Assembly: GCF_000184745.1 (NCBI RefSeq)
Contig: NC_014931.1
Coordinates: 5,146,001-5,210,000, forward strand
Length of the DNA stretch: 64,000 nucleotides
Origin: Variovorax paradoxus EPS
Lineage (GTDB): Bacteria; Pseudomonadota; Gammaproteobacteria; Burkholderiales; Burkholderiaceae_C
Direction: 5' to 3'
Below, piece by piece: positions 1 through 64,000 of this stretch (position 1 is its first letter; each line of letters starts with the position of its first letter). The notes under the pieces are model-generated. The model searched no databases. It was not told the DNA's origin and saw only the letters and a program-made list of their open reading frames with translations. Position numbers and translations under genes: made by a program.

Positions 1-97
1 CGAAGTGCGGTTGGACAACGTTTATATCCACGTCCTCTGCGACACACGAAGAGATCTGAAAGGCCTGCTCATGCGGCGCATGGTTGGCGCCGTTTGA
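1..97 (+). CDS. C-terminal end of an unidentified protein (partial)
   Basis: An open frame enters the window from the left and ends at a TGA at 95-97, giving about 31 residues with a plausible mixed composition ending in MRRMVGAV. Nothing in it allows a family assignment. It would be convergent with the ATPase gene whose stop lies 40 bases further on. It could equally be a chance open frame, because it is short and only its end is visible. Confidence 0.3.
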   Translation, partial: EVRLDNVYIHVLCDTRRDLKGLLMRRMVGAV

Positions 98-136
98 AAT
101 CGAGCGCATCCGCCGCCCGAGCGGTACGACTCAGAC

Positions 137-1600
137 TTACGCCACGTACGCCAGCTGACTCTCTGCCTGCTCGCCGATGGTTCCGGATGGCGCTTCGACG
201 GGCGCATCACTCCCCATCCGGCTCAGCGCAATCGCCGCCTGCAACGGATAAAGCGTCCGTGCATCCCCTTCCGCCTTGTTGCTCACCGTCGTCCCCGCAG
301 CCTCGCTCATGCTGGCCGTGCGCACCGCGTCCAGCCGGTGCGTGGGCACCATGAACGGCGAGTGCGTGGTGTAGACGATCTGGTTGCCGAAGTCGTGTTC
401 GAAGTGCGCGAGCAGGTCGGCCTGCGAATGCGCGTGCAGGTGCAGGCCGGGCTCGTCCAGCAGCAGGATGGCATCGCCCGCGCCGCGCGTATCCGCAAAG
501 AACGTAATGTAGAACGAGAAGAACCACTGGAAGCCGCGGCTGCGTTCGTCGAGATTCACTTCGACCTCGTAGGCGCCGTTCGGGTCGGACACCAGCGTGT
601 CCATGTACGGCCCGTCGAGGTTGAAGCGGACCTTGAGTTCGCGGTCTTTCCACACGCGGCGGATCTCCGACGTGACGACCGAGCCGGCGCGGTTCACGAG
701 CTGGTTGCGCGTGGCCTGGTCGTTCTTCTCGAGCAGCTCCTGCAATTGCTGCGGATCGAGCCCCGCGACCTTGCAGAGCTTCTCGAAGCTGCGCTGCTCG
801 GGCGTGGCCTGGCCCCAGCCCTTGCGCACGAGGTAGTCGGCGATGTTCTGGCGGCCAGGCAGCGCGGGGTATTCGTCCACGTACACAAAACGCGGCAGCT
901 TTTCGAGCACCCATTGCTTCGCCGTAGCGAGCGCGGGCGTGTCGTTGGCGATCGCATGCGCCATGTCTTCGAGTTCGACCAGCATCTGCTCCTGCTTGTC
1001 GCTGAGTTCGGCATCGGCCGCAGCCATCGCCCTGCGCAAGGCCTGCAGCGCCTTCACCGCGCCTTCGGACCAACGGATGTAGTCGGGGCTCGGGATCATC
1101 GCGGCGTCGAAGGCATCGGCCTCCTGCTCCAGCGTGGCGCGGGCGGCTTCGGCGACCTTCTCGGCCGCGGCCTTCACGGCGGGCACGATCTTGCGGACCT
1201 TGCCCTTGATGTCGGACACGTCGAGCGAGAGTTCGCCGAGGCCTTCGAGGCCGGTCCAGCGCGTCGCTGCGTAGCCCCGGCCGGCTGTGACGTGGCGCAC
1301 GTCGGAGGCGCGCGGAAGGATCGCCTTCAGCTCGGCGCGTTCGTTGTCGTCGAGCGCCCACCGCGTTGAAACGACGGGCGTGTCGCCCTGGCACTCTTCG
1401 AGACGGCGGTGCCGCGGAAAGTCCTTGATCGGGCTGAGTTCGACCAGGCCTTCGGCCGGGTTCAGGCTGTGGAGCGCGCGCAGCAGGTTCGATTTACCGC
1501 TGTCATTTCGACCGAGGATCGCCGTGATCTGTGTGGAGTCGATGGGGCCGCTGTCGTTGATCGAGCGAAAGTTGGTGATCTGGAATGACGCCAAGCGCAT
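137..1600 (-). CDS. OLD-like AAA ATPase lacking the TOPRIM nuclease half
   Basis: A 487-residue ATPase of the RecF/OLD type. Visible parts are the N-terminal strand FRSIND, a Walker A GRNDSGKS at about 30-37, a coiled-coil-like middle, a signature-like region LDERSRGF, a Walker B LLLDEP near 379-384, and an H-loop TTHS near 411-414. OLD-family proteins normally go on after a segment like DARTLYPLQAAIAL into a TOPRIM nuclease domain. Here the protein stops about 33 residues after that segment. The start at 1600 is chosen because the longer upstream extension is arginine-rich and covers a hairpin, while MRLASFQITNFRS is a typical start for this fold. It may be a truncated remnant or an ATPase that acts alone. 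The role could be DNA repair or phage defence, but the sequence does not decide. Confidence 0.75.
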   Translation of the reverse strand: MRLASFQITNFRSINDSGPIDSTQITAILGRNDSGKSNLLRALHSLNPAEGLVELSPIKDFPRHRRLEECQGDTPVVSTRWALDDNERAELKAILPRASDVRHVTAGRGYAATRWTGLEGLGELSLDVSDIKGKVRKIVPAVKAAAEKVAEAARATLEQEADAFDAAMIPSPDYIRWSEGAVKALQALRRAMAAADAELSDKQEQMLVELEDMAHAIANDTPALATAKQWVLEKLPRFVYVDEYPALPGRQNIADYLVRKGWGQATPEQRSFEKLCKVAGLDPQQLQELLEKNDQATRNQLVNRAGSVVTSEIRRVWKDRELKVRFNLDGPYMDTLVSDPNGAYEVEVNLDERSRGFQWFFSFYITFFADTRGAGDAILLLDEPGLHLHAHSQADLLAHFEHDFGNQIVYTTHSPFMVPTHRLDAVRTASMSEAAGTTVSNKAEGDARTLYPLQAAIALSRMGSDAPVEAPSGTIGEQAESQLAYVA

Positions 1601-1627
1601 GCAGGAATTTCTCTTCTTGAAATGGAT

Positions 1628-1663
1628 ACGGGGCCGGGGAATGTATTGCATCCCCGGCCCCGT
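1628..1663. terminator. Perfect 13-bp GC-rich hairpin, possible terminator or attenuator
   Basis: Bases 1628-1640 are perfectly complementary to 1651-1663, with a 10-base loop. The stem is almost all G and C. It lies between the FtsX-type gene stop (1707) and the ATPase start (1600), both on the minus strand. No U-run follows it on either strand, although a T-rich stretch precedes it on the minus strand, so it is not a standard intrinsic terminator. It could reduce read-through into the ATPase gene. Confidence 0.5.
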
Positions 1664-1706
1664 CCTGCCGATCGCGAAAGAAAAAAATGTGCGTCGCCGT
1701 CGACGC

Positions 1707-4223
1707 CTATTCCGCCGCGCGGCGCAGCGTATCAACGACCGGGCGGCGCAGCACGTCGCGCAGGCCCCACCACCCTGCCGCCAGTGCGAGCACCGCGCCG
1801 GCCAGCGCGCCCGCAACCGGCACGAGCGGCGACGCGGTCCAGGTGAACTCGAACACGTAGCGCGCGAGCCCCCAGCCGATCACCGAGGCCACGATGCTCG
1901 CGAGAAAGCCCGCGAGCAGGCCGACGCCGATCAGCTCGGCGCGCTGCACCTGCCGCAACAGGCTCGCGCGCGCGCCGACCGCACGCATCACCGCGAACTC
2001 GCGCGCCCGCTCCTCGCGCGTGGCCGTGACCGCGGCGAACAGCACCACGAGCCCCGCCGCGAGCGTGAAGCCGAACAGGAACTCGACCGCGCGGATCACC
2101 TGGTCGAGCACGCGCTGCACCTGGTTGATGGTCGCGCTCATGTCCACGTTGGTCACGTTCGGGTAGCTGCGCACGAGCGCGTTGTCGAAGCCGCGCGTCT
2201 CGGGCGCGCGGAAAGCGCCCATGTAGGTGACCGGCACGTCGGCGAGCGACGCCACCGTGTACATCACGAAGAAGTTGGCGTGCATCGAGCCCCAGTCGAC
2301 CTTGCGCAGCGACGTGATGCGCGCGTCGTTCTGCATGCCGCCGATGTCGAAGCGCAGCGTGTCGCCGAGCTTGAGGCCCAGCGTGTCGGCCAAGCCTTCT
2401 TCGACGCTCACCTCGCCTGCCGCCCCGGGCTTCCATGCGCCTGCGGTGATGCTGTTGTGCGCGGGCGCCTCCATCGCGTTGCTGAGATTGAACTCGCGGT
2501 CCACCAGGCGCTTGGCGCGGTCTTCGACGTAGTCGTCGGGGGTCACCGGCTTGTCGTTGATCGCGACGAGGCGGCCGCGGATCATCGGATACCAGTCGAA
2601 CTTGCCGACGCCCGCATCGCGCAGCGACTTCTGGAAGGCATCGCTCTGGTCCGGCATCACGTTGATGACGAAGCGGTTCGGTGCATCGGGCGGCGTGGCC
2701 TTGCGCCAGCTCGCGACGAGGTCGGTGCGCAGCAGCACAAGCAGCACCAGCGCCAGCAGACCCACCGCGAGCGCGCTGACCTGCACCACGGCATAGGCGG
2801 GCCGCGCCGATATCTGTCGCGTGGCGAGCACCAGCCAGCGCGGCGCGGTGGTCTCGTTGACGCTGCGGCGCAGCACCTTCACCGCGAGCCAGCTCAGGAG
2901 TGCGAACACGGCCACCGCACCCGCGAATCCGCCGACCGCGATCAGGCCGAGCTTGATGTCGCTGCTCGCCGCCATCAGCAATGCGGCGAAGCCCGCCACG
3001 CCGATGCCGAGCACCGCGAGCGATGCGGGCTTGAGCCCGCCCACGTCGCGCCGGATCACGCGCAGCGGCGGTACGCGCGCGAGCTGCAGCACGGGCGGCA
3101 GGCCGAAGGCGAACAAGAGGGTGAGCCCCATGCCGAGGCCGAAAGCCACCGGCCACAGCGTGGCGGCGGGCAGCGCAGTCTCGACCAGCCCGGCCAGCAG
3201 CAGCACGAACACGTAGTGCACCGCAAAGCCGATGGCCACGCCGAGCCCGCTCGCCACGAGGCCGATCACCGCGAACTCGAAGGCATAGGCCATCGCGATG
3301 GTGCGCTGGCTCTGGCCGAGCACGCGCAGCATCGCGCAGTCGTCCAGGTGGCTGGCCGCGAAGCCGCGCGCGGCGAGCGCCACGGCCACGGCCGAGAGCA
3401 ACGCCGCGAGCAGCGCGACGAGGCTCAGGAATTTCTCGGCGCGCTCAAGCGTCTGGCGCATTTCGGGCCGGCCGCCTTCGAACGAGTCGAGCCGCACGCC
3501 GCGCAGCTCGCCCTTCTTGATGGTGGCCTCGGCCCATTCGGTGAAACGCTTGACCGCCGGATCGCTGCCCGCCACCGCATAGCGGTAGCCCACGCGGCTG
3601 GCCGGCTGCACGAGCCCGGTGCGCGCCACGTCGGCCTGGTTGAGCATCACGCGCGGCGAAAAGCTCATGAAGCCGGCGCCCCGGTCGGGCTCCAGCGTGA
3701 TGATGCGGCCCACGCGCAGGCTGGTGTCGCCCAGGAGCAGCGGGTCGCCGATCTTCAGGCCGAGGGAATCGAGCAGCGAAGCATCGACCCACACCTCGCC
3801 GGCCGGCGGGATGTCGCGGGTGATCTCACCGGGGTCGGCAAAGGTGGTCGAGGTCTGCAGATTGCCCCGCAATGGATACCCCGCCGTCACCGCCTTCAGC
3901 GCCACCAGCTTGCTCGCACCGCCCTGCACGTCGTCGGCCCGCGCCATGGTGGGAAAGCCGTAGGTGGCGGTGCCTTCCAGGCCCAGCGACTTCGCCTGCG
4001 CCACGAAGGCATCGGGCGTCGGGTTGTCGCTCACGATCACTGCATCGCCGCCCAGCAGTTGCCGCGCATCACGCTTCAATCCACCCTGCAACCGGTCGGC
4101 GAAGAAGCCGACCGCCGTGAGTGCGGCCACGGCCAGCAACACGGCGACGATCAAGAGGCGCAGCTCGCCGGCGCGCAGGTCGCGCCAGAGGGTGCGCCAG
4201 CCAAGGCGGAGGGAATCGGTCAT
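1707..4223 (-). CDS. FtsX-like ABC transporter permease (YbbP type)
   Basis: An 838-residue inner-membrane permease of the MacB/FtsX superfamily, close in length to E. coli YbbP. There is one N-terminal membrane helix (about 22-42), a large periplasmic domain, a group of helices around 265-340, further helices in the middle, a second periplasmic domain, and three C-terminal helices ending near residue 825. The repeated FtsX core with two extracytoplasmic domains fits the YbbP family, which pairs with an ATPase (YbbA) and is linked to export of lipids, lipoproteins or peptides. No ATPase partner gene is adjacent here, so the partner must lie elsewhere. The ATG start is followed by a typical cytoplasmic stretch, SLRLGWRTLWRDLR. 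Confidence 0.85.
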   Translation of the reverse strand: MTDSLRLGWRTLWRDLRAGELRLLIVAVLLAVAALTAVGFFADRLQGGLKRDARQLLGGDAVIVSDNPTPDAFVAQAKSLGLEGTATYGFPTMARADDVQGGASKLVALKAVTAGYPLRGNLQTSTTFADPGEITRDIPPAGEVWVDASLLDSLGLKIGDPLLLGDTSLRVGRIITLEPDRGAGFMSFSPRVMLNQADVARTGLVQPASRVGYRYAVAGSDPAVKRFTEWAEATIKKGELRGVRLDSFEGGRPEMRQTLERAEKFLSLVALLAALLSAVAVALAARGFAASHLDDCAMLRVLGQSQRTIAMAYAFEFAVIGLVASGLGVAIGFAVHYVFVLLLAGLVETALPAATLWPVAFGLGMGLTLLFAFGLPPVLQLARVPPLRVIRRDVGGLKPASLAVLGIGVAGFAALLMAASSDIKLGLIAVGGFAGAVAVFALLSWLAVKVLRRSVNETTAPRWLVLATRQISARPAYAVVQVSALAVGLLALVLLVLLRTDLVASWRKATPPDAPNRFVINVMPDQSDAFQKSLRDAGVGKFDWYPMIRGRLVAINDKPVTPDDYVEDRAKRLVDREFNLSNAMEAPAHNSITAGAWKPGAAGEVSVEEGLADTLGLKLGDTLRFDIGGMQNDARITSLRKVDWGSMHANFFVMYTVASLADVPVTYMGAFRAPETRGFDNALVRSYPNVTNVDMSATINQVQRVLDQVIRAVEFLFGFTLAAGLVVLFAAVTATREERAREFAVMRAVGARASLLRQVQRAELIGVGLLAGFLASIVASVIGWGLARYVFEFTWTASPLVPVAGALAGAVLALAAGWWGLRDVLRRPVVDTLRRAAE

Positions 4224-4309
4224 GGCGCGAACGATAGCCGACGGCTACTGCCGCAGGCGGGTTCAAGGGTTATTGCACCCTTTCGGGCGAGCCGGCGCGA
4301 AAAGCAGGG

Positions 4310-5389
4310 TCAGGGCAGGACGCGCAAGCCGGGGTTTCCGGCCTCGACGCGGCCGATGACGGCCGCCTGCGCAAAGCCTTCCTTGCGGAAGATCTCCAGC
4401 ACCGCTTCGACGGCCCCGGGCGCGCAGCTCACGAGCAGGCCCCCGGAAGTCTGCGGATCGCTGAGCAGGTTCTGCGCGGTGGGCGGCAGGCCTGGGGCCA
4501 GTTCCACGTCGGCGCCATAACCTGCCCAGTTGCGGCCCGAGGCGCCGGTGACGAAGCCTTCGGCCGCCATGGCTTCCACGTTGTCGAGCAACGGCACCTT
4601 CGACCATTCGACGACAGCGGCGAGCTTCGCGCCACGGGCCAGTTCGAGGGCATGACCGGCGAGGCCGAACCCCGTCACATCGGTCAGCGCATGCACGCCA
4701 TCGAGCGCGGCCAGCGCGATACCGGGGGTGTTGAGCTTGGTGGTGTTCTCGATCAGCTGCCGATAGCCGGCTTCGGACAGCTGCTCCTTCTTGAGCGCCG
4801 CCGACAGCACGCCCACCCCCAGCGGCTTGCCCAGCACCAGCACGTCGCCCGCCTTCGCATCGGCATTGCGGCGCACGCGGTCGGGGTGCACCAACCCCAT
4901 CGCGACGAGGCCGTAGATCGGCTCGACCGAATCGATGGTGTGGCCGCCCGCAATCGGGATGCCGGCCGCGCGGCACACGTCCTGCCCGCCGCGCACGATC
5001 TCGGCGATCACTTCCACCGGCAACTGGTTGATCGGCATGGCCACGAGCGCCAGCGCCATGATCGGCCGGCCGCCCATCGCGTACACGTCGCTGATGGCAT
5101 TGGTGGCCGCGATGCGCCCGAACTCGTAGGGGTCGTCCACGATGGGCATGAAGAAGTCGGTGGTCGCGATCAGCGCCTGCTGGTCGTTGAGCCTGTAGAC
5201 TGCCGCGTCGTCGGCGGTCTCGATGCCCACCATGAGCTCGGGCGGGATCATTCCCCCCGCGTGGTTCTTCAAGATCTGCGACAGCACGCCGGGCGCGATC
5301 TTGCAGCCGCAGCCGCCACCGTGCGAGAAGCTGGTGAGCCTCAGCGGCGCCAGCGGATTCAGGAGCTTGGAGGATGCGGCATCGGTCAT
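4310..5389 (-). CDS. selD: Selenide, water dikinase (selenophosphate synthase)
   Basis: SelD makes selenophosphate from selenide and ATP, the selenium donor for selenocysteine and for tRNA 2-selenouridine. The 359-residue length is usual. The N-terminal motif GGGCGCK at about 24-30 carries the catalytic Cys27 and Lys30, with Cys instead of selenocysteine at the active site. AIRS-type domains follow, including GGHTIDSVEPIYG and the C-terminal DPQTSGGLL. The start at 5389 is preferred over an upstream ATG because MTDAASSKLL matches the family's N-terminus. The gene is divergent from the transporter genes that lead to mnmH, so the locus combines uptake, activation and use of selenium. Confidence 0.95.
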   Translation of the reverse strand: MTDAASSKLLNPLAPLRLTSFSHGGGCGCKIAPGVLSQILKNHAGGMIPPELMVGIETADDAAVYRLNDQQALIATTDFFMPIVDDPYEFGRIAATNAISDVYAMGGRPIMALALVAMPINQLPVEVIAEIVRGGQDVCRAAGIPIAGGHTIDSVEPIYGLVAMGLVHPDRVRRNADAKAGDVLVLGKPLGVGVLSAALKKEQLSEAGYRQLIENTTKLNTPGIALAALDGVHALTDVTGFGLAGHALELARGAKLAAVVEWSKVPLLDNVEAMAAEGFVTGASGRNWAGYGADVELAPGLPPTAQNLLSDPQTSGGLLVSCAPGAVEAVLEIFRKEGFAQAAVIGRVEAGNPGLRVLP

Positions 5390-5499
5390 GGAAGCGGTTC
5401 GGTCGGATGAGACAAGCCGCAATTATCGAAGCCCTGTCCGCGCTGCGCCCGTCACTGCCGATACGCCCCTTTTTACCGTCCACATCACAGGCCATTCCC

Positions 5500-6354
5500 A
5501 TGAACAAGCTCTCCCGGATCGCGCTCGCGCTGACCGTCTCCCTCGCCAGCTTCGGCGCGCTCGCGCAAGGCGTGCTGCGCGTCTCCGCCATCCCCGACGA
5601 GGCGCCGACCGAGTTGCAGCGCAAGTTCACCCCGCTGGGCGACTACCTCAAGAAGGAAACCGGCATGGACGTGCAGTTCACGCCCGTGACCGACTACGCC
5701 GCCGTGGTCGAAGGCCTGGCGACGAACAAGATCGACATGGCCTGGCTCGGCGGCTTCACCTTCGTGCAGGCCCGCATCCGCACCAACGGCGGCGCGGTGC
5801 CGATCGTTCAGCGCGCGGAAGACGAGGTGTTCACCAGCAAGTTCATCGTGCCGGTGGACAGCACCGCCAAGACCTTGGCTGACCTGAAGGGCAAGACCTT
5901 CGCGTTCGGCGCGCCCTCCTCCACCTCGGGCAGCCTGATGCCGCGCTACTTTTTGCTGCAGGCCGGCATCAACCCCGAGAAGGACTTCAAGACGGTCGCG
6001 TTCTCGGGCGCGCACGACGCCACCGTGGCCTTCGTGGCGGCCTCGCGCGCCGAAGCCGGTGTGCTCAATGCATCGGTGTGGGACAAGCTGGTCGAATCCA
6101 AGAACCCGAACGCCGCCAAGGTGCGGGTGCTCGCGACCACGCCGACCTACTACGACTACAACTGGACGGTGCGCCCGGGCATGGAGCCGGCGCTGCAGAA
6201 GAAGCTGACGGATGCGTTCCTGAAGCTCGACCCGGCCAACCCGGCGCACAAGGAAATCATGGCGCTGCAGCGCGCGAGCAAGTTCATCCCGACGAAGTCG
6301 TCGAACTACGACGGCATCGAGACGGCGGGCAAGTCGGCCGGTCTGATCAAGTGA
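5500..6354 (+). CDS. PhnD-type substrate-binding protein, probable selenium oxyanion importer
   Basis: A 284-residue periplasmic binding protein with a signal peptide of about 23 residues (cleavage after ALAQ). It has the PhnD-like fold, with LGDYLKKETG, an AWLGGFTFVQAR region and a GAPSSTSGSLMPRYFL loop that in PhnD binds a tetrahedral anion. It is the first gene of a four-gene import operon placed between selD and mnmH. Phosphonate catabolism genes are absent. I recall that PhnD-like proteins in this context are named putative selenate binding proteins in family databases, which fits here, but transport of selenate or selenite is inferred from neighbours. Phosphonate or phosphite remain possible substrates. 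Confidence 0.85.
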   Translation: MNKLSRIALALTVSLASFGALAQGVLRVSAIPDEAPTELQRKFTPLGDYLKKETGMDVQFTPVTDYAAVVEGLATNKIDMAWLGGFTFVQARIRTNGGAVPIVQRAEDEVFTSKFIVPVDSTAKTLADLKGKTFAFGAPSSTSGSLMPRYFLLQAGINPEKDFKTVAFSGAHDATVAFVAASRAEAGVLNASVWDKLVESKNPNAAKVRVLATTPTYYDYNWTVRPGMEPALQKKLTDAFLKLDPANPAHKEIMALQRASKFIPTKSSNYDGIETAGKSAGLIK

Positions 6355-6373
6355 GACTGAGCGCGCTGGAGTC

Positions 6374-6473
6374 ACCCTCACCCCAGCCCTCTCCCGCAAG
6401 CGGGAGAGGGAGCAATTCGGGGACCGGCTGTTGGCCCCCTCTCCCGCTTGCGGGAGAGGGTTGGGGTGAGGGT
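6374..6473. repeat. REPIN-like inverted pair of 37-bp palindromic units
   Basis: Unit one (6374-6410) and unit two (6437-6473) are inverted copies of each other over 37 bases with one mismatch. Each contains its own hairpin, CCCTCTCCCGC / GCGGGAGAGGG, flanked by a CCTCACCCC-type tail. They are separated by 26 bases and fill the gap between the binding-protein gene and the ATPase gene. A related pair occurs at 39871-39971. Paired inverted units of this kind are called REPINs when mobilised by a RAYT transposase. No RAYT gene is in the window. Confidence 0.8.
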
Positions 6474-6496
6474 GCGGCACAGAAAAGTCCCGCAAC

Positions 6497-7309
6497 GTGA
6501 GCTTCTTCCTCGATGCCATCGGCGTAGTCCACCCCAACGGCCAGCGCGCGCTGGCCGGGGTGACGCTGGCTGCGCGCGATGGCGAACGCATCGCCGTCAT
6601 CGGACCTTCGGGCGCGGGCAAGACGACGCTGCTGCGTGTGCTCGGCGCTGCATTGCGCCCCGTTGAAGGCGAGGTGCAGGCGCTCGGTGCGAAGCCTTGG
6701 CAACTGCCCGCCGGCGCGCTGAAAAAGCTGCGCGCACGCATCGGTACCGTGCACCAGGCGCCGCCGATCGCGCCGCGGCTGCGCGTGGTCACCGCGGTGC
6801 TCGCGGGCCGGCTCGGCGAGTGGTCTGTGCTGCGCGCGCTGGGGTCGCTCTTCCATCCTTCCGATATCGCGGGCGCGCACGAAGTGCTGTCGCGCCTCTC
6901 GCTCGAAGATCGCCTCTTCGACCGCTGCGACCGCCTCTCGGGCGGGCAGCTGCAGCGCGTGGGCATCGCACGCGTGCTCTACCAGCGGCCGGCCCTGCTG
7001 TTGGCCGACGAGCCCGTCTCCGCGCTCGACCCGACGCTCGCCGACGCCGCCATCGGCCAGCTCGTCGCGCAGAGCGAATCCACGGGCGCCACGCTGGTCG
7101 CCTCGCTGCATGCGGTGGACCTCGCGCTGCGCTGGTTTCCGCGCGTCGTCGGCATGCGCAACGGGCAGGTGATGTTCGACCTGCCGACCGCCGAGGTCAC
7201 GCCCGCGATGCTCGATGCGCTCTATGCGAGCGAAGGCGGCGTGGCGGCGCAGCGGGCGCCGCAGCCCGTCGCTGCCGAGATGGCCTTCCAGCGGCCGGAC
7301 TGCCCGTGA
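6497..7309 (+). CDS. PhnC-type ABC transporter ATPase (probable selenium oxyanion uptake)
   Basis: A 270-residue ATPase subunit. It has a Walker [10 protein letters not shown] at 36-44, a signature [15 protein letters not shown] near 146 and a Walker B LLLADEP near 166, the normal layout of PhnC-type importers. The start is a GTG. An ATG is not available before the conserved N-terminal strand. It energises import together with the two permeases, whose genes overlap in series (GTGA at 7306, ATGA at 8130). The binding-protein gene lies upstream, across the REPIN-like repeat, which may lower expression of the downstream genes relative to the abundant binding protein. Confidence 0.88.
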
Positions 7310-8133
7310 ATACCGCCGTCGCCCATCGCGATCCCCAGGCGATGCGGCGGCTGGCCGGCTGGCTCGCCGCGCTCGTCATCGCCTGGCCGCTGCTGGCGCT
7401 CTCGGAGTTCAAGCCGTGGGCGCTGTTCGGCAGCGGCAACCTCGCGGTGATCGGCGGGTTTCTCGCGGGCTTCTTTCCGCCCGATGGCTCGCCCGCCTTC
7501 CTGGCATTGCTCGCCAAGGCCACGCTCGAAACGCTGGCCATGGCCACGGCCGGCACCGCGCTCGCGTTGCTCATCGGCGCGCCGCTCGCGTTCGTGACGA
7601 CGCGGGCCCTCTCCATCTCGCGCATCGGACCGGGACCGGGCCGCGTGCAGGCCGGCATCGTGCGTCAGGCCGCGCGCTGGCTGCTGATGGTGCTGCGCGC
7701 CATTCCCGAAATCGTCTGGGCGCTGCTCTTCGTGCGCGCGCTCGGACTCGGCCCTGCCGCCGGCGTGCTGGCGCTGGCCATCACCTACGGCGGCATGCTG
7801 GGCAAGGTCTACGCAGAGATCCTCGAATCGACCGACACGCGCCCTGCACGCGCGCTGCTCGAAGGCGGCAGCGGCCGGCTCGCGGCGCTGTGCTATGGCC
7901 TCTTGCCCCACACCGCGCAGGAGCTGGCCTCGTACACCGTCTACCGCTGGGAATGCGCGGTACGCGCCTCGGTGGTGATGGGCTTCGTCGGCGCGGGCGG
8001 CCTCGGCCAGTTGATGGACCAGTCGATGAAGATGCTCAACGGTGGCGAGGCGAGCAGCATCCTGCTCGTGTTTCTCGTGCTCGTGCTGCTGGCCGACATG
8101 CTGAGCAATGCGCTGCGGAGGCTGCTCGCATGA
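7306..8133 (+). CDS. PhnE-type ABC transporter permease, first of two
   Basis: A 275-residue inner-membrane permease with about six predicted helices. The start is a GTG that overlaps the ATPase stop in the four bases GTGA. It carries a PhnE-like EAA loop, seen as [21 protein letters not shown], which docks onto the ATPase, and a [14 protein letters not shown] segment near the end. It presumably forms a heterodimer with the next permease. The two genes are adjacent paralogues, as in other PhnE1/PhnE2 operons. Confidence 0.87.
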
Positions 8134-8927
8134 ACAGGCTCCCGCCGCGTCCGCCGCCGTGCCTTCGCTGCTGGTTCGCCGTGGGGCTGATCGCGGTGGC
8201 AGTGGTCGCCAGCTTCGTCTACCTCGGCATCGACTACCGCGCGCTGGGCTCGGGCGAATCGCTGCGGCTCATGGGCAAGTTCATCGCCGAGTTCTTCCCG
8301 CCCGACGTGTCGCCGGACTTCCTCGCGAAGGTCGGCAACGGCGCGCTGCAGACGCTGGCGGTGTCTGCCCTCGGGACGGTGCTGGCCGCCATCGCGGGCG
8401 CCGTGCTCGCGCTGCCCGCCTCGGGCCGCGCCGGCTGGTTGCCGCGGCATGTCGCGCGCTTCGTCCTCAACTTCTTGCGCAGCGTGCCCGAGCTGGTCTG
8501 GGCCGCGCTGATGGTGCTGGCCGCGGGCATCGGCCCGTTCGCGGGCGCGCTGGCCTTGTCGCTGCACACCACCGGCGTACTCGGCCGCCTGTTTGCCGAG
8601 GCGCTGGAAAACGCGCCGCGCGAACCCGAACACGCACTCACGCTTTCCGGCGCCGGCCCGGTCGCCGCCTTCAGCTACGCGAGCCTGCCGATCGTGCTGC
8701 CGCAGTGGGTGGCCTACACGCTCTACCGCTGGGAGATGAACATCCGCATGGCCGCGGTGCTCGGCTTCGTGGGCGGCGGCGGGCTGGGGCAGCTGCTGTA
8801 CTTCCACCTGTCGATCTTCCAGCAGCAGCAGGCGATGACGGTGCTGATCGCGATGTTCGTGCTGGTGACGCTGGTGGACTTTGCGAGCGCTCGCTTGCGC
8901 AGAGGTTTAGGTCCCGCCTACGCCTGA
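8130..8927 (+). CDS. PhnE-type ABC transporter permease, second of two
   Basis: A 265-residue permease starting at an ATG that overlaps the previous stop (ATGA). The N-terminal helix (about 12-30), the FLRSVPELVWAALMV segment, the EAA-type loop around HALTLSGAGPVAAFSYASLP and the AAVLGFVGGGGLGQLL segment match the first permease, so it is a paralogue. It completes the importer. mnmH follows after 36 bases on the same strand, suggesting co-transcription of uptake with selenium use in tRNA. Confidence 0.87.
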   Translation: MNRLPPRPPPCLRCWFAVGLIAVAVVASFVYLGIDYRALGSGESLRLMGKFIAEFFPPDVSPDFLAKVGNGALQTLAVSALGTVLAAIAGAVLALPASGRAGWLPRHVARFVLNFLRSVPELVWAALMVLAAGIGPFAGALALSLHTTGVLGRLFAEALENAPREPEHALTLSGAGPVAAFSYASLPIVLPQWVAYTLYRWEMNIRMAAVLGFVGGGGLGQLLYFHLSIFQQQQAMTVLIAMFVLVTLVDFASARLRRGLGPAYA

Positions 8928-8963
8928 AGCCTCCGGCGACAATCGGGGCATGAGGTTCCTGCC

Positions 8964-10034
8964 ATGAGTCATCGCCAGCCAGTACGGGTCGGCGACCGCC
9001 ACGCCTTCGACACGATCATCGACGCCCGCTCGCCGGCCGAGTTCGCGCTCGACCACATTCCCGGTGCCATCAACTGCCCGGTGCTCGACGACGAGGAGCG
9101 CCACATCGTGGGCACCGTCTACGTGCAGACCGGCGCCTTCGAGGCGCGGCGCATCGGCGGCGCGATGGTCGCGGCCAACATCGCCAAGCATCTGCGCGAC
9201 ACGCTGGCCGACCGGCCCGAGAAATGGAAGCCGCTGGTCTATTGCTGGCGCGGCGGCATGCGCAGCGGCTCGATGGTGACGTGGCTCCGGCTTGTCGGCT
9301 GGGACGCGCAGCAACTCGCGGGCGGCTACAAGAGCTTTCGCCGCCATGTCATCACGCAGATCGACTCGCTGACGCCGCAGCTCGACCTGCGCGTGATCTG
9401 CGGTGCCACGGGCAGCGCCAAGACACGCGTGTTGCATGCGCTGGCCGAGCGCGGCGAGCAGGTGCTCGACCTCGAAGATTTCGCGAGCCACAAAGGCTCG
9501 CTGCTCGGTTCGCTGCCCGGCGTGCCGCAGCCTTCGCAAAAGCACTTCGAGACGCGCATCGCGACGGTGCTTGAAGCCATCGACCTCAAGCGCCCGTTGT
9601 ACGTCGAAGGCGAGAGCATCCGCATCGGCCGGCTCTCGCTGCCGCTGTCGCTGGTGGCGCAGATGCGTGCTGCGCCCTGCATCGAAGTGGCGGCCACGCC
9701 CGAGGCCCGGCTCGATTACCTGCTGCGCGACTACGCCTACCTCGGCGACGACCGCGATGCCCTGGCCGACAAGCTGGGCGTGCTCAAGGAATTGCAGGGC
9801 AAGGAAACGGTGGCGCGCTGGCAGCAGTGGGCGCACGAAGCCAACCTGCCGAAGCTCTTCGCCGAGCTGATGGCGCTGCACTACGACCCGCATTACCAGA
9901 AGTCGCAGGAGCTGCACTTCAAGGCCTGGGAGCGCCGCCGCAGCGTGGCGGCGAGAGACCTGAGCGATCAGGGCATCGAGGCGGTGGCCGATGCGGTGCG
10001 CGCGTTCGAAGGCGGCGGCAGCCCGTCCGCATAG
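8964..10034 (+). CDS. mnmH: tRNA 2-selenouridine synthase (MnmH/SelU)
   Basis: MnmH replaces sulfur by selenium in 2-thiouridine at the wobble position of certain tRNAs, using selenophosphate from SelD. At 356 residues it has the two-part architecture of the family. There is an N-terminal rhodanese domain with the active Cys94 in YCWRGGMRSGSM. A P-loop domain follows with GATGSAKT near 147 and the conserved YVEGESIRIG further on. It is the last gene of the transporter operon and its 3' end overlaps the convergent fdhD by 67 bases. With selD 3.5 kb away, this is the clearest evidence for selenium use in this organism. Confidence 0.95.
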   Translation: MSHRQPVRVGDRHAFDTIIDARSPAEFALDHIPGAINCPVLDDEERHIVGTVYVQTGAFEARRIGGAMVAANIAKHLRDTLADRPEKWKPLVYCWRGGMRSGSMVTWLRLVGWDAQQLAGGYKSFRRHVITQIDSLTPQLDLRVICGATGSAKTRVLHALAERGEQVLDLEDFASHKGSLLGSLPGVPQPSQKHFETRIATVLEAIDLKRPLYVEGESIRIGRLSLPLSLVAQMRAAPCIEVAATPEARLDYLLRDYAYLGDDRDALADKLGVLKELQGKETVARWQQWAHEANLPKLFAELMALHYDPHYQKSQELHFKAWERRRSVAARDLSDQGIEAVADAVRAFEGGGSPSA

Positions 10035-10885
10035 AGCACGCCGCGCGGCGCGCGGCACAGGCCCCAGAAGCGCAGGCCGCTGAGCTCGGCCATGCGCACG
10101 CCCATGGCGGTGGGCGCCGAGATGGTCGCCATCGCCGCGATACCCAGGCGCCCGCACTTGCGCACCAGTTCATGGCTGCCGCGACTGGACATCAGCACGA
10201 AACCCGGTTCTTCGAGACGCCCCGCTCGCGCGAGCCGGCCGAGTAGCTTGTCGAGCGCGTTGTGGCGGCCCACGTCTTCCATCACGTCGGTGAGATCGCC
10301 GTCCACCGTGGCCCAGCCCGCAGCATGGATGGCACCGGCTTCCGCGTTCAGCACCTGGCGCGCGGGCAGCGCGGCGAAGGCGCGCAGCACAGTGGCGAGG
10401 TCGATGCGTTCGATCCAGTCGCGCGGTGGCACCGGCTGCGGTGTGATGTCGAGCCCCGCGAAACTTTCGACGCCGCACACGCCGCAGCCCGTGCGGCCTG
10501 CGAGGCTGCGGCGGCGGCCCTTCAGGCGTTCGAAGCTGCGAGTGGAAATATCGAGCTGCACCTCGATGCCGGGCATGCCTTCGGGAAGGCCCGCCGAAAT
10601 CGCATTGATGGTCTGAACCTCGATGCCGCGGCAGTCAGCGGCGCTGTCGAGGATGCCTTCGCTCAGCGCGAAGCCGAGCGCGAAGTCTTCGAGGTCGAGT
10701 GGCGTGGCCATCATCACCGCGTGCGAGACGCCGTTGAAGACCAGCGCGACCGGCACCTCGGCCGCCAGCGTGTCATCGCGCAATGCGCCTTCGGGCCCCA
10801 TGCCGCGTTCGCCGAACACATGCACGGCGTGTCGTGAAAGCGATGGCAGGGTGTCTTCGGAATCGGCGGGGTCGGGCTGGGACAT
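9968..10885 (-). CDS. fdhD: Formate dehydrogenase accessory sulfurtransferase FdhD
   Basis: FdhD carries sulfur from IscS to the bis-MGD molybdenum cofactor, which activates formate dehydrogenases. The 305-residue protein has the essential CxxC pair at Cys134 and Cys137 in TGCGVCG, a DLEDFALGFALSEGI segment, and the cofactor-binding DVGRHNALDKL and SSRGSHELVRK segments near the C-terminus. The start at 10885 gives a normal N-terminus. A further ATG 24 bases upstream is possible. It follows the dehydrogenase gene and a small gene on the same strand, so the enzyme and its activator are probably made together. Confidence 0.93.
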   Translation of the reverse strand: MSQPDPADSEDTLPSLSRHAVHVFGERGMGPEGALRDDTLAAEVPVALVFNGVSHAVMMATPLDLEDFALGFALSEGILDSAADCRGIEVQTINAISAGLPEGMPGIEVQLDISTRSFERLKGRRRSLAGRTGCGVCGVESFAGLDITPQPVPPRDWIERIDLATVLRAFAALPARQVLNAEAGAIHAAGWATVDGDLTDVMEDVGRHNALDKLLGRLARAGRLEEPGFVLMSSRGSHELVRKCGRLGIAAMATISAPTAMGVRMAELSGLRFWGLCRAPRGVLYADGLPPPSNARTASATASMP

Positions 10886-10916
10886 GGTGGCTCCGGATAG
10901 GCCGGCCATTGTCCGC

Positions 10917-11204
10917 TCAGCCCGCGGTTTCGTCAGCCGGAGGCAGCGTTTGAACCTGGGCCCGGCCGGGGGCTTCGAGGTGCGCGACCCAGCGGTCGTC
11001 GTGCTGCTCCACGCGCACCCAGCCGGGGCCGCGCACGCCGCCGATGGCGGCATCGCCCATCAGCGTGAGCCGGCGCATCAGCACGCTCGCGCCCTGGCCC
11101 AGCCGCTTGCCGAGACGTGGCAGCGAGACACCACTGCCTGCCGGCTCCTGCGCGAGCATGCGCAGGATGGCTATCGAGAGACTGTCTTCGAGCAATGCGC
11201 TCAT
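10917..11204 (-). CDS. Small winged-helix-like protein in the formate dehydrogenase operon
   Basis: A 95-residue soluble protein that I cannot assign to a named family. The first 50 residues are helical with a pattern like a winged helix (ILRMLAQEP, LPRLGKRLGQGASVLMRRL). Two strands follow (WVRVEQHDD, RWVAHLEA). Its start overlaps the stop of the dehydrogenase gene in ATGA, so translation is probably coupled, and fdhD follows 31 bases on. It could be a small regulator or an assembly factor for the dehydrogenase. Both are inference from position. Confidence 0.75.
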   Translation of the reverse strand: MSALLEDSLSIAILRMLAQEPAGSGVSLPRLGKRLGQGASVLMRRLTLMGDAAIGGVRGPGWVRVEQHDDRWVAHLEAPGRAQVQTLPPADETAG

Positions 11205-13555
11205 GCCGTTGCAACCATGCCGTCCGCCGCGTCCTCCACCAGCTTCTGGATCGGCAGTTCATGCGGCACCAGCACCACGGGAATCGACTTGGACGTCGGC
11301 GTGCCCGCGTTCTCCGCCACCGCCGACAGCGGCACCAGCGGATTGGTCTCGGGGTAGTAGGCCGCGATGTTGCCGCGCGGAATGTCGTAGGCCACCAGCT
11401 TGAAGCGGTCGGCGCGGCGTTCCTGCCCATCGTTCCACACGGTCTGCAGGTCGACCCAGTCGCCGTCCTTCATGCCCAGCGCGCGGATGTCCTCGGCGTG
11501 GATGAAGACCACGCGGCGCTGGCCGAACACGCCGCGGTAGCGGTCGTCCATGCCGTAGATGGTGGTGTTGTACTGGTCGTGCGAACGCGTGGTGAAGAGC
11601 GTGAAGACCTGCGTGTCGCGGATGCGCGCGCGCGCTCGGTGCGAAGGCGTGTCGCGCGGCACGGCGTGCGTGAAGAACACGGCCTTCTTCGATTCGGTGG
11701 CCCACACGCGTTCGCTCGCGGTGTTGCGAAGACGAAAACCGCCGGGCTTGGCGACGCGGATGTTGAAGTCCTTGAACTCGTCGAACACCGCTTCGATCTT
11801 GTCGCGGATGCGTGCGTAGTCCTCGATGAGCCAGAGCCACGGCGTCTTGCTGCGCGCGCCGATGGTCGCGGCCGCGAGCCGCGCCACGATCGCCGGCTCC
11901 GACAGCAGATGCTCCGACGCGGGCGGGTTGATGCCCATCGAGATGTGCACCATGCTCATCGAATCTTCCACCGTCACGCCCTGCGGGCCGGCGGCCTGCA
12001 TGTCGATCTCGGTGCGGCCCAGGCACGGCAGGATCAGCGCCTCGCGCCCGTGCACGATGTGGCTGCGGTTGAGCTTGGTGGTCACGTGCACCGTGAGGTC
12101 GCACTGCCGCAGGCCCTTCCAGGTCTGGTAGGTATCGGGCGTTGCGGCCGCGAAGTTGCCGCCGAGCGCGAAGAACACGCGGCCCTTGCCATCGAGCATC
12201 GCCTGGATCGCCTCGACCGTATCGAGCCCGTTCTGGCGCGGTGGCTCGAAGCCGAACACCTCTTGCAGCCGGTCGAGCAGCGCCACCGGCGGCTTCTCCC
12301 AGATGCCCATGGTGCGATCGCCCTGCACATTGCTGTGGCCGCGCACCGGGCAGGCGCCCGCGCCTTCGCGGCCCATGTGGCCGCACAGCATGAGCCAGTT
12401 GACGATCATCTGGATCGTCGCCACCGAGTGCTGGTGCTGCGTGATGCCCATGCCCCAGCAGGCGATGACCTTCTTCGCACCGAGGTACACCTCGGCCGCG
12501 GCGCGCAATTGCTCCTGCGTGAGACCCGACTCCTGCACCAGCACGTCCCACGACTCGGCGCGCAAGTCGTCGGCGAGCGATTCGAAGCCGGTGGTGTGCG
12601 TGGCGATGAAGGCGTGGTCGAGCACCGAGGCTTCGCCGCGCGCGACGAGCGCGTCTTCGCGCTCGATGACGTGCTTCATCATCCCCTTCACAGCAGCGAA
12701 GTCGCCGCCCACGCGCAGCTGGAAGTAGTGCGTGCTGATGGGCGTGGAGCCCATGGTGGCCATCTCCAGCTTGTCCTGCGGATCGGCAAAGCGCTCCAGG
12801 CCGCGCTCGCGCAGCGGGTTGAAGCTCACGATGCGCGCGCCGCGCTTCGATGCCGCGCGCAGCTCGCCGAGCATGCGCGGATGGTTGGTGCCGGGGTTCT
12901 GGCCGAAGATGAAGATGGCGTCGGCCTTCTCGAAATCTTCGAGCGTGACCGTGCCCTTGCCCACGCCGATCTGCGGGCGCATGCCGCTGCCGCTGGGCTC
13001 GTGGCACATGTTCGAGCAGTCGGGAAAATTGTTGGTGCCGTACTCGCGCACGAAGAGTTGGTACAGGAACGCAGCCTCGTTGCTAGCGCGGCCCGAGGTG
13101 TAGAAGATGGCCTGGTTCGGATCGGGCAGCGCGTTGAGGTGGCGCGCGATCAATGCGAAGGCCTCGTCCCAGCCGATGGGCAGGTACTTGTCGCTCGCTG
13201 CGTCGTAGGCCATGGGGTGCGTGAGGCGGCCCTGGTCTTCGAGCCAGAAATCGCTCTGTTCGGCCAGTTGCGCCACGGTGTGCTTGGCGAAGAGATCCGG
13301 GCCAGCACGGCGCGCGGTGGCCTCGGCAGCCACGGCCTTCACGCCGTTCTCGCAAAACTCGAAAGTGGATGCGTGGTTGCGGTCGGGCCAGGCGCAGCCG
13401 GGGCAGTCGAAACCGTCGGGCTGGTTGGCCGAGAGCAGCGTCTTGGCGCCCTTGAGGGGAATGTCCTGCCGCAGCAGCGCGTTCGTCACGCTGCGAAGTG
13501 CGCCCCAGCCGCCTGCGGGGCCTTTGTAAAACTCGATCTTCTGCTCACTGCTCAT
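11201..13555 (-). CDS. FdhF-like molybdopterin oxidoreductase, YdeP-type formate dehydrogenase alpha subunit
   Basis: A 784-residue bis-MGD enzyme of the FdhF/YdeP family, predicted to oxidise formate or a similar small acid in the cytoplasm. The N-terminal GFDCPGCAWPD with Cys51 and Cys54 is typical of the YdeP branch. The MGD-binding core follows, with the segment DCSNMCHEPSG. Its Cys184 falls where E. coli FdhF has selenocysteine, so Cys is the likely molybdenum ligand. No in-frame TGA is involved, so the selenium genes nearby are not needed for this protein. The C-terminal domain has FTTRSHDQYNTT. The small gene and fdhD follow, and a palindrome lies about 40 bases upstream of the ATG. 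Confidence 0.88.
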   Translation of the reverse strand: MSSEQKIEFYKGPAGGWGALRSVTNALLRQDIPLKGAKTLLSANQPDGFDCPGCAWPDRNHASTFEFCENGVKAVAAEATARRAGPDLFAKHTVAQLAEQSDFWLEDQGRLTHPMAYDAASDKYLPIGWDEAFALIARHLNALPDPNQAIFYTSGRASNEAAFLYQLFVREYGTNNFPDCSNMCHEPSGSGMRPQIGVGKGTVTLEDFEKADAIFIFGQNPGTNHPRMLGELRAASKRGARIVSFNPLRERGLERFADPQDKLEMATMGSTPISTHYFQLRVGGDFAAVKGMMKHVIEREDALVARGEASVLDHAFIATHTTGFESLADDLRAESWDVLVQESGLTQEQLRAAAEVYLGAKKVIACWGMGITQHQHSVATIQMIVNWLMLCGHMGREGAGACPVRGHSNVQGDRTMGIWEKPPVALLDRLQEVFGFEPPRQNGLDTVEAIQAMLDGKGRVFFALGGNFAAATPDTYQTWKGLRQCDLTVHVTTKLNRSHIVHGREALILPCLGRTEIDMQAAGPQGVTVEDSMSMVHISMGINPPASEHLLSEPAIVARLAAATIGARSKTPWLWLIEDYARIRDKIEAVFDEFKDFNIRVAKPGGFRLRNTASERVWATESKKAVFFTHAVPRDTPSHRARARIRDTQVFTLFTTRSHDQYNTTIYGMDDRYRGVFGQRRVVFIHAEDIRALGMKDGDWVDLQTVWNDGQERRADRFKLVAYDIPRGNIAAYYPETNPLVPLSAVAENAGTPTSKSIPVVLVPHELPIQKLVEDAADGMVATA

Positions 13556-13586
13556 GCGGGCGAGTGTTCGCCGTGGGCATGAGGAG

Positions 13587-13619
13587 CGTCAAATTGAATC
13601 GGGACATGCGGCGATTCAA
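13587..13619 (-). promoter_or_regulatory. Palindromic operator-like site upstream of the formate dehydrogenase gene
   Basis: Bases 13594-13619 form TTGAATCG-N10-CGATTCAA, a perfect 8-bp inverted repeat centred on CATG, about 40 bases upstream of the dehydrogenase ATG. Read on the minus strand it is followed directly by TTGACG, a possible -35 element. A site with 20 of 26 matching bases, plus the same flanking CGTCAAA, lies upstream of the OFA antiporter gene at 18854-18886. The binding protein is unknown. Confidence 0.65.
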
Positions 13620-13683
13620 AAAGGAAATGAAGAGGCGGCGCCAACCGGGCAGCAGCCTGTCGTCGCAAAGAACTGCGAAAGGC

Positions 13684-13950
13684 TCAGTTCCGTTTCGCCG
13701 ACTCCAGTTTCGCTTTGAGACGGCGCATTACTTCGCTCGCATTTACGTACTCGCCGCTGCGTCGCGCGCTGGCCAGGGACTTCATGCCACGGGCAACAAA
13801 CTCGGCTTCACCCTTGCGCAGCAGAACGCAGTTGCGAACGGCCGCTTCGACGGAATGAGACAAGGACTTCTCCTCACCGACAACCTGTTCGGCTTTCTCC
13901 CGGAGTTTGAACTCTGATTGCACGGAAGGAATGGCGTAGGTTTTCATCAT
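13684..13950 (-). CDS. ParD/RelB-like orphan antitoxin
   Basis: A protein of about 88 residues starting MMKTYAIPS, with a predicted N-terminal strand-helix-helix DNA-binding part and a charged C-terminal helix region (EFVARGMKSLASARRSGEY, ASEVMRRLKAKLES) typical of ParD/RelB-like antitoxins. No toxin frame overlaps or follows it: the 128 bases downstream hold only the start region and the palindrome of the dehydrogenase gene. The start is placed at the double ATG because the upstream codons are unlike a protein. It may be a solitary antitoxin acting as a repressor, or a remnant. Confidence 0.65.
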   Translation of the reverse strand: MMKTYAIPSVQSEFKLREKAEQVVGEEKSLSHSVEAAVRNCVLLRKGEAEFVARGMKSLASARRSGEYVNASEVMRRLKAKLESAKRN

Positions 13951-13981
13951 CGAACTGTATCGGTCCGGCGATACACGAGCA

Positions 13982-14770
13982 TTAATCCCGCACATCCTGC
14001 ATCAGCAGCCCGCGCAGCTTGCTGCGCAGCGGAGTCTCCTCGACCACCGGCACGCCGGCCACTTCGCGCAGCGCAATGTCGCGACTCTCGGCGGTGTGCA
14101 GGTCGATCTCGCGCACCACCTGACCGTCCTTGTAGACGAAGGCGACGTCGGCGAGCGCGAGGACGTCTTCGATGTCGTGCGTGATCATCAGCACCGGAAT
14201 GCCCCACTGGCGGCGCACCTGCGCGAGCTCGTTGCGCAGTTCGCTGCGCAGCATCGGGTTGAGCGCGGCGAAGGGCTCGTCGAGCAGCAGCACCTGCGGC
14301 TGGCAAGCCAGTGCACGCGCGAGCGCCACGCGCTGTTGCTGGCCGCCCGAGAGCTTCTGCGGCCGGCTGTCGGCCAGCGCGGCGAGGCCGAAGCCTTCGA
14401 GCAGCGCCTGCACCGTCTCCGCCTCCTTCTGCGGCAAGCGGCGGCGGCGCCACGAGGTGAGGCCGAAGGACACGTTCTCGCGCACCGTGAGGTGCGGGAA
14501 CAGCGCGTAGTTCTGGAACAGGTAACCGATGCGCCGCTCGGGCGCCGGCACATCGATGCGCTGCGCCGAGTCATACAGCGTGCGGCCGTCGAGCCGCACA
14601 TGGCCCGACGAAGGATGCAGCAGCCCCGCGATGGCCTGCAGCGTGAGCGACTTGCCCGCACCCGACGGGCCGTAGAGCGCGGCAAAGGGAACGTCGGTCT
14701 GAAAGCGCGCGGCCAGGTCGAAGCGGCGCGCCCCGTCCTTGACCGTGAGCTTCAGATCGACGTCGATCAT
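13982..14770 (-). CDS. modC: Molybdate ABC transporter ATPase, short form
   Basis: A 262-residue ATPase that powers molybdate import. It has a Walker A GPSGAGKS near 34-41, a signature LSGGQQQRVALARAL near 142, a Walker B LLLDEPFAALN and the H-loop TH. E. coli ModC has about 350 residues and ends in a molybdate-binding TOBE (Mop) domain. This protein stops about 50 residues after the H-loop and lacks it. Its ATG overlaps the stop of modA (ATGA). Gene order modB-modA-modC and the nearby modE-like gene fix the assignment. Confidence 0.92.
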   Translation of the reverse strand: MIDVDLKLTVKDGARRFDLAARFQTDVPFAALYGPSGAGKSLTLQAIAGLLHPSSGHVRLDGRTLYDSAQRIDVPAPERRIGYLFQNYALFPHLTVRENVSFGLTSWRRRRLPQKEAETVQALLEGFGLAALADSRPQKLSGGQQQRVALARALACQPQVLLLDEPFAALNPMLRSELRNELAQVRRQWGIPVLMITHDIEDVLALADVAFVYKDGQVVREIDLHTAESRDIALREVAGVPVVEETPLRSKLRGLLMQDVRD

Positions 14771-15522
14771 GGCTTGCCGAATCCGTAGCGGGTCAGCACT
14801 TCCTGTGCGGCGTCGGTCGCAAGGAAGTTGAGGAAATCGCCGGCGAGCGCCTTCTGCTTGCTCTCGGCCACGACCGCGATCGGATAAGTCACGGGGCTGC
14901 TGCCCGAAGGCGAGAGCACGACCTTGACCTTGTCGCCCGCCACCGCCGCATCGGTGCGATAGACGAAACCGGCCTCGACCTCGCCGCGGCTCACGTAGTC
15001 GAGCACCTGGCGCACGCTGTCGGCCTGCACGAACTTGGGTTCGAGCACGGTCCAGAGATTGGCGCTGTCCAGCACCTGCTTGGTGTAGCGGCCGACCGGC
15101 ACGGTGGCGGTCTTGCCGACGGCGATCTTCTTCACGCTGGCGCCGGTCAGGTCCTGCAGCGACTTGACGCCCACGCCGTCTTTCGCGGGCTCGATCAAGA
15201 CGAGGCTGTTGCTCACGAAGTTCTTGCGGGTGGCGGTGTCGATGAGCTTCTGCTCGGCGCCACGGTTCATCGTCTCTTGATCGGCGCTCGCGAACACATC
15301 CACCGGCGCGCCCTGCCCGATCTGCTGCAGCAGCACGCCCGAGGCGGCGAAGTTGAAGCGCACCGTGGCGCCAGGCTTGGCGGCCTCGAACTTGGGACCG
15401 ATTTCCTTGAACGCATCGGTCAGGCTCGCGGCCGCGGACACGGTGATCTGCTGCGCGGCGGCGGCCAGCGGCAGGGCCAGCGCAAGAACAATGGACAAGA
15501 GACGGAACGGACGCATGGGCAA
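14767..15522 (-). CDS. modA: Molybdate ABC transporter substrate-binding protein
   Basis: A 251-residue periplasmic binding protein with a signal peptide of about 23 residues ending ALPLAAAAQQ. The mature start ITVSAAASLTDAFKEIG is the classic ModA N-terminus that contacts the oxyanion. GQGAPVDVFASAD and SRGEVEAGFVYRTDA also match the family. It binds molybdate or tungstate and delivers it to ModB. The gene lies 25 bases after modB and overlaps modC by four bases. Confidence 0.95.
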   Translation of the reverse strand: MPMRPFRLLSIVLALALPLAAAAQQITVSAAASLTDAFKEIGPKFEAAKPGATVRFNFAASGVLLQQIGQGAPVDVFASADQETMNRGAEQKLIDTATRKNFVSNSLVLIEPAKDGVGVKSLQDLTGASVKKIAVGKTATVPVGRYTKQVLDSANLWTVLEPKFVQADSVRQVLDYVSRGEVEAGFVYRTDAAVAGDKVKVVLSPSGSSPVTYPIAVVAESKQKALAGDFLNFLATDAAQEVLTRYGFGKP

Positions 15523-15547
15523 CTCCTGGGAATGACGAAAAGCGAAA

Positions 15548-16231
15548 TCAGCGAAGCGAAAAAAACCGGTTCGACAGCACGAGCACGGCGATCGACAGCA
15601 CCGAGGTCACGATCACCAACAGCAGCGCGAGGTCGTCGTGCCCGGCCTGCACCGCGTCGTAGATGGCCATCGAGAGCGTCTGCGTCTGCTTGGGAATGGA
15701 GCCCGCCACCATCAGCGAGGCACCGAATTCGCCCATCGCCCGCGCGAACGCGAGCAGCGTGCCGGCCAGGATGCCGGGCCAGGCGAGCGGCAGTGTCACG
15801 CGCAGGAACACCGAGAACGGCGACTGGCGCAGCGTGCTGGCCGCGGCTTCGAGCGAGCGGTCGACGTTCTCGAAGGCGGCGCTCGCCGACTTGAGCACCA
15901 GCGGCAGCGCGACCACGGCCGAAGCCACCACGGCGCCGTGCCAGCTGAAGATGATGGTGTAGTCGAGGTGCTCGCGCAGCCACGCGCCCAGCGGGCTGCG
16001 ACGCCCGGCCGCCACAAGGATCGCGTAGCCGATCACCGTGGGCGGCAGCACCAGCGGCAGCATGAACACGGCTTCCAGCACGGTGCGGCCGAAGAAGCGC
16101 TTGCGCGCGAACACCCAGCCCAGCGCCACGCCCACGACGAGCGCGAGCACCGTCGCCACCGCCGCGACCTTGAGCGACAGGACCAGGGGCGACCAGTCGG
16201 TCGAGGCGATGAGTGAGCTCGTCGTGTTCAT
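15548..16231 (-). CDS. modB: Molybdate ABC transporter permease
   Basis: A 227-residue inner-membrane permease with five predicted helices. The EAA loop that contacts ModC is seen in ENVDRSLEAAASTLRQSP, and the ARAMGEFGASLMVAG segment is characteristic of molybdate and sulfate permeases. The start at 16231 gives a short N-terminus before the first helix. A longer frame upstream is out of character for a membrane protein. As first gene of modBAC it carries the promoter region, where a ModE-like operator is visible at 16300-16323. Confidence 0.93.
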   Translation of the reverse strand: MNTTSSLIASTDWSPLVLSLKVAAVATVLALVVGVALGWVFARKRFFGRTVLEAVFMLPLVLPPTVIGYAILVAAGRRSPLGAWLREHLDYTIIFSWHGAVVASAVVALPLVLKSASAAFENVDRSLEAAASTLRQSPFSVFLRVTLPLAWPGILAGTLLAFARAMGEFGASLMVAGSIPKQTQTLSMAIYDAVQAGHDDLALLLVIVTSVLSIAVLVLSNRFFSLR

Positions 16232-16299
16232 TTGAATACGGCGGGATTGTTGCACGGCGGGCGAATTTCCTCTTGCAGCAGGTGCGCAAAATGCCCGGC

Positions 16300-16323
16300 C
16301 TCCATATACTGGCCGACATAGCG
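16300..16323 (-). promoter_or_regulatory. ModE-box-like operator upstream of modB
   Basis: Bases 16300-16307 (CTCCATAT) and 16316-16323 (ACATAGCG) are separated by 8 bases. This arrangement resembles the E. coli modA operator as I remember it, CGTTATAT-N8-ACATAACG: the right half matches 7 of 8 bases and the left half keeps C and the ATAT. The site is about 70-90 bases upstream of the modB ATG, and a modE-like gene lies 0.3 kb away. Repression of modBAC by molybdenum sufficiency is inferred. Confidence 0.5.
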
Positions 16324-16344
16324 TTGCCCCGACCGCCAAGTCCC

Positions 16345-16584
16345 ATGCGCCCACCCGTCCACGACACCGTCGTCCGATCGATCTCCGGAAGGCCGGAGCT
16401 TCGCCATGTGACACAGGTGCAGGAGTGGCGCATCGAGCGGGCCATCGATTCCGACAGCCTCGTGATTTCCATCGTCGCTCCCGGCGGCGAGAGCCAGTCT
16501 TTTCTGGTGGCGCAGGCCGATGCGCATGACATCGGCGAGGTCCTGCGCCGCAGGGCGGCGTGGGCAGAACCCGGCGAGCGTTAG
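16345..16584 (+). CDS. Hypothetical small protein between modB and modE
   Basis: A 79-residue frame with protein-like composition, starting MRPPVHDTVV and containing the segments VQEWRIERAIDSD and SQSFLVAQADAHDIGEVL. It has no membrane segment or recognised domain. It is divergent from modB and convergent with the modE-like gene. An overlapping minus-strand frame exists at 16228-16527 but has a less protein-like composition. The ribosome-binding site is weak, so the gene is only moderately supported. Confidence 0.45.
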   Translation: MRPPVHDTVVRSISGRPELRHVTQVQEWRIERAIDSDSLVISIVAPGGESQSFLVAQADAHDIGEVLRRRAAWAEPGER

Positions 16585-16597
16585 CGCGTGTGCCGGG

Positions 16598-16945
16598 CTA
16601 CGGCGCCAGCAGCCGCGTCAGCGCGCGAATGTCGGCAGAGGTGGCCAGCTTCGCGGCGTTCTCGATGGCACGGTAGTGCTTGACGATTTCCTCGCCCACC
16701 GGCGTGAGCGCCGTGCCGCCGCCGCGCGAGCCGCCGGCTGCGGTGTTCACCGCGGGCGAGACCAGGGCCTTGTTCATTTCGTCGACCAGCATCCAGGCCC
16801 GGCGGTAAGACATGCCGAGCAAACGGGCCGCCGCGGAAATCGACCCCGTCTCGGCCACGGCTTCGAGCACGGCGATCTTGCCGGGGCCGATGGCGATGGC
16901 GTCGTCCCTGTAGACGCGCAGACGGAACTGGACTTTGGATTTCAT
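16598..16945 (-). CDS. ModE-like winged-helix regulator without molybdate-binding domain
   Basis: A 115-residue protein that matches only the N-terminal DNA-binding half of ModE: IAVLEAVAETGSISAAARLLG, then MSYRRAWMLVDEMN, then the wing region RGGGTALTPVGEEIVKHY. E. coli ModE has about 260 residues with two Mop/TOBE domains that bind molybdate. Here the protein ends after the dimerisation helix. Stand-alone ModE N-domains are known in other bacteria. It probably controls modBAC 0.4 kb downstream through the box at 16300-16323. How it would sense molybdate is unclear. Confidence 0.85.
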   Translation of the reverse strand: MKSKVQFRLRVYRDDAIAIGPGKIAVLEAVAETGSISAAARLLGMSYRRAWMLVDEMNKALVSPAVNTAAGGSRGGGTALTPVGEEIVKHYRAIENAAKLATSADIRALTRLLAP

Positions 16946-17003
16946 CTTGGCGCGAAGGGTAAACCATACGCGGCCACCGGCGTTATGTCGCGCCGGAAAC
17001 GGC

Positions 17004-17040
17004 GATGCGGCCGGCGGGTGTGGACCCGGCCGGCCGCATC
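17004..17040 (-). terminator. Hairpin downstream of the OFA antiporter gene
   Basis: Bases 17004-17014 (GATGCGGCCGG) pair perfectly with 17030-17040, and the inner bases GGGT/ACCC extend the pairing. It lies about 40 bases beyond the antiporter stop on the minus strand and before the modE-like gene. There is no clear U-run on the exit side, so it may be a weak terminator or an RNA-end stabiliser. Confidence 0.5.
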
Positions 17041-17079
17041 GTCATCCGAAACGCCGTGCGTCGGCGACTCGGTAGAAGC

Positions 17080-18777
17080 TCAGTGGAAGAACTTCGCCGC
17101 GCTGCCCAGCGTCTTGTAGACACCCCAGGCCAGCGGAATGCCCACCGCGGCCCAGGCCAGCACCACGACCGCCGGGTTCACCGTGTCGGCGCGGCCCGAG
17201 CCGCTGCCCACTTCGGCCGCCGAGGCTTTTTCGTGCGCGAGCTTCTTCTCGACGGCCAGTTCGGCCTCGGTCATGAAGTGCTTGTCGGCCACCGGGCGCA
17301 CCAAGAGATTGGCGATGAAGCCGATCGCCAGCATGCCCACGAGGATGTACATGGTCTGGTTGTAGACCTGCTCGCGCGGGAGGCCCAGGCCCAGCTGGTA
17401 TTCGCGCATGTAGTTCACCACCACCGGGCCGAGGATGCCGGCCGTGGCCCACGCGGTGAGCAGGCGGCCATGGATGGCGCCCACGAACTGCGTGCCGAAC
17501 AGGTCGGCCAGATAGGCCGGCACCGTGGCGAAGCCGCCGCCGTACATCGACACGATGATGCAGCAAGCGCCCACGAACAGGAGCTTGCTGCCCGCGCCCG
17601 CCGACGACGGAATGCTCGCGTACAGGATCGCGCCGAGCACGAAGAACACCGTGTAGGTGAGCTTGCGGCCGAGCTTGTCCGACAAGCTGGCCCACACGAA
17701 GCGCCCGCCGATGTTGAACAGCGACAGCAGCGCCGTGAAGCCGCCGGCCACCACGGCAATCGCAGCGAGCTGCGCCTTGTCGAGCCCACCGAATTTCTGC
17801 GACACGCCGATCAGCGCGCCGCCGAACACTTCCTGCAGCATCGGCGAGGCCATGCCGATCACGCCGATGCCTGCGCTCACGTTCATGCACAGCACCAGCC
17901 ACACGAGCCAGAACTGCGGAATGCCCCAGACCTTCTTCACGTGCACATGGCGCTGCGTGATCATGGCGTTGCTGGTCTGCGCCGGGGGCGGAGTCCAGCC
18001 TTCGGGCTTCCAGCCGGAAGGCGGCACGCGGTAGCCGAGCGCGCCGGCCATCATGAAGACGAAGTAGCCCAGCGCCATCACGACGAAGGTCTGCATCACG
18101 CCGACGTCGGTGGCGGTGGAGAAGCGCTTCATCAGGTCGACCGCGAGCGGCGAGCCGATCATCGCGCCGCCGCCGAAGCCCATGATGGCCATGCCGGTCG
18201 CCATGCCGCGGCGATCGGGGAACCACTTGATGAGCGTGCTCACCGGCGAGATGTAGCCGAGGCCAAGGCCGATGCCGCCGATCACGCCAGAGCCGAGGAT
18301 CATCAGCCAGAACTGGTGCAGGTGAATGCCCAGCGCCGAGAGCAGCATGCCGCCGCACCAGCACACGGCCGACACCACGCCGGCCTTGCGCGGGCCCGCG
18401 CGTTCGAGCCAGCCGCCCCACAGGGCCGCCGAGCAGCCGAGGAAGACGAAGAACAGCGTGTACATCCAGCCGAGCGTGGCCACGCGCCAGTCGCAGTGGG
18501 TGGCGAAGAGCTCGGCGAAGAAGCTCATCTCCTTCGCGCAGGCCTGCGCGCCAGTGCCAGCGGTGCCCAGCGCCTTCGACAGAGGCAGCCAGAACACCGA
18601 GAAGCCATAGGCCATGCCGATGCACAGGTGAATGGCCAGGGCGGCCGGGGGAACCAGCCAGCGGTTGAAAGCGTAGCCCGCGATGATGCGTTCTTTATCG
18701 AGGAAACCGGGCTGCGCTTGCACCCCTTCTCCAGCCAGGCGTTCTCCATCGAGAACGCCCGCAGTTGAGCCTGCCAT
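17080..18777 (-). CDS. OFA-family MFS oxalate/formate antiporter
   Basis: A 565-residue major facilitator with about 12 membrane helices. The N-terminal region HLCIGMAYGFSVFWLPLSKALG and the following WMYTLFFVFLGCSAALWGGWLE, with the loop KWFPDRRGMATGMAIMGFGGGA, are typical of the OFA (oxalate/formate antiporter) group. The hydrophilic loop near 260-290 and the long C-terminal tail also fit. Its substrate here could be oxalate, formate or a related small acid. A strong ribosome-binding site (AGGAG) precedes the ATG. Upstream lies a palindrome similar to that in front of the formate dehydrogenase gene, which supports formate or oxalate as the shared theme. Confidence 0.88.
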   Translation of the reverse strand: MAGSTAGVLDGERLAGEGVQAQPGFLDKERIIAGYAFNRWLVPPAALAIHLCIGMAYGFSVFWLPLSKALGTAGTGAQACAKEMSFFAELFATHCDWRVATLGWMYTLFFVFLGCSAALWGGWLERAGPRKAGVVSAVCWCGGMLLSALGIHLHQFWLMILGSGVIGGIGLGLGYISPVSTLIKWFPDRRGMATGMAIMGFGGGAMIGSPLAVDLMKRFSTATDVGVMQTFVVMALGYFVFMMAGALGYRVPPSGWKPEGWTPPPAQTSNAMITQRHVHVKKVWGIPQFWLVWLVLCMNVSAGIGVIGMASPMLQEVFGGALIGVSQKFGGLDKAQLAAIAVVAGGFTALLSLFNIGGRFVWASLSDKLGRKLTYTVFFVLGAILYASIPSSAGAGSKLLFVGACCIIVSMYGGGFATVPAYLADLFGTQFVGAIHGRLLTAWATAGILGPVVVNYMREYQLGLGLPREQVYNQTMYILVGMLAIGFIANLLVRPVADKHFMTEAELAVEKKLAHEKASAAEVGSGSGRADTVNPAVVVLAWAAVGIPLAWGVYKTLGSAAKFFH

Positions 18778-18853
18778 ATTTCTCCTAATTGACCGGACGA
18801 GTAACTTTTGTGTTGAATCCGGGCCGCGGAGTGTGTCTGAACGTTTTACACGC

Positions 18854-18886
18854 CGTCAAATTCGATCGGCGCATGGGCCGATTCAA
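18854..18886 (-). promoter_or_regulatory. Palindromic operator-like site upstream of the OFA antiporter gene
   Basis: The 26-base core 18861-18886 matches the site at 13594-13619 in 20 positions, including the central CATG and the CGATTCAA arm. The flank CGTCAAA is identical. On the minus strand it is followed by TTGACG, as at the other site, and lies about 85-110 bases upstream of the antiporter ATG. The same protein probably binds both sites. The neighbouring LysR regulator is one candidate, but the 10-base spacer is not a standard LysR box. Confidence 0.6.
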
Positions 18887-18918
18887 TAATTAAATGCCCG
18901 GCTCCGGGGGCTGGCCGC

Positions 18919-19866
18919 TCAATCGCTGCCGAGCGTCCCGCTGTGCAGGCGCACCTGCTCGGCCCATTCGGGCGTCTGCAGGAAGGCCAGTGCCGCATCG
19001 AGCGCGCGCGAAGCGCGCACGCCGTCCTGCGTCATGAAGCCGATCGGCGTGCGCACCTCGGGCGCCACCAGCGGCAGCGCTTCCAGTTCGCGGTGCGTGC
19101 GCACGGCAGCGACCATCGCCCCCGGCAGCACGCTGCTGACGGTGCCGGCGCTCACCGCGAGGGTGAGCGTGAGCACCGAGTTGGTCTCGATGGCCGGCGA
19201 CACCGGCACGCCGGCCTCGCGCAGGGACTGGTCCATGATGGCCCGGTTGTGCATGTCAGTGGTGAGCAGGCACAGCGGCAGCTTGCCGGCCTCGGCCCAG
19301 GTGATGGGCTGGCCGATGCGCAATTCGTCTTCCGAAGGCGTCTCGGCGCGCCGCAGCAGGAAGTAGTGCTCGATGCTTTGCGGCCAGGCCTTGAGCTTGA
19401 TGCCGGGCATGTGCATGCGTTCGGTGTAGCCGAGGGCGAGGTCGATCGAGAGGCTCTCGAGCCCGGTCTCCAGGTCCTGCGAACTCATGGAGAGCACGGC
19501 CGGCAGGATGCCCGGGTGGCGCTGGTGCAGCATGGCCGCGAAGCGCGAGAGTATCGGGATGGCGGTGGGCACCGCGGCCATGCGCAGCCGGCCGTGGGGG
19601 TTGTCGACGTCGCTGCGCAGCTCCTGCAGCAGCACCTCGTTGTCGCGCAGCATGCGCTGGGCCGTGGCCAGCACGCGCTCGCCCTCGTGGGTGAGGCCGA
19701 CGTAGACGCGGGCGCGCTTGACGATGACGACGCCGAACTCGGTTTCAAGCGCGCGCAGCGCATTCGACAGCGCGGGCTGGGTGATGTGGCAGGCCTGCGC
19801 CGCGCGGCCGAAATGCTTGTGCTCGCTCAGCGCGACCAGATATCGCATCGAAGCGAGCAGGTTCAT
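18919..19866 (-). CDS. LysR-family transcriptional regulator
   Basis: A 315-residue LysR-type regulator. The winged helix-turn-helix occupies about residues 1-60, with HFGRAAQACHITQPALSNALRALE as the recognition part, followed by the linker helix and a periplasmic-binding-like effector domain (PHGRLRMAAVPTAIPIL onward). It lies 2 bases downstream of apbC on the same strand and upstream of the OFA antiporter, so it may belong to either transcription unit. Regulation of formate or oxalate genes is plausible because LysR regulators often sit beside formate dehydrogenase genes, but no effector can be read from the sequence. Confidence 0.9.
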   Translation of the reverse strand: MNLLASMRYLVALSEHKHFGRAAQACHITQPALSNALRALETEFGVVIVKRARVYVGLTHEGERVLATAQRMLRDNEVLLQELRSDVDNPHGRLRMAAVPTAIPILSRFAAMLHQRHPGILPAVLSMSSQDLETGLESLSIDLALGYTERMHMPGIKLKAWPQSIEHYFLLRRAETPSEDELRIGQPITWAEAGKLPLCLLTTDMHNRAIMDQSLREAGVPVSPAIETNSVLTLTLAVSAGTVSSVLPGAMVAAVRTHRELEALPLVAPEVRTPIGFMTQDGVRASRALDAALAFLQTPEWAEQVRLHSGTLGSD

Positions 19867-19868
19867 CT

Positions 19869-20960
19869 TCAGGTGTTCTTGCTGATCGAGATGGTGGGGA
19901 ATTTCGACGAGAAATCCTTCGCCTTTTCCGAGATGCCCACGGCCACCTGGCGCGCGACCGCCTTGTAGATGCCCGCCACCTCACCCTCGGGGTCGGCCAC
20001 CACGGTGGGCGAGCCGCTGTCGGCCTGCAGGCGGATCTTGATGTCCAGCGGCAGCGCGCCGAGGTATTCCATCTGGTACTCGGCCGCCATCTTCTTGCCG
20101 CCTTCGGCGCCGAAGATGTGCTCGACGTGGCCGCAGTTCGAGCAGATGTGCACGGCCATGTTCTCCACGATGCCCAGGATCGGCACGCCGACCTTCTCGA
20201 ACATCTTGATGCCCTTCTTGGCGTCGAGCAGCGCGATGTCCTGCGGCGTGGTGACGATCACCGCACCGGTCATCGGCACGCGCTGGCTCAGCGTGAGCTG
20301 GATGTCGCCGGTGCCGGGGGGCATGTCGACGATCAGGTAGTCGAGGTCTTTCCAATTGGTCTGGCGCAGCAGCTGCTCCAGCGCCTGCGTGGCCATCGGG
20401 CCGCGCCAGATCATGGCCTGGTCTGCATCGACCAGGAAACCGATGGACATCACCTGCACGCCGTGGCGCTCCAGGGGCTCCATGGTCTTGCCGTCGTCGC
20501 TCTCGGGCCGGCCCTCGATGCCCATCATCATGGGCTGGCTCGGGCCGTAGATGTCGGCGTCGAGCAGGCCCACCGTGGCGCCTTCGGCCGCCAGTGCGAG
20601 CGCCAGGTTGGCCGCCGTGGTGCTCTTGCCCACGCCGCCCTTGCCCGAGGCCACCGCGATGATGTTCTTGACGTTGGGCATCAGCTGCACGCCGCGCTGC
20701 ACCGCGTGGCTGATGACCTTGGTGACGATGTTGACCGACACGTTCTCCACGCCCGGCACGGTCTTGGCAGCCGCCACCAGCGCCTTGCGGATGGCCGGGT
20801 GCTGGCTCTTGGCGGGGTAGCCGAGTTCGAGGTCGAACGACACGTCGCCGTCGGCAACCTGGAGGTTCTTGAGCGAGCGGGTCGCCGCGAATTCCTTGTG
20901 GGTGTTGGGGTCCGTGACGCTCTTGAGGGCGCCCATGATCGCGTCTTGGGTGATGGCCAT
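19869..20960 (-). CDS. apbC: Iron-sulfur cluster carrier protein ApbC (Mrp)
   Basis: A 363-residue P-loop NTPase that carries and transfers [4Fe-4S] clusters. An N-terminal MIP18-like domain (about 1-85) is followed by the deviant Walker A SGKGGVGKST near 104-113, the DADIYGPSQP motif, DMPPGTGD and the C-terminal CSNC pair that binds the cluster. Length and order are normal for Mrp. The upstream region is cut short: the IS481 element begins only 32 bases before its start codon, so its native promoter has been displaced or the element now supplies one. Confidence 0.95.
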   Translation of the reverse strand: MAITQDAIMGALKSVTDPNTHKEFAATRSLKNLQVADGDVSFDLELGYPAKSQHPAIRKALVAAAKTVPGVENVSVNIVTKVISHAVQRGVQLMPNVKNIIAVASGKGGVGKSTTAANLALALAAEGATVGLLDADIYGPSQPMMMGIEGRPESDDGKTMEPLERHGVQVMSIGFLVDADQAMIWRGPMATQALEQLLRQTNWKDLDYLIVDMPPGTGDIQLTLSQRVPMTGAVIVTTPQDIALLDAKKGIKMFEKVGVPILGIVENMAVHICSNCGHVEHIFGAEGGKKMAAEYQMEYLGALPLDIKIRLQADSGSPTVVADPEGEVAGIYKAVARQVAVGISEKAKDFSSKFPTISISKNT

Positions 20961-20992
20961 TGATCAAACTCCTGAATGGCGGGTAGTCTAGT

Positions 20993-22011
20993 TGTGATGT
21001 CTCAATAGGTTGTTCACCCGAATGGGTCTGGGAAACTGGAGTTACCACGCTTCAGGATCTCAGAGGAATCCCACCGGATGAACAGCCATAAGAATGCCAG
21101 ATTGACATTGGAAGGTCGCAAGTTGCTTGTCCAACGCATTGCAGGAATGGGGCTGATGCCTGCCGCCGAGGCGGCAGGCATCAGCCCGCGCACCGCGCGC
21201 AAGTGGCTCAAGCGCTTCCAGGAGGACGGCGTGCAGGGCCTGCACGATCGCAGCTCGCGCCCGGCCAGGACGCGCACGAGCCTGGACGCTGCGCTGCACG
21301 AGCGCATCGAGCAATTGCGCCGCTCGCGCATGCCCATGCGCCGCATCGCCACCATCGTGGGGCGCAGCGTGTCCACGGTCAGCCGCCTGCTCGCACGCCT
21401 GGGGCTGTCCAGCCTGAAGGCCCTGGAACCCATTGCACCAATCGTTCGCTACGAGCGAGAAGCGCCGGGCGAGCTGCTGCATATCGACACCAAGAAGCTG
21501 GGGCGCATCGTGCAGCCCAGCCACCGTGTGACGGGCGATCGTCGCGATGCCACGCGAGGCGCAGGCTGGGAGTTCGCTCACGTGGCCATTGACGATCACT
21601 CGCGAGCGGGCTTCGTGCAGATGCGCGACGACGAGCGCAAGGGCTCGGCCGTGGCGTTCCTGCAGGCGGCCGTGGCTCACTACGCGGCCTTAGGCGTGAC
21701 CATCAAGCGCCTGATCACCGACAACGGCTCGGCCTATCGCTCGCGGCTGTTCGCCAAGACTTGCCAGGCACTGGGCATCAAACATACCTTCACCAAGCCC
21801 TATCGCCCACAGACCAACGGCAAGGCCGAGCGATTCATCCAGACCTGTCTGCGCGAATGGGCCTATGGCCGCATCTGGGCCAACAGCAAAGAACGCACGA
21901 CATGGCTGCCTGCGTTTCTGAGCTACTACAACGCCAGGAGGCCGCACTCCGCATTGGGCTACAGGCCCCCAGCTTCCCGACTCAGCGGGAATAACCTATT
22001 GCAACTCGACA
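20993..22011. mobile_element. IS481-family insertion sequence
   Basis: An element of about 1,019 bases with imperfect terminal inverted repeats. The left end reads TGTGATGTCTCAATAGGTTG and the right end, reversed, reads TGTCGAGTTGCAATAGGTTA. The shared CAATAGGTT and the coding layout match Bordetella IS481. The left flank is CTAG, the preferred target of IS481, but the right flank is AACC, so no target duplication is visible and the right junction may have been altered. It lies between apbC (32 bases away) and the patatin gene (9 bases away). Exact ends are my estimate. Confidence 0.85.
21078..22011 (+). CDS. IS481-family transposase, without a stop codon inside the element
   Basis: The protein has an N-terminal helix-turn-helix (AAEAAGISPRTARKWLKRF), a second HTH, and an rve DDE domain with Asp137 (HIDTKK), Asp215 (TDNGSAY) and Glu251 (NGKAERFIQ), a DD(35)E spacing. 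About 311 codons lie within the element. In Bordetella IS481 the stop comes from the TAG of the CTAG target at the right end. That target is missing here, so the frame runs on out of frame through the patatin gene to 23219. The extra 400 codons are not a real domain. The catalytic part is intact. Confidence 0.88.
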
Positions 22012-22020
22012 AACCAAAAA

Positions 22021-23214
22021 ATGACAGAGACAAGCCCCGCCACCGGCCTCCTGCTCACCGGAGGCGGCGCACGGGCGGCCTACCAGGTCGGCGTGCTCGA
22101 AGCCATTGCCGAAATGCGCCGCGCCGCCGGGCCGGTCGCCGGTACGGGCAACCCCTTTCCCGTCATCACCGGCACCTCGGCCGGCGCCATCAATGCCGCG
22201 GCGCTGGCCTGCGGCGCGGACGACTTCGACCATGTGGTGGCGCACATCGCCGAGGTGTGGAGCAGCTTTCGCGCCGAGCAGGTGTACCGCGCCGATTCGC
22301 TCTCGGTCATCGGCAGCGGCGCGCGCTGGCGCATGCTGCTGGGGTTCGGGCGCTTCGCGGCCAACTGGATGCGCGTCAAACCCAAGTCGCTGCTGGACAA
22401 CGCCCCACTGGCCGACCTGCTGCAGCGCATGGTGCCGCTGGACCGACTGCCGATGCTCATGCAAGAAGGCCATGTGAAAGCGCTGGCAGTGACCGCATCG
22501 AGCTACAGCTCGGGCGAGCACGTCACCTTTTTCGAGGCCGCGGTGCCGATGGAGCCCTGGGTGCGCTCGCAGCGCCTGTCGGTGCGCGACCGCATCACGC
22601 ACCACCACCTGCTCGCGTCGTCGGCGATTCCCTTCGTCTTTCCTGCGACCGCGCTGCCGATGCAGGGGCACACCGAGTATTTCGGCGACGGCTCGATGCG
22701 CCAGTCGGCGCCCATCGCGGCGGCGATCCACCTGGGCGCCGAGCGCATCCTGGTGATCGGCGCGGGCCGCATGCACGAGCCGCGCGAGACCGACGCGCCC
22801 AATACGCACAGCGGCTATCCGACGATGGCGCAGATCGCGGGCCATGCGCTCTCCAGCATCTTTCTCGATGCGCTGGCGGTGGACATCGAGCGGCTGCGCC
22901 GCATCAACCACACGCTGGGGCTGATTCCCGAGGAAGTGCGCGCGTCGAGCTCGCTGCGCCCGCTCGACCTGCTGGTGATCTCGCCCTCGGAGCGTCTGGA
23001 CGTGATCGCGGCGCGCCATGCGGATTCTTTGCCCGGCGCTGTACGACACCTGCTGGGCGGCTCGAAGGCCGCGGCCGACGTGAAGGGCGGCGCGCTTGCG
23101 AGTTATCTGCTGTTCGAGTCGGGCTACACGCGCGAGCTGATGGCGCTCGGGCGGGCCGATGCGATGAAGCAGCGCGACGAGGTGCTGCGGTTCTTCGGCT
23201 GGAACGCAGTCTGA
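22021..23214 (+). CDS. Patatin-like phospholipase
   Basis: A 397-residue soluble patatin-domain protein, predicted to hydrolyse acyl esters of phospholipids or other lipids. The oxyanion-hole motif GGGARAAYQVGVLEAI near 12-27, the nucleophile elbow GTSAG near 58-62 and the second half of the Ser-Asp dyad in YFGDGSMRQ are all present. The start codon lies 9 bases after the insertion element, so the natural ribosome-binding site and promoter have been replaced by the element's end. Expression may now depend on the IS. Its stop is convergent with the ammonia-lyase gene, two bases away. Confidence 0.9.
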   Translation: MTETSPATGLLLTGGGARAAYQVGVLEAIAEMRRAAGPVAGTGNPFPVITGTSAGAINAAALACGADDFDHVVAHIAEVWSSFRAEQVYRADSLSVIGSGARWRMLLGFGRFAANWMRVKPKSLLDNAPLADLLQRMVPLDRLPMLMQEGHVKALAVTASSYSSGEHVTFFEAAVPMEPWVRSQRLSVRDRITHHHLLASSAIPFVFPATALPMQGHTEYFGDGSMRQSAPIAAAIHLGAERILVIGAGRMHEPRETDAPNTHSGYPTMAQIAGHALSSIFLDALAVDIERLRRINHTLGLIPEEVRASSSLRPLDLLVISPSERLDVIAARHADSLPGAVRHLLGGSKAAADVKGGALASYLLFESGYTRELMALGRADAMKQRDEVLRFFGWNAV

Positions 23215-23215
23215 G

Positions 23216-24421
23216 CTAGAACCGCACCGGCGCACGCTGCCTGCGCAGGACGTCGTCCGCGTCGATACCGACGAGATCGCGGTACACCGAGGGTGCGGTC
23301 GCGCCTTCGGTGCTGATCAGCAGGATCTTAGAGCGAACATCGAGGCGCACCTTTCGCCACAGGTCGTCCGAGAGCGTGAGCACGCGCAATGCCGCAATGC
23401 CCGCCGCGCCCGATTCGCCGCTCACGATGGGGCTGTCGTGCGCCGAGCCCCGGGCCAGCAGGCGCATCGCCTCGACCGCGTCGCCGTCCTCGATGGTGAG
23501 GAAGGCATCGACCGACGGCGCCAGAAAACGCCAGGCCAGCGGCGACGTTTCCCCGCAGGCCAGGCCGGCCATCACCGAATCGACGCTGCCGGTGGCATTC
23601 GACGCATGGCCGTTGATCGCGCTCTGCAGCAAGCAATCGGCCTGGCGCGGCTCCACGACGATGAGGGTCGGCCGCTTCTCGCCGTACTGCTCCCACAGGT
23701 AGCTCGCCACCCCCGCGGCCAGCCCGCCGACGCCGCCCTGCAGGATCACGTGCGAGAACATCGCCGTGCCCTCCTGCTGCTCCATCACCTCGTCGGCCAG
23801 GATGCCGTAGCCCTGCATCACGTCGCGCGGAATGTCTTCGTAGCCGGCATAGGAGGTGTCGGAAACCACCTGCCAGCCGTTCTCCTGCGCCAGTGCAGCC
23901 GCGTGCGCGACCGAGGCGTCGTAGTTGCCCTCGATGCGCACGATTTCCGCGCCGAAGGCCGCGATGGCGGCTTCGCGCTCCACGCTCACATGCTTGTGCA
24001 GCACGATCACGCAGCGCGCGCCGATGCTTTGCGCCGCGGCCGCGAGCGCACGCCCGTGGTTGCCGTCGGTGGCGCTGACGACGACCAGCGACTGCAGTTG
24101 CGCCGCGTGCGCGCCGCGCAACACGGCCACCGGGTCCCATACGGGATGGGCCCGCAGGACGAGCCGCACCAGCGCGACGGGCGCGCCGAGTGCCTTGAAG
24201 CTGCCGAGCGGCGAGCGCTTCGATTCGTCCTTCACGAAGATGCCGGCCACGCCCAGTTCCTCCGCCATGTCGGGCAGTTGCCAGAGCGGCGTCGGTTCGG
24301 GCGCGAGTTGCGACCAGCGCGAGAGCCAGCCGCGCGTGCGCTTCGCCTCGGCGATGCTGAGGATGTCGCGAAGCTCGCCGGGGTAGGCGCCGCGGGCGGC
24401 GTTCTTGTTGATGACCAGCAT
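23216..24421 (-). CDS. Diaminopropionate ammonia-lyase
   Basis: A 401-residue PLP enzyme of the YgeX family, converting 2,3-diaminopropionate to pyruvate and two ammonia. The PLP lysine lies in RSPLGSFKALGAP. The phosphate-binding glycine loop QGGVGGLAAGV, the SATDGNHGRALAAAA segment and the GESGAAGIAAL segment match the family. The start at 24421 gives MLVINKNAARG. The longer frame upstream only covers the end of the M20 gene. It is 32 bases downstream of that gene on the same strand, so the two are probably co-transcribed for amino-acid catabolism. Confidence 0.88.
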   Translation of the reverse strand: MLVINKNAARGAYPGELRDILSIAEAKRTRGWLSRWSQLAPEPTPLWQLPDMAEELGVAGIFVKDESKRSPLGSFKALGAPVALVRLVLRAHPVWDPVAVLRGAHAAQLQSLVVVSATDGNHGRALAAAAQSIGARCVIVLHKHVSVEREAAIAAFGAEIVRIEGNYDASVAHAAALAQENGWQVVSDTSYAGYEDIPRDVMQGYGILADEVMEQQEGTAMFSHVILQGGVGGLAAGVASYLWEQYGEKRPTLIVVEPRQADCLLQSAINGHASNATGSVDSVMAGLACGETSPLAWRFLAPSVDAFLTIEDGDAVEAMRLLARGSAHDSPIVSGESGAAGIAALRVLTLSDDLWRKVRLDVRSKILLISTEGATAPSVYRDLVGIDADDVLRRQRAPVRF

Positions 24422-24453
24422 GGGGAGAAAAGAAAAGGGTTGTGCGTTGTCGG

Positions 24454-25623
24454 TCAGCGCGGAAGGCGCAGGCGCACGATTTCCGCGAAGTAACGGGCGC
24501 CCGTCGCGAGCACCTCGTCGTTGAAGTCGTAGCTGCCGTTGTGCAGCGGCGTGCTGCCGGGCGCGCCCTCGGCGCCGTTGCCCAGGAACACGAAGGCGCC
24601 CGGCACCACCTTGAGGAAGGCGCCGAAGTCCTCGGAAATCATCATCGGCGCCACGTTGGCATCGACGTTCTCCGTCCCCACCACGGCCGTGGCTGCCGCC
24701 ACAGCGATGGGCACGCATTCGGCCCAGTTCACGGTGGGCGCGAATTCGTGCGTGTAGCTGAAGTCGCACGCGGCGCCGTGCATGCGGCAGATGCCTTCGC
24801 TGATCTCCCGCATGCGAGCGGCCAGCATCTTCTGCACCTCGGGGTCGTAGCTGCGGGTGTCGCCCTTGATGACCACGTTCGACGGAATCGCATTGCGGAT
24901 GCCGTCGGTGATGAACTCGGTGCACGAGACCACCGCCTGGGCGCCCGGGTCGAGCGTGCGCGAAACGATGGTCTGCAGCGCGAGCACGATCTGCGCGCCG
25001 ATGACGATGGGGTCGATTCCCATGTGCGGCCGCGCGGCATGCGTGCCGCGGCCCTTCACATGGATGACGAAATTGTCCTCGCTCGCCATGAGGCCACCCG
25101 TGCGCGTGGCGATGGTGCCCGCGCGCATGCCGGGCATGTTGTGCAGGCCGTAGATCTCGTCGACCGGAAAGCGCGCGAAGAGGCCGTCGTCCATCATGGC
25201 TTTCGCGCCGCGGCCATGCTCCTCGGCAGGCTGGAAGATGAAGCGCACGGTGCCGTCGAAATCCTGCCGCTCCCGCAAGAGGCGCGCCGCGCCGAGCACG
25301 ATCGACATGTGGCCGTCATGGCCGCAGGCGTGCATCTTTCCGGGGGTTGCCGAGGCGTAGGGGCGGTCGGTCGGCATCTCGGTGATGTTGAGCGCGTCCA
25401 TCTCGGCGCGCAGGCCGATCACGCCCTTGCCGTCACCGACCTTCAGGTTCGCGACGAGCCCGGTGCCGCCGATGCCGGTGTGTACCTCCAGGCCCAGCGC
25501 CCTCAGCACGTCGACGACGAAGGCCGAGGTCTTCGCTTCGTCGAAGCCGGTCTCGGGCATCGCATGCAATTGGCGGCGCCAGCCGGCGAGTTGGTCGCGC
25601 AGGGGTTCCTCGGGGAATTTCAT
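24454..25623 (-). CDS. M20-family amidohydrolase (hippurate hydrolase/aminoacylase type)
   Basis: A 389-residue metal-dependent hydrolase. The metal-binding motif is HACGHDGHM near 106-114, followed by QPAEEHGRGA with the catalytic glutamate. The dimerisation domain starts near 180 (HVKGRGTHAARPH). The C-terminal SEDFGAFLKVVPGAFVFLG is usual. The substrate is unknown. It could release diaminopropionate or another amino acid from an N-acyl or amide conjugate for the downstream lyase. A divergent Lrp/AsnC regulator starts 82 bases away. Confidence 0.88.
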   Translation of the reverse strand: MKFPEEPLRDQLAGWRRQLHAMPETGFDEAKTSAFVVDVLRALGLEVHTGIGGTGLVANLKVGDGKGVIGLRAEMDALNITEMPTDRPYASATPGKMHACGHDGHMSIVLGAARLLRERQDFDGTVRFIFQPAEEHGRGAKAMMDDGLFARFPVDEIYGLHNMPGMRAGTIATRTGGLMASEDNFVIHVKGRGTHAARPHMGIDPIVIGAQIVLALQTIVSRTLDPGAQAVVSCTEFITDGIRNAIPSNVVIKGDTRSYDPEVQKMLAARMREISEGICRMHGAACDFSYTHEFAPTVNWAECVPIAVAAATAVVGTENVDANVAPMMISEDFGAFLKVVPGAFVFLGNGAEGAPGSTPLHNGSYDFNDEVLATGARYFAEIVRLRLPR

Positions 25624-25705
25624 GACGCGATGCTATTGACAATGCAACGATACGGGCACGCAAAATCGGGCCCTTCGACGCAACGTTTTTGCGTATACGG
25701 CCCGC

Positions 25706-26191
25706 ATGACCTCTTCTCCCCTCGATGCCCTCGACCTCCGCCTGCTGGAGCTGATCCAGATCGACAGCCGCATGTCGCAAAGCGAGCTGGGCGAGCGCGT
25801 CCACCTGTCGACGGCCGCTGTGAACCGGCGGCTCAAGCGCATGCGCGACGACGGCGTGATCCGGCGCTACGGCGCGGTGCTGGCACCTGCGGCGCTGGGC
25901 CACCCGTTGTCCATCGTGGCCGAGGTGGAAGTCGAGAGCGAGCGCATCGACCTGCTCGATGCGATGAAACAGAGCTTCAGGGCCTGCCCGCAGGTGCAGC
26001 AGTGCTACTACGTGACGGGCGAATGGGACTTCATCCTCATCCTCGTCGTGCAGGACATGGCGCAGTACACGGCACTGAGCCGGCAGCTTTTCTTCCAGAG
26101 CAACAACGTGAAGCGCTTTCGCACGCTGGTCACGATGGACCCGGTGAAGGTCAGCCTGGATGTGCCGGCGCGGCCGGAGCCGGCGGGGTAG
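25706..26191 (+). CDS. Lrp/AsnC-family transcriptional regulator
   Basis: A 161-residue regulator with an N-terminal helix-turn-helix (about 1-60, SELGERVHLSTAAVNRRLKRMR) and a C-terminal RAM ligand-binding domain with CYYVTGEWDFILILV. Such proteins bind amino acids and often control a divergent catabolic operon. Here the neighbour is the M20/ammonia-lyase pair, so diaminopropionate or the M20 product is a reasonable ligand. Its own start is a normal ATG. Confidence 0.93.
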   Translation: MTSSPLDALDLRLLELIQIDSRMSQSELGERVHLSTAAVNRRLKRMRDDGVIRRYGAVLAPAALGHPLSIVAEVEVESERIDLLDAMKQSFRACPQVQQCYYVTGEWDFILILVVQDMAQYTALSRQLFFQSNNVKRFRTLVTMDPVKVSLDVPARPEPAG

Positions 26192-26225
26192 GCAGCCCGC
26201 GGGCTGCGCGGGCGGTGGGTGCGCC

Positions 26226-26582
26226 TCAGGAAAGCCCGAGGAGCACCGCGATGCCCGTGACGAACCAGTTCGCGGTCGTCGCACTGGCCGCGCTTTCCCT
26301 GGAAATCGGCCACAGCTTCGCGCGCTTCCATGCCCATAGGTTGCAGGTCACGGCCAGCACCAGTCCGCTGGGCACAAACAAGGGGGAATGCAGACCGACA
26401 GCGGCGATCAGCGACACCAGGACGATCAGGACGCCTGCCGCCCAGATACCGCTGGATGTGCTTGCGAGCACATGGCAAAGACCGCCGCAGGCTTTGCACG
26501 TCGCAGGAGAACCGCGGCTGGACCAGCGCTTCGCGAGGCCGTCGATGCCCGGCTTCTGGCAACGTGGACAGGCGTGCTTCAC
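26226..26582 (-). CDS. Small zinc-ribbon membrane protein
   Basis: A protein of about 118 residues starting at a GTG. The N-terminal CPRCQK and CKACGG pairs (about residues 4-7 and 31-34) form a zinc-ribbon-like motif. Three hydrophobic segments follow, near 47-65, 67-82 and 100-115. The start overlaps the stop of the upstream gene in GTGA, which decides the GTG over longer frames. Function is unknown. Similar zinc-ribbon/membrane proteins are common in Burkholderiales. Confidence 0.65.
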   Translation of the reverse strand: MKHACPRCQKPGIDGLAKRWSSRGSPATCKACGGLCHVLASTSSGIWAAGVLIVLVSLIAAVGLHSPLFVPSGLVLAVTCNLWAWKRAKLWPISRESAASATTANWFVTGIAVLLGLS

Positions 26583-26821
26583 AGGAAGAGCCACGCCACG
26601 ATCACAGTCAGGATGATGGCCAGCGGGATGAGCCCACTCAGCCGCGTGAGGCCGCCGAGCATGAACAGCGGCACCCGTCCTGCAAATTCCCGGAGGTGGT
26701 CGGCCACGCGGTTCCCCCGGGGCAGCACGGAAGCAACGACCAACGACATCACGATGAGCCCGATGCCCATGGCCAGGAAAGCCGCGACGCAGGTGAGGAT
26801 GAGCGAGACCGGAGGTTTCAT
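26579..26821 (-). CDS. Small two- or three-helix membrane protein of unknown function
   Basis: An 80-residue protein with hydrophobic helices at about 5-32 and 60-80 and a polar region between (PRGNRVADHLREFAGRV). It is translationally coupled to the zinc-ribbon gene that follows. No family is recognised. The pair probably works together at the inner membrane. Confidence 0.65.
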   Translation of the reverse strand: MKPPVSLILTCVAAFLAMGIGLIVMSLVVASVLPRGNRVADHLREFAGRVPLFMLGGLTRLSGLIPLAIILTVIVAWLFL

Positions 26822-26869
26822 GTGCCGCGCAAGATAACGCAGGTCCGCCGCAACGCGAAATCAGTGCGA

Positions 26870-27556
26870 TCAGCCCGCCTCGGAAATCCCGAGCTCCGAG
26901 CACACCCGCCCCACCAGCGCCTTCAGCGATGCCAACTCGGCTTCGAGCCGCGCCACATTGGCCTTGAGCGCCGCGACTTCGCCGAGCGATGCGTCGTGCG
27001 AGGCATAGGCTCCGTCGCCCGAAGCGCCGGCCGGGCCCGCCACTTCTTCCGCGGGCTGCCCGCTCAGCAGATGCGCCCAGCGGCTCTCGCGCGCGCCGGG
27101 CAGCCGCGCCAGCTTCACCACCAGCGCGCCGGCCGGTCGCTCGGCGAGTTCATCGAGAAAGCCTTCGACCGAGGAGATGTCCGCGAAGTTGTGCATGCGG
27201 TCGCAGGCGATGCGCAGCTCGCCGGCCGTTTGCGGCCCGCGCAGCATCAGCACCGTGAGCAGGATCACCGACTGCGAGGGAATGCGCAGCACGCGGTCGA
27301 TGTTGTGCTCGTAGCGGAACGCGCGGCCGCCGCTGCTTTCCGCGACGAGGCTGTAGCCCTTCAGGCTGTCGATGGCGGACTGGATCTGCGATTCGGTCAG
27401 TTCGAGCACCGGGTTGCGGCTGGTCTTCTGGTTGCAGCCCGACACCAGCGAATTGAGCGTGAGCGGGTAGCTGTCGGGCACGGTGCGCTGCTTTTCGGCG
27501 AGCACGCCGAGCACGCGGGTTTCGAGGAGGGACAGGATGGGCAGCGGTGTGGACAT
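26870..27556 (-). CDS. YceH-family protein (DUF480)
   Basis: A 228-residue protein of the YceH family, two winged-helix domains in tandem. The family signature lies near the start: [17 protein letters not shown] and [26 protein letters not shown] lies in the second domain. The C-terminal 60 residues form a coiled coil ([20 protein letters not shown]) not always present in relatives. The biochemical role of YceH is not settled. It is flanked by small membrane proteins and a lipoprotein gene on the same strand. Confidence 0.9.
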
Positions 27557-27606
27557 GGCTCAGAGGCAGGATTCGAAAGTGAAAACACAAGGGGCCGCCA
27601 GCAGGT

Positions 27607-28314
27607 TCATGGCGACACCACGCCGAGTATCGGCCCCAGGTCGCGCACGAAGTCGCTGCGCCCCGCTGCCTTCGAGTACAGCGCCGATACGGTGCCGTCC
27701 AGGTACAGGGCATCGCGGCAGTGCAGCACGTCGCGGAAATAGACCGCGAAGTCGTGGAAGTTCACCGGCGTCTCGCTCATCACGAAGATCGCCGTGTGGC
27801 CGATCGCGCAGACGCCGTTGCGGATCTTGCGCGAGTCCGAATTCGGAATGAGCGCCGGGTGCAACGCGCCGTGGCGCAGCAGCAGCGGGCCGGATTGCGT
27901 GGCGAGGTGCACGCCGCCGCGCTTCGCGAACGCCGGGTACTCCGACGACTCGATCACGCGGGGGCCGTCGTCGGTGACGAGGAACACGCCGTTCGGCTTC
28001 AGGAAGAAGTTGCCGGTGCCGCTCGCGAGGTTGAGCGGCACCTCTTCGCGGCCATCGCGCACGAAGAGCCCGACCGGCGAAAAATCCGCGTGGTACATGC
28101 CGGCGTTGACCGCGAAGACAAGCTGCCGGCCTTGCGCCTTCAGCCAGGCATCGAGGCGGTCGAAGCGCTTGAACGCGACGCCGGTGTCGTCATTCAGGAA
28201 CAACGCGAGCTTCTCGGTACGAAGGTCGACCTTCACGACCGTGTAGCGCGGGTCCGCCGCAACCGACGCGCAGCTCGCGAGGACGACGGCCAGCAGAAGC
28301 AGAAGCTTTCTCAT
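27607..28314 (-). CDS. Phosphodiester glycosidase-like lipoprotein (NAGPA/DUF2233 type)
   Basis: A 235-residue exported protein. The N-terminus MRKLLLLLAVVLASCAS is a lipoprotein signal with a lipobox before Cys15. The body has NAGMYHADFSPVGLFV and YLDGTVSALYSK, the two hallmark segments of the DUF2233/phosphodiester glycosidase family (the phage homologue acts on cell-wall sugars). It may trim envelope or extracellular glycans, but the substrate is unknown. The start at 28314 follows the signal peptide. A longer frame to 28344 would hide it. Confidence 0.85.
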   Translation of the reverse strand: MRKLLLLLAVVLASCASVAADPRYTVVKVDLRTEKLALFLNDDTGVAFKRFDRLDAWLKAQGRQLVFAVNAGMYHADFSPVGLFVRDGREEVPLNLASGTGNFFLKPNGVFLVTDDGPRVIESSEYPAFAKRGGVHLATQSGPLLLRHGALHPALIPNSDSRKIRNGVCAIGHTAIFVMSETPVNFHDFAVYFRDVLHCRDALYLDGTVSALYSKAAGRSDFVRDLGPILGVVSP

Positions 28315-28340
28315 GGCCGCGCCCTTCGCCTGCGTTCCGA

Positions 28341-29372
28341 TCAACCGCCGTTGATGCGGCTGACCAGCGCCTTGGTGAACGCGGCGGTGTTCGCGGTGCC
28401 GCCGAGGTCACCGGTGCGCACGTTGTCGATGTTCAGCGTCTGGTCGATCGCCGTGCGCAGGCGCGTGGCCAGCTCGGGCATCTTGGTGTGGTCGAGCATC
28501 ATCGCGGCGGCCAGCAGCAGCGCGGTGGGATTGGCGATGCCCTTGCCGGCGATGTCGGGCGCCGAGCCGTGCACCGCTTCGAAGATTGCCGCATCGGTGC
28601 CGATGTTGGCGCCGGGCGCCATGCCCAGGCCGCCGACGAGGCCGGCCACGAGGTCCGAGAGGATGTCGCCGAACAGGTTGGTCGTCACTAGCATGTCGAA
28701 CTGCCAGGGGTTGAGCACCAGCTTCATCGCGCAGGCGTCCACGATGATCGAGTCGAGCTCGAACTTGCCCTTGTACTTTTCCGCGTAGAGCTGCTCGCCC
28801 GTCTCCAGAAACAGGCCGGTCAGCACCTTCATGATGTTGGCCTTGTGCACCAGCGTGACCTTCTTGCGGCCGGTGGCGATGGCGGTCTCGAACGCGTACT
28901 CGAGCACCCGACGGCAGCCCTGCCGCGTGTTGATGCCGGTGGCCATGCCCACGGCGTGCGGGTCGCCGTCGATGCGCACGTAGTGCTCGTGGCCGATGTA
29001 GAGACCCTCGAGGTTCTCTCGCACGATCATCAGATCGATCTTGTCGAAGCGCCCGCCCGGGATGATGGTGCGCGCGGGGCGCAGGTTGGCGTAGAGCTGG
29101 AATTCCTCCCGCAGCCGCACGTTCGACGAGCGATAGCCGCCGCCCGATGGTGTTTCGAGCGGGCCCTTGAGCGCGAGGCGGGTGGTGCGGATGCTGTCGA
29201 GCGTGGCCTTCGGCAGCGGATCGCCCGAGGCCTTGACGCCGCCGAGGCCGGCGATCTGGGTGTCCCAGGTGAAAGGGGCCTTCAGCGCATCGAGCGCGGC
29301 CAGCGTGGCGTCGACGATTTCGGGGCCGATGCCATCGCCGGGGATGAGGGTTGCGGGAATGGAAGTGGTCAT
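28341..29372 (-). CDS. NAD-type isocitrate dehydrogenase
   Basis: A 343-residue beta-decarboxylating dehydrogenase. LIPGDGIGPEI near the start, the substrate loop LETPSGGGYRSSNVRLRE, ARTIIPGGRFD, VHKANIMK and the metal-site segment DILSDL fit the isocitrate/isopropylmalate family. The SSNVRLR loop resembles eukaryotic NAD-type isocitrate dehydrogenase rather than LeuB. It would convert isocitrate to 2-oxoglutarate in the TCA cycle. Homoisocitrate or tartrate dehydrogenase is less likely. The start at 29372 removes a cysteine-rich, non-protein-like extension. Confidence 0.88.
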   Translation of the reverse strand: MTTSIPATLIPGDGIGPEIVDATLAALDALKAPFTWDTQIAGLGGVKASGDPLPKATLDSIRTTRLALKGPLETPSGGGYRSSNVRLREEFQLYANLRPARTIIPGGRFDKIDLMIVRENLEGLYIGHEHYVRIDGDPHAVGMATGINTRQGCRRVLEYAFETAIATGRKKVTLVHKANIMKVLTGLFLETGEQLYAEKYKGKFELDSIIVDACAMKLVLNPWQFDMLVTTNLFGDILSDLVAGLVGGLGMAPGANIGTDAAIFEAVHGSAPDIAGKGIANPTALLLAAAMMLDHTKMPELATRLRTAIDQTLNIDNVRTGDLGGTANTAAFTKALVSRINGG

Positions 29373-29580
29373 CGGCTGCGGCTCGCTTTCTGGCGTTCTG
29401 TATCGGGGGCCGAAGCATACGTCGCGCGCGAGACACCCCGCGGTTTCGTGGGTCACTCGCGCCCTCAAACACGGGGTCGGGCACAGGCTGCACGCGCCCA
29501 CCTAAAATGCCCGGTTCCCGGATGCGCGGCGCTCGCCGCCTCCGATGCCAGTCCGTCACTCCCCGAAAGCGCCCTCCCCG

Positions 29581-31683
29581 ATGTCCGCCCCGCGCAAGCT
29601 CTTCGTCACCACCGCCCTGCCGTATGCCAACGGCAAGTTCCACATCGGCCACATGATGGAATACATCCAGGCCGACATCTGGGTGCGGAACCAGCGAATG
29701 AACGGCGCCGAGGTCAACTTCGTCTGCGCCGACGACGCGCACGGCGCGGCCATCACCATCGCGGCCGACAAGGCCGGCGTGACGCCGCAGGCCTTCGTGG
29801 CGGAGATCGCGGCGGGCCGCAAGCCCTACCTCGACGGCTACTACATCTCGTTCGACAACTGGCACTCGACCGACGCGCCGGAGAACCACCAGCTCGCGCA
29901 GGACATCTACCGCGACCTGCGCGCCAACGGCCTCATCGAGACCAAGAGCGTCGAGCAGTTCTACGACCCCGAAAAGGGCATGTTCCTGGCCGACCGCTTC
30001 ATCAAGGGCGAGTGCCCGAACTGCCATTCGAAGGACCAGTACGGCGACAACTGCGAGGTGTGCGGCGCCGTGTACGCGCCCACCGAGCTGATCAACCCCT
30101 ACTCGGCCCTCTCGGGCGCCAAGCCCGAGCTGCGCAGCTCGGACCACTTCTTCTTCAAGCTCTCGGACCCGCGCTGCGAGGCCTACCTGAAGGAATGGAC
30201 CGCCGCGCCCGGTCATGTGCAGTCCGAAGTGCAGAACAAGATCCGCGAATGGCTCTACAAGGACGACGAAGGCAAGGGAGGCCTGGGCGACTGGGACATC
30301 AGCCGCGACGCGCCCTACTTCGGCATCGAGATCCCCGATGCGCCGGGCAAGTACTTCTACGTGTGGCTCGACGCGCCCGTGGGCTACCTCGCCTCGCTCA
30401 AGAACCTGCTGGACAAGCGCTGCATCGAACTGGGCGGCGACGGCATCTCGTACACCGAGTACATGGCCGACCCGGACCTGGAGCAGGTGCACTTCATCGG
30501 CAAGGACATCATCACCTTCCACACGCTCTTCTGGCCTGCGATGCTGCACTTCAGCGGCCGCAAGGCGCCCGACGCGGTGTACGTGCACGGCCACCTGACG
30601 GTAAGCGGCGAGAAGATGAGCAAGAGCCGCGGCACCGGCATCGATCCGCTCAAGTACCTGTCGATCGGCCTGGACCCCGAGTGGCTGCGCTACTACATCG
30701 CGGCCAAGCTCAACGGCCGCAACGAGGACATCGACTTCAACCCCGAGGACTTCGTTGCGCGCGTCAACAGCGACCTCGTGGGCAAGTACATCAACATCGC
30801 AAGCCGCGCGGCGGGCTTCATCGGCAAGCGCTTCGGCGGCAAGCTGGGCGAAGTGTCGGCCGATGGCGACGCGCTGCTGTTCGCGCTGCGCGAGGCGGCC
30901 GGCCAGATCCATTCGCTCTACGACGGCCGCGACTACGCCCGTGCGCTGCGCGAGGTGATGGCGCTGGCCGACAAGGTGAACGAATACGTCGACCAGAACA
31001 AGCCCTGGGAACTGGCCAAGAAAGAAGGCGCCGAGGCGCGCTTGCACGACGTGTGCACGGTGTGCATCGAGGCCTTCCGCCTGCTCACGCTGTACCTGAA
31101 GCCGGTGCTGCCGGCACTTGCGGTGAACGTCGAGGCCTTCCTGAAGATCTCACCGCTGGTGTGGTCCGACGCCGCGCAGCCTCTGCCCGCGGGCCATGCG
31201 ATCGGCGAATACAAGCACCTGATGCAGCGCGCCGATGCCAAGGTGGTCGACAAGCTGTTCGATGCACCCGAGCCGGTGGCAGCCGTTGCTGCTGCCGCGG
31301 AAGCCGCGACGGATTCGCTGCCCGGCGGCGAAGCCATCGCGCCGACGATCACCATCGACGACTTCGTGAAGATCGACCTGCGCATCGCCAAGATCGTGGC
31401 CTGCGAGAAGGTCGAGGGCTCGACCAAGCTGCTGCGCCTGACGCTCGACGCGGGCGAAGGCAAGACCCGCAACGTCTTCAGCGGCATCGCCTCGGCCTAT
31501 CAGCCCGAGCAGCTCGTGGGCAAGCTCACGGTGCTGGTCGCGAACCTCGCGCCGCGCAAGATGAAGTTCGGCATCAGCGAAGGCATGGTGCTGGCCGCAA
31601 GCCACGGCGACGAAAAAGCCAACCCGGGCATCCACGTGCTCGAACCGTGGCCGGGCGCAACGCCGGGCATGCGGGTTCGCTGA
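29581..31683 (+). CDS. metG: Methionine-tRNA ligase
   Basis: A 700-residue class I tRNA synthetase that charges tRNA-Met. HIGH is at 21-24, the zinc knuckle cysteines at 145, 148, 158 and 161, KMSKS at about 345-349, and an anticodon-binding helical domain follows. The C-terminal 110 residues are the tRNA-binding (Trbp/EMAP-II) domain, [20 protein letters not shown], found in dimeric MetRS. A low-complexity Ala-rich linker joins them near 565-580. The ATG at 29581 is used rather than an upstream one because [18 protein letters not shown] is the standard N-terminus. Confidence 0.97.
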
Positions 31684-31708
31684 CCTGTCCGATCGAGGAG
31701 ATCACACC

Positions 31709-31906
31709 ATGCTGCTGCGCACCCTTCTGCTGTCGTCGCTCGTCGCCGCGCTGAGCGGCTGCGCGGTGGTCACCGTCGCAGGCACCGCCGTGAGCGTGGG
31801 CGCCAGCGCGGTGGGCCTGGCGGCCGACGCCGCCATCGGCACCGTGCGCATCACCGGCAAGGCCGTGGGCGCCGCGGCCGACGCGGTCATTCCGGACAGC
31901 AAGTAG
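31709..31906 (+). CDS. Small lipoprotein, NF-like repeat of Ala/Gly/Val
   Basis: A 65-residue protein beginning MLLRTLLLSSLVAALSGCAV, a lipoprotein signal with Cys18 as lipidation site. The mature part is a hydrophobic Ala/Gly/Val stretch with TAVSVGASAVGLAADAA. It follows metG by 25 bases and may be read through from it. Function is unknown. Small lipoproteins of this kind are frequent next to metG in Comamonadaceae, as far as I recall. Confidence 0.75.
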   Translation: MLLRTLLLSSLVAALSGCAVVTVAGTAVSVGASAVGLAADAAIGTVRITGKAVGAAADAVIPDSK

Positions 31907-31988
31907 GGCACTGCAAAGCTCAGCGCGGCAGGCTCCGACCGCGCGATGTGCACGGTCGCGAAGGCCCTCAGGCCACAATCGGCCACAC

Positions 31989-33632
31989 ATGCAGAGTCCG
32001 CTGAACCTCACCCGCTTTCGCCCCCGCCTGCTGGACGCAATGGCGGACTACAACCGGGAGCGTTTCTTCAAGGACCTGGGCGCGGGCGCGACGGTCGGCA
32101 TCGTGGCGCTGCCGCTGGCCATGGCTTTCGCCATCGCGTCGGGGCTCAAGCCCGAAGCCGGCATCTGGACGGCGATCATCGCGGGCTTCTTGATCTCGCT
32201 CCTGGGCGGCTCGGCGGTGCAGATCGGCGGGCCGGCCGGCGCCTTCATCGTGATCGTCTACGGCATCGTCGAGCGCTACGGCGTGGCGAACCTGCTGATC
32301 GCCACCGCCTGCGCCGGCGTGCTGCTGTTCGCGGCGGGGCTCTTCGGGCTCGGGCGGCTGGTGCGCTTCGTTCCGCTGTCGATCGTGGTGGGCTTCACCA
32401 ACGGCATCGCGGTGCTGATCCTGCTGTCGCAACTGAAAGATCTGCTCGGGCTCTCGGTCGAGAAGATGCCGGCCGACGTGTTCTCGCAACTGCATGCGAT
32501 GGCGCTGCGGATCGGCACCTTCAATCCGTATGCCTTCGCGCTCGGCGTCGTCTGCGTGGCCGGGCTGGTGCTGTGGCGGCGGCTGCCTCGCCTGCCGTTG
32601 CATGTCGTGCAGACGCGGGCTGTGCAGATGGCCTCCCGCGTGCCGGGGCCGATCGTCGCGCTGGTCACGCTCACGCTGGTGTCATGGGGTTTCGCGCTGC
32701 CGGTGGAGACCATCGGCACGCGCTTCGGCGGCATTCCCGAGGGCGTTCCGGGCTTCGCGCTGCCTGATTTCTCGTGGGAGACGGTCAAGCAACTGGTCAC
32801 GCCGACGCTGACCATCGCGCTGCTCGGCGCCATCGAATCGCTGCTGTGCGCGCGCGTGGCCGACCAACTGAGCGGCCAGCCGCGCCACGATCCGAACCAG
32901 GAGCTGATGGCGCAGGGCATCGCGAACATCGTCACGCCTTTCTTCGGCGGCATGCCGGCCACCGGCACCATCGCGCGCACGGTGACGAACATCCGTTCGG
33001 GCGGCAATTCGCCGGTCGCGGGCATCGTGCATGCGGTGACGCTGATGGTCGTGGTGCTGTTGGCCGCGCCGCTCGCGCGCCATGTGCCGCTTGCGGTGCT
33101 GGCGGGCATCCTGGTGTTTGTGGGGCTGAACATGGGCGAATGGCGCGAGTTCACGCCGGGCCAGTTGCGGCACTTCAGCCGGCATTACCGACTGCTGATG
33201 CTCGGCACTTTTTTCCTGACCGTCGTGTTCGACCTGACGGTGGCGGTGCAGGTGGGCATCGTGCTGGCGTGCGCGCTTTTCATCCGGCGCATGAGCGGGC
33301 TCTTCAGCGTCGAGCTCGAGACGCTGCAGCCGCCGGTGCTCACCTATCGCATCTATGGCGCGCTGTTCTTCGGCGCGGCGGCCAAGCTCGACGAGGCGGT
33401 GAACGCGGCGGAACGCGCGCCGCGCGGCATGACGGTGGTGCTGGACGCCACGCACCTGATCTACCTGGACGCCACCGGCATCGACGCGCTGCGGCAACTG
33501 CATCGCGCGGTGCTGGCGCGCGACGGGGTGCTGCGGCTCGAATCCTTGCAGCCGCAACCGCGCGAGGTGATCGAGCGTTCGGGCTTTGCGGAAGAGCTGG
33601 CGACCGGAAGGCCGCACGCGGCGGAAGGCTGA
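31989..33632 (+). CDS. SulP/SLC26-family anion transporter with STAS domain
   Basis: A 547-residue transporter with about 12-14 membrane helices in the first 420 residues (TVGIVALPLAMAFAIASGLKPEAG and the family segment GGMPATGTIARTVTNIRSGG) and a cytoplasmic STAS domain from about 445 (VVLDATHLIYLDATGIDALRQL). SulP proteins move sulfate, bicarbonate or dicarboxylates. The substrate cannot be chosen from sequence alone. Its gene is separated from the lipoprotein gene by 82 bases, room for a promoter. Confidence 0.92.
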   Translation: MQSPLNLTRFRPRLLDAMADYNRERFFKDLGAGATVGIVALPLAMAFAIASGLKPEAGIWTAIIAGFLISLLGGSAVQIGGPAGAFIVIVYGIVERYGVANLLIATACAGVLLFAAGLFGLGRLVRFVPLSIVVGFTNGIAVLILLSQLKDLLGLSVEKMPADVFSQLHAMALRIGTFNPYAFALGVVCVAGLVLWRRLPRLPLHVVQTRAVQMASRVPGPIVALVTLTLVSWGFALPVETIGTRFGGIPEGVPGFALPDFSWETVKQLVTPTLTIALLGAIESLLCARVADQLSGQPRHDPNQELMAQGIANIVTPFFGGMPATGTIARTVTNIRSGGNSPVAGIVHAVTLMVVVLLAAPLARHVPLAVLAGILVFVGLNMGEWREFTPGQLRHFSRHYRLLMLGTFFLTVVFDLTVAVQVGIVLACALFIRRMSGLFSVELETLQPPVLTYRIYGALFFGAAAKLDEAVNAAERAPRGMTVVLDATHLIYLDATGIDALRQLHRAVLARDGVLRLESLQPQPREVIERSGFAEELATGRPHAAEG

Positions 33633-34139
33633 TCAGTTGGCTTCGGTCGCCCGGTCCAGTGACGAGCCGCTGCGCACCACGCGCTGGTCGTCGTTGAGCG
33701 TTGCGGTGAACACCATCGGCGAATTCGGCGGCTGCACCCAGCGCCATTCCCATTCGGTCTCGCGCTTGAGCGCATAGGGCGTGACCTTGGCGGGCTTGCC
33801 GAGCAGTTTGCGCAGGTCTTCCATCATCATCCCGGGCTGCACCTTGGCGAAGTTCTCGGGCGTGAGCACCTGGCGCAGCGCGCTCATCTTGCCGTCGCGG
33901 CCGATGGTGATCATGTAGTTCTTCTGGCCCTGGGGCTGGCGGTTGTATTCGAAGACGCGGCCGCCGTCGGGGGCGTCCCAGATGTTCTCCGGCTGGCCGA
34001 ATTTGGTGCGCACGTCGGCTTCTGTGGCAACGCCTTCTTCGAGTTCGGCGATGCGCTGGTTGTCGCAGCCCGCAAGCCCGATCACCACCGCCAGCAACGC
34101 CGTTGCCATGCCGATCTGCCACTGTTGCCGATGTCCCAT
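33633..34139 (-). CDS. BamE/SmpA-like outer-membrane lipoprotein
   Basis: A 168-residue lipoprotein with signal peptide and lipobox (GLAGC at about 20-24). It contains a SmpA/OmlA-type fold, with TEADVRTKFGQPENIWD and RKLLGKPAKVTPYALK. Two copies of the motif 'x-P-G-x-P' type turns appear, so it may hold two half-domains. A role in outer-membrane assembly is suggested by the family but its partner genes are absent. It is convergent with sulP (no gap) and divergent from the DUF3460 gene. Confidence 0.8.
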   Translation of the reverse strand: MGHRQQWQIGMATALLAVVIGLAGCDNQRIAELEEGVATEADVRTKFGQPENIWDAPDGGRVFEYNRQPQGQKNYMITIGRDGKMSALRQVLTPENFAKVQPGMMMEDLRKLLGKPAKVTPYALKRETEWEWRWVQPPNSPMVFTATLNDDQRVVRSGSSLDRATEAN

Positions 34140-34178
34140 GCCGTCCCCGGTAAAATTCAGGCTACAAAGGTCCAGTCT

Positions 34179-34385
34179 ATGTCCATCTTCCGCCGCCCCC
34201 ACTACTCTTCCGAGATCACCAATTTCATCGAGGAGATGAAAGAAAAGAAGCCGACGCTGGAAGCCGAACAGCGCGCCGGCCGCGCCCTCCTCTGGGACAA
34301 GCACCTCGACCGCAGCCTGCTCGAGGAGTACAGCGAAGCCCGCGTGCCGATGCAGCCGTACGTCTACCAGACCCAATCCAAGTAA
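34179..34385 (+). CDS. DUF3460-family protein
   Basis: A 68-residue protein of the DUF3460 family, a short conserved protein of beta-proteobacteria. Features are MSIFRRPHYSSEITNFIEEM, then KEKKPTLEAEQRAGRALLW and a C-terminal VPMQPYVYQT. The role is unknown. It is usually found upstream of scpA, which is also the case here (72 bases, with a hairpin repeat between). Confidence 0.88.
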   Translation: MSIFRRPHYSSEITNFIEEMKEKKPTLEAEQRAGRALLWDKHLDRSLLEEYSEARVPMQPYVYQTQSK

Positions 34386-34430
34386 ATGGTGCCGGTTCGG
34401 CATCCAGCCCTCGTCCGCATTGCGCCGATA

Positions 34431-34447
34431 GCTATTGAATTGATAGC
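34431..34447. repeat. Short GCTAT...ATAGC palindromic repeat before scpA
   Basis: Five-base arms GCTAT (34431-34435) and ATAGC (34443-34447) flank a 7-base loop. Similar GCTATCAATT-type elements lie at 42664-42684 inside gpsA and at 58580-58596 at an endonuclease gene end. The element ends 9 bases before the scpA start, where it may affect translation. Confidence 0.55.
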
Positions 34448-34456
34448 GATCGCCCG

Positions 34457-35296
34457 ATGAGCAGCAGAGACGAGGACAACGACACGCCGGTGATGGCCAT
34501 GCCCGAGGTGGTCGACCAGGTCGCGCTCGCCAGGCTCTATGGCGAGCCGCTGTTCGCGATGCCGAAGGACCTGTACATCCCGCCCGAGGCGCTGCAGGTC
34601 TTTCTCGAAGCCTTCGAAGGTCCACTCGACCTGCTGCTTTACCTGATCAGGAAGCAGAACTTCAACATCCTCGACATCCCGATGGCGGGCCTCACGCGGC
34701 AGTACCTGAGCTACGTCGACGAGATCCGCCAGACGAACCTCGAACTCGCGGCCGAGTATTTGCTGATGGCCGCGATGCTGATCGAGATCAAGTCGCGCAT
34801 GCTGCTGCCGCCCAAGAAGGTAGCCGACGGCGAAGAGGCCGAAGACCCGCGCGCCGAGCTCGTGCGCCGGCTGCTCGAGTACGAGCAGACCAAGCTGCAG
34901 GCCGCCGCCATCAGCGCGATGCCGACCTACGGGCGCGACTTCTGGAAGGGGCAGGTCTACATCGAGCAATCGCTCAAGCCGCGCTTTCCGGACGTGAACG
35001 TGATTGACCTGCGCGATGCGTGGGCCGACATCATGAAGCGCGCCAAGCTCGTGCAGCACCACAAGATCTCGCGCGAAGAACTCAACGTGCGCGAGCACAT
35101 GAGCATCGTGCTGCGCCACCTGCAGGGGCAGCGCTTCGTGGAGTTCGAGAAACTTTTTGACGTGTCGCGCGGCGCGCCCGTGCTGATCGTCACCTTCATC
35201 GCGATGCTCGAGCTCGCGAAGGAAACGCTGATCGACATCACGCAGGCGGAAGCCTTCGCGCCGATCTACGTTCGCCTGGCGTATTCGCCGGCCTGA
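34457..35296 (+). CDS. scpA: Segregation and condensation protein A
   Basis: ScpA is the kleisin subunit of the SMC-ScpAB complex that compacts and segregates chromosomes. The 279-residue protein has the N-terminal kleisin motif [19 protein letters not shown] near 56-74, [15 protein letters not shown], the middle KSRMLLPPK, and a C-terminal winged-helix part that contacts SMC. The length fits. No scpB follows. nadB starts 37 bases after the stop. Confidence 0.95.
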
Positions 35297-35333
35297 CCCC
35301 CGCCCCGCCGCACTTACCACCGAGGATTCCGCC

Positions 35334-36905
35334 GTGCTCGATTTCGACGTACTCATCGTCGGCAGCGGCCTCGCAGGCCTTTCCGCCGCGCTGCACCTGG
35401 CGCCCACGCAGCGCGTAGCCGTGCTCACCAAGCGCGCGCTGAACGACGGCTCCAGCGCCTGGGCGCAGGGCGGCATCGCCGCGGTGCTGGCCGCGGGCGA
35501 CAGCTTCGACGCGCATGTGGAAGACACGCTGGTCGCCGGCGCGGGCCTCTGCGATCCCGAGGCGACGCGCTTCGTCGTCGAACACGCGCCCGAAGCCATC
35601 GGCTGGCTGCGCGAACTGGGCGTGCCGTTTTCGGAAGAAGGCGGCGATCTGCACCTGACACGCGAAGGCGGCCACAGCCAGCGCCGCATCGTTCACGTGA
35701 CCGACGCCACCGGCGCGGCCGTGCAGCAGGTGCTGATCGAGCGGGTGCGCCGCACGCCGAACATCACGCTCTTCGAGCACCACACGCTGGTCGACCTGGT
35801 GACCGGCACCAAGCTCGGGCTGAAAGACCCGGCCTGCGTTGGCCTCTACGCGCTGGACGATGCCACCGACGAGGTGCTCGCCTTCCGCGCGCCGCACACC
35901 ATCCTCGCGACGGGCGGCGCGGGCAAGGTCTATCTCTACACGACGAACCCAGACACGGCCACGGGTGACGGCATCGCCGCCGCGTGGCGCGCGGGTTGCC
36001 GGGTGTCGAACATGGAGTTCATCCAGTTCCACCCGACCTGCCTGTACCACCCGCACGCCAAGTCGTTCCTGATCAGCGAGGCGGTGCGCGGCGAAGGCGG
36101 CTCGCTGAAGTTGCCCGACGGCACGCGCTTCATGCCGAAACACGACGAGCGCGCCGAACTCGCCCCCCGCGACGTGGTGGCCCGCGCCATCGACTTCGAG
36201 ATGAAGAAGCACGGGCTCGATTGCGTCTACCTCGACATCTCGCACCAGCCCGCCGCGTTCCTGAAAGAACACTTCCCCAACATCCTCGCGCGCTGCGCGG
36301 AGCTGGGTATCGACATCACGCGCGAACCGATCCCCGTGGTGCCGGCCGCGCACTACACCTGCGGCGGCGTGCTCAGCGATCTCGCCGGCCGCACCGACGT
36401 GCCGGGCCTCTACGCCATCGGCGAGACCGCCTGCACGGGCCTGCACGGCGCCAACCGCCTCGCCAGCAACTCACTGGTCGAGTGCATGGTGTTCGCGCGC
36501 GCCGCGGCGGGCGCCATCGCCGGCTCGCCTGCGCACGACAGCGCCGACCTCCCCGCATGGGACGAAAGCCGCGTCACCGACGCCGACGAGGCCGTCGTCA
36601 TCTCGCACAACTGGGACGAGCTGCGCCGCTTCATGTGGGACTACGTGGGCATCGTGCGCACCAACAAGCGCCTGGAGCGCGCGAGCCACCGCATCGCGCT
36701 GCTGCAGGCCGAGATCCAGGAGTTCTATGCGAACTTCCACGTCACGCGCGACCTGCTGGAGCTGCGCAACCTGGTCCAGGTGGCCGAGCTGATCGTGCGA
36801 TCGGCCCAGGCCCGCCACGAGAGCCGCGGGCTGCATTTCAGCCGCGACTATCCATCGCTCGCCGAACCGACGGCCCCCACCGTGCTGATCCCACGGGCGG
36901 ACTGA
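35334..36905 (+). CDS. nadB: L-aspartate oxidase
   Basis: NadB oxidises L-aspartate to iminoaspartate with FAD, the first step of bacterial NAD synthesis. The 523-residue protein has the FAD-binding [12 protein letters not shown] at the N-terminus, [13 protein letters not shown], the active-site loop RTRHEGGxH-like [11 protein letters not shown] near 110, HPTCLYHP, and AHYTCGGV. It starts at a GTG, decided by the position of the Rossmann motif. nadA and nadC, the next two steps, lie on the opposite strand 3-6 kb away. Confidence 0.95.
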
Positions 36906-36978
36906 CGACCCACCCATCTCGCGTTTGTCTTCACTCAAGGATGCCCGGCCACCGACGCCCGCAGGGAGAAACCCAACC

Positions 36979-37872
36979 ATGTCGAACACCACCACTCCAT
37001 CGCCAGAAACCACGACAGCGTCCCCCTACGGCACGCTGCCTCCGGCCTCGACGCCCGCTTCCCGCAAGCCCGTGAGCCTGCCGCGCCTGGCCGACATGCA
37101 TGCGCGCGGCGAAAAAATCTCGATGCTCACCGCCTACGACGCCACCTTCGCGGCCATGGCCGATGCGGCGGGCATCGATTGCCTCCTGGTCGGCGATTCG
37201 CTCGGCATGGTCTGCCAGGGCTTGAACAGCACCGTCGGCGTGAGCCTGGAGACCATGCGCTATCACACCGACAGCGTCTCGCGGGGCCTGCGCCGCGTGC
37301 AGGGCACGGCCTGGCTGATCGCCGATCTGCCCTTCGGCAGCTACCAGGAATCGCGCGAGCAGGCGCTGCGCAGCGCGACGGTGCTGATGCAGGCGGGTGC
37401 GCACATGGTCAAGCTCGAAGGCGGCGGCTGGACGACCGAGACGGTGCGCTTCCTGGTCGAGCGCGGCATTCCGGTGTGCGCGCACCTGGGCCTCACGCCG
37501 CAGACCGTGCATGCGCTCGGCGGCTACCGCGTGCAAGGCAAGGGCGATGCGGGCGCGCTGCTCAAGCAACATGCGCATGCGCTGCAGGATGCGGGCGCCG
37601 CGATGCTGGTGCTGGAAATGGTGCCGGCCGCGCTCGCCGCCGAACTCACCGCCGAGCTGAAGCACTGCGCCACCATCGGCATCGGCGCGGGCAAGGCCAC
37701 CGCCGGCCAGGTGCTGGTGTTGCACGACATGCTGGGCATCAACCTCGGGAAGATGCCGAAGTTCGTGCGCAACTTCATGGCCGACGCGCCGGGCGTGTTG
37801 CCCGCGCTCAAGGCCTATGTGCAGGCCGTCAAGGACGGCAGCTTTCCCGACGATCAACTCCACGCCTGGTAA
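36979..37872 (+). CDS. panB: 3-methyl-2-oxobutanoate hydroxymethyltransferase
   Basis: PanB makes ketopantoate from 3-methyl-2-oxobutanoate and methylene-THF, the committed step of pantothenate synthesis. The 297-residue protein carries the family blocks [22 protein letters not shown], the metal-binding region, LEGGGW, and [12 protein letters not shown] with [21 protein letters not shown]. The N-terminus has an extra Ser/Thr/Pro-rich tail of about 35 residues. panC follows after 21 bases, giving a panBC unit that continues into queE-queD. Confidence 0.95.
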
Positions 37873-39377
<1,505 letters not shown>

Positions 39378-39475
39378 CTCGCCCCCAGGCTCCGCGCACT
39401 TCGTGTCGCTCCTCCTACCCCCTACCGGGGGCAACACCGGTGGCCCGGCAAAGCCGGTCCCACGTGTTTCCCGAA
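39378..39475. repeat. Dispersed hairpin-rich repeat between queE and queD
   Basis: This stretch holds two hairpins, CCCCC-N4-GGGGG around 39418-39431 and CCGGC-AAA-GCCGG at 39445-39457, preceded by CTCGCCCCCAGGCTCCGCGC. I recall near-identical stretches at many sites in Variovorax and Acidovorax genomes. One copy is in this window. It separates the queE stop from the queD start. Confidence 0.6.
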
Positions 39476-39498
39476 AAGTCACGTCAATCCGAACCGTC

Positions 39499-39861
39499 AT
39501 GCGCTTCACCATCAGTCAACGCTTTTTCTTCGACGCCGCTCATACGCTGAAACGCGAAATCGAAGTGGAAGGCAGCCGCCGCATCCACGGCCATACGTAC
39601 CACGCCGAAGTCTGGCTTGCGGGGGAACGCGATCCCGTCACGGGCATGGTCATCGACCTGGGGTTGCTGAGGCGGCGGCTCGAAGACGTGCGTGAGCTGC
39701 TCGACCATCACCTGCTGGACGATGTGGCGGGGCTGCACCCGCCGACGCTGGAAAACCTTTGCCTGTTCATTGCGGATGCGCTGCCGGAATTCCGGGCGTC
39801 GCTTGCGCGGGTGCGCGTGTGGCGCGAGGCGCTGGGCGATAGCTGCACGCTGGAGTTCTAG
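39499..39861 (+). CDS. 6-carboxytetrahydropterin synthase homologue (QueD/PTPS family) with altered nucleophile
   Basis: A 120-residue protein of the 6-pyruvoyltetrahydropterin synthase family. Zinc ligands are visible in FDAAHTL (His15) and HGHTYH (His30, His32), and the C-terminal EF-type ending is usual. In E. coli QueD the motif is CxxxHGH, with the cysteine as catalytic nucleophile. Here Ser26 is at that position (SRRIHGH). The neighbour queE suggests the queuosine pathway, but the Cys-to-Ser change could mean altered chemistry, a different pterin product, or loss of activity. The queD symbol is therefore withheld. Confidence 0.8.
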   Translation: MRFTISQRFFFDAAHTLKREIEVEGSRRIHGHTYHAEVWLAGERDPVTGMVIDLGLLRRRLEDVRELLDHHLLDDVAGLHPPTLENLCLFIADALPEFRASLARVRVWREALGDSCTLEF

Positions 39862-39870
39862 GGTCTTGCT

Positions 39871-39971
39871 CCCTCTCCCCTCGGGGAGAGGGTTGGGGTG
39901 AGGGCCAGCAGCAATCGACGCCGCGCGATGTTGCGAGGCCTCACCCTAGCCCTCTCCCCAAGGGAGAGGGA
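39871..39971. repeat. REPIN-like inverted pair, second copy
   Basis: Units 39871-39904 and 39939-39971 are inverted copies with CCCTCTCCCC / GGGGAGAGGG hairpins and GGTTGGGGTGAGG tails, like the pair at 6374-6473. Here the tails point inwards, so the arrangement is the reverse of the first pair. It lies between the convergent queD-like gene and nadA. It may protect both RNA ends. Confidence 0.75.
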
Positions 39972-39979
39972 ATAAGACC

Positions 39980-41110
39980 TCAGGCGGCGCCGATGCCCGC
40001 GATCAAGCTGCCGGGCGCCTGGCCGTTCTTCAGGCCGGCGGTGAACGCCAGCATCCGGTCGATCGGCAGCCGCGCACGCAGGCCCAGCGTCGGGTCGACA
40101 TGGATTTCTCCAGCGCCCGTTTCCAGCGCATTCGCCAGTTCGGCTAGCCCGTTCATCGCCATCCAGGGGCAATGCGCGCAGCTCTTGCACGTGCCGCCGT
40201 TGCCGGCCGTAGGCGCCTCGATGAAGGTCTTGCCTGGGTTCAGCGTGCGCAGCTTGTGCAGCATGCCGGTGTCCGTGGCGACGATGAATTCCTTCGCGTC
40301 CATGCGCTGCGCCGCATTCAGGATCGCGGAGGTCGAACCCACCGCATCCGCCAGCGCAATCACGTCGGCCGGCGACTCCGGATGCACCAGCACCTTCGCC
40401 GACGGATGCGCTTTCATGAGCAGATCGAGTTCGAGCGCCTTGAACTCGTCATGTACGATGCAGGCACCGTTCCAGCTCACCATGTCCGCGCCGGTCTGCC
40501 GCTGGATGTAGTCGCCCAGGTGGCGATCGGGACCCCAGAGAATCTTTCGCCCTTGTGCATGCAGCGCGCTCACCACGTCGAGCGCGCAGCTCGAGGTGAC
40601 CAGCCAGTCGGCGCGCGCCTTCACAGCCGCGCTGGTGTTGGCGTAGACGACCACGGTGCGGTCGGGGTGCTGGTCGCAGAAGGCGCTGAATTCCTCGACC
40701 GGGCAGCCCAGGTCGAGCGAGCAGTTCGCGTCCAGGTCGGGCATCAGCACGCGCTTTTCGGGCGAGAGGATCTTGGAGGTCTCGCCCATGAAGCGCACGC
40801 CCGACACCACCAGCGTGGTGGCGGCGTGGTCGCGACCGAAGCGCGCCATCTCGAGCGAATCGCTCACGATGCCACCGGTTTCCTCGGCGAGGTCCTGCAG
40901 GTCGGGATGCACATAGAAGTGCGACACCATCACCGCATTGCGCTCGCGCAGCAGGCGGCGGATGCGCTCCTTGAGCGCGAGGCGCTGGTCGGGTGAAGGC
41001 TCGGCGGGCACGCGCGCCCAGGCGTGGCGCGTGTCGCAGGCGGCGCCAGTACCGGTGCCGTTTTTTGCGGCGGGTTGCTCGTAGTCGATGTCGATGACCG
41101 GGGACGACAT
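39980..41110 (-). CDS. nadA: Quinolinate synthase
   Basis: NadA condenses iminoaspartate with dihydroxyacetone phosphate to quinolinate, using a [4Fe-4S] cluster. The 376-residue protein has the conserved [52 protein letters not shown], the segment [13 protein letters not shown] and the C-terminal [10 protein letters not shown]. The cluster cysteines are in [17 protein letters not shown] and CKSC. The gene follows nadC by 7 bases. With nadB in the window, the whole aspartate-to-quinolinate route is present. Confidence 0.95.
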
Positions 41111-41117
41111 GGGCGGA

Positions 41118-41996
41118 TCAGCTTTCCTGGAAACGCATCGAGAAATCGATGGCTTTGACATCCTTGGTCAACGCACCGACCGAGATACGGTCGACACCCG
41201 TCTCGGCCAGGGCGCGCAGGCCCTCGAGCGTGACACCGCCCGAAATCTCGAGCACGGCCTTGCGGTCAGCGCCCGCTTCGTCGTTGATGCGGACGGCCTC
41301 GCGCAGCGTGGGCAGGTCCATGTTGTCGAGCAGCACCATGCGCGCGCCGGCGCCGAGCGCCTCGCGCAACTGGGCCAGCGTTTCGACCTCGACTTCGACG
41401 AAGTCGGCCTGCGAAGCCCCCGGCGCCACCGAGCGCAGCGCCGCGGCGACACCGCCGGCCGCGACGATGTGGTTTTCCTTGATGAGCACCGCGTCGTAGA
41501 GGCCGATGCGGTGGTTCAGCCCGCCGCCGGTGCGCACGGCGTACTTCTGCGCGAGGCGCAGGCCGGGCAGCGTCTTGCGGGTGTCGACGATGCGGGCGCG
41601 CGTGCCTTCGACGGCGTCGGCGTACAGCGCGGTCTTGGTGGCGACCGCGCTCAGCAGTTGCAGGAAGTTGAGCGAGGTGCGCTCGGCCGTCAGCAGCGCG
41701 CGGGCGGTGCCTTCGATTTCCAGCACGGTCTGGTCGGCCGCGCAGCGTTCGCCTTCGGCGCAGAGCCAGGTGATGCGGGCCTCGGGATCGAGTTGCCTGA
41801 TCGTCGCCTCGACCCAGGGCGCGCCACACACCACGGCGGCTTCGCGCGCCAGCACGCGGGCGCGCGCCTTGCGGGCGGGATCGACCAGGGATGCGGTGAG
41901 GTCGCCGTCGGCGACGTCTTCCTGCAGGGCGCGCGTGGCGTCGGACAGGGCCAGCGCGGCCACGGCCGACGCTGAAAAATCGAAGCGAAGGCTCAT
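41118..41996 (-). CDS. nadC: Nicotinate-nucleotide pyrophosphorylase (carboxylating)
   Basis: NadC turns quinolinate and PRPP into nicotinate mononucleotide. The 292-residue protein has [14 protein letters not shown] near the start, [42 protein letters not shown] with the PRPP-site residues, [23 protein letters not shown] and [22 protein letters not shown]. All family blocks are intact. It is the first gene of the nadC-nadA pair. Confidence 0.96.
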
Positions 41997-42018
41997 GGCT
42001 CTTTGTCTCTGCGTTTTT

Positions 42019-43053
42019 TTAAGAGGATTGACGAGGGGAAGCCGCGGCGCCGGGTTGGACCGATTCGGGCACCGGGTCGCGCCCCGTGAGCGCGGCGACA
42101 GCGTCCTGTGGACTCACGCGGCCGTCGAGCAGAGCGACCACACCTTCGGCGATGGGCATCTCGATGCCCAGGCCGCGTGCGCGCTGCACCACGGTGCGCG
42201 CGCAGTACACACCTTCGGCCACGTGGCCCAGCGAATCGACCGCTTGCGCCAGCGTGCGGCCCTGGGCCAGCAGCAGGCCGACCTTGCGGTTGCGCGACAG
42301 GTCGCCGGTGGAAGTCAGCACGAGATCGCCGAGGCCTGAGAGGCCCATGAAGGTTTCGGCACGGGCGCCGAGCGCGAGGCCGAAGCGGGTCATTTCAGTC
42401 AGGCCGCGCGTGATGAGAGCCGCGCGGGCATTGAGCCCGAGCGCGAGGCCGTCGCACAGGCCCGTCGCGATGGCGAGCACGTTCTTGACCGCGCCGCCCA
42501 CTTCGACACCCACGATGTCTTCGTTGGCATAGACGCGCAGTGCCGGTCCGTGGAAAGCATCGACGAGCGCATCGCGCACCGCGGCATGTGGGCTGGCGGC
42601 GACCAGCGCGGTCGGGCGGCCTTCGGCGACTTCCTGCGCGAAGCTCGGACCGCTGAGAACGCCAGCTATCAAATCGGGAGCAGCCTGCGCCCATATTTCA
42701 TGGGCGAGCAGGCCAAAAGACGTGGCATCGCGCGCGGGCTCGACGCCCTTGCACAGCCAGGCGACCGGCGCGGTGCAGCCGCGCAGCGCGACGAGCTGTT
42801 CACGCAAAGCGGCCATCGGTGTGGCCACGATGACAAGGTCGGCGCCGGCATGCGCTTGGCCGATATCGCCCGCCCGCACCGCGAGCGAGGCCGGCAGGGC
42901 CAGCCCCGGCAGGTAGCGGGTGTTCTCGCGGGCCTTCGAAATGGCATCGGCCTGGGCCGCATCGCGTGCCCAGAGCGTGACCTCGTGGCGGGCGGCGGCA
43001 TTGACGGCCACCGCCGTGCCCCAGGCACCGGCGCCATGAACGCAGATCTTCAT
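42019..43053 (-). CDS. gpsA: Glycerol-3-phosphate dehydrogenase [NAD(P)+]
   Basis: GpsA makes glycerol 3-phosphate for phospholipid synthesis. The 344-residue protein has the Rossmann start [62 protein letters not shown] and [19 protein letters not shown]. It follows secB in the order typical of beta-proteobacteria. A dispersed-repeat-like sequence at 42664-42684 lies inside the gene, in the codons for AAPDLIAG just before the conserved LSGPSF. Confidence 0.95.
42664..42684. repeat. GCTATCAAAT-type dispersed element inside gpsA
   Basis: The sequence AGCTATCAAATCGGGAGCAGC resembles small repeats that I recall as frequent in Comamonadaceae intergenic regions, and shares the GCTATCAA core with the repeats at 34431 and 58580. 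It is read in frame as part of the gpsA protein. Chance similarity is possible because the element is short. Confidence 0.35.
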
Positions 43054-43078
43054 CGGCGTTGGCGGCGTTGTGCCGTGT

Positions 43079-43543
43079 TTACTGAGCGAGCGTCGGTGCA
43101 GGCTGGCCGGCGGCCTGTGCCTGCTGCTGCTCGTACATGGCCTGGAAGTTGATTTCGGCCAGGTGCACGGGCGGGAAGCCGCCGCGCTGGATCACGTCGG
43201 CCACGTTGCCGCGCAGGTACGGGTAGACGATCTGCGGGCATGCGATGCCAAGGATGGCGCCCATCTGGTCTTCGGGCAGGTTGCGGATCTCGAAGATGCC
43301 GGCTTGCTTGGCTTCGACCAGGAACACGGTCTTGTCCTGGATCTTGGTCTGCACGGTGGCCGAGACGGTGATCTCGAAGATGCCTTCGGCCACGGGCTGG
43401 GCGTCCACGCCGAGCTGGATGTCGACGGTGGGTTGTTCCTGCTCCAGCAGGATCGCGGGCGAATTGGGTTGCTCGAGCGACAGGTCCTTGAGGTAGACGC
43501 GCTGGATCTGGAAGATGGGATCTTGGGCTTGCTGGTCGGCCAT
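43079..43543 (-). CDS. secB: Protein-export chaperone SecB
   Basis: SecB keeps precursor proteins unfolded and hands them to SecA. The 154-residue protein has [19 protein letters not shown] near the start, [35 protein letters not shown] and the C-terminal [10 protein letters not shown] with a Gln/Ala-rich tail. The start at 43543 is preferred to an upstream ATG since [11 protein letters not shown] is the usual N-terminus. It lies between grxC and gpsA, all on the same strand. Confidence 0.95.
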
Positions 43544-43661
43544 GGCTGAACTTTCGAGGATCAAAACAATGCCCGCCGGGGAGAGGTTCCCGCAGCGGGC
43601 TGCAGATGGATGAGCAGGCGATTATCGCCCGCCCGCAAGACGGCTTTGGCTACGCCCTGTT

Positions 43662-43922
43662 TCAGGCTGACTGGAGCAGCGGAACGAGGCCGCCGCGGCT
43701 GTCCAGGGCCATCAGGTCGTCGCAGCCGCCCACGTGGGTGTCGCCGATGAAGATCTGCGGCACCGTGCGGCGCTGGGTGATCTCCATCATGGTGTTGCGG
43801 GCCTCCGGGTCGGTGTCGATGCGGATCTCTTCGATCTGCTCGACGCCCTTGGACTTGAGGATCTGCTTCGCGCGAATGCAGTAGGGGCAGACGGCGGTGG
43901 TGTACATCTTGACGGCTTGCAT
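43662..43922 (-). CDS. grxC: Glutaredoxin 3
   Basis: An 86-residue glutaredoxin reducing disulfides with glutathione. The active site is CPYC at 13-16, and the glutathione-binding segments [20 protein letters not shown] follow. The length is standard. The gene lies 21 bases downstream of the rhodanese gene and upstream of secB, an order conserved in many proteobacteria. Confidence 0.95.
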
Positions 43923-43943
43923 ACGCTCTATCTCGGGGAAGTT

Positions 43944-44360
43944 TCAGGCCTTTTCAACAGGCAGATTAGCTTCTTTCCAGGCCTTGAGCCCGCCGGCCAC
44001 CGCTTGGGCCTGCTCGTAACCGAGTTTCTTGGCCATGGCCACGGCGCGCTGGGCGCGGGCGCCGGTGGCGCACACCAGAAGCAGCGGCACGTTCTTGTTC
44101 TTGACCGTGCTGGTCAGCTTCTCGTCGAGCTGGTTCAGGGGCACGTTCTTGGCGCCGATCATGTGGCCGGTGGCGAATTCTTCGGGTTCGCGCACGTCGA
44201 CCAGCACGGCGCGCTCGCGGTTGATGAGCTGCACGGCGCCCTGGGCCGTGAGCGTTCCGCCGCCAGAACCCCGGATCAGCGGCCAGGCCAGCATGCCGCC
44301 CGAGCTGAGTGCGATCAGGATCAGCATCCAGTTCGCGGTGACGAATTCGATCAATTTCAC
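43944..44360 (-). CDS. Membrane-anchored rhodanese-like protein (YibN type)
   Basis: A 138-residue protein with one N-terminal membrane helix (about 8-28) and a rhodanese domain with the active Cys in [13 protein letters not shown] near 97. It probably transfers sulfur or acts in redox maintenance at the membrane, as suggested for YibN. It is first in the rhodanese-grxC-secB-gpsA series. gpmA is divergent, 72 bases away. Confidence 0.9.
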
Positions 44361-44432
44361 GGGGGTTCCTTGGATGGCAAACCCGGGATTTTAGAATGCT
44401 GGTTTTCCCAAGCGCATCCAAAGGCCTCCGAC

Positions 44433-45176
44433 ATGCACAAACTGGTACTGATCCGCCACGGCGAATCGACCTGGAATCTCGAAAACCGCTTCACCGGTTG
44501 GACCGACGTCGACCTGACCGAGACCGGCGTGGAACAGGCCAAGCAGGCCGGCCGGCTGCTCAAGGCCGAGGGCTACGACTTCGACGTGGCCTACACCAGC
44601 GTCTTGAAGCGCGCCACCCGCACCCTCTGGCACACGCTGGACGAACTCGATCGCACCTGGCTGCCGGTGGTGCACTCCTGGCGCCTGAACGAGCGCCACT
44701 ACGGCGGCCTGCAGGGCCTGAACAAGGCCGAAACCGCCAAGAAGTACGGCGACGAGCAGGTGCTGGTCTGGCGCCGCAGCTACAGCACCCCGCCGCCGCC
44801 GCTGGAAGCGGACGATCCGCGCAGCGAACGCAGCGACGTGCGCTACGCCAAGCTCTCGCCCGAGCAGATTCCGCTGACGGAGTGCCTGAAGGACACGGTC
44901 GCACGCGTGCTGCCGTTCTGGAACGAATCGATGGCGCCGGCCATCCGCACCGGGCGCCGCCTGGTCGTGGCGGCCCACGGCAACTCTATCCGGGCGCTGG
45001 TGAAGTACCTGGACGGCATCTCGGACGACGCCATCGTCGGGCTGAACATCCCGAACGGCATTCCGCTGGTCTACGAACTGGACGACGACTTGAAGCCCCT
45101 GCGCCACTACTACCTCGGCGATGCAGCCGCTGCCGAAAAGGCCGCGGCCGCGGTGGCTTCGCAAGGCAAGGGCTGA
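44433..45176 (+). CDS. gpmA: 2,3-bisphosphoglycerate-dependent phosphoglycerate mutase
   Basis: GpmA interconverts 3- and 2-phosphoglycerate in glycolysis. The 247-residue protein has the phosphohistidine motif LIRHGES (His9), [53 protein letters not shown] and [18 protein letters not shown]. The start at 44433 is fixed by [12 protein letters not shown]. All catalytic residues are present. The protease gene follows after 103 bases. Confidence 0.96.
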
Positions 45177-45279
45177 AAAGAAAACCCCCGCGTGCCGGTC
45201 CCCCCGTGGAACCCCGGCAAACAAATTGCTTCCAAGCTGTGTATATTGGTTCGACAGCCGCCGACAAGGACAACCACTC

Positions 45280-46725
45280 ATGATGGGCCAGAAACTGAAG
45301 ATCACCGGCTGGGTCGCCGCCGGCGCCGTAGCTGGCGTCCTGACCACCGTCTCCCTGCAGACGGTCGCACGCGGATCGCTTGCGCCGCTCCCGCTCGAGG
45401 AATTGCAGCAGCTCGCCGCCGTGTTCGGCATGGTCAAGAGTGACTATGTCGAGCCGGTCGACGAAAAGAAGCTCATTTCCGACGCCATTTCCGGCATGGT
45501 TGCCGGGCTCGATCCGCATTCCCAGTACTTCGACAAGAAGTCCTTCAAGGAATTCAGGGAAGGCACGACCGGCCGCTTCGTCGGCGTCGGCATCGAGATC
45601 TCCCAGGAAGACGGGCTCATCAAGGTGGTCTCGCCCATCGAAGGCTCGCCGGCCTTCCGTGCGGGCTTGAAGCCCAACGACCTGATCACCAAGATCGACG
45701 ACACCGCCGTGCGCGGCCTCTCGCTCAACGAAGCGGTCAAGCGCATGCGCGGCGAGGCCAACACCAAGGTGCTGCTCACCATCTTCCGCAAGGACGAAAG
45801 CCGCACCTTCCCGGTCACGATCACGCGCGAAGAAATCCGTACCCAGTCGGTACGCGGCAAGATCATGGAACCCGGCTACGGCTGGATCCGCCTGTCGCAG
45901 TTCCAGGAACGCACCGTCGACGACTTCGTGAAGAAGGTCGAAGACCTGTACAAGGAAGAGCCGAACCTCAAGGGCCTGGTGCTCGACCTGCGCAACGACC
46001 CGGGCGGCCTGCTCGACGCGGCGGTGGCGGTGTCTTCGGCCTTCCTGCCCGAGAACGTGACGGTGGTGACCACCGACGGCCAGCTGGCCGAGAGCAAGTC
46101 GGTCTACAAGGCGGCGCCCGAGTTCTACCAGCGCCGCTCCGGCAGCGACCCGCTGCGCAACCTGCCCGCCGCCCTGAAGAACGTGCCGCTGGTGGTGCTG
46201 GTCAACGAAGGCTCGGCCTCCGCGAGCGAAATCGTGGCCGGTGCCCTGCAGGACCACAAGCGTGCGATCGTCATGGGCAGCCAGACCTTCGGCAAGGGCT
46301 CGGTGCAGACCGTGCGCCCGCTCGGTCCGGACACCGGTCTCAAGATCACCACGGCGCGCTACTACACGCCGAGCGGCACCTCGATCCAGGCCAAGGGCAT
46401 CGTGCCCAACGTGCTGGTCGACGAAAGCGCCGAAGGCAGCCCGTTCGCGGCCCTTCGCATGCGCGAGGCCGATCTCGAGAAGCACCTGGCCAGCGGCCAG
46501 GGCCCCGAGACCAAGGACCCGGAACGCGAAAAGGCCCGCGACGAAGCCCGCAAGCGCCTCGAGGAAGAAGCCAAGAAGCCGCCGCAGGACCGCAAGACGC
46601 CCGAGTTCGGCACCGACAAGGACTTCCCGCTGGTGCAGGCGCTCAACCGCCTCAAGGGCCAGCCTGTGCTCGTGAGCAAGACACAGGTCATCGTGGAAAA
46701 CAAGGACGAGAAGAAGGAAAACTGA
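45280..46725 (+). CDS. Carboxy-terminal processing protease (S41 family)
   Basis: A 481-residue exported or membrane-anchored protease. The hydrophobic N-terminus (about 7-25) is a signal anchor. A PDZ domain (about 95-180, VGIEISQEDGLIKVVSPIEGSPAFRAGL) precedes the S41 catalytic domain with the Ser in NEGSASASEIVAGAL and Lys in GSQTFGKGSVQ. A highly charged Glu/Lys-rich tail from about 400 ends the protein. It resembles CtpA. Likely targets are envelope proteins or cell-wall hydrolases. Two consecutive ATG codons make the start uncertain by one residue. Confidence 0.93.
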   Translation: MMGQKLKITGWVAAGAVAGVLTTVSLQTVARGSLAPLPLEELQQLAAVFGMVKSDYVEPVDEKKLISDAISGMVAGLDPHSQYFDKKSFKEFREGTTGRFVGVGIEISQEDGLIKVVSPIEGSPAFRAGLKPNDLITKIDDTAVRGLSLNEAVKRMRGEANTKVLLTIFRKDESRTFPVTITREEIRTQSVRGKIMEPGYGWIRLSQFQERTVDDFVKKVEDLYKEEPNLKGLVLDLRNDPGGLLDAAVAVSSAFLPENVTVVTTDGQLAESKSVYKAAPEFYQRRSGSDPLRNLPAALKNVPLVVLVNEGSASASEIVAGALQDHKRAIVMGSQTFGKGSVQTVRPLGPDTGLKITTARYYTPSGTSIQAKGIVPNVLVDESAEGSPFAALRMREADLEKHLASGQGPETKDPEREKARDEARKRLEEEAKKPPQDRKTPEFGTDKDFPLVQALNRLKGQPVLVSKTQVIVENKDEKKEN

Positions 46726-46801
46726 AGCCGGTGAACGGACCGCGCGCAAGGTGCGGTTCGACCCGGCGGCGGCTTCTTCATTCGCGAAGACCCGGGCGCG
46801 C

Positions 46802-47569
46802 ATGGACGATCACGACCTGCTGCGCTATTCGCGGCACATTCTTCTGGAAGAGTTCGGCATCGACGGCCAAGCGCGCGTCAGTGCCGGCCGCGCATTGGTC
46901 ATCGGTGCGGGCGGATTGGGTTCTCCGGTAGCGCTCTACCTGGCGGCAGCCGGCGTCGGCCACATCACGCTGGTGGACGACGACGAAGTCGACCTCACCA
47001 ACCTCCAGCGCCAGGTCGCACACACCAACGCCCGCGTGGGCAGCCCCAAGGTCGAGTCCGCCGCACAGGCGATGCGCGACATCAACCCCGACATCGCCAT
47101 CGAAACGCATGCGTTGCGCGCCGATGAGGCCCTGCTGTCACGCCTCGTTGCGGCAGCCGATGTGGTGGTCGATTGCTGCGACAACTTCGCGACCCGCCAT
47201 GCCGTCAACCGCGCCTGCGTGACGCACGGCAAGCCCTTGGTGGCGGGCGCTGCCATCCGCTTCGACGGCCAGTTGAGCGTGTACGACACGCGCGATGCGG
47301 CCTCCCCCTGCTACGCCTGCCTCTTCCCGCCCGATGCGGCCTTCGAGGAAACGCGTTGCGCGGTACTGGGTGTGTTCGGTCCCGTCGTCGGGACCATCGG
47401 CACGCTGCAGGCCAGCGAAGCCTTGAAGATGCTCGCGGGCATCGGCCCATCGCTCGCGGGCAAGCTGTTGATGTTCGACGGGCGCAGCACCAGCTTCGAC
47501 ACCCTGCGCGTCGCGCGCGATCCGCACTGCAGCGTCTGCGCGCAGCGCGCCGCCGCCCCGTTCCTTTAA
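46802..47569 (+). CDS. MoeB/ThiF-family adenylyltransferase
   Basis: A 255-residue E1-like enzyme that adenylates the C-terminus of a small sulfur carrier such as MoaD or ThiS. The nucleotide motif is GAGGLG at 35-40, with DDDEVDLTNLQRQ. Zinc cysteines are Cys170/Cys173 and Cys243/Cys246. A candidate thiol, Cys186, is in EETRCAVLG. It would serve molybdopterin or thiamine synthesis. No moaD or thiS is adjacent to decide. The start gives MDDHDLLRYSRH, the usual N-terminus. Confidence 0.92.
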   Translation: MDDHDLLRYSRHILLEEFGIDGQARVSAGRALVIGAGGLGSPVALYLAAAGVGHITLVDDDEVDLTNLQRQVAHTNARVGSPKVESAAQAMRDINPDIAIETHALRADEALLSRLVAAADVVVDCCDNFATRHAVNRACVTHGKPLVAGAAIRFDGQLSVYDTRDAASPCYACLFPPDAAFEETRCAVLGVFGPVVGTIGTLQASEALKMLAGIGPSLAGKLLMFDGRSTSFDTLRVARDPHCSVCAQRAAAPFL

Positions 47570-47573
47570 AGAC

Positions 47574-49586
47574 TCAAGGCTGCTTTGCGCCCTTGGCCCG
47601 GGCTGCACCCTGAGCCGCGGCACCAGCGGTGGGCTTGTTGGCGCCCGCCACCACATCCTTGCAATCGGCATCCTGGCCCGGCCCGGTCTCGATGGTCGCG
47701 GCCAGCGCCAGCAGCGGATTGACGGCGCCCAGCGCGAGCGCGGCCAGCCCGCGTCCGGCCAGCGGCCCCACCGCGACGCCACCCGAGGGATCGCCGAACG
47801 TGCCGCGGACCACCAGCGGCGTGCGCAGCGAAAGGATGTTCTTCGACTTGGGCTCCGGGTGCACCTCGAAGTTCAGCGTCTCGTTCGCGAGGCTGGCCTG
47901 CCCGGTGGCGGTGAACAAGGCATTGGTCGTGTCCACCACGAGCGTGCGGCCCGTCATCAGCCCCTTGTTCACGTCGAACGCCACGGCCGCGCATCGCAGC
48001 TCGACATTGCGGTCGCCACGCAGCAGGAACTTGATGATGTCCCCGCCCACCAGCGTTGCGAACACCGGCAGCAGGTTGCCGAACTGGCCGCGCCCCGCCA
48101 GCACCGCCACATCGCCCGACGAGCCGCCGAGCCACGTGGCCACCGAGTTGCCGGAGCCCGAAAGGTTGAGTCGTCCGTCGATCCGCCCGACGCTGTTGCC
48201 CGTCGTCTCCAGTTTGGGGAACAGGCGCGCGAGCTGCATGCCGCGCAGGTCGAGCGAGGCGCGGATGTCCGCCGGGTTCTTCGCCGCGTCGATGCGGATC
48301 GCGCCGGCCAGCTTGCCGCCGCCCACGCCCAGGTCGAGCGGATCGAGCGTCAGCACGCCGTCTTTGAGCTTCACCTGCACGCTGCCGCGGTCGAGGGGAA
48401 TCTCGCGCACGTTCTGGATGCGGTCGGCCGTGTATTTGACGTCGGCGTTCATCGCGCGCAGGCGTTCGAAATCCAGTGGTGCCGTCGGCAGCACCTTGGC
48501 GCCGGCCGGACGCCTGACCTGCGTGATGCTCGGCGGCGGCGCCACGCCTTCGACCGCGCCGGCCGATCGCGCGGTGGGCGGCAGGCCGATGAGCGGGCCG
48601 AGGTCGTCCATGTCCATCACCTTCGAGCGCAGGTCGCCAGCGAGGTAGGGCACCTGGGTGGCCTGGTCGAAGCGCATGTCGCCGGCGATGTCGGACAGGC
48701 CCAGCTTGCCCTTGAGCCCGGCCACCTGCCAGAGCGTGCCGCGCTTGCTCAGGTCGCCGCTCAGCGCGTAGGGCGAGGTTTGCGGCAGCGCGATGCCCAG
48801 CAACGGGAACAGCGCGCCCAACGTCTGGCCCTTGAGCTGGAACTTGGCGTCGACGCCGTCGAGGCTCGCCAGTTCGGCCACGGTGCCGGACGCCTTGAGC
48901 TTGGTCTGGCCCGCCGCCGCGTTGATCTCGAGCGGAAACGGCGGCGCGCCGGCCGCGTTGATCTGCAGCACGTTGCCGGTGCGGCCGTCGGCCGTCAGCG
49001 GCTGGCCCTTGTAACGGCCCTTGATGCGGTAGCTGAGAGGCATCGCCCCCAGGCTCGTGTCGTATTTGACGTCGGCGTGCAGGTCGACGCCCAGGTGCTT
49101 GGCGAGGAAATCGATGGCCCCGCTGTCGATCTGCATGAGGCCGATGCTCGGCACCGTGCCCCCGTCGGAGGTGTCCTTGCCGAACGCCCAGGTGCGGCGC
49201 CCGTCCTGCTCCATCTGCAGCCCGAGCGTGGGCGAGAAGAGCGCGAGGCGCGGAATGACGATCTTGCTGGTGACCAGCGGCCAGATCCGGATGTCGAACT
49301 CGGCGCGGTCCGCTTTCACGAGATAGGGGTCGCGCGCCCACGAAGGGTTGGCGAATTCGATGCCGTCGAATTTCACCGTGGCGGCGCGCCAGCCGAGATC
49401 GACGTCGAGCCGCCGGGTGATCTCGAACTTGCGCCCGGTCTTCTCGCTCACGTAGCGGTTGACCGGCTCACGCAGCACGTCCCACGGAAAGAACACGAGG
49501 ACAAGCAGCAAGGCGACGAACAGCAGCACGAGCGAAGCCAGCAGTTTTTGCCACAGCGGGCGAGTGCGAAGGATGTTCGTAGCCAT
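47574..49586 (-). CDS. AsmA-family protein
   Basis: A 670-residue protein anchored by one N-terminal helix (about 16-35, LASLVLLFVALLLVLVFF) with a long periplasmic part. It has the AsmA N-terminal signature (GRKFEITRRLDVDLGWRAATVKFDGIEFANP) and repeated beta-strand segments such as SLDLRGMQLARLFP, LSGSGNSVATWLGG and RCAAVAFDVNKGLMTG. AsmA-like proteins bridge the envelope and help lipid or outer-membrane homeostasis. The ATG at 49586 is chosen because the extra upstream part is absent in relatives. Confidence 0.9.
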   Translation of the reverse strand: MATNILRTRPLWQKLLASLVLLFVALLLVLVFFPWDVLREPVNRYVSEKTGRKFEITRRLDVDLGWRAATVKFDGIEFANPSWARDPYLVKADRAEFDIRIWPLVTSKIVIPRLALFSPTLGLQMEQDGRRTWAFGKDTSDGGTVPSIGLMQIDSGAIDFLAKHLGVDLHADVKYDTSLGAMPLSYRIKGRYKGQPLTADGRTGNVLQINAAGAPPFPLEINAAAGQTKLKASGTVAELASLDGVDAKFQLKGQTLGALFPLLGIALPQTSPYALSGDLSKRGTLWQVAGLKGKLGLSDIAGDMRFDQATQVPYLAGDLRSKVMDMDDLGPLIGLPPTARSAGAVEGVAPPPSITQVRRPAGAKVLPTAPLDFERLRAMNADVKYTADRIQNVREIPLDRGSVQVKLKDGVLTLDPLDLGVGGGKLAGAIRIDAAKNPADIRASLDLRGMQLARLFPKLETTGNSVGRIDGRLNLSGSGNSVATWLGGSSGDVAVLAGRGQFGNLLPVFATLVGGDIIKFLLRGDRNVELRCAAVAFDVNKGLMTGRTLVVDTTNALFTATGQASLANETLNFEVHPEPKSKNILSLRTPLVVRGTFGDPSGGVAVGPLAGRGLAALALGAVNPLLALAATIETGPGQDADCKDVVAGANKPTAGAAAQGAARAKGAKQP

Positions 49587-49823
49587 ATCGTCTGAATAAC
49601 CTTCCTGCGTCGATCGCCGGGTCGGCAACGAACCGCAACAACCGTGCGGTATTGCCTACGGGCAACGCACCGCCAACGACCTCGTCGGAACACGCCTACA
49701 ACGCCCGGTCCATGAACCCTGCATGATGCGCTTCGGCGGAGCCTCAAGCTCCTCTGCAGGCATTCCCGTCAGCGGGACGACGTAGGGATGCATCCGCCAA
49801 CGTGAGAGGAAGCGCGGCTCGGC

Positions 49824-50219
49824 ATGGACTCCAGATTGCAGACATACGTCGTCGAAGACAACCTCACGATCCGTGAAAACCTCATTGGCACTCTGGAAGA
49901 ACTCACCTGCACCACGGTCGTCGGATTCGCCGAGACCGAAGATCGCGCGCGTGCCTGGCTGCTCGGCGCCGGCAACGAGTGGGACCTTGCCATCGTCGAT
50001 CTTTTCCTCAAGCAGGGAAGCGGGCTGGGGGTTCTGCAGGCCTGCCAGTCACGCAAGCCGACCCAGAAGGTGGTCGTGCTCAGCAATTACGCGACACCCG
50101 ACATCCGGCGGCGCTGCGCCGAATTCGGTGTGGACGCGGTGTTCGACAAATCGAATGAAATCGACGCGCTGGTCGATTTCTGCATCGAGCAGGCGAAGGC
50201 GTTGCGCGCTTCGCCTTGA
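49824..50219 (+). CDS. Free-standing response regulator receiver protein
   Basis: A 131-residue single receiver domain with no output domain. The acidic pair EDN at 11-13, the phosphorylation site Asp59 (AIVDLFLK), the Ser of VVVLSNYA and Lys of VFDKSNE are present. It may act as a phosphate sink or interact with a protein target. It is convergent with the NarL-type regulator gene, whose stop is 22 bases away, and its promoter region (49587-49823) is shared with asmA. Confidence 0.88.
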   Translation: MDSRLQTYVVEDNLTIRENLIGTLEELTCTTVVGFAETEDRARAWLLGAGNEWDLAIVDLFLKQGSGLGVLQACQSRKPTQKVVVLSNYATPDIRRRCAEFGVDAVFDKSNEIDALVDFCIEQAKALRASP

Positions 50220-50241
50220 AACCAGCCCGAGGCCTGGAAGC

Positions 50242-50874
50242 TCAGTCGATGAGCTTGTTCTTCAGCGCGTAGTACGTGAGGTCGCTGTTGGAGGAGAGAT
50301 TCATCTTCTCCATCAAGCGCGTGCGGTAGGTGCTCACCGTCTTCACCGACAGCGACAGCGTCTTGGCGATGTCGCCTGCGGTCTCGCCCTTGGCCAGCTT
50401 CAGGAACACCTGGAACTCGCGCTCCGAGAGCTGTTCGTGCGGCGCGGCGTCGTCCTTGCGGTCGAGCTGGCGCGCGAGCAGTTCGGCCACGGCGGGCGTG
50501 ATGTAGCGGCGGCCCAGCGAGATGGTGCGGATGGCGTTCACGATCTCGATCGGATCGCATTCCTTGTTCAGGTAGCCGCTCGCGCCCTGACGGATCAGGT
50601 TCATCGCGTAATGCTCTTCGGGGTAGCCGCTCAGGATCAGGATGCCGACATCCGGCGCCTTGGCGCGGATCATGGCGAGGGCGTCGATGCCGCTCTGCCC
50701 GGGCATGGAGAGGTCCATCACCAGCACGTCGAGTTCGGTGGTGCGTACGAGTTCGATGGCTTCGCGCCCGCTGGCCGCTTCGCCCGCCACGCGCAGGTCC
50801 ACGTGCTCGGAGAAGAACTGCCGGAGTCCAGACCGCACGATGGCGTGGTCGTCCACAATTCCAATTTTGATCAT
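50242..50874 (-). CDS. NarL/FixJ-family response regulator
   Basis: A 210-residue response regulator. The receiver part has DDH at 8-10, Asp54 (VMDLSMPG), Ser near 82 and Lys near 104, followed by a LuxR-type helix-turn-helix (LSEREFQVFLKLAKGETAGDIAKTLSLSVKTVSTYR). It is divergent from the histidine kinase gene 106 bases away and is its likely partner. The shared spacer holds a GTCAA-TTA-TTGAC palindrome. Confidence 0.94.
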   Translation of the reverse strand: MIKIGIVDDHAIVRSGLRQFFSEHVDLRVAGEAASGREAIELVRTTELDVLVMDLSMPGQSGIDALAMIRAKAPDVGILILSGYPEEHYAMNLIRQGASGYLNKECDPIEIVNAIRTISLGRRYITPAVAELLARQLDRKDDAAPHEQLSEREFQVFLKLAKGETAGDIAKTLSLSVKTVSTYRTRLMEKMNLSSNSDLTYYALKNKLID

Positions 50875-50935
50875 CTGTTACTTTCGTCGTTGTGTTGCGC
50901 GCATCTCGGCCGCAACATGCCGGTCCCTGAATGTT

Positions 50936-50948
50936 GTCAATTATTGAC
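50936..50948. promoter_or_regulatory. GTCAA-N3-TTGAC palindrome in the divergent kinase/regulator promoter
   Basis: Bases 50936-50948 form a 13-base inverted repeat between the NarL-type regulator and the CHASE3 kinase. Its right arm overlaps a possible -35 (TTGACG) for the kinase. Autoregulation by the NarL-type protein would fit its position. The promoter -10 is not convincing. Confidence 0.4.
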
Positions 50949-50980
50949 GAACTTGCGTTGAACATAGCTTTGAAAGTTTC

Positions 50981-52324
50981 ATGCACTGGCTAGCCCCTCC
51001 AAAAATGGCCTTGAGCCTGCTGCTCGCGGCGCTGGCCGCGCTGGCCCTCGTCGGTATCAACGAGGCCGGATTTCGCCAGTCCACCCGCGCCCTGGCGGAC
51101 ATCGACGAGGCGCAGAAGGGGCGCAGCGTGGTCAACCAGATCCTGCAGAACATGCTGGACGCCGAAACCGGCCAGCGGGGCTATCTGCTGACCGGCGAAG
51201 CCAGCTACCGGCAGCCCTACGACACGGCGATCAAGGAGGTCGACGGCAATCTCGCGACCCTGCGGCAGCTGTACGCCGAACGGCCGGCCGAAACGGCCCA
51301 GATCGCCGAACTCTCGAAGCACGTGCTGCGCAAGGTCGCCGAAATGGACATGAGCGTGCGGCTGCGCCAGGACGGCAAGGAAGACGCCTGGAAATTCGTC
51401 ATCACGACCGATGTGGGGCGGGAGGAAATGGAGGCCATCCGCGCCACCGCGCTCCAGCTGGTCAAGGTGAGCAACAAGACCCTGCACGACGGCCAGACGC
51501 AAGTGCTGCGGTCGCTGCAGCTCGCGCGCATCGGCACGGCCGTGGTGGCGCTCGCGGCGCTGATCGCCTTCTTTCTCTACCTTCGGCAGACGCACGCCCT
51601 GCGCTCCATCGGCGAGCGCCAGCAGGAAGCCCTGCAGCGCGAGCGCAACGCGCTCGAAGACGAGGTGCGCGAGCGCACCGCCTCGCTGGCCGAGCTGGCC
51701 ACCCACCTGCAGGACGTGCGGGAAACCGAGCGCGGGTATCTCGCGCGCGAGCTGCACGACGAGCTCGGCTCGCTGCTCACCGCCGCCAAGCTGGACGTCG
51801 CGCGGCTCAAGTCGCGCCTGGCGGAGTCGCCCGACGCCACCACGCGCCTGCAGCATCTGACCGAACTGCTCAACAGCGGCATCGCGCTCAAGCGGCGGAT
51901 CATCGAAGACCTGCGACCCTCGTCGCTGTCGAACCTCGGGCTGGTCGCGTCGCTGGAGATCCTGGGGCGCGAGTTCGCAGAGCGCTCGGGGCTGCAGGTC
52001 GAGATGGCGCTGGAGCCGGTGACGCTGGACGAATCGCGCCAGCTCACGATCTACCGCATGGTGCAGGAGAGCCTGACCAACATCGGCAAGTACGCCGAGG
52101 CCGGCGAAGCGACGATCGTGATGAAGAACTACGAGAACCACGTGATCGTGGAGGTCTCGGACAACGGCAAGGGCTTCGACACGCAGCGCATGCGCCCGTC
52201 CACGCACGGGCTGGCGGGCATGCGCCACCGGGTGGAAGCGGCGCGCGGCAAGCTCACGATTTCGTCGACGCCCGGCCGGGGCACGCGCCTGAGCGCGATG
52301 CTACCCGTGGTCAAGCCGGCCTGA
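50981..52324 (+). CDS. CHASE3-domain sensor histidine kinase
   Basis: A 447-residue membrane sensor kinase. Helix 1 (about 9-27), a CHASE3 extracytoplasmic domain (about 30-175, with NMLDAETGQRGYLLTGEASY), helix 2 (about 185-203), a coiled coil, the HisKA_3 dimerisation region with phospho-His259 (RELHDELGSLL), and a HATPase with N-box and DNGKGFD. CHASE3 domains sense unknown small ligands or envelope state. Its partner is the divergent NarL-type regulator. The start is the ATG at 50981. Confidence 0.92.
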   Translation: MHWLAPPKMALSLLLAALAALALVGINEAGFRQSTRALADIDEAQKGRSVVNQILQNMLDAETGQRGYLLTGEASYRQPYDTAIKEVDGNLATLRQLYAERPAETAQIAELSKHVLRKVAEMDMSVRLRQDGKEDAWKFVITTDVGREEMEAIRATALQLVKVSNKTLHDGQTQVLRSLQLARIGTAVVALAALIAFFLYLRQTHALRSIGERQQEALQRERNALEDEVRERTASLAELATHLQDVRETERGYLARELHDELGSLLTAAKLDVARLKSRLAESPDATTRLQHLTELLNSGIALKRRIIEDLRPSSLSNLGLVASLEILGREFAERSGLQVEMALEPVTLDESRQLTIYRMVQESLTNIGKYAEAGEATIVMKNYENHVIVEVSDNGKGFDTQRMRPSTHGLAGMRHRVEAARGKLTISSTPGRGTRLSAMLPVVKPA

Positions 52325-52521
52325 GCGCGATCCGCAGAACGGCATTGCGTCACACCCCGGCGCGGGCGGACTCGGTCGTCTCCTACGCTCCCCGCCCCCG
52401 GTCGCTGACAGGGTGCCGAAGAGGCCCCACTTAAGGTTGCTCCTGTGCCATCCGATGCTTCCCATGAAGACCGGATGCGCCGTTCTCAAAAACAACGAGG
52501 GAAGCCTCGAAGGAGTTCCAC

Positions 52522-52686
52522 ATGTTGCATTACGCCGTGGTGTTTCTGGTCATCGCACTCATTGCCGCATTGTTCGGCTTTGGTGGGATTGCAGCCAGTG
52601 CAGTCGGGATCGCCAAGATTCTTTTCGTGATCTTCGCCGTGCTCGCCATCGCGAGCTTCCTGGCTGGCTTGCTACGACGCAAGTAG
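52522..52686 (+). CDS. DUF1328-family small membrane protein
   Basis: A 54-residue protein, [20 protein letters not shown] and then [16 protein letters not shown] and a C-terminal LLRRK. It has two membrane helices and matches DUF1328 (YtjA-like) proteins, which are small stress-induced membrane proteins. An AGGAG ribosome-binding site precedes the ATG. It begins the stress cassette. Confidence 0.85.
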
Positions 52687-52740
52687 CGTAGTTACGATCA
52701 ACAGGCTCCCGCATTTCATCTCCCCGGAAAGGACTCTCCC

Positions 52741-53118
52741 ATGAACACGACGACCAAGACCCCTTCGCAACTCGCCGACGAGGCGCGCCAGACCGCCAAC
52801 GACGCGGTCGAATCGACCCGCGCCTATGCACAGAACGCGGTGAATGCGGCGGGCGAAAAGGTCCGCGAATTGCGCCGCGACACCGAGCCTGCCGTCGAGC
52901 AGCTCGCAGCCCGCGTGCAGCAAGCCGTTCAGCGCGGCCTGGACGCCGCATCGACCACCAGCGCACGTGCGCAGCGCCGCCTCGAGGCCGCTGCCGACGT
53001 CACCGGCCGCTACATCTCCGACCAGCCCGTTCGCTCGGTGCTGCTGGCCGCCGCTGCAGGCGCCGCCATCACGGCGCTCATCGTGCTGGCCAGCCGCCGC
53101 AGCCGGGACGACTACTGA
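52741..53118 (+). CDS. YqjD/ElaB-like (DUF883) membrane-anchored protein
   Basis: A 125-residue protein, mostly amphipathic helix (LADEARQTANDAVESTRAYAQ) with one C-terminal membrane helix near 98-115 and a basic RRSRDDY end. This is the layout of ElaB/YqjD proteins, which tether ribosomes to the inner membrane in stationary phase in E. coli. It is followed by the YqjE-like and the YqjK-position genes, an operon order like E. coli yqjD-yqjE-yqjK. Confidence 0.85.
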   Translation: MNTTTKTPSQLADEARQTANDAVESTRAYAQNAVNAAGEKVRELRRDTEPAVEQLAARVQQAVQRGLDAASTTSARAQRRLEAAADVTGRYISDQPVRSVLLAAAAGAAITALIVLASRRSRDDY

Positions 53119-53156
53119 CCGCTTGAGTTTTCTCAGTTCCCTCGATCCCCGGCACC

Positions 53157-53537
53157 ATGCTTCATCCGATTTTCTCCACGGTGCTCGGGCATCCGGACCT
53201 CGTTGCTGAACACCTCGCCAATTACGCCGCCCTCGTCCGCCAAGAGTCTGCTGAGGCCGGGCGCGGCCTCGTCGCCCGCATCGTCGCGGGCGTGCTGGCA
53301 GCAGCCAGCGTCATGCTGGCCCTCGGTCTGATCGGCGTGGCCGTTCTGCTGGGCGTGCTGCATGGCAGCTTTCACTGGGTGCTGGTGGCCGTGCCGGCGG
53401 TGGCCGTGGTGATCGCGGCTGTCTGCGGCTGGTATGCAACGCGCCCCAGCCAAAGCTACGGTTTCGACGACCTTCGCGCGCAACTGGAGGCCGACCTCCA
53501 GGCCTTGCGCACTGCTGGAGCCGACCATGGCCGCTAA
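53157..53537 (+). CDS. YqjE/phage holin family membrane protein
   Basis: A 126-residue protein with two membrane helices (about 40-65 and 70-92) and a charged C-terminus. It matches the Phage_holin_3_6/YqjE family, with the family feature LVRQESAEAGRGLVARI upstream of helix 1. It is not a phage protein here: there are no phage genes around. It overlaps the next gene by 11 bases, suggesting coupled translation. Confidence 0.85.
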   Translation: MLHPIFSTVLGHPDLVAEHLANYAALVRQESAEAGRGLVARIVAGVLAAASVMLALGLIGVAVLLGVLHGSFHWVLVAVPAVAVVIAAVCGWYATRPSQSYGFDDLRAQLEADLQALRTAGADHGR

Positions 53538-54033
53538 TACCGAACGCTCCTCGTTGACTCCGCAGCAGCGCCTTGCCAATTCGCGCCGCGCGCTGGTGCG
53601 GCAACTCCAAGGCGGCGAGGCTCGCGACCACGATCGTCAGGCGCTCGATGGCGATACCGAAGACGAACTCGAATACGCGCACCACGACGCATCGGGCGAG
53701 CCGGGGCATCAACGGCACGCTTCCCGCAGAGGCGGCAACAGCATCTGGGCCGGCGTGGCCCGCAGCGTCGCGCAGCGCTGGTGGCGCCGCCATCCGGCCC
53801 ATGCGATGGGCCAACTCGCTCGCCCGTTGCTGGAGCACTACGCGCGCAAGGAGCCCGCCAAGCTCATGGCCGCCGCCGCGGCCACCGGTGCATTGCTGGT
53901 GCTCGTGAAGCCATGGCGACTGCTGTCGGTCACTGCCGTGCTGGCAGCGGTGCTGAAGACATCCGATGTGGCTGACGTCGTCAACACGTTGATGCAGAAG
54001 AACCCAAGCTCCCCACGAAAGGACCCCACATGA
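53527..54033 (+). CDS. Hypothetical membrane-associated protein (YqjK-like position)
   Basis: A 168-residue protein with an acidic and His-rich middle (HHDASGEPGHQRHAS) and a hydrophobic C-terminal region (LMAAAAATGALLVLVKPW and LLSVTAVLAAVL). It occupies the third position of the yqjD-yqjE-yqjK-like order but is longer than YqjK. No domain is recognised. The start is the ATG inside the end of the previous gene. Confidence 0.75.
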   Translation: MAANTERSSLTPQQRLANSRRALVRQLQGGEARDHDRQALDGDTEDELEYAHHDASGEPGHQRHASRRGGNSIWAGVARSVAQRWWRRHPAHAMGQLARPLLEHYARKEPAKLMAAAAATGALLVLVKPWRLLSVTAVLAAVLKTSDVADVVNTLMQKNPSSPRKDPT

Positions 54034-54590
54034 ATGCCAATGCTTCCTCCCAGAAGACAACCGAGCCGCACAAGCACCTGGAGCTCGACCAGAGCGCTCT
54101 CGACGCTGCAAGCCGGAGCCTCGACGAAGGCGCCGTGACGCCCAGCTACGGCCCATGGCGCGACGATGTCGTGAAGCTGCTGAACGACGCGCTCGCCACC
54201 GAGCTGGTGTGCGTGCTGCGCTACAAGCGCCACTACTTCACCGCCAACGGCGTCGAGTCCCCGGCGATTGCCGAAGAATTCCTGGTGCACGCCAACGAAG
54301 AATCGGCCCACGCCGACCGCATCGCCGAGCGCATCGTGCAACTGGGCGGCGAACCCGATTTCGCCCCGACGCACCTGCTGGAGCGCAGCCATGCCGGCTA
54401 CGACGAATCGACCGACCTGCAGGCCATGGTGCGTGCCAACCTGGTGGCCGAGCGCATTGCCGTCGAGGCGTACCGCCAGATGATCGTGCTGATCGGCGAC
54501 AAGGACCCGACAACCCGCCGCATGCTCGAAGACATTCTTTCCGACGAGGAAGAACACGCCGACGAGTTGAAGGATTGGCTCGGCCACTGA
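54030..54590 (+). CDS. Bacterioferritin-like (ferritin-like) protein
   Basis: A 186-residue ferritin-like four-helix protein. Helix motifs with metal ligands are seen in LATELVCVLRYKRHYF, HANEESAHADRIAERI (an ExxH), AERIAVEAYRQM and SDEEEHADELKDWL (a second ExxH). It resembles bacterioferritin-type iron-binding proteins. It starts at the ATGA overlap with the preceding gene, and a strong terminator follows 40 bases after its stop, closing the cassette. Confidence 0.85.
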   Translation: MNANASSQKTTEPHKHLELDQSALDAASRSLDEGAVTPSYGPWRDDVVKLLNDALATELVCVLRYKRHYFTANGVESPAIAEEFLVHANEESAHADRIAERIVQLGGEPDFAPTHLLERSHAGYDESTDLQAMVRANLVAERIAVEAYRQMIVLIGDKDPTTRRMLEDILSDEEEHADELKDWLGH

Positions 54591-54630
54591 GCGTCAGAAA
54601 GATTCGGGCCCGAGCGGTCCCGCCCCAATG

Positions 54631-54657
54631 AAAAAGCCCGGACGAACCGGGCTTTTT
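54631..54657. terminator. Bidirectional rho-independent terminator
   Basis: AAAAAGCCCGG pairs with CCGGGCTTTTT around the loop ACGAA. A T-run follows the stem on both strands. It ends the cassette from the left and the BON/CsbD genes from the right. Confidence 0.92.
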
Positions 54658-54684
54658 CACTGGGGCCGAAAGAAAGAAGAACGA

Positions 54685-55203
54685 TCAGCCCTTCACTTCC
54701 AGTTCGTTGCTCACCGAGGTCACGCCCTGCACGCCCTTGGCGATTTCCTCGGCGCGGGCCTTCGCGGCTGCCGTCGGTGCCGGGCCCTTCAGGCTCACCG
54801 CGCCACCCTTGGTGTCGACGTTGATCTTGATCGCGCTCAGGTCCGGGTCCTTCGCGAGGCCCGCGGACACCGACGCGGTGATGGCCGCGTCATCGACCGT
54901 CGCGCTCACGGCGGTGCCGGCGTCCTTGGCGGCCTCCTTCACATTGGCCATGCCTTCCTTCATCTCGGAAGTGGTGCCGGAGGCATCGAGCTTCGCCTTG
55001 GCGTCCTTCACGGCTTCGCCGGTCTTGGCAGCGGCGGTTTCCGCCGCCTGTTCTGTCTTGGCCACCGCGCTGTCGAGCTTCTCGCCGGCGGTGCGGTTGT
55101 CGGACTTGTCGCAGGCCGCCAGCGTCAGCGCGGCGCCGGCCACGAGCACGGCGAGCCATGCGCGCGAATGCGGCATGGCCATGGGTTGTTGGGGTTTTTT
55201 CAT
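54685..55203 (-). CDS. BON-domain lipoprotein
   Basis: A 172-residue lipoprotein. The N-terminal signal ends in LTLAACDKSD (lipidation Cys). A long Ala/Lys-rich helical stretch (AVAKTEQAAETAAAKTGEAV) precedes a BON domain at about 105-170 (AITASVSAGLAKDPDLSAIKI and GVQGVTSVSNELEVKG). BON domains bind phospholipid and help outer-membrane stability, as in OsmY. The start at 55203 begins MKKPQQPMAM, directly before the signal. Expression under osmotic stress is likely. Confidence 0.88.
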   Translation of the reverse strand: MKKPQQPMAMPHSRAWLAVLVAGAALTLAACDKSDNRTAGEKLDSAVAKTEQAAETAAAKTGEAVKDAKAKLDASGTTSEMKEGMANVKEAAKDAGTAVSATVDDAAITASVSAGLAKDPDLSAIKINVDTKGGAVSLKGPAPTAAAKARAEEIAKGVQGVTSVSNELEVKG

Positions 55204-55290
55204 TGAATCCTCCAGTCGATCGTTCGCATGCTTCACATGGAAATGGAACGAGAAAAACAGGTTGCGCCTTGAAGGCGCAACCCGGGTCGG

Positions 55291-55488
55291 TCACAACTTG
55301 TCGGCGCCCGACTTGATGGCGTCCTTGGCCTTTTCCTTCACGTCGCCGTAGGTCTTCTGCACCTTGCCGGCGGCTTGGTCGGCGAGGCCTTCGCCTTCGA
55401 GCTTCTCGTTGCCGACAACCTTGCCGGTCACTTCCTTGAGCTTGCCCTTGGCTTCTTCGACGCGGCCTGCCACTTGGTCCTTGTTCAT
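55291..55488 (-). CDS. CsbD-family stress protein
   Basis: A 65-residue hydrophilic protein with MNKDQVAGRVEEAKGKLKEV, the family signature, and GLADQAAGKVQKTYGDVKE. CsbD proteins are general stress proteins of unknown mechanism. It lies upstream of the BON lipoprotein on the same strand and may share its promoter. Confidence 0.9.
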   Translation of the reverse strand: MNKDQVAGRVEEAKGKLKEVTGKVVGNEKLEGEGLADQAAGKVQKTYGDVKEKAKDAIKSGADKL

Positions 55489-55621
55489 GTCGTTTCCTTC
55501 CTGAGTAGATATCGATGGATCGAGACGGGTGGACCAGAATGGCCCACTTGTTTCAATCTAGTCGCCACCTGCAACCCGTGGGGTATCGCCGGCACCCCGA
55601 AGCGGTGTAGGACAACAAGGC

Positions 55622-56443
55622 TCAAGCCGTGACGATCCATCCCTCCAGCGGATCGAAATCCACGGGCAATCCGTAGCCCGGACCGGGGCTTGCGGCGCGC
55701 TGCAGGCCCCAGGCGGCCTGCAGGAGACACAGCACCGCATCAATGTGATCGCCGCGCGGGTCGGCCAGCAATTCGGCGCGCTGATCGGCATCGAGCCGGA
55801 GCCGCAGGCCGAGCCGCGTCGTGCCCGCCTCGAGTGCGGCGAGCAGGCCGGTGCGGGCCGCAAGGCGCTCGGGCGTCTGCTTCGCAAGGTCGTCGCTCTT
55901 GTAGCTGCGGCGGCCGATCAGCTCGCGCGCCAGCAGGCCCGGGTAAGCCTCCAGCGCGATGCGGCCCTCGTGGCTGCCCACGTACAGGCCCGGCAGGCTG
56001 GCACCGGCTGCAACGAGCGGCGGCACGCCGGCGTGCAGCATGAAGGCGACCGGCGGATTGACCCACTTCATCGACGGGCTCGACCCTGCGGGTGCATCTG
56101 CCGCGCGATGCGCAAACTTGCCGCCAACGGGTCGTGCCGCGCAGAAGGCAGCAAAGGTGTCGCGGATCTCGGCGCGGCCGAGGCTCGCGTAATGCGCCAT
56201 CAGCGGCGCCCACTCGAGCGGCCATTTCAGGTGCTCGACAAGTTCGCGCGGCAGACTGAACGGGAAGTCGAAGCCGCCGACCCACGAAGGCGTATCGCGC
56301 AGCCACCGGCCCCAAGCTTCGAGTGTCGCAAAGCGCTGCAGGGCGGTCAGCGCGACGCTGCCTGCATCAGCCATCTCCCCGATGGCCACCACGATCGGTT
56401 TGCGTGTCGTCGGTGCGCTCGAAAAATCGCAGCCGAAGAGCAT
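55622..56443 (-). CDS. DUF429-family protein
   Basis: A 273-residue protein. LFGCDFSSAP at the N-terminus, a GGFDFPFSLPRE segment and a C-terminal ADPRGDHIDAVLCLLQAAW match DUF429, which has an RNase H-like fold. A nuclease role is guessed from the fold but not established. Residues Asp6, Asp59 region and Asp near 231 could be the acidic centre. It is the last gene of the folE-BLUF-EamA-DUF429 series (13 bases after EamA). Confidence 0.75.
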   Translation of the reverse strand: MLFGCDFSSAPTTRKPIVVAIGEMADAGSVALTALQRFATLEAWGRWLRDTPSWVGGFDFPFSLPRELVEHLKWPLEWAPLMAHYASLGRAEIRDTFAAFCAARPVGGKFAHRAADAPAGSSPSMKWVNPPVAFMLHAGVPPLVAAGASLPGLYVGSHEGRIALEAYPGLLARELIGRRSYKSDDLAKQTPERLAARTGLLAALEAGTTRLGLRLRLDADQRAELLADPRGDHIDAVLCLLQAAWGLQRAASPGPGYGLPVDFDPLEGWIVTA

Positions 56444-56456
56444 GGCTCGTCTTCCC

Positions 56457-57338
56457 TCAGCCCAGCGCGAGCGCCACGACGCCCGCGGCGATGAAGAGCG
56501 CGCCCAGCAGCCGCAACAGCCGGTCGCCTTCGCGCAGCAAGTGCCCGCCGATCAACGCGGCGAACAGCATCGACACCTCGCGCGCCGGCGCGACATGCGA
56601 GATCGGCGCCTGCTGCACCGCATAGAGCACGAGCACATAGGACACCGGGCTGATCGCCGCCACCAGCAGCGCGTACTTCCACTGCTCCCGCCACATGCGC
56701 GCGGTCGTCGCGCGGTCCTGCAGCGCGGCGGGGAGCAGCAGCGCGAGACGCACGAAGTTGCTCATGTAATCGAGCAGGATCGGCGACATCGCGAGGAACT
56801 TGACCGCATAGCTGTCGGTCACCGTGTAGGCCGCGATGAAGGCGCCCGTCAGCACCCCGTAGCGGATACCTTTCTGCACACGTTCGCGCTGGATGGGGTC
56901 GTGCTTCCTGTGAAAGAGGCGCGGACCGCCGGCCACCAGGAACACGCCGAGCACCACGCCGAAGATGCCGGCCACGCCGACCAAGCTGATCTTCTCGCCG
57001 AGGAACAGGATCGCCACCAGCGAAGACAGCAGCGGCCCCGAACCGCGCGCCAGCGGGTAGACCACCGTGAGGTCCGACTTGCGGTAGCCGCGCAGAAGAA
57101 TGACGTAATAGAAGACGTGCAGCACGCCGCTCAGCGCGATGAAGCCCCACTCCTTCATGCCCCAGGTCGGCACGACGCTCCAGCCGAGCGTGATGCCCAC
57201 GGGCGCCCACACCAGGGCCATGAACACACCGCTCTGGAACGCGAAGCGCGCGTCGCCGTTCGCCTTCTTGGCGGCGATGTTCCAGCTGGCGTGGATGACC
57301 CCGGCCAGCAGGATCAGTGCGAAGGCGGAAAGCGGCAC
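56457..57338 (-). CDS. EamA-family (DMT superfamily) transporter
   Basis: A 293-residue membrane protein with ten predicted helices in two EamA repeats: the first at about 5-140 with GVIHASWNIAAKKANGD and YPLARGSGPLLSSLVAILFLGEKI, the second at about 160-290. It starts at a GTG. DMT-family members export or import small metabolites, substrate unknown. It lies 16 bases downstream of the BLUF gene, so it is likely co-transcribed with folE. Confidence 0.88.
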   Translation of the reverse strand: MPLSAFALILLAGVIHASWNIAAKKANGDARFAFQSGVFMALVWAPVGITLGWSVVPTWGMKEWGFIALSGVLHVFYYVILLRGYRKSDLTVVYPLARGSGPLLSSLVAILFLGEKISLVGVAGIFGVVLGVFLVAGGPRLFHRKHDPIQRERVQKGIRYGVLTGAFIAAYTVTDSYAVKFLAMSPILLDYMSNFVRLALLLPAALQDRATTARMWREQWKYALLVAAISPVSYVLVLYAVQQAPISHVAPAREVSMLFAALIGGHLLREGDRLLRLLGALFIAAGVVALALG

Positions 57339-57354
57339 CCCGGTGGAACCGGGA

Positions 57355-57777
57355 TCAGTGGCGGCCGACGATGGCGGCGGTGGCCATCAGTTCTTCGAGC
57401 AGCGCCAGCGAGACCTTGCCCGAGACCTTGTACGGGTCGAGTTCGGGCTTCTCGGAGTACTTGAGCAGCGTCGAGGCATTGAGCTTCGAGAGGTTGACTT
57501 GCCCCATCGTCCAGCCGCCGAAACGGCGCTCGGAGATTTCTTCGTAGTGCAGCAGCACCACGTCCTTGTGGCGCGCATCGCGCTGAATGTGGCCGTAGAG
57601 ATCGCTGATGGCGTCGCGCCCGCCCTCGATCGCCTGCAGGAAAGTGCCGGCACCGTAGCAGAGGATGCCGGTGATGCCGCACGCCGGATTGTGGGTGCGC
57701 GATTTCGCAAGAATCGCCTCGATGGCCGCAGGGCTGGTGTCGACGGCGCGGCTTGCGTAGAGAAGACGGACCAGCAT
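57355..57777 (-). CDS. BLUF-domain blue-light sensor
   Basis: A 140-residue FAD-binding photoreceptor. The key BLUF residues are all present: Tyr7 (LLYASRA), Asn30 (HNPACGITGIL), Gln48 (FLQAIEGG), Trp89 and Met91 (GGWTMG). Tyr, Gln and Trp form the light-switched hydrogen-bond network. A C-terminal helical segment of about 40 residues follows, so it is a short BLUF without an output domain that acts by protein contact. It starts 3 bases after folE ends, so light sensing is genetically tied to pterin synthesis. The cause of this link is unknown. Confidence 0.9.
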   Translation of the reverse strand: MLVRLLYASRAVDTSPAAIEAILAKSRTHNPACGITGILCYGAGTFLQAIEGGRDAISDLYGHIQRDARHKDVVLLHYEEISERRFGGWTMGQVNLSKLNASTLLKYSEKPELDPYKVSGKVSLALLEELMATAAIVGRH

Positions 57778-57779
57778 GT

Positions 57780-58511
57780 TCAGCTCTTTCGTGGCAACAG
57801 GGAAAGAAATTCGCGGCGCAGGCTCGGGTCCTTGAGGAACACGCCGCGCATGACGGAATTGATCATCTTGCTGTCCATTTCCTTCACGCCGCGCCAGGCC
57901 ATGCAGAAGTGCTCGGCTTCCATCACCAGCGCGAGGCCGTCGGGCCGGGTCTTCTCCTGGATCAGGTCGGCCAATTGCACGATCGCCTCTTCCTGGATCT
58001 GAGGACGGCCCATGACCCACTCGGCCAGGCGCGCGTACTTCGACAGGCCGATCACGTTGGTGTGCTCGTTGGGCATCACGCCGATCCAGAGCTTGCCGAT
58101 GATCGGGCAGAAGTGGTGCGAGCAGGCGCTGCGCACCGTGATCGGGCCGACGATCATCAGCTCATTCAGGTGCTCGGCGTTGGGAAACTCGGTGAGCGGG
58201 GGCGGCGGTACGTAGCGGCCGCGGAACACCTCGTTCAAATACATCTTGGCCACGCGGCGCGCGGTGTTGTCGGTGTTGTGGTCGTTCTCGACGTCGATGA
58301 CGAGGCTCTCGAGCACGGCCTTCATCTTGACCTCGACCTCGTCGAGCAGCGACTCAAGTTCACCAGGCTGGATGAACTCGGCGATGTTGTCGTTGGCGTT
58401 GAAGCGCTTTCGCGCTGCATTCAGGCGCTCGCGGATCTTGACGGAGACGGGCGTGCCCTCGTCATCGTCTTTTCGATCGGGGAGCGGTTCGACGTCGGTT
58501 TTCCTCAGCAT
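57780..58511 (-). CDS. folE: GTP cyclohydrolase I
   Basis: FolE turns GTP into dihydroneopterin triphosphate, entry to folate and pterin synthesis. The 243-residue protein has an N-terminal extension of about 50 residues. The type I signatures follow: MTVRSACSHHFCPIIG-like ITVRSACSHHFCPIIGKLWIG with the zinc cysteines and histidine, and GLSKYARLAEW and EAEHFCMAWRGVKE. It is the first gene of the operon. nudB, the next enzyme for dihydroneopterin triphosphate, lies about 0.8 kb upstream on the same strand. Confidence 0.95.
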   Translation of the reverse strand: MLRKTDVEPLPDRKDDDEGTPVSVKIRERLNAARKRFNANDNIAEFIQPGELESLLDEVEVKMKAVLESLVIDVENDHNTDNTARRVAKMYLNEVFRGRYVPPPPLTEFPNAEHLNELMIVGPITVRSACSHHFCPIIGKLWIGVMPNEHTNVIGLSKYARLAEWVMGRPQIQEEAIVQLADLIQEKTRPDGLALVMEAEHFCMAWRGVKEMDSKMINSVMRGVFLKDPSLRREFLSLLPRKS

Positions 58512-58579
58512 GGCGGGGATCGTACCAGTGAATGGCTCCAGGACATTCGGGCTGCAACGCCCGTCCCTTCTTGGAGCAG

Positions 58580-58596
58580 TGCTATCAATTAGGTAG
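58580..58596. repeat. GCTATC...GGTAGC element at an endonuclease gene end
   Basis: GCTATC (58580-58585) and GGTAGC (58591-58596) form an imperfect hairpin. The last codons and stop of the endonuclease-like gene lie in it, and it resembles the elements at 34431 and 42664. It may end transcription of that gene before folE. Confidence 0.4.
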
Positions 58597-59355
58597 CGAA
58601 AAGTCAGCTACCAGCGGGAGGTGATCGGACATCCGCGCCCAGATCGGGCCGCGCGGGACGGTGCAGGAAAGCGGCTCCAGCTTGCGGCCGTAGACGAAAT
58701 CGAGCTGCGCCACCGGCAGCCGCGAGGGGTAGGTGAGCGTGCGCGGGCCGCGCAGATCGCTGGCGTCGCGCAGGCCCATTGCGTTCATGGCGTAGCGCAT
58801 GCGCGCGCCCCAGTCGTTGAAGTCGCCGGCCACGACCACGGCCTCGTGGGCCGGCACTTCGCGGTCAATGAATTCCCGCAGGCGCGCGATCTGCCGCACG
58901 CGGCTTCCCTTGATGAGGCCCAGGTGCACCACGATGGCATGCACCGGCTGGCCTTCGACCTCGATCACGACGTGCAGCAGCCCGCGCTGTTCGAAGCGGT
59001 GGTCGGAGATGTCCTGGTGGCCGGTGCGGATCACCGGCCAGCGCGTGAGCAGCGCATTGCCGTGCTCGCCATGGCGCGTGACGGCGTTGGTTTCGTAGAC
59101 GGCGGTGTAGCCCTCGGGCGCGAGGAAGTCGGCCTGCGGCAGCTCGGGCCAGCGCGCGAAGCGGGCCGCAGCCTGCCGGTTCATCTTGCGCACTTCCTGC
59201 AGGCAGACGATGTCGGCGTCGAGCTGCTCTATGGCGTGGCCGAGGTTGTGGATTTCGAGCCGCCGGGCGGGCCCGATGCCCTGCACACCCTTGTGGATGT
59301 TGTAGGTCGCGACCCGGAGGTTGTTGGCTGCTGCTGCGGCTGGCGGCTGGTTCAT
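58585..59355 (-). CDS. Endonuclease/exonuclease/phosphatase-family protein
   Basis: A 256-residue metal-dependent phosphodiesterase fold. The acidic and His residues of the family are in YNIHKG, CLQEVRK, VVHLGL, GDFNDWG and SDHLPLV. It may cleave nucleic acid or a phospholipid; the relation to nudB and folate is not clear. The start ATG overlaps the nudB stop (ATGA). The order aspS-nudB-this gene is conserved in Burkholderiales as far as I recall. Confidence 0.87.
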   Translation of the reverse strand: MNQPPAAAAANNLRVATYNIHKGVQGIGPARRLEIHNLGHAIEQLDADIVCLQEVRKMNRQAAARFARWPELPQADFLAPEGYTAVYETNAVTRHGEHGNALLTRWPVIRTGHQDISDHRFEQRGLLHVVIEVEGQPVHAIVVHLGLIKGSRVRQIARLREFIDREVPAHEAVVVAGDFNDWGARMRYAMNAMGLRDASDLRGPRTLTYPSRLPVAQLDFVYGRKLEPLSCTVPRGPIWARMSDHLPLVADFSLPN

Positions 59356-59813
59356 CGCGCAAATTCTGGCAGCAACAGAATGGCTTCGGCGTTCGACGGG
59401 GAAAAGCATGCGTCGGCAGCCTCCCGGTACGGCAGCCATTGCCAGTCGGTGTGTTCGCGCGGCGCGAGGCGGGGCGTCAGGCGCTCGGGCACGCAGAGGC
59501 CGAACAGGTGCTCGGTGTTGTGCGTGACACCGGGCTCGTAGCGCGCGCGCCAGCCGGGATAGATCTCGTAGATGTTGCTCAGTTGCCAGTCGACCAGTTG
59601 CGAGGCCAGCGCGGTGCCCTCGCCGCATTCGATGCCGGTTTCCTCGGCCACCTCGCGCGCCGCAGTGAGCGCGAGCGGCTCATCGACCGCATCCTTGCTG
59701 CCGGTGACCGATTGCCAGAACTCGTGGGCATCGGCACGCCGGATCAGCAGCACGTCGAGCGCCGGCGTGTGGATCACGACCAGCACCGACTCTGGAATCT
59801 TGAAGGGCTTCAC
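59352..59813 (-). CDS. nudB: Dihydroneopterin triphosphate diphosphatase
   Basis: NudB removes pyrophosphate from dihydroneopterin triphosphate in folate synthesis. The 153-residue length fits. The Nudix box is GSKDAVDE followed by REVAEETGIE, with WQSVTG just ahead. The start is a GTG before KPFKIPESVLVV. It normally follows aspS directly, but here two toxin-antitoxin genes lie between. Confidence 0.9.
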   Translation of the reverse strand: MKPFKIPESVLVVIHTPALDVLLIRRADAHEFWQSVTGSKDAVDEPLALTAAREVAEETGIECGEGTALASQLVDWQLSNIYEIYPGWRARYEPGVTHNTEHLFGLCVPERLTPRLAPREHTDWQWLPYREAADACFSPSNAEAILLLPEFAR

Positions 59814-59821
59814 AGCGGTGT

Positions 59822-60139
59822 TCAGACGCCGCTGATGACCGCGTCGAGCGCAGCCACCAAGTCGTTCGACGCGATGCGCACATTGCCTTTCGCGGTACCC
59901 AGATCCTTCACCCGGAAAGGCGAGGTCATCTGAGGCAATGCGAAAAAAGTTTCCCCTTCCCAGTGGACCGGCGGACACAGCCGGCGCGGCGCCTTGGGCG
60001 GAAGGTACTTCTGGGTCGTCAGCGGCATGACCAACCGCGTCGGCAACACGCCCAGCAGATCGCTTTGCATGTCGACACACCACGGGAATGCAGTGCGCTG
60101 GGCCTTGTCGGGATTGGCGTAGATGTCGAATTGCGCCAC
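59822..60139 (-). CDS. CcdB-like toxin
   Basis: A 105-residue protein of the CcdB family, whose F-plasmid member poisons DNA gyrase. QFDIYANPD, FVDVQSD-like CVDMQSDLLG, RLVMPL and the C-terminal ASNDLVAALDAVISGV align with F CcdB. The last three residues, Trp-Gly-Ile in F CcdB and needed for gyrase poisoning, read Ser-Gly-Val here. The antitoxin gene lies 6 bases upstream. The gyrase target is therefore likely but not certain. Confidence 0.9.
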   Translation of the reverse strand: MAQFDIYANPDKAQRTAFPWCVDMQSDLLGVLPTRLVMPLTTQKYLPPKAPRRLCPPVHWEGETFFALPQMTSPFRVKDLGTAKGNVRIASNDLVAALDAVISGV

Positions 60140-60145
60140 AGGTGC

Positions 60146-60415
60146 TTACCAGGGGCGGAAGTTTTCGCCGAAAACACCGTGCGTCTCGACCAGCTCGTTC
60201 TGCGCAGCAATCCAGTCCTTGTATTCCTCGTTGAATTCGCGCTTGCGCTGCGCCATCGACTTCTGCTTTTCGAGCGCTTCGAGTTCCGCAAAACGCGCAG
60301 CGGAAACAAGAACGACCGCCACGCGGTCGTTCTTCATCACATGCACCGGTTCACGCTCGGCTTGGCCGAGGTAGTAGCCGAATCGGTTCTTGGCTTCGGT
60401 GGCGGTGATCTGCAT
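60146..60415 (-). CDS. Hybrid antitoxin: Phd/YefM-like N-terminus with CcdA-like tail
   Basis: An 89-residue antitoxin. The first 50 residues (TATEAKNRFGYYLGQAEREP and VAVVLVSAARFAELEAL) match the Phd/YefM DNA-binding fold. The last 15 residues, LVETHGVFGENFRPW, align without gaps with the CcdB-binding tail of F CcdA, sharing Glu, Gly, Phe, Arg and Trp at the same spacing. The ATG at 60415 has a good GGAG site 7-8 bases upstream and leaves the operator at 60431-60455 outside the gene. A longer frame using a TTG start exists. It is the partner of the CcdB-like toxin. Confidence 0.85.
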   Translation of the reverse strand: MQITATEAKNRFGYYLGQAEREPVHVMKNDRVAVVLVSAARFAELEALEKQKSMAQRKREFNEEYKDWIAAQNELVETHGVFGENFRPW

Positions 60416-60430
60416 GGCTGGCTCCGGGGA

Positions 60431-60455
60431 GTGATTAGCCATTTTAGCCAATCAC
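60431..60455. promoter_or_regulatory. Operator-like palindrome of the toxin-antitoxin pair
   Basis: GTGATT (60431-60436) and AATCAC (60450-60455) are inverted arms around a 13-base centre that also contains two TTAGCCA direct repeats. It lies 16 bases upstream of the antitoxin ATG on the minus strand. Autorepression by the Phd-like domain is the likely role. Confidence 0.65.
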
Positions 60456-60479
60456 ACTGCCCACGCCAACCTGCCGGAC

Positions 60480-62288
60480 TCAGGCTGCGGCTTGCGGCGT
60501 GTTCCGCAGCTTGATGTGCAGTTCGCGCAGCTGCTTCTCGTCGACCGGGCTCGGCGCCTGCGTCAGCAGGTCTTGCGCGCGCTGGGTCTTGGGGAAGGCG
60601 ATCACGTCGCGGATCGACTCGGCGCCGGTCATCAGCATGACCAGGCGGTCCAGGCCGATGGCGATGCCGCCGTGCGGCGGGGCGCCGTACTGCAGCGCGT
60701 CGAGCAGGAAGCCGAACTTGAGCTGTGCGTCCTCAGCGCTGATCTTCAGCGCACGGAACACCTTGCTCTGCACTTCCTCGCGGTGGATACGCACCGAGCC
60801 GCCGCCCATCTCGATGCCGTTGAGCACCATGTCGTAGGCCTTGGCGATGCACTTCTCGGGGGCGGTGTCCATGAGGTCTTCATGGCCGTCCTTCGGTGCG
60901 GTGAACGGATGGTGCACGGCGCTCCAGCGCTGGCCTTCCTCGTCGAACTCGAACATCGGGAAATCGACCACCCAGAGCGGCGCCCAGCGATCGTCGAACA
61001 GGCCGCTCTTCTTGCCGAAGGCGCTGTGGCCGATCTTCACGCGCAGCGCGCCGATGGCGTCGTTGACGACCTTTTCCTTGTCGGCGCCGAAGAACAGGAT
61101 GTCGCCGTTGCGCGCACCCGTGCGGGCGATGATCTCGGCCAGCGTGTTGTCGTCCAGGTTCTTCACGATCGGGCTCTGCAGGCCTTCGCGGCCGGCAGCC
61201 GCGTCGTTCACCTTGATGTAGGCGAGGCCCTTTGCGCCGTAGATCTTGACGAACTCTTGGTACGCGTCGATTTCACCGCGCGACAAGCCGCCCTCGCCGC
61301 CGCCGCCAGGCACACGCAATGCGACCACGCGACCGTCCTTTTGCGTCGCGGCGTTCGAGAACACCTTGAACTCGACCCGCTTCATCAGCTCGGTGAGTTC
61401 GGTGAATTCGAGCTTCACGCGCAGGTCAGGCTTGTCCGAGCCGTACTTGAACATCGCATCGCCGTACGTCATGGTCGGGAACACCGGCAGGTCGATGCCC
61501 GCGGCATTGCGGAACACGTTGCGGATCATTCCTTCGAACATCTCGCGGATTTCCTCTTCGGCGAGGAACGAGGTCTCGATGTCGATCTGCGTGAATTCGG
61601 GCTGGCGGTCGGCGCGCAGGTCTTCGTCGCGGAAGCACTTCACGATCTGGTAGTAGCGGTCGTAGCCGGCCACCATCAAGAGCTGCTTGAAGAGCTGCGG
61701 CGACTGCGGCAGCGCGAAGAAGCTGCCGTCGTGCACACGGCTGGGCACGAGGTAGTCGCGCGCGCCTTCGGGCGTGGACTTGCCCAGCATCGGCGTCTCG
61801 ATGTCGATGAAGCCGTTGGCATCGAGGAACTTGCGCGTTTCCATCGTCACCTTGTAGCGCAGCATCATGTTGCGCTGCATGGCCGGACGGCGCAGGTCGA
61901 GCACGCGGTGCGTGAGGCGGGTGGTTTCCGAGAGGTTGTCGTCGTCCAGCAGGAACGGCGGCGTGACCGACGGGTTGAGCACCTTCAGCTCATGGCACAG
62001 CACTTCGATCTTGCCACTCTTGAGGCTGTCGTTGGTCGTGCCTTCGGGGCGCGAACGCACGAGGCCGGTGATCTGCACGCAGAACTCGTTGCGCAGGTTC
62101 TCGGCCACGGCGAAGGTGGAGGCGCGATCGGGGTCGCACACCACCTGCACGTAACCTTCGCGGTCGCGCACGTCGATGAAGATCACGCCGCCGTGGTCAC
62201 GGCGACGGTTGACCCACCCGCACAGGGTGACGGTCTGGCCCAACAGGGCTTCGGTCACAAGACCGCAATAGTGAGTACGCATGGCCAT
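60480..62288 (-). CDS. aspS: Aspartate-tRNA ligase
   Basis: A 602-residue class II synthetase. The N-terminal anticodon-binding OB fold ([27 protein letters not shown]) is followed by class II motif 2 ([18 protein letters not shown]), the bacterial GAD insert (about 290-420) and motif 3 ([15 protein letters not shown]). It may charge both tRNA-Asp and tRNA-Asn, as usual in beta-proteobacteria. Two in-frame ATGs lie six bases apart at the start. Upstream are DUF502 and FmdB genes. Confidence 0.97.
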
Positions 62289-62325
62289 AGGGATGACTTC
62301 CGGCGCCGTCGTGGCGCGTTCGTTT

Positions 62326-62958
62326 TTATGAGTTGGATGGCTTGATCGCCACCGTGGCGGGGCCGCCTGGAACGACCACCCCCATCGAGACGATGTACTT
62401 GAGCGCTTCGTCCACGCTCATCTTCAGTTCGACGCAGTCGCTGCGGCGGAGCATGACGAAGTAGCCGCCCGTGGGATTGGGCGTGGTCGGCACGTAGACG
62501 CTGAGGAATTCCTCGATGCCCAGGTGCTCGGCCACCTCGTTGCCCGGCGCGCCGGTCACGAAGGCGATGGTCCACACGTTTTCGCGCGGCCACTGGATCA
62601 GCACCGCCGTGCGGAATGCATTGCCGTTCTCGGAGAACAGCGTGTCCGACACCTGCTTGACGCTCGAATAGATCGAGCGCACGACCGGAATGCGCCGCAC
62701 CACGGCATCGCCCCAGCCGAGGAGGCGCTTGCCGACGAAGTTGCTCGCGATGGCGCCGACCACCAGCAGGATCGCCAGCGTGAGCAGCACGCCCAAGCCG
62801 CGGATATTGTTCTCGAACAGCCATTTCTGCCACACGGCCGGGAGCACCCAGAGCGTCTGGTCCAGCGTGTCGATGATCCACTTCAGCACCGCCAGGGTGA
62901 TGAACAGCGGAACGATCACCAGCAAGCCGGAGAACAACCATTTGCGCAGGGCGAGCAT
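62326..62958 (-). CDS. DUF502-family membrane protein
   Basis: A 210-residue protein with two N-terminal membrane helices (about 8-28 and 55-78), then a soluble domain. [19 protein letters not shown] and [15 protein letters not shown], and [17 protein letters not shown] match DUF502. Function is unknown. It follows the FmdB gene by 10 bases and precedes aspS by 37 bases, a common order in beta-proteobacteria. Confidence 0.92.
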
Positions 62959-62968
62959 GGGTGGGGTC

Positions 62969-63310
62969 TCAGTCGCCGGTCTTGGCGGCAGGAGCCGGGG
63001 CGGGAGCGGGCGCCGGGGCAGGAGCAGGGCTCGGCGCGGCGGCGCTGGAGGAAGAAGGTGAAGAGTCGGCGGACTTGGCGCCCTCGCTCGCTGCGGGAGC
63101 AGTGGCCGGCTCGGCCTTCTTGCCGCCGCCTTCGCGGAAATCGGTCACGTACCAGCCCGATCCCTTGAGCTGGAAACCGGCGGCCGTCACCTGCTTTTCG
63201 AAAGCGCTGGCGCCGCACGCCGGGCACACCGTGAGGGGCGCGTCGGACATCTTCTGCAAAGCGTCCTTGGCAAAGCCGCAGGCGCTGCACTTGTAGGCGT
63301 AGATGGGCAT
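62969..63310 (-). CDS. FmdB-family zinc-ribbon protein
   Basis: A 113-residue protein. The N-terminal 45 residues are a zinc ribbon with YKCSACGF and CPACGASAFEKQV. A Gly- and Ser-rich linker follows and the C-terminal 20 residues are a Pro-Ala repeat. The FmdB/CxxC_CxxC_SSSS family has a regulatory role suggested in formamide metabolism but the general role is unknown. It starts MPIYAYKC, the usual N-terminus. Confidence 0.92.
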   Translation of the reverse strand: MPIYAYKCSACGFAKDALQKMSDAPLTVCPACGASAFEKQVTAAGFQLKGSGWYVTDFREGGGKKAEPATAPAASEGAKSADSSPSSSSAAAPSPAPAPAPAPAPAPAAKTGD

Positions 63311-63392
63311 GGGGAAATAGGGTCCAGAAGCGGCGCAGCTGCCGCTCGCAAAGCCCTCGATTATAAGGGCCCACCCCGCCCCCGGGGCGCTC

Positions 63393-64000
63393 TCAGGCCG
63401 CTTCGGTGGCCAGCGGCCGATGCGGCGTGTGAGTGTTCGCTACCCACTGCGGCAGCAGCGAGCCGGCCACCATGCCGGTGAACGAGGCCAGAACGCCCGC
63501 CAGTTGCGCCGGAAAAACGGCGCCCCAGGGCAACGCCAGGAACAACAGCCAGGTGCCGATGCCCAGCAGGATCGACGCCACCGCCCCCTGCGTGGTGGCG
63601 CGGCGCCAATACAGCCCGCACACCAGCGGCACGAACGCCCCCACCAGCGGCACCTGGTAGGCGCCCGAAACCAGCTCGTAGATCGGCGTGCCCTGCATGC
63701 GGATCGCGTAGGCCAGCACGGCGGCGCTGAACAGCAGCACCGTGATGCGCATGGTCCGGAGGTTCTCGCGGTCCGTGCCGGACGGACGGAACTGGCGCCA
63801 GATGTTCTCGGTGAAGGTGACGCTCGGGGCCAGCAGCGTGGCCGAGGCGGTCGACTTGATGGCCGACAGCAGCGCGCCGAAGAACAGCACCTGCATCACG
63901 AACGGCATCTTCTGCAGCACCAGCGTGGGCAGCACCTTCTGCGGATCTTCCTTCAGCAGCACGGCCACCTCGTCCGGCATGATCAGGAGCGCGCTGGCCA
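63393..64000 (-). CDS. Sodium:solute symporter family protein, C-terminal part (partial)
   Basis: The last 202 or so residues of a sodium:solute symporter that continues beyond the right edge. LLSAIKSTASATLLAPSVTFTENIWRQ is the conserved region near helix 8-9 of this family, followed by about four more helices and a polar tail ending ATEAA. The substrate is unknown. The stop at 63393 is 83 bases upstream of fmdB on the same strand. Confidence 0.85.
   Translation of the reverse strand, partial: ASALLIMPDEVAVLLKEDPQKVLPTLVLQKMPFVMQVLFFGALLSAIKSTASATLLAPSVTFTENIWRQFRPSGTDRENLRTMRITVLLFSAAVLAYAIRMQGTPIYELVSGAYQVPLVGAFVPLVCGLYWRRATTQGAVASILLGIGTWLLFLALPWGAVFPAQLAGVLASFTGMVAGSLLPQWVANTHTPHRPLATEAA

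Follow-up and report, generated by a model that had tools for sequence, protein, structure and literature searches.

A Phd-type antitoxin with a CcdA-like tail beside CcdB in Variovorax paradoxus EPS, and the apparent exchange of tail tip and toxin as a block among relatives

Introduction

We wanted to understand how a CcdB toxin can be paired with an antitoxin that does not begin like CcdA, and whether such a pair is an isolated case. The locus lies in a stretch of 64,000 nucleotides of the Variovorax paradoxus EPS genome (NC_014931.1, positions 5,146,001 to 5,210,000; hereafter, the window). The genome is 6.55 Mb long, in a single contig, and has one CcdB match. A preliminary description of the sequence had proposed a domain swap, in which a Phd/YefM-like DNA-binding part is attached to a CcdB-binding tail.

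Results

Layout of the locus

The features are collected in Table 1. On the minus strand, the order of transcription is the tRNA synthetase gene, which we take to be aspS, then the promoter-like site and the palindrome (60469-60436), the antitoxin gene, ccdB and the Nudix gene, presumably nudB. As in a type II toxin-antitoxin operon, the antitoxin comes first and ccdB follows its stop codon after 6 bases on the same strand. Further downstream on that strand lie a match to the BLUF blue-light sensor domain at 57355-58020 (100.8 bits) and one to GTP cyclohydrolase I at 57780-58511 (144.2 bits).

Table 1. Positions in the window of the antitoxin-toxin pair, its upstream elements and its neighbours.
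Feature	Coordinates	Strand	Remarks
Hybrid antitoxin gene	60146..60415	(-)	89 aa, stop codon included; Pfam Phd and CcdA both above cut-off
Phd/YefM part, about residues 1-50	60266..60415	(-)	Pfam match 2-63
CcdA-like tail, residues 47-89	60149..60277	(-)	Pfam CcdA 24.0 bits
Tail tip, residues 73-89	60149..60199	(-)	Stretch that appears swapped with ccdB among relatives (segment identities)
ccdB toxin gene	59822..60139	(-)	GTG start, 105 aa, Pfam CcdB
Imperfect palindrome TGGCTAAAATGGCTA, probable operator	60436..60450	(-)	Conserved in Phd-type upstreams
Sigma-70-like promoter TTGGCG-17-TAAAAT	60441..60469	(-)	-10 box within palindrome
Nudix hydrolase, downstream neighbour, one slot edge	59352..59813	(-)	NUDIX 52.3 bits
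Class II tRNA synthetase with GAD domain, upstream neighbour, other slot edge	60480..62288	(-)	

The antitoxin has two distinct halves

The whole antitoxin matched Phd/YefM (PF02604) at 34.2 bits (cut-off 29.8) and CcdA (PF07362) over positions 30-71 of the 71 in that profile (cut-off 22.4), while a DUF5646 match of 17.8 bits stayed below its cut-off of 27. When the halves were searched separately, as the preliminary description had suggested, residues 1-55 matched Phd at 33.0 bits and no other Pfam family, and a 34-residue tail fragment matched CcdA at 23.9 bits and no other family. The claim that the first 50 or so residues fit Phd/YefM is therefore borne out. The protein does not start with the ribbon-helix-helix (RHH) domain of the CcdA family, and its partner is CcdB, not the Doc, RelE or PIN toxin of a Phd/YefM antitoxin.

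The gapless alignment of the last 15 residues with F CcdA was reproduced against the CcdA chain of 3g7z, with the five identities (E, G, F, R and W) in register. Along the 36 residues of this chain, 8 of 36 were identical, including those five. Among shuffled versions of the last 36 residues, 559 of 100000 reached 8 identities overall and 218 of 100000 reached five in the last 15, and because of the latter the pairwise match on its own is modest. The case for a CcdA-like tail is carried, over the pairwise match, by the profile score and by conservation, F61, W68, G80 and W89 being invariant across 65 aligned relatives. The CcdA match is barely above the Pfam cut-off. NCBIfam matched the Phd part and gave no match for the tail. 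No CcdA chain was matched in a PDB search with the antitoxin sequence, nor in one with the profile of the 65 relatives, which found Phd/YefM chains, and a protein search with the tail alone returned 21 proteins, 0 of them with a CcdA Pfam label. The AlphaFold2 model of the antitoxin (65 sequences) consisted of helix-strand-strand-helix followed by helices, with a mean pLDDT of 88 that dropped to 64 across the last nine residues. Its best Foldseek matches were RelB1 (9g12) and YefM (3d55 and 2a6q), none at E<=0.001. Altogether, the observation of a hybrid antitoxin is confirmed.

The toxin belongs to the CcdB family

The toxin matched CcdB (PF01845) at 83.6 bits (cut-off 28.6) over the entire profile (1-101 of 101). 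Its closest solved relative was the CcdB of 2kmt (E=2.4e-20), which we take to be that of V. fischeri, and F CcdB (1vub) was matched at E=1.9e-5. Trp99 of F CcdB matters for gyrase poisoning; the residue aligned with it here is Ser, and the 2kmt CcdB likewise lacks this Trp. A CcdA peptide has been solved together with CcdB in 3g7z and 3hpw, and 3tcj lists that peptide with the CcdB of 2kmt.

The hybrid is a common lineage linked to CcdB

Relatives of the antitoxin were encoded at 28 loci of genome records, from Variovorax, Xenophilus, Limnohabitans, Rhodoferax, other Burkholderiales and Zoogloeaceae. A CcdB match lay downstream at 26 of the 28; the toxin was broken, in two frames, at L014, absent at L020 and broken at L028. 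We then surveyed 299 genomes of the family of the window with the hybrid profile (E<=1e-6, scoring no more than 17 candidates in each genome), calling full-length the relatives whose match reached profile position 86 or beyond, and counting CcdB when it lay no further than 350 bases downstream and on the same strand. This gave 75 places, 44 full-length and 31 matching in the Phd part only. CcdB was downstream of 41 of the 44 full-length relatives (198 bases away at most) versus 3 of the 31 Phd-part-only matches. The three full-length places without CcdB were in G772 and G720, where none was found, and in G864, where the copy was broken; of the three Phd-part-only places with CcdB, L202 and L203 bear another CcdB-type tail and G954 is a remnant. 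A tail common in Phd proteins without CcdB, which the preliminary description had named as a refutation, was looked for and not seen, and the domain swap proposed at the outset is supported by both the separate halves and the linkage of tail to CcdB. Seen from the toxin, 44 of the 128 CcdB places in this bacterial family had a Phd-type antitoxin. These results indicate that the hybrid is a common lineage in the family of the window and not a one-off oddity.

A chance similarity, with an ordinary Phd antitoxin standing beside an unrelated CcdB, might be invoked given just five identities with F CcdA in the last 15 residues. We rejected it as scarcely credible, since the CcdA profile match is above a curated cut-off and 41 of the 44 full-length relatives are linked to CcdB.

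The window genome has two other Phd antitoxins. By eye, the tail is absent from both. One stands beside a ParE toxin, matched at 38.6 bits, the other beside a PIN-like protein whose 20.9 bits are below the cut-off. Among the matches listed, most named relatives of the hybrid carry the label 'prevent-host-death family'. PADLOC gave no result. One of 72,556 plasmid records, a Variovorax replicon of 1.24 Mb, contained a relative, one homologous protein (P0067) comes with a plasmid label from its source, and none was found in the phage records searched; carriage by plasmids or phages is therefore disfavoured as the main story. Hybrid antitoxins without CcdB downstream (L020, L198 and L204 in G772, L206 in G720) may be solitary antidotes or leftovers. 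At L189 (G880), about 160 additional bases lie between antitoxin and ccdB as compared with L188.

Such losses are what one would expect if the module were degenerate or its toxin harmless, the antitoxin being retained as a solitary regulator or antidote: CcdB is lost or broken in some relatives (a short frame at L014, none at L020, a broken copy at L028, a partial match in G049, no CcdB in G772 and G720), and Ser replaces Trp at the position of F Trp99. However, both frames of the window are intact and preceded by a promoter-like site and a palindrome, the closest solved CcdB also does without that Trp, and the repeated swaps of toxin with matching tip described below suggest ongoing selection. 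We consider degeneracy quite unlikely.

Phd partners of CcdB appear to have arisen at least twice

We also counted from the toxin side, over 140 CcdB places (the one in the window, 60 from a 300-genome sample of the order and 79 from a 398-genome sample of the phylum). The count excludes 16 further places, of which one sits at the edge of a contig and the rest are partial or weak matches. With models built from the same set, the antitoxin was RHH at 126 places, Phd at 6 and other at 8; a few of these calls are soft, namely L162, for which a poor frame was picked, L163, for which no antitoxin was, and the pair L166 and L152, which Pfam matches to CcdA. At L114 and L160, a start without Pfam match, perhaps AbrB/MazE-like, precedes a CcdA-like end (16.4 and 21.7 bits, both below cut-off), with CcdB downstream. 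At L103, a DUF2281-like start (21.7 bits, below cut-off) bears a tail ending SFADQHSTL, and the Phd part of L202 and L203 bears a tail ending SFADEHSTL that resembles those of RHH antitoxins (e.g., L097, L105 and L106). In these sequences, Phd is not the sole unusual start on such tails.

As a side observation, P0125 belongs to a large family with 1006 matches, made of a MLKEVGASGQISLGKKYAGQLFD start and a CcdA-like end, in which most of the named ones among the matches listed are 'hypothetical'. By its motif, the start may be AbrB/MazE-like; because the N-terminus of the AlphaFold2 model of P0125 is of low confidence, the fold name depends on that motif. Furthermore, within one CcdB clade, a tail ending SFAD(E/Q)HSTL was seen on three starts, namely RHH (L097, L105, L106 and L112), Phd and DUF2281-like.

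The CcdB tree was built from 199 sequences, reduced to 146 rows once same-class near-copies were removed, on a short alignment that leaves 60 of 143 branches open. It omits L118, L217, L219, L162, L163 and short CcdBs, and the CcdB frame of L203 looks broken at its end. On this tree the Phd label needs 2 changes, and the starred branches force 2: the main clade of Phd partners holds 35 rows (SH-aLRT 99), and L202 and L203 fall within a clade of RHH partners (99). The AbrB-like pair forms one side of a branch (86). The tree thus suggests that Phd partners of CcdB arose at least twice.

The tail might nevertheless not descend from CcdA, if a Phd antitoxin took CcdB as its partner and its tail converged on CcdA-like contacts. 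The Pfam CcdA score just above the cut-off and the absence of a Pfam CcdA match at E<=0.01 in the second-lineage antitoxin L202 would be in accordance with this, and the Phd partners of the main lineage belong to one CcdB clade, so that there is a single old event to judge. On the other hand, the main-lineage tail matches the CcdA profile through its final position, and the Phd part of L202 and L203 with its RHH-like tail stands beside the same CcdB clade, which looks like transfer. We therefore regard convergence as unlikely. In the origin that we prefer, a CcdA-type toxin-binding tail would have been joined to a Phd DNA-binding domain together with its operator, replacing the usual ribbon-helix-helix domain.

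The upstream motif tracks the DNA-binding domain

Upstream motifs were counted in windows of 120 bases for Phd loci and 150 bases for RHH loci, the starts of the latter being placed roughly, and both motifs were picked post hoc from sequences already inspected. With up to 2 mismatches, TGGCTAAAATRGCYA was present in 59 of 67 Phd-type upstreams versus 1 of 126 RHH upstreams, whatever the main tip type (41/46 for tip A, 17/18 for tip B, 0/2 for tip C and 1/1 unclassed). Conversely, TATGCGCAT (at most 1 mismatch) was present in 97 of 126 RHH upstreams versus 1 of 67 Phd upstreams. TGGCTAAAATRGCYA is an imperfect palindrome, at a median of 20 bases ahead of the start codon. In the window, its TAAAAT is the -10 of the sole promoter-like site between 59780 and 60560, where 0.1 would be expected. 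The palindrome of L202 and L203 is longer, its arms being separated by TGTACA; YefM operators contain TGTACA. The operator-like motif hence appears to track the DNA-binding domain and not the toxin. The TATGCGCAT-like motif in the upstreams of RHH loci L030-L168 is a possible operator of that class.

The tail tip and the toxin appear to be exchanged as a block

We compared tips and toxins in 66 distinct pairs (one pair with a broken toxin was dropped), which gave 180 pairings with a Phd-part identity of at least 0.85. In the 37 pairings with tips no more than 0.4 alike, CcdB identity was at most 0.47 in 37/37, and in the other 143 it was above 0.55 in all; there were no exceptions, the pairings being non-independent. 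With L118 included, the partial correlation between tip and CcdB given the Phd part was 0.57, and that between Phd part and CcdB given the tip was 0.46, values that 0 of 2000 permutations reached in either case. Because the latter correlation remains, head and toxin share descent and are not fully independent.

Fourteen locus pairs were compared by segment, given here in the order upstream, antitoxin codons 1-72, tip, ccdB and downstream. Between L187 (tip A) and L188 (tip B) of genus g448, the identities were 92/94/42/57/90%; the drop begins after codon 72 and stops near the end of ccdB. In the same genus, L187 and L189 gave 93/96/47/57/88%, while L188 and L189, both with tip B, were 90-95% alike in every segment. 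Similar profiles were obtained for Variovorax L001 and L010 (92/82/47/59/84%) and Xenophilus L011 and L013 (93/80/52/52/88%). In the same-tip pairs L184/L186 and L196/L197, the tips were 83 and 89% and the ccdB genes 76 and 79% alike. The 45 bases ahead of the start were 69% alike in both Variovorax A-B pairs. According to these alignments, three genera seem to have had the last 17 or so antitoxin codons replaced together with ccdB as one block, with the Phd part and the flanks left in place.

Fast divergence in place, without recombination, would also make the tip and CcdB of close relatives differ, since toxins and antitoxins can evolve fast, and other stretches of L187 and L188 are also less alike, one some 90 bases ahead of the start (68%) and one some 1050 bases beyond it (67%). 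Against this, their flanks and codons 1-72 have kept at least 90% identity next to a tip at 42% and a ccdB at 57%, and the type-B CcdBs of several genera form one clade, as shown below. Divergence in place is very unlikely, and we retain block replacement.

In one chromosomal slot, tip type agrees with the CcdB tree better than with the host tree

Among 58 loci tested, a few of which are the same place twice, 24 matched both aspS and nudB, and L176 matched aspS alone. Of these 24 loci, 23 have the antitoxin flanked by the two genes; at L025 the pair comes after nudB. Trees were made for 18 distinct aspS-nudB loci whose pairs are intact, 11 of them with tip A and 7 with tip B (L025 and L176 excluded). 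On the aspS tree, taken as that of the host, 6 changes of tip type are required, with at least 4 forced by starred branches and a shuffled mean of 5.7, and the Phd-part DNA tree likewise requires 6, with at least 3 forced. On the slot CcdB tree tip type changes once (95/94), which 0 of 500 shuffles reached: the type-B CcdBs of Variovorax, Xenophilus, g448 and others form one clade, separate from the type-A CcdBs of their close relatives. With L025 and L176 added, the changes were 7 (aspS), 6 (Phd part) and 1 (CcdB).

The slot was empty in G874 and G943, two genomes of the genus of the window with 100% estimated completeness, where 16 bases separate the two genes as against 666 in the window. 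Other cargo was seen in L225 (an Mrr restriction endonuclease) and L227 (a CsgG-like gene). Since its content varies in this way, the slot may be an insertion hotspot.

Discussion

Our main reading, to which we give a probability of about 0.87, is that the locus encodes a chromosomal CcdB module of type II. In it, the Phd domain would serve autoregulation of the operon, and toxin recognition would fall to the CcdA-like tail, chiefly to its tip. The Phd/YefM domain would dimerise and bind the palindrome across the -10 box, so that the antitoxin, probably with the toxin, would repress its operon. The C-terminal tail would wrap around the CcdB dimer and neutralise it, binding like the CcdA peptide of 3g7z and 3hpw, and CcdB, once released, would poison DNA gyrase. 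In a study of Bernard and Couturier from 1991, listed among the references of PMC7167474, going by its title, the 41 C-terminal residues of CcdA reportedly suffice against CcdB. Neutralisation is what we infer from the linkage to CcdB, and the exchange of tip and toxin as a block strengthens this; the two halves, the gene order, the ties between tail and CcdB and between upstream motif and DNA-binding domain, and the block exchange itself can be read directly from the DNA.

We also considered that the aspS-nudB slot of Comamonadaceae-type bacteria could be a toxin-antitoxin locus that switches specificity through cassette replacement by homologous recombination, a reading to which we give even odds. 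Recombination would take hold in the conserved Phd domain at one end and in nudB at the other, and the cassette would comprise the last 17 or so antitoxin codons and the entire ccdB. The operon would thereby gain a new toxin type with a matching tip, its promoter, operator and DNA-binding domain remaining unchanged. The switching of type would be favoured by selection, which might act, for instance, against neutralisation by other ccd systems. In that case, antitoxin genes would carry a built-in joint for recombination, with regulation on one side and specificity on the other.

Antitoxins are frequently described as modular, and here this shows at the level of sequence, the DNA-binding domain going with the upstream motif and the tip with the toxin, while recombination at one chromosomal slot appears to have used the joint between head and tip. 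This offers a natural experiment in how toxin-antitoxin pairs are built, since tip and toxin appear to swap together while the head stays. The natural allele pairs (L187/L188 and the Variovorax and Xenophilus pairs) are ready reagents for finding the residues of CcdB specificity, and could show whether one regulator serves several toxins. Our results also suggest that a CcdB system can lie behind the label 'prevent-host-death family'.

The modular principle of antitoxins is already known, and in the passages available of two articles the modularity of type II antitoxins is treated as established (PMC10440598; PMC7354431). In titles, abstract openings and passages of the literature searched, we found no description of a Phd-CcdB pair, and in titles and abstract openings nothing on the exchange of tip and toxin as a block, which is most likely the new part. 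In the passages concerned, Makarova et al. 2009 give Fic/Doc, PIN, RelE and the MazF-like SMa0917 family as partners of PHD, CcdB not being named there (PMC2701414). Passages on the NetFlax network describe modular antitoxins, Panacea with Phd-C, PAD1 and ZFD (PMC10440598). The principle is the same, in that a linear neutralising element that can be exchanged is attached to another domain; unlike in our case, no word beginning with 'ccdb' occurs in the text, and no allelic exchange of tip and toxin is described in those passages (PMC10440598). TASmania, in the part of the article available, describes the pair A46.T60 (CcdA.CcdB) as restrictive, with 98.79% of T60 associated with A46, whose nearest Pfam family is CcdA (PMC6504116). 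The T60 toxins are CcdBs of the same Pfam family as ours, whereas in the bacterial family sampled here over a third of CcdB places have the Phd type; as the tail scores as CcdA, TASmania could have hidden such hybrids.

Compared with the Phd/YefM antitoxins (PF02604) that accompany Doc, RelE or PIN toxins, the hybrid has the same N-terminal domain and, according to its model, the same predicted fold, but a different toxin partner and a different tail. Compared with F-plasmid CcdAB (PF07362, PF01845), it has CcdB downstream of the antitoxin and agrees at the E, G, F, R and W positions of the tail, but its DNA-binding part is Phd/YefM and not ribbon-helix-helix, and its upstream motif differs from that of the sampled RHH ccd operons.
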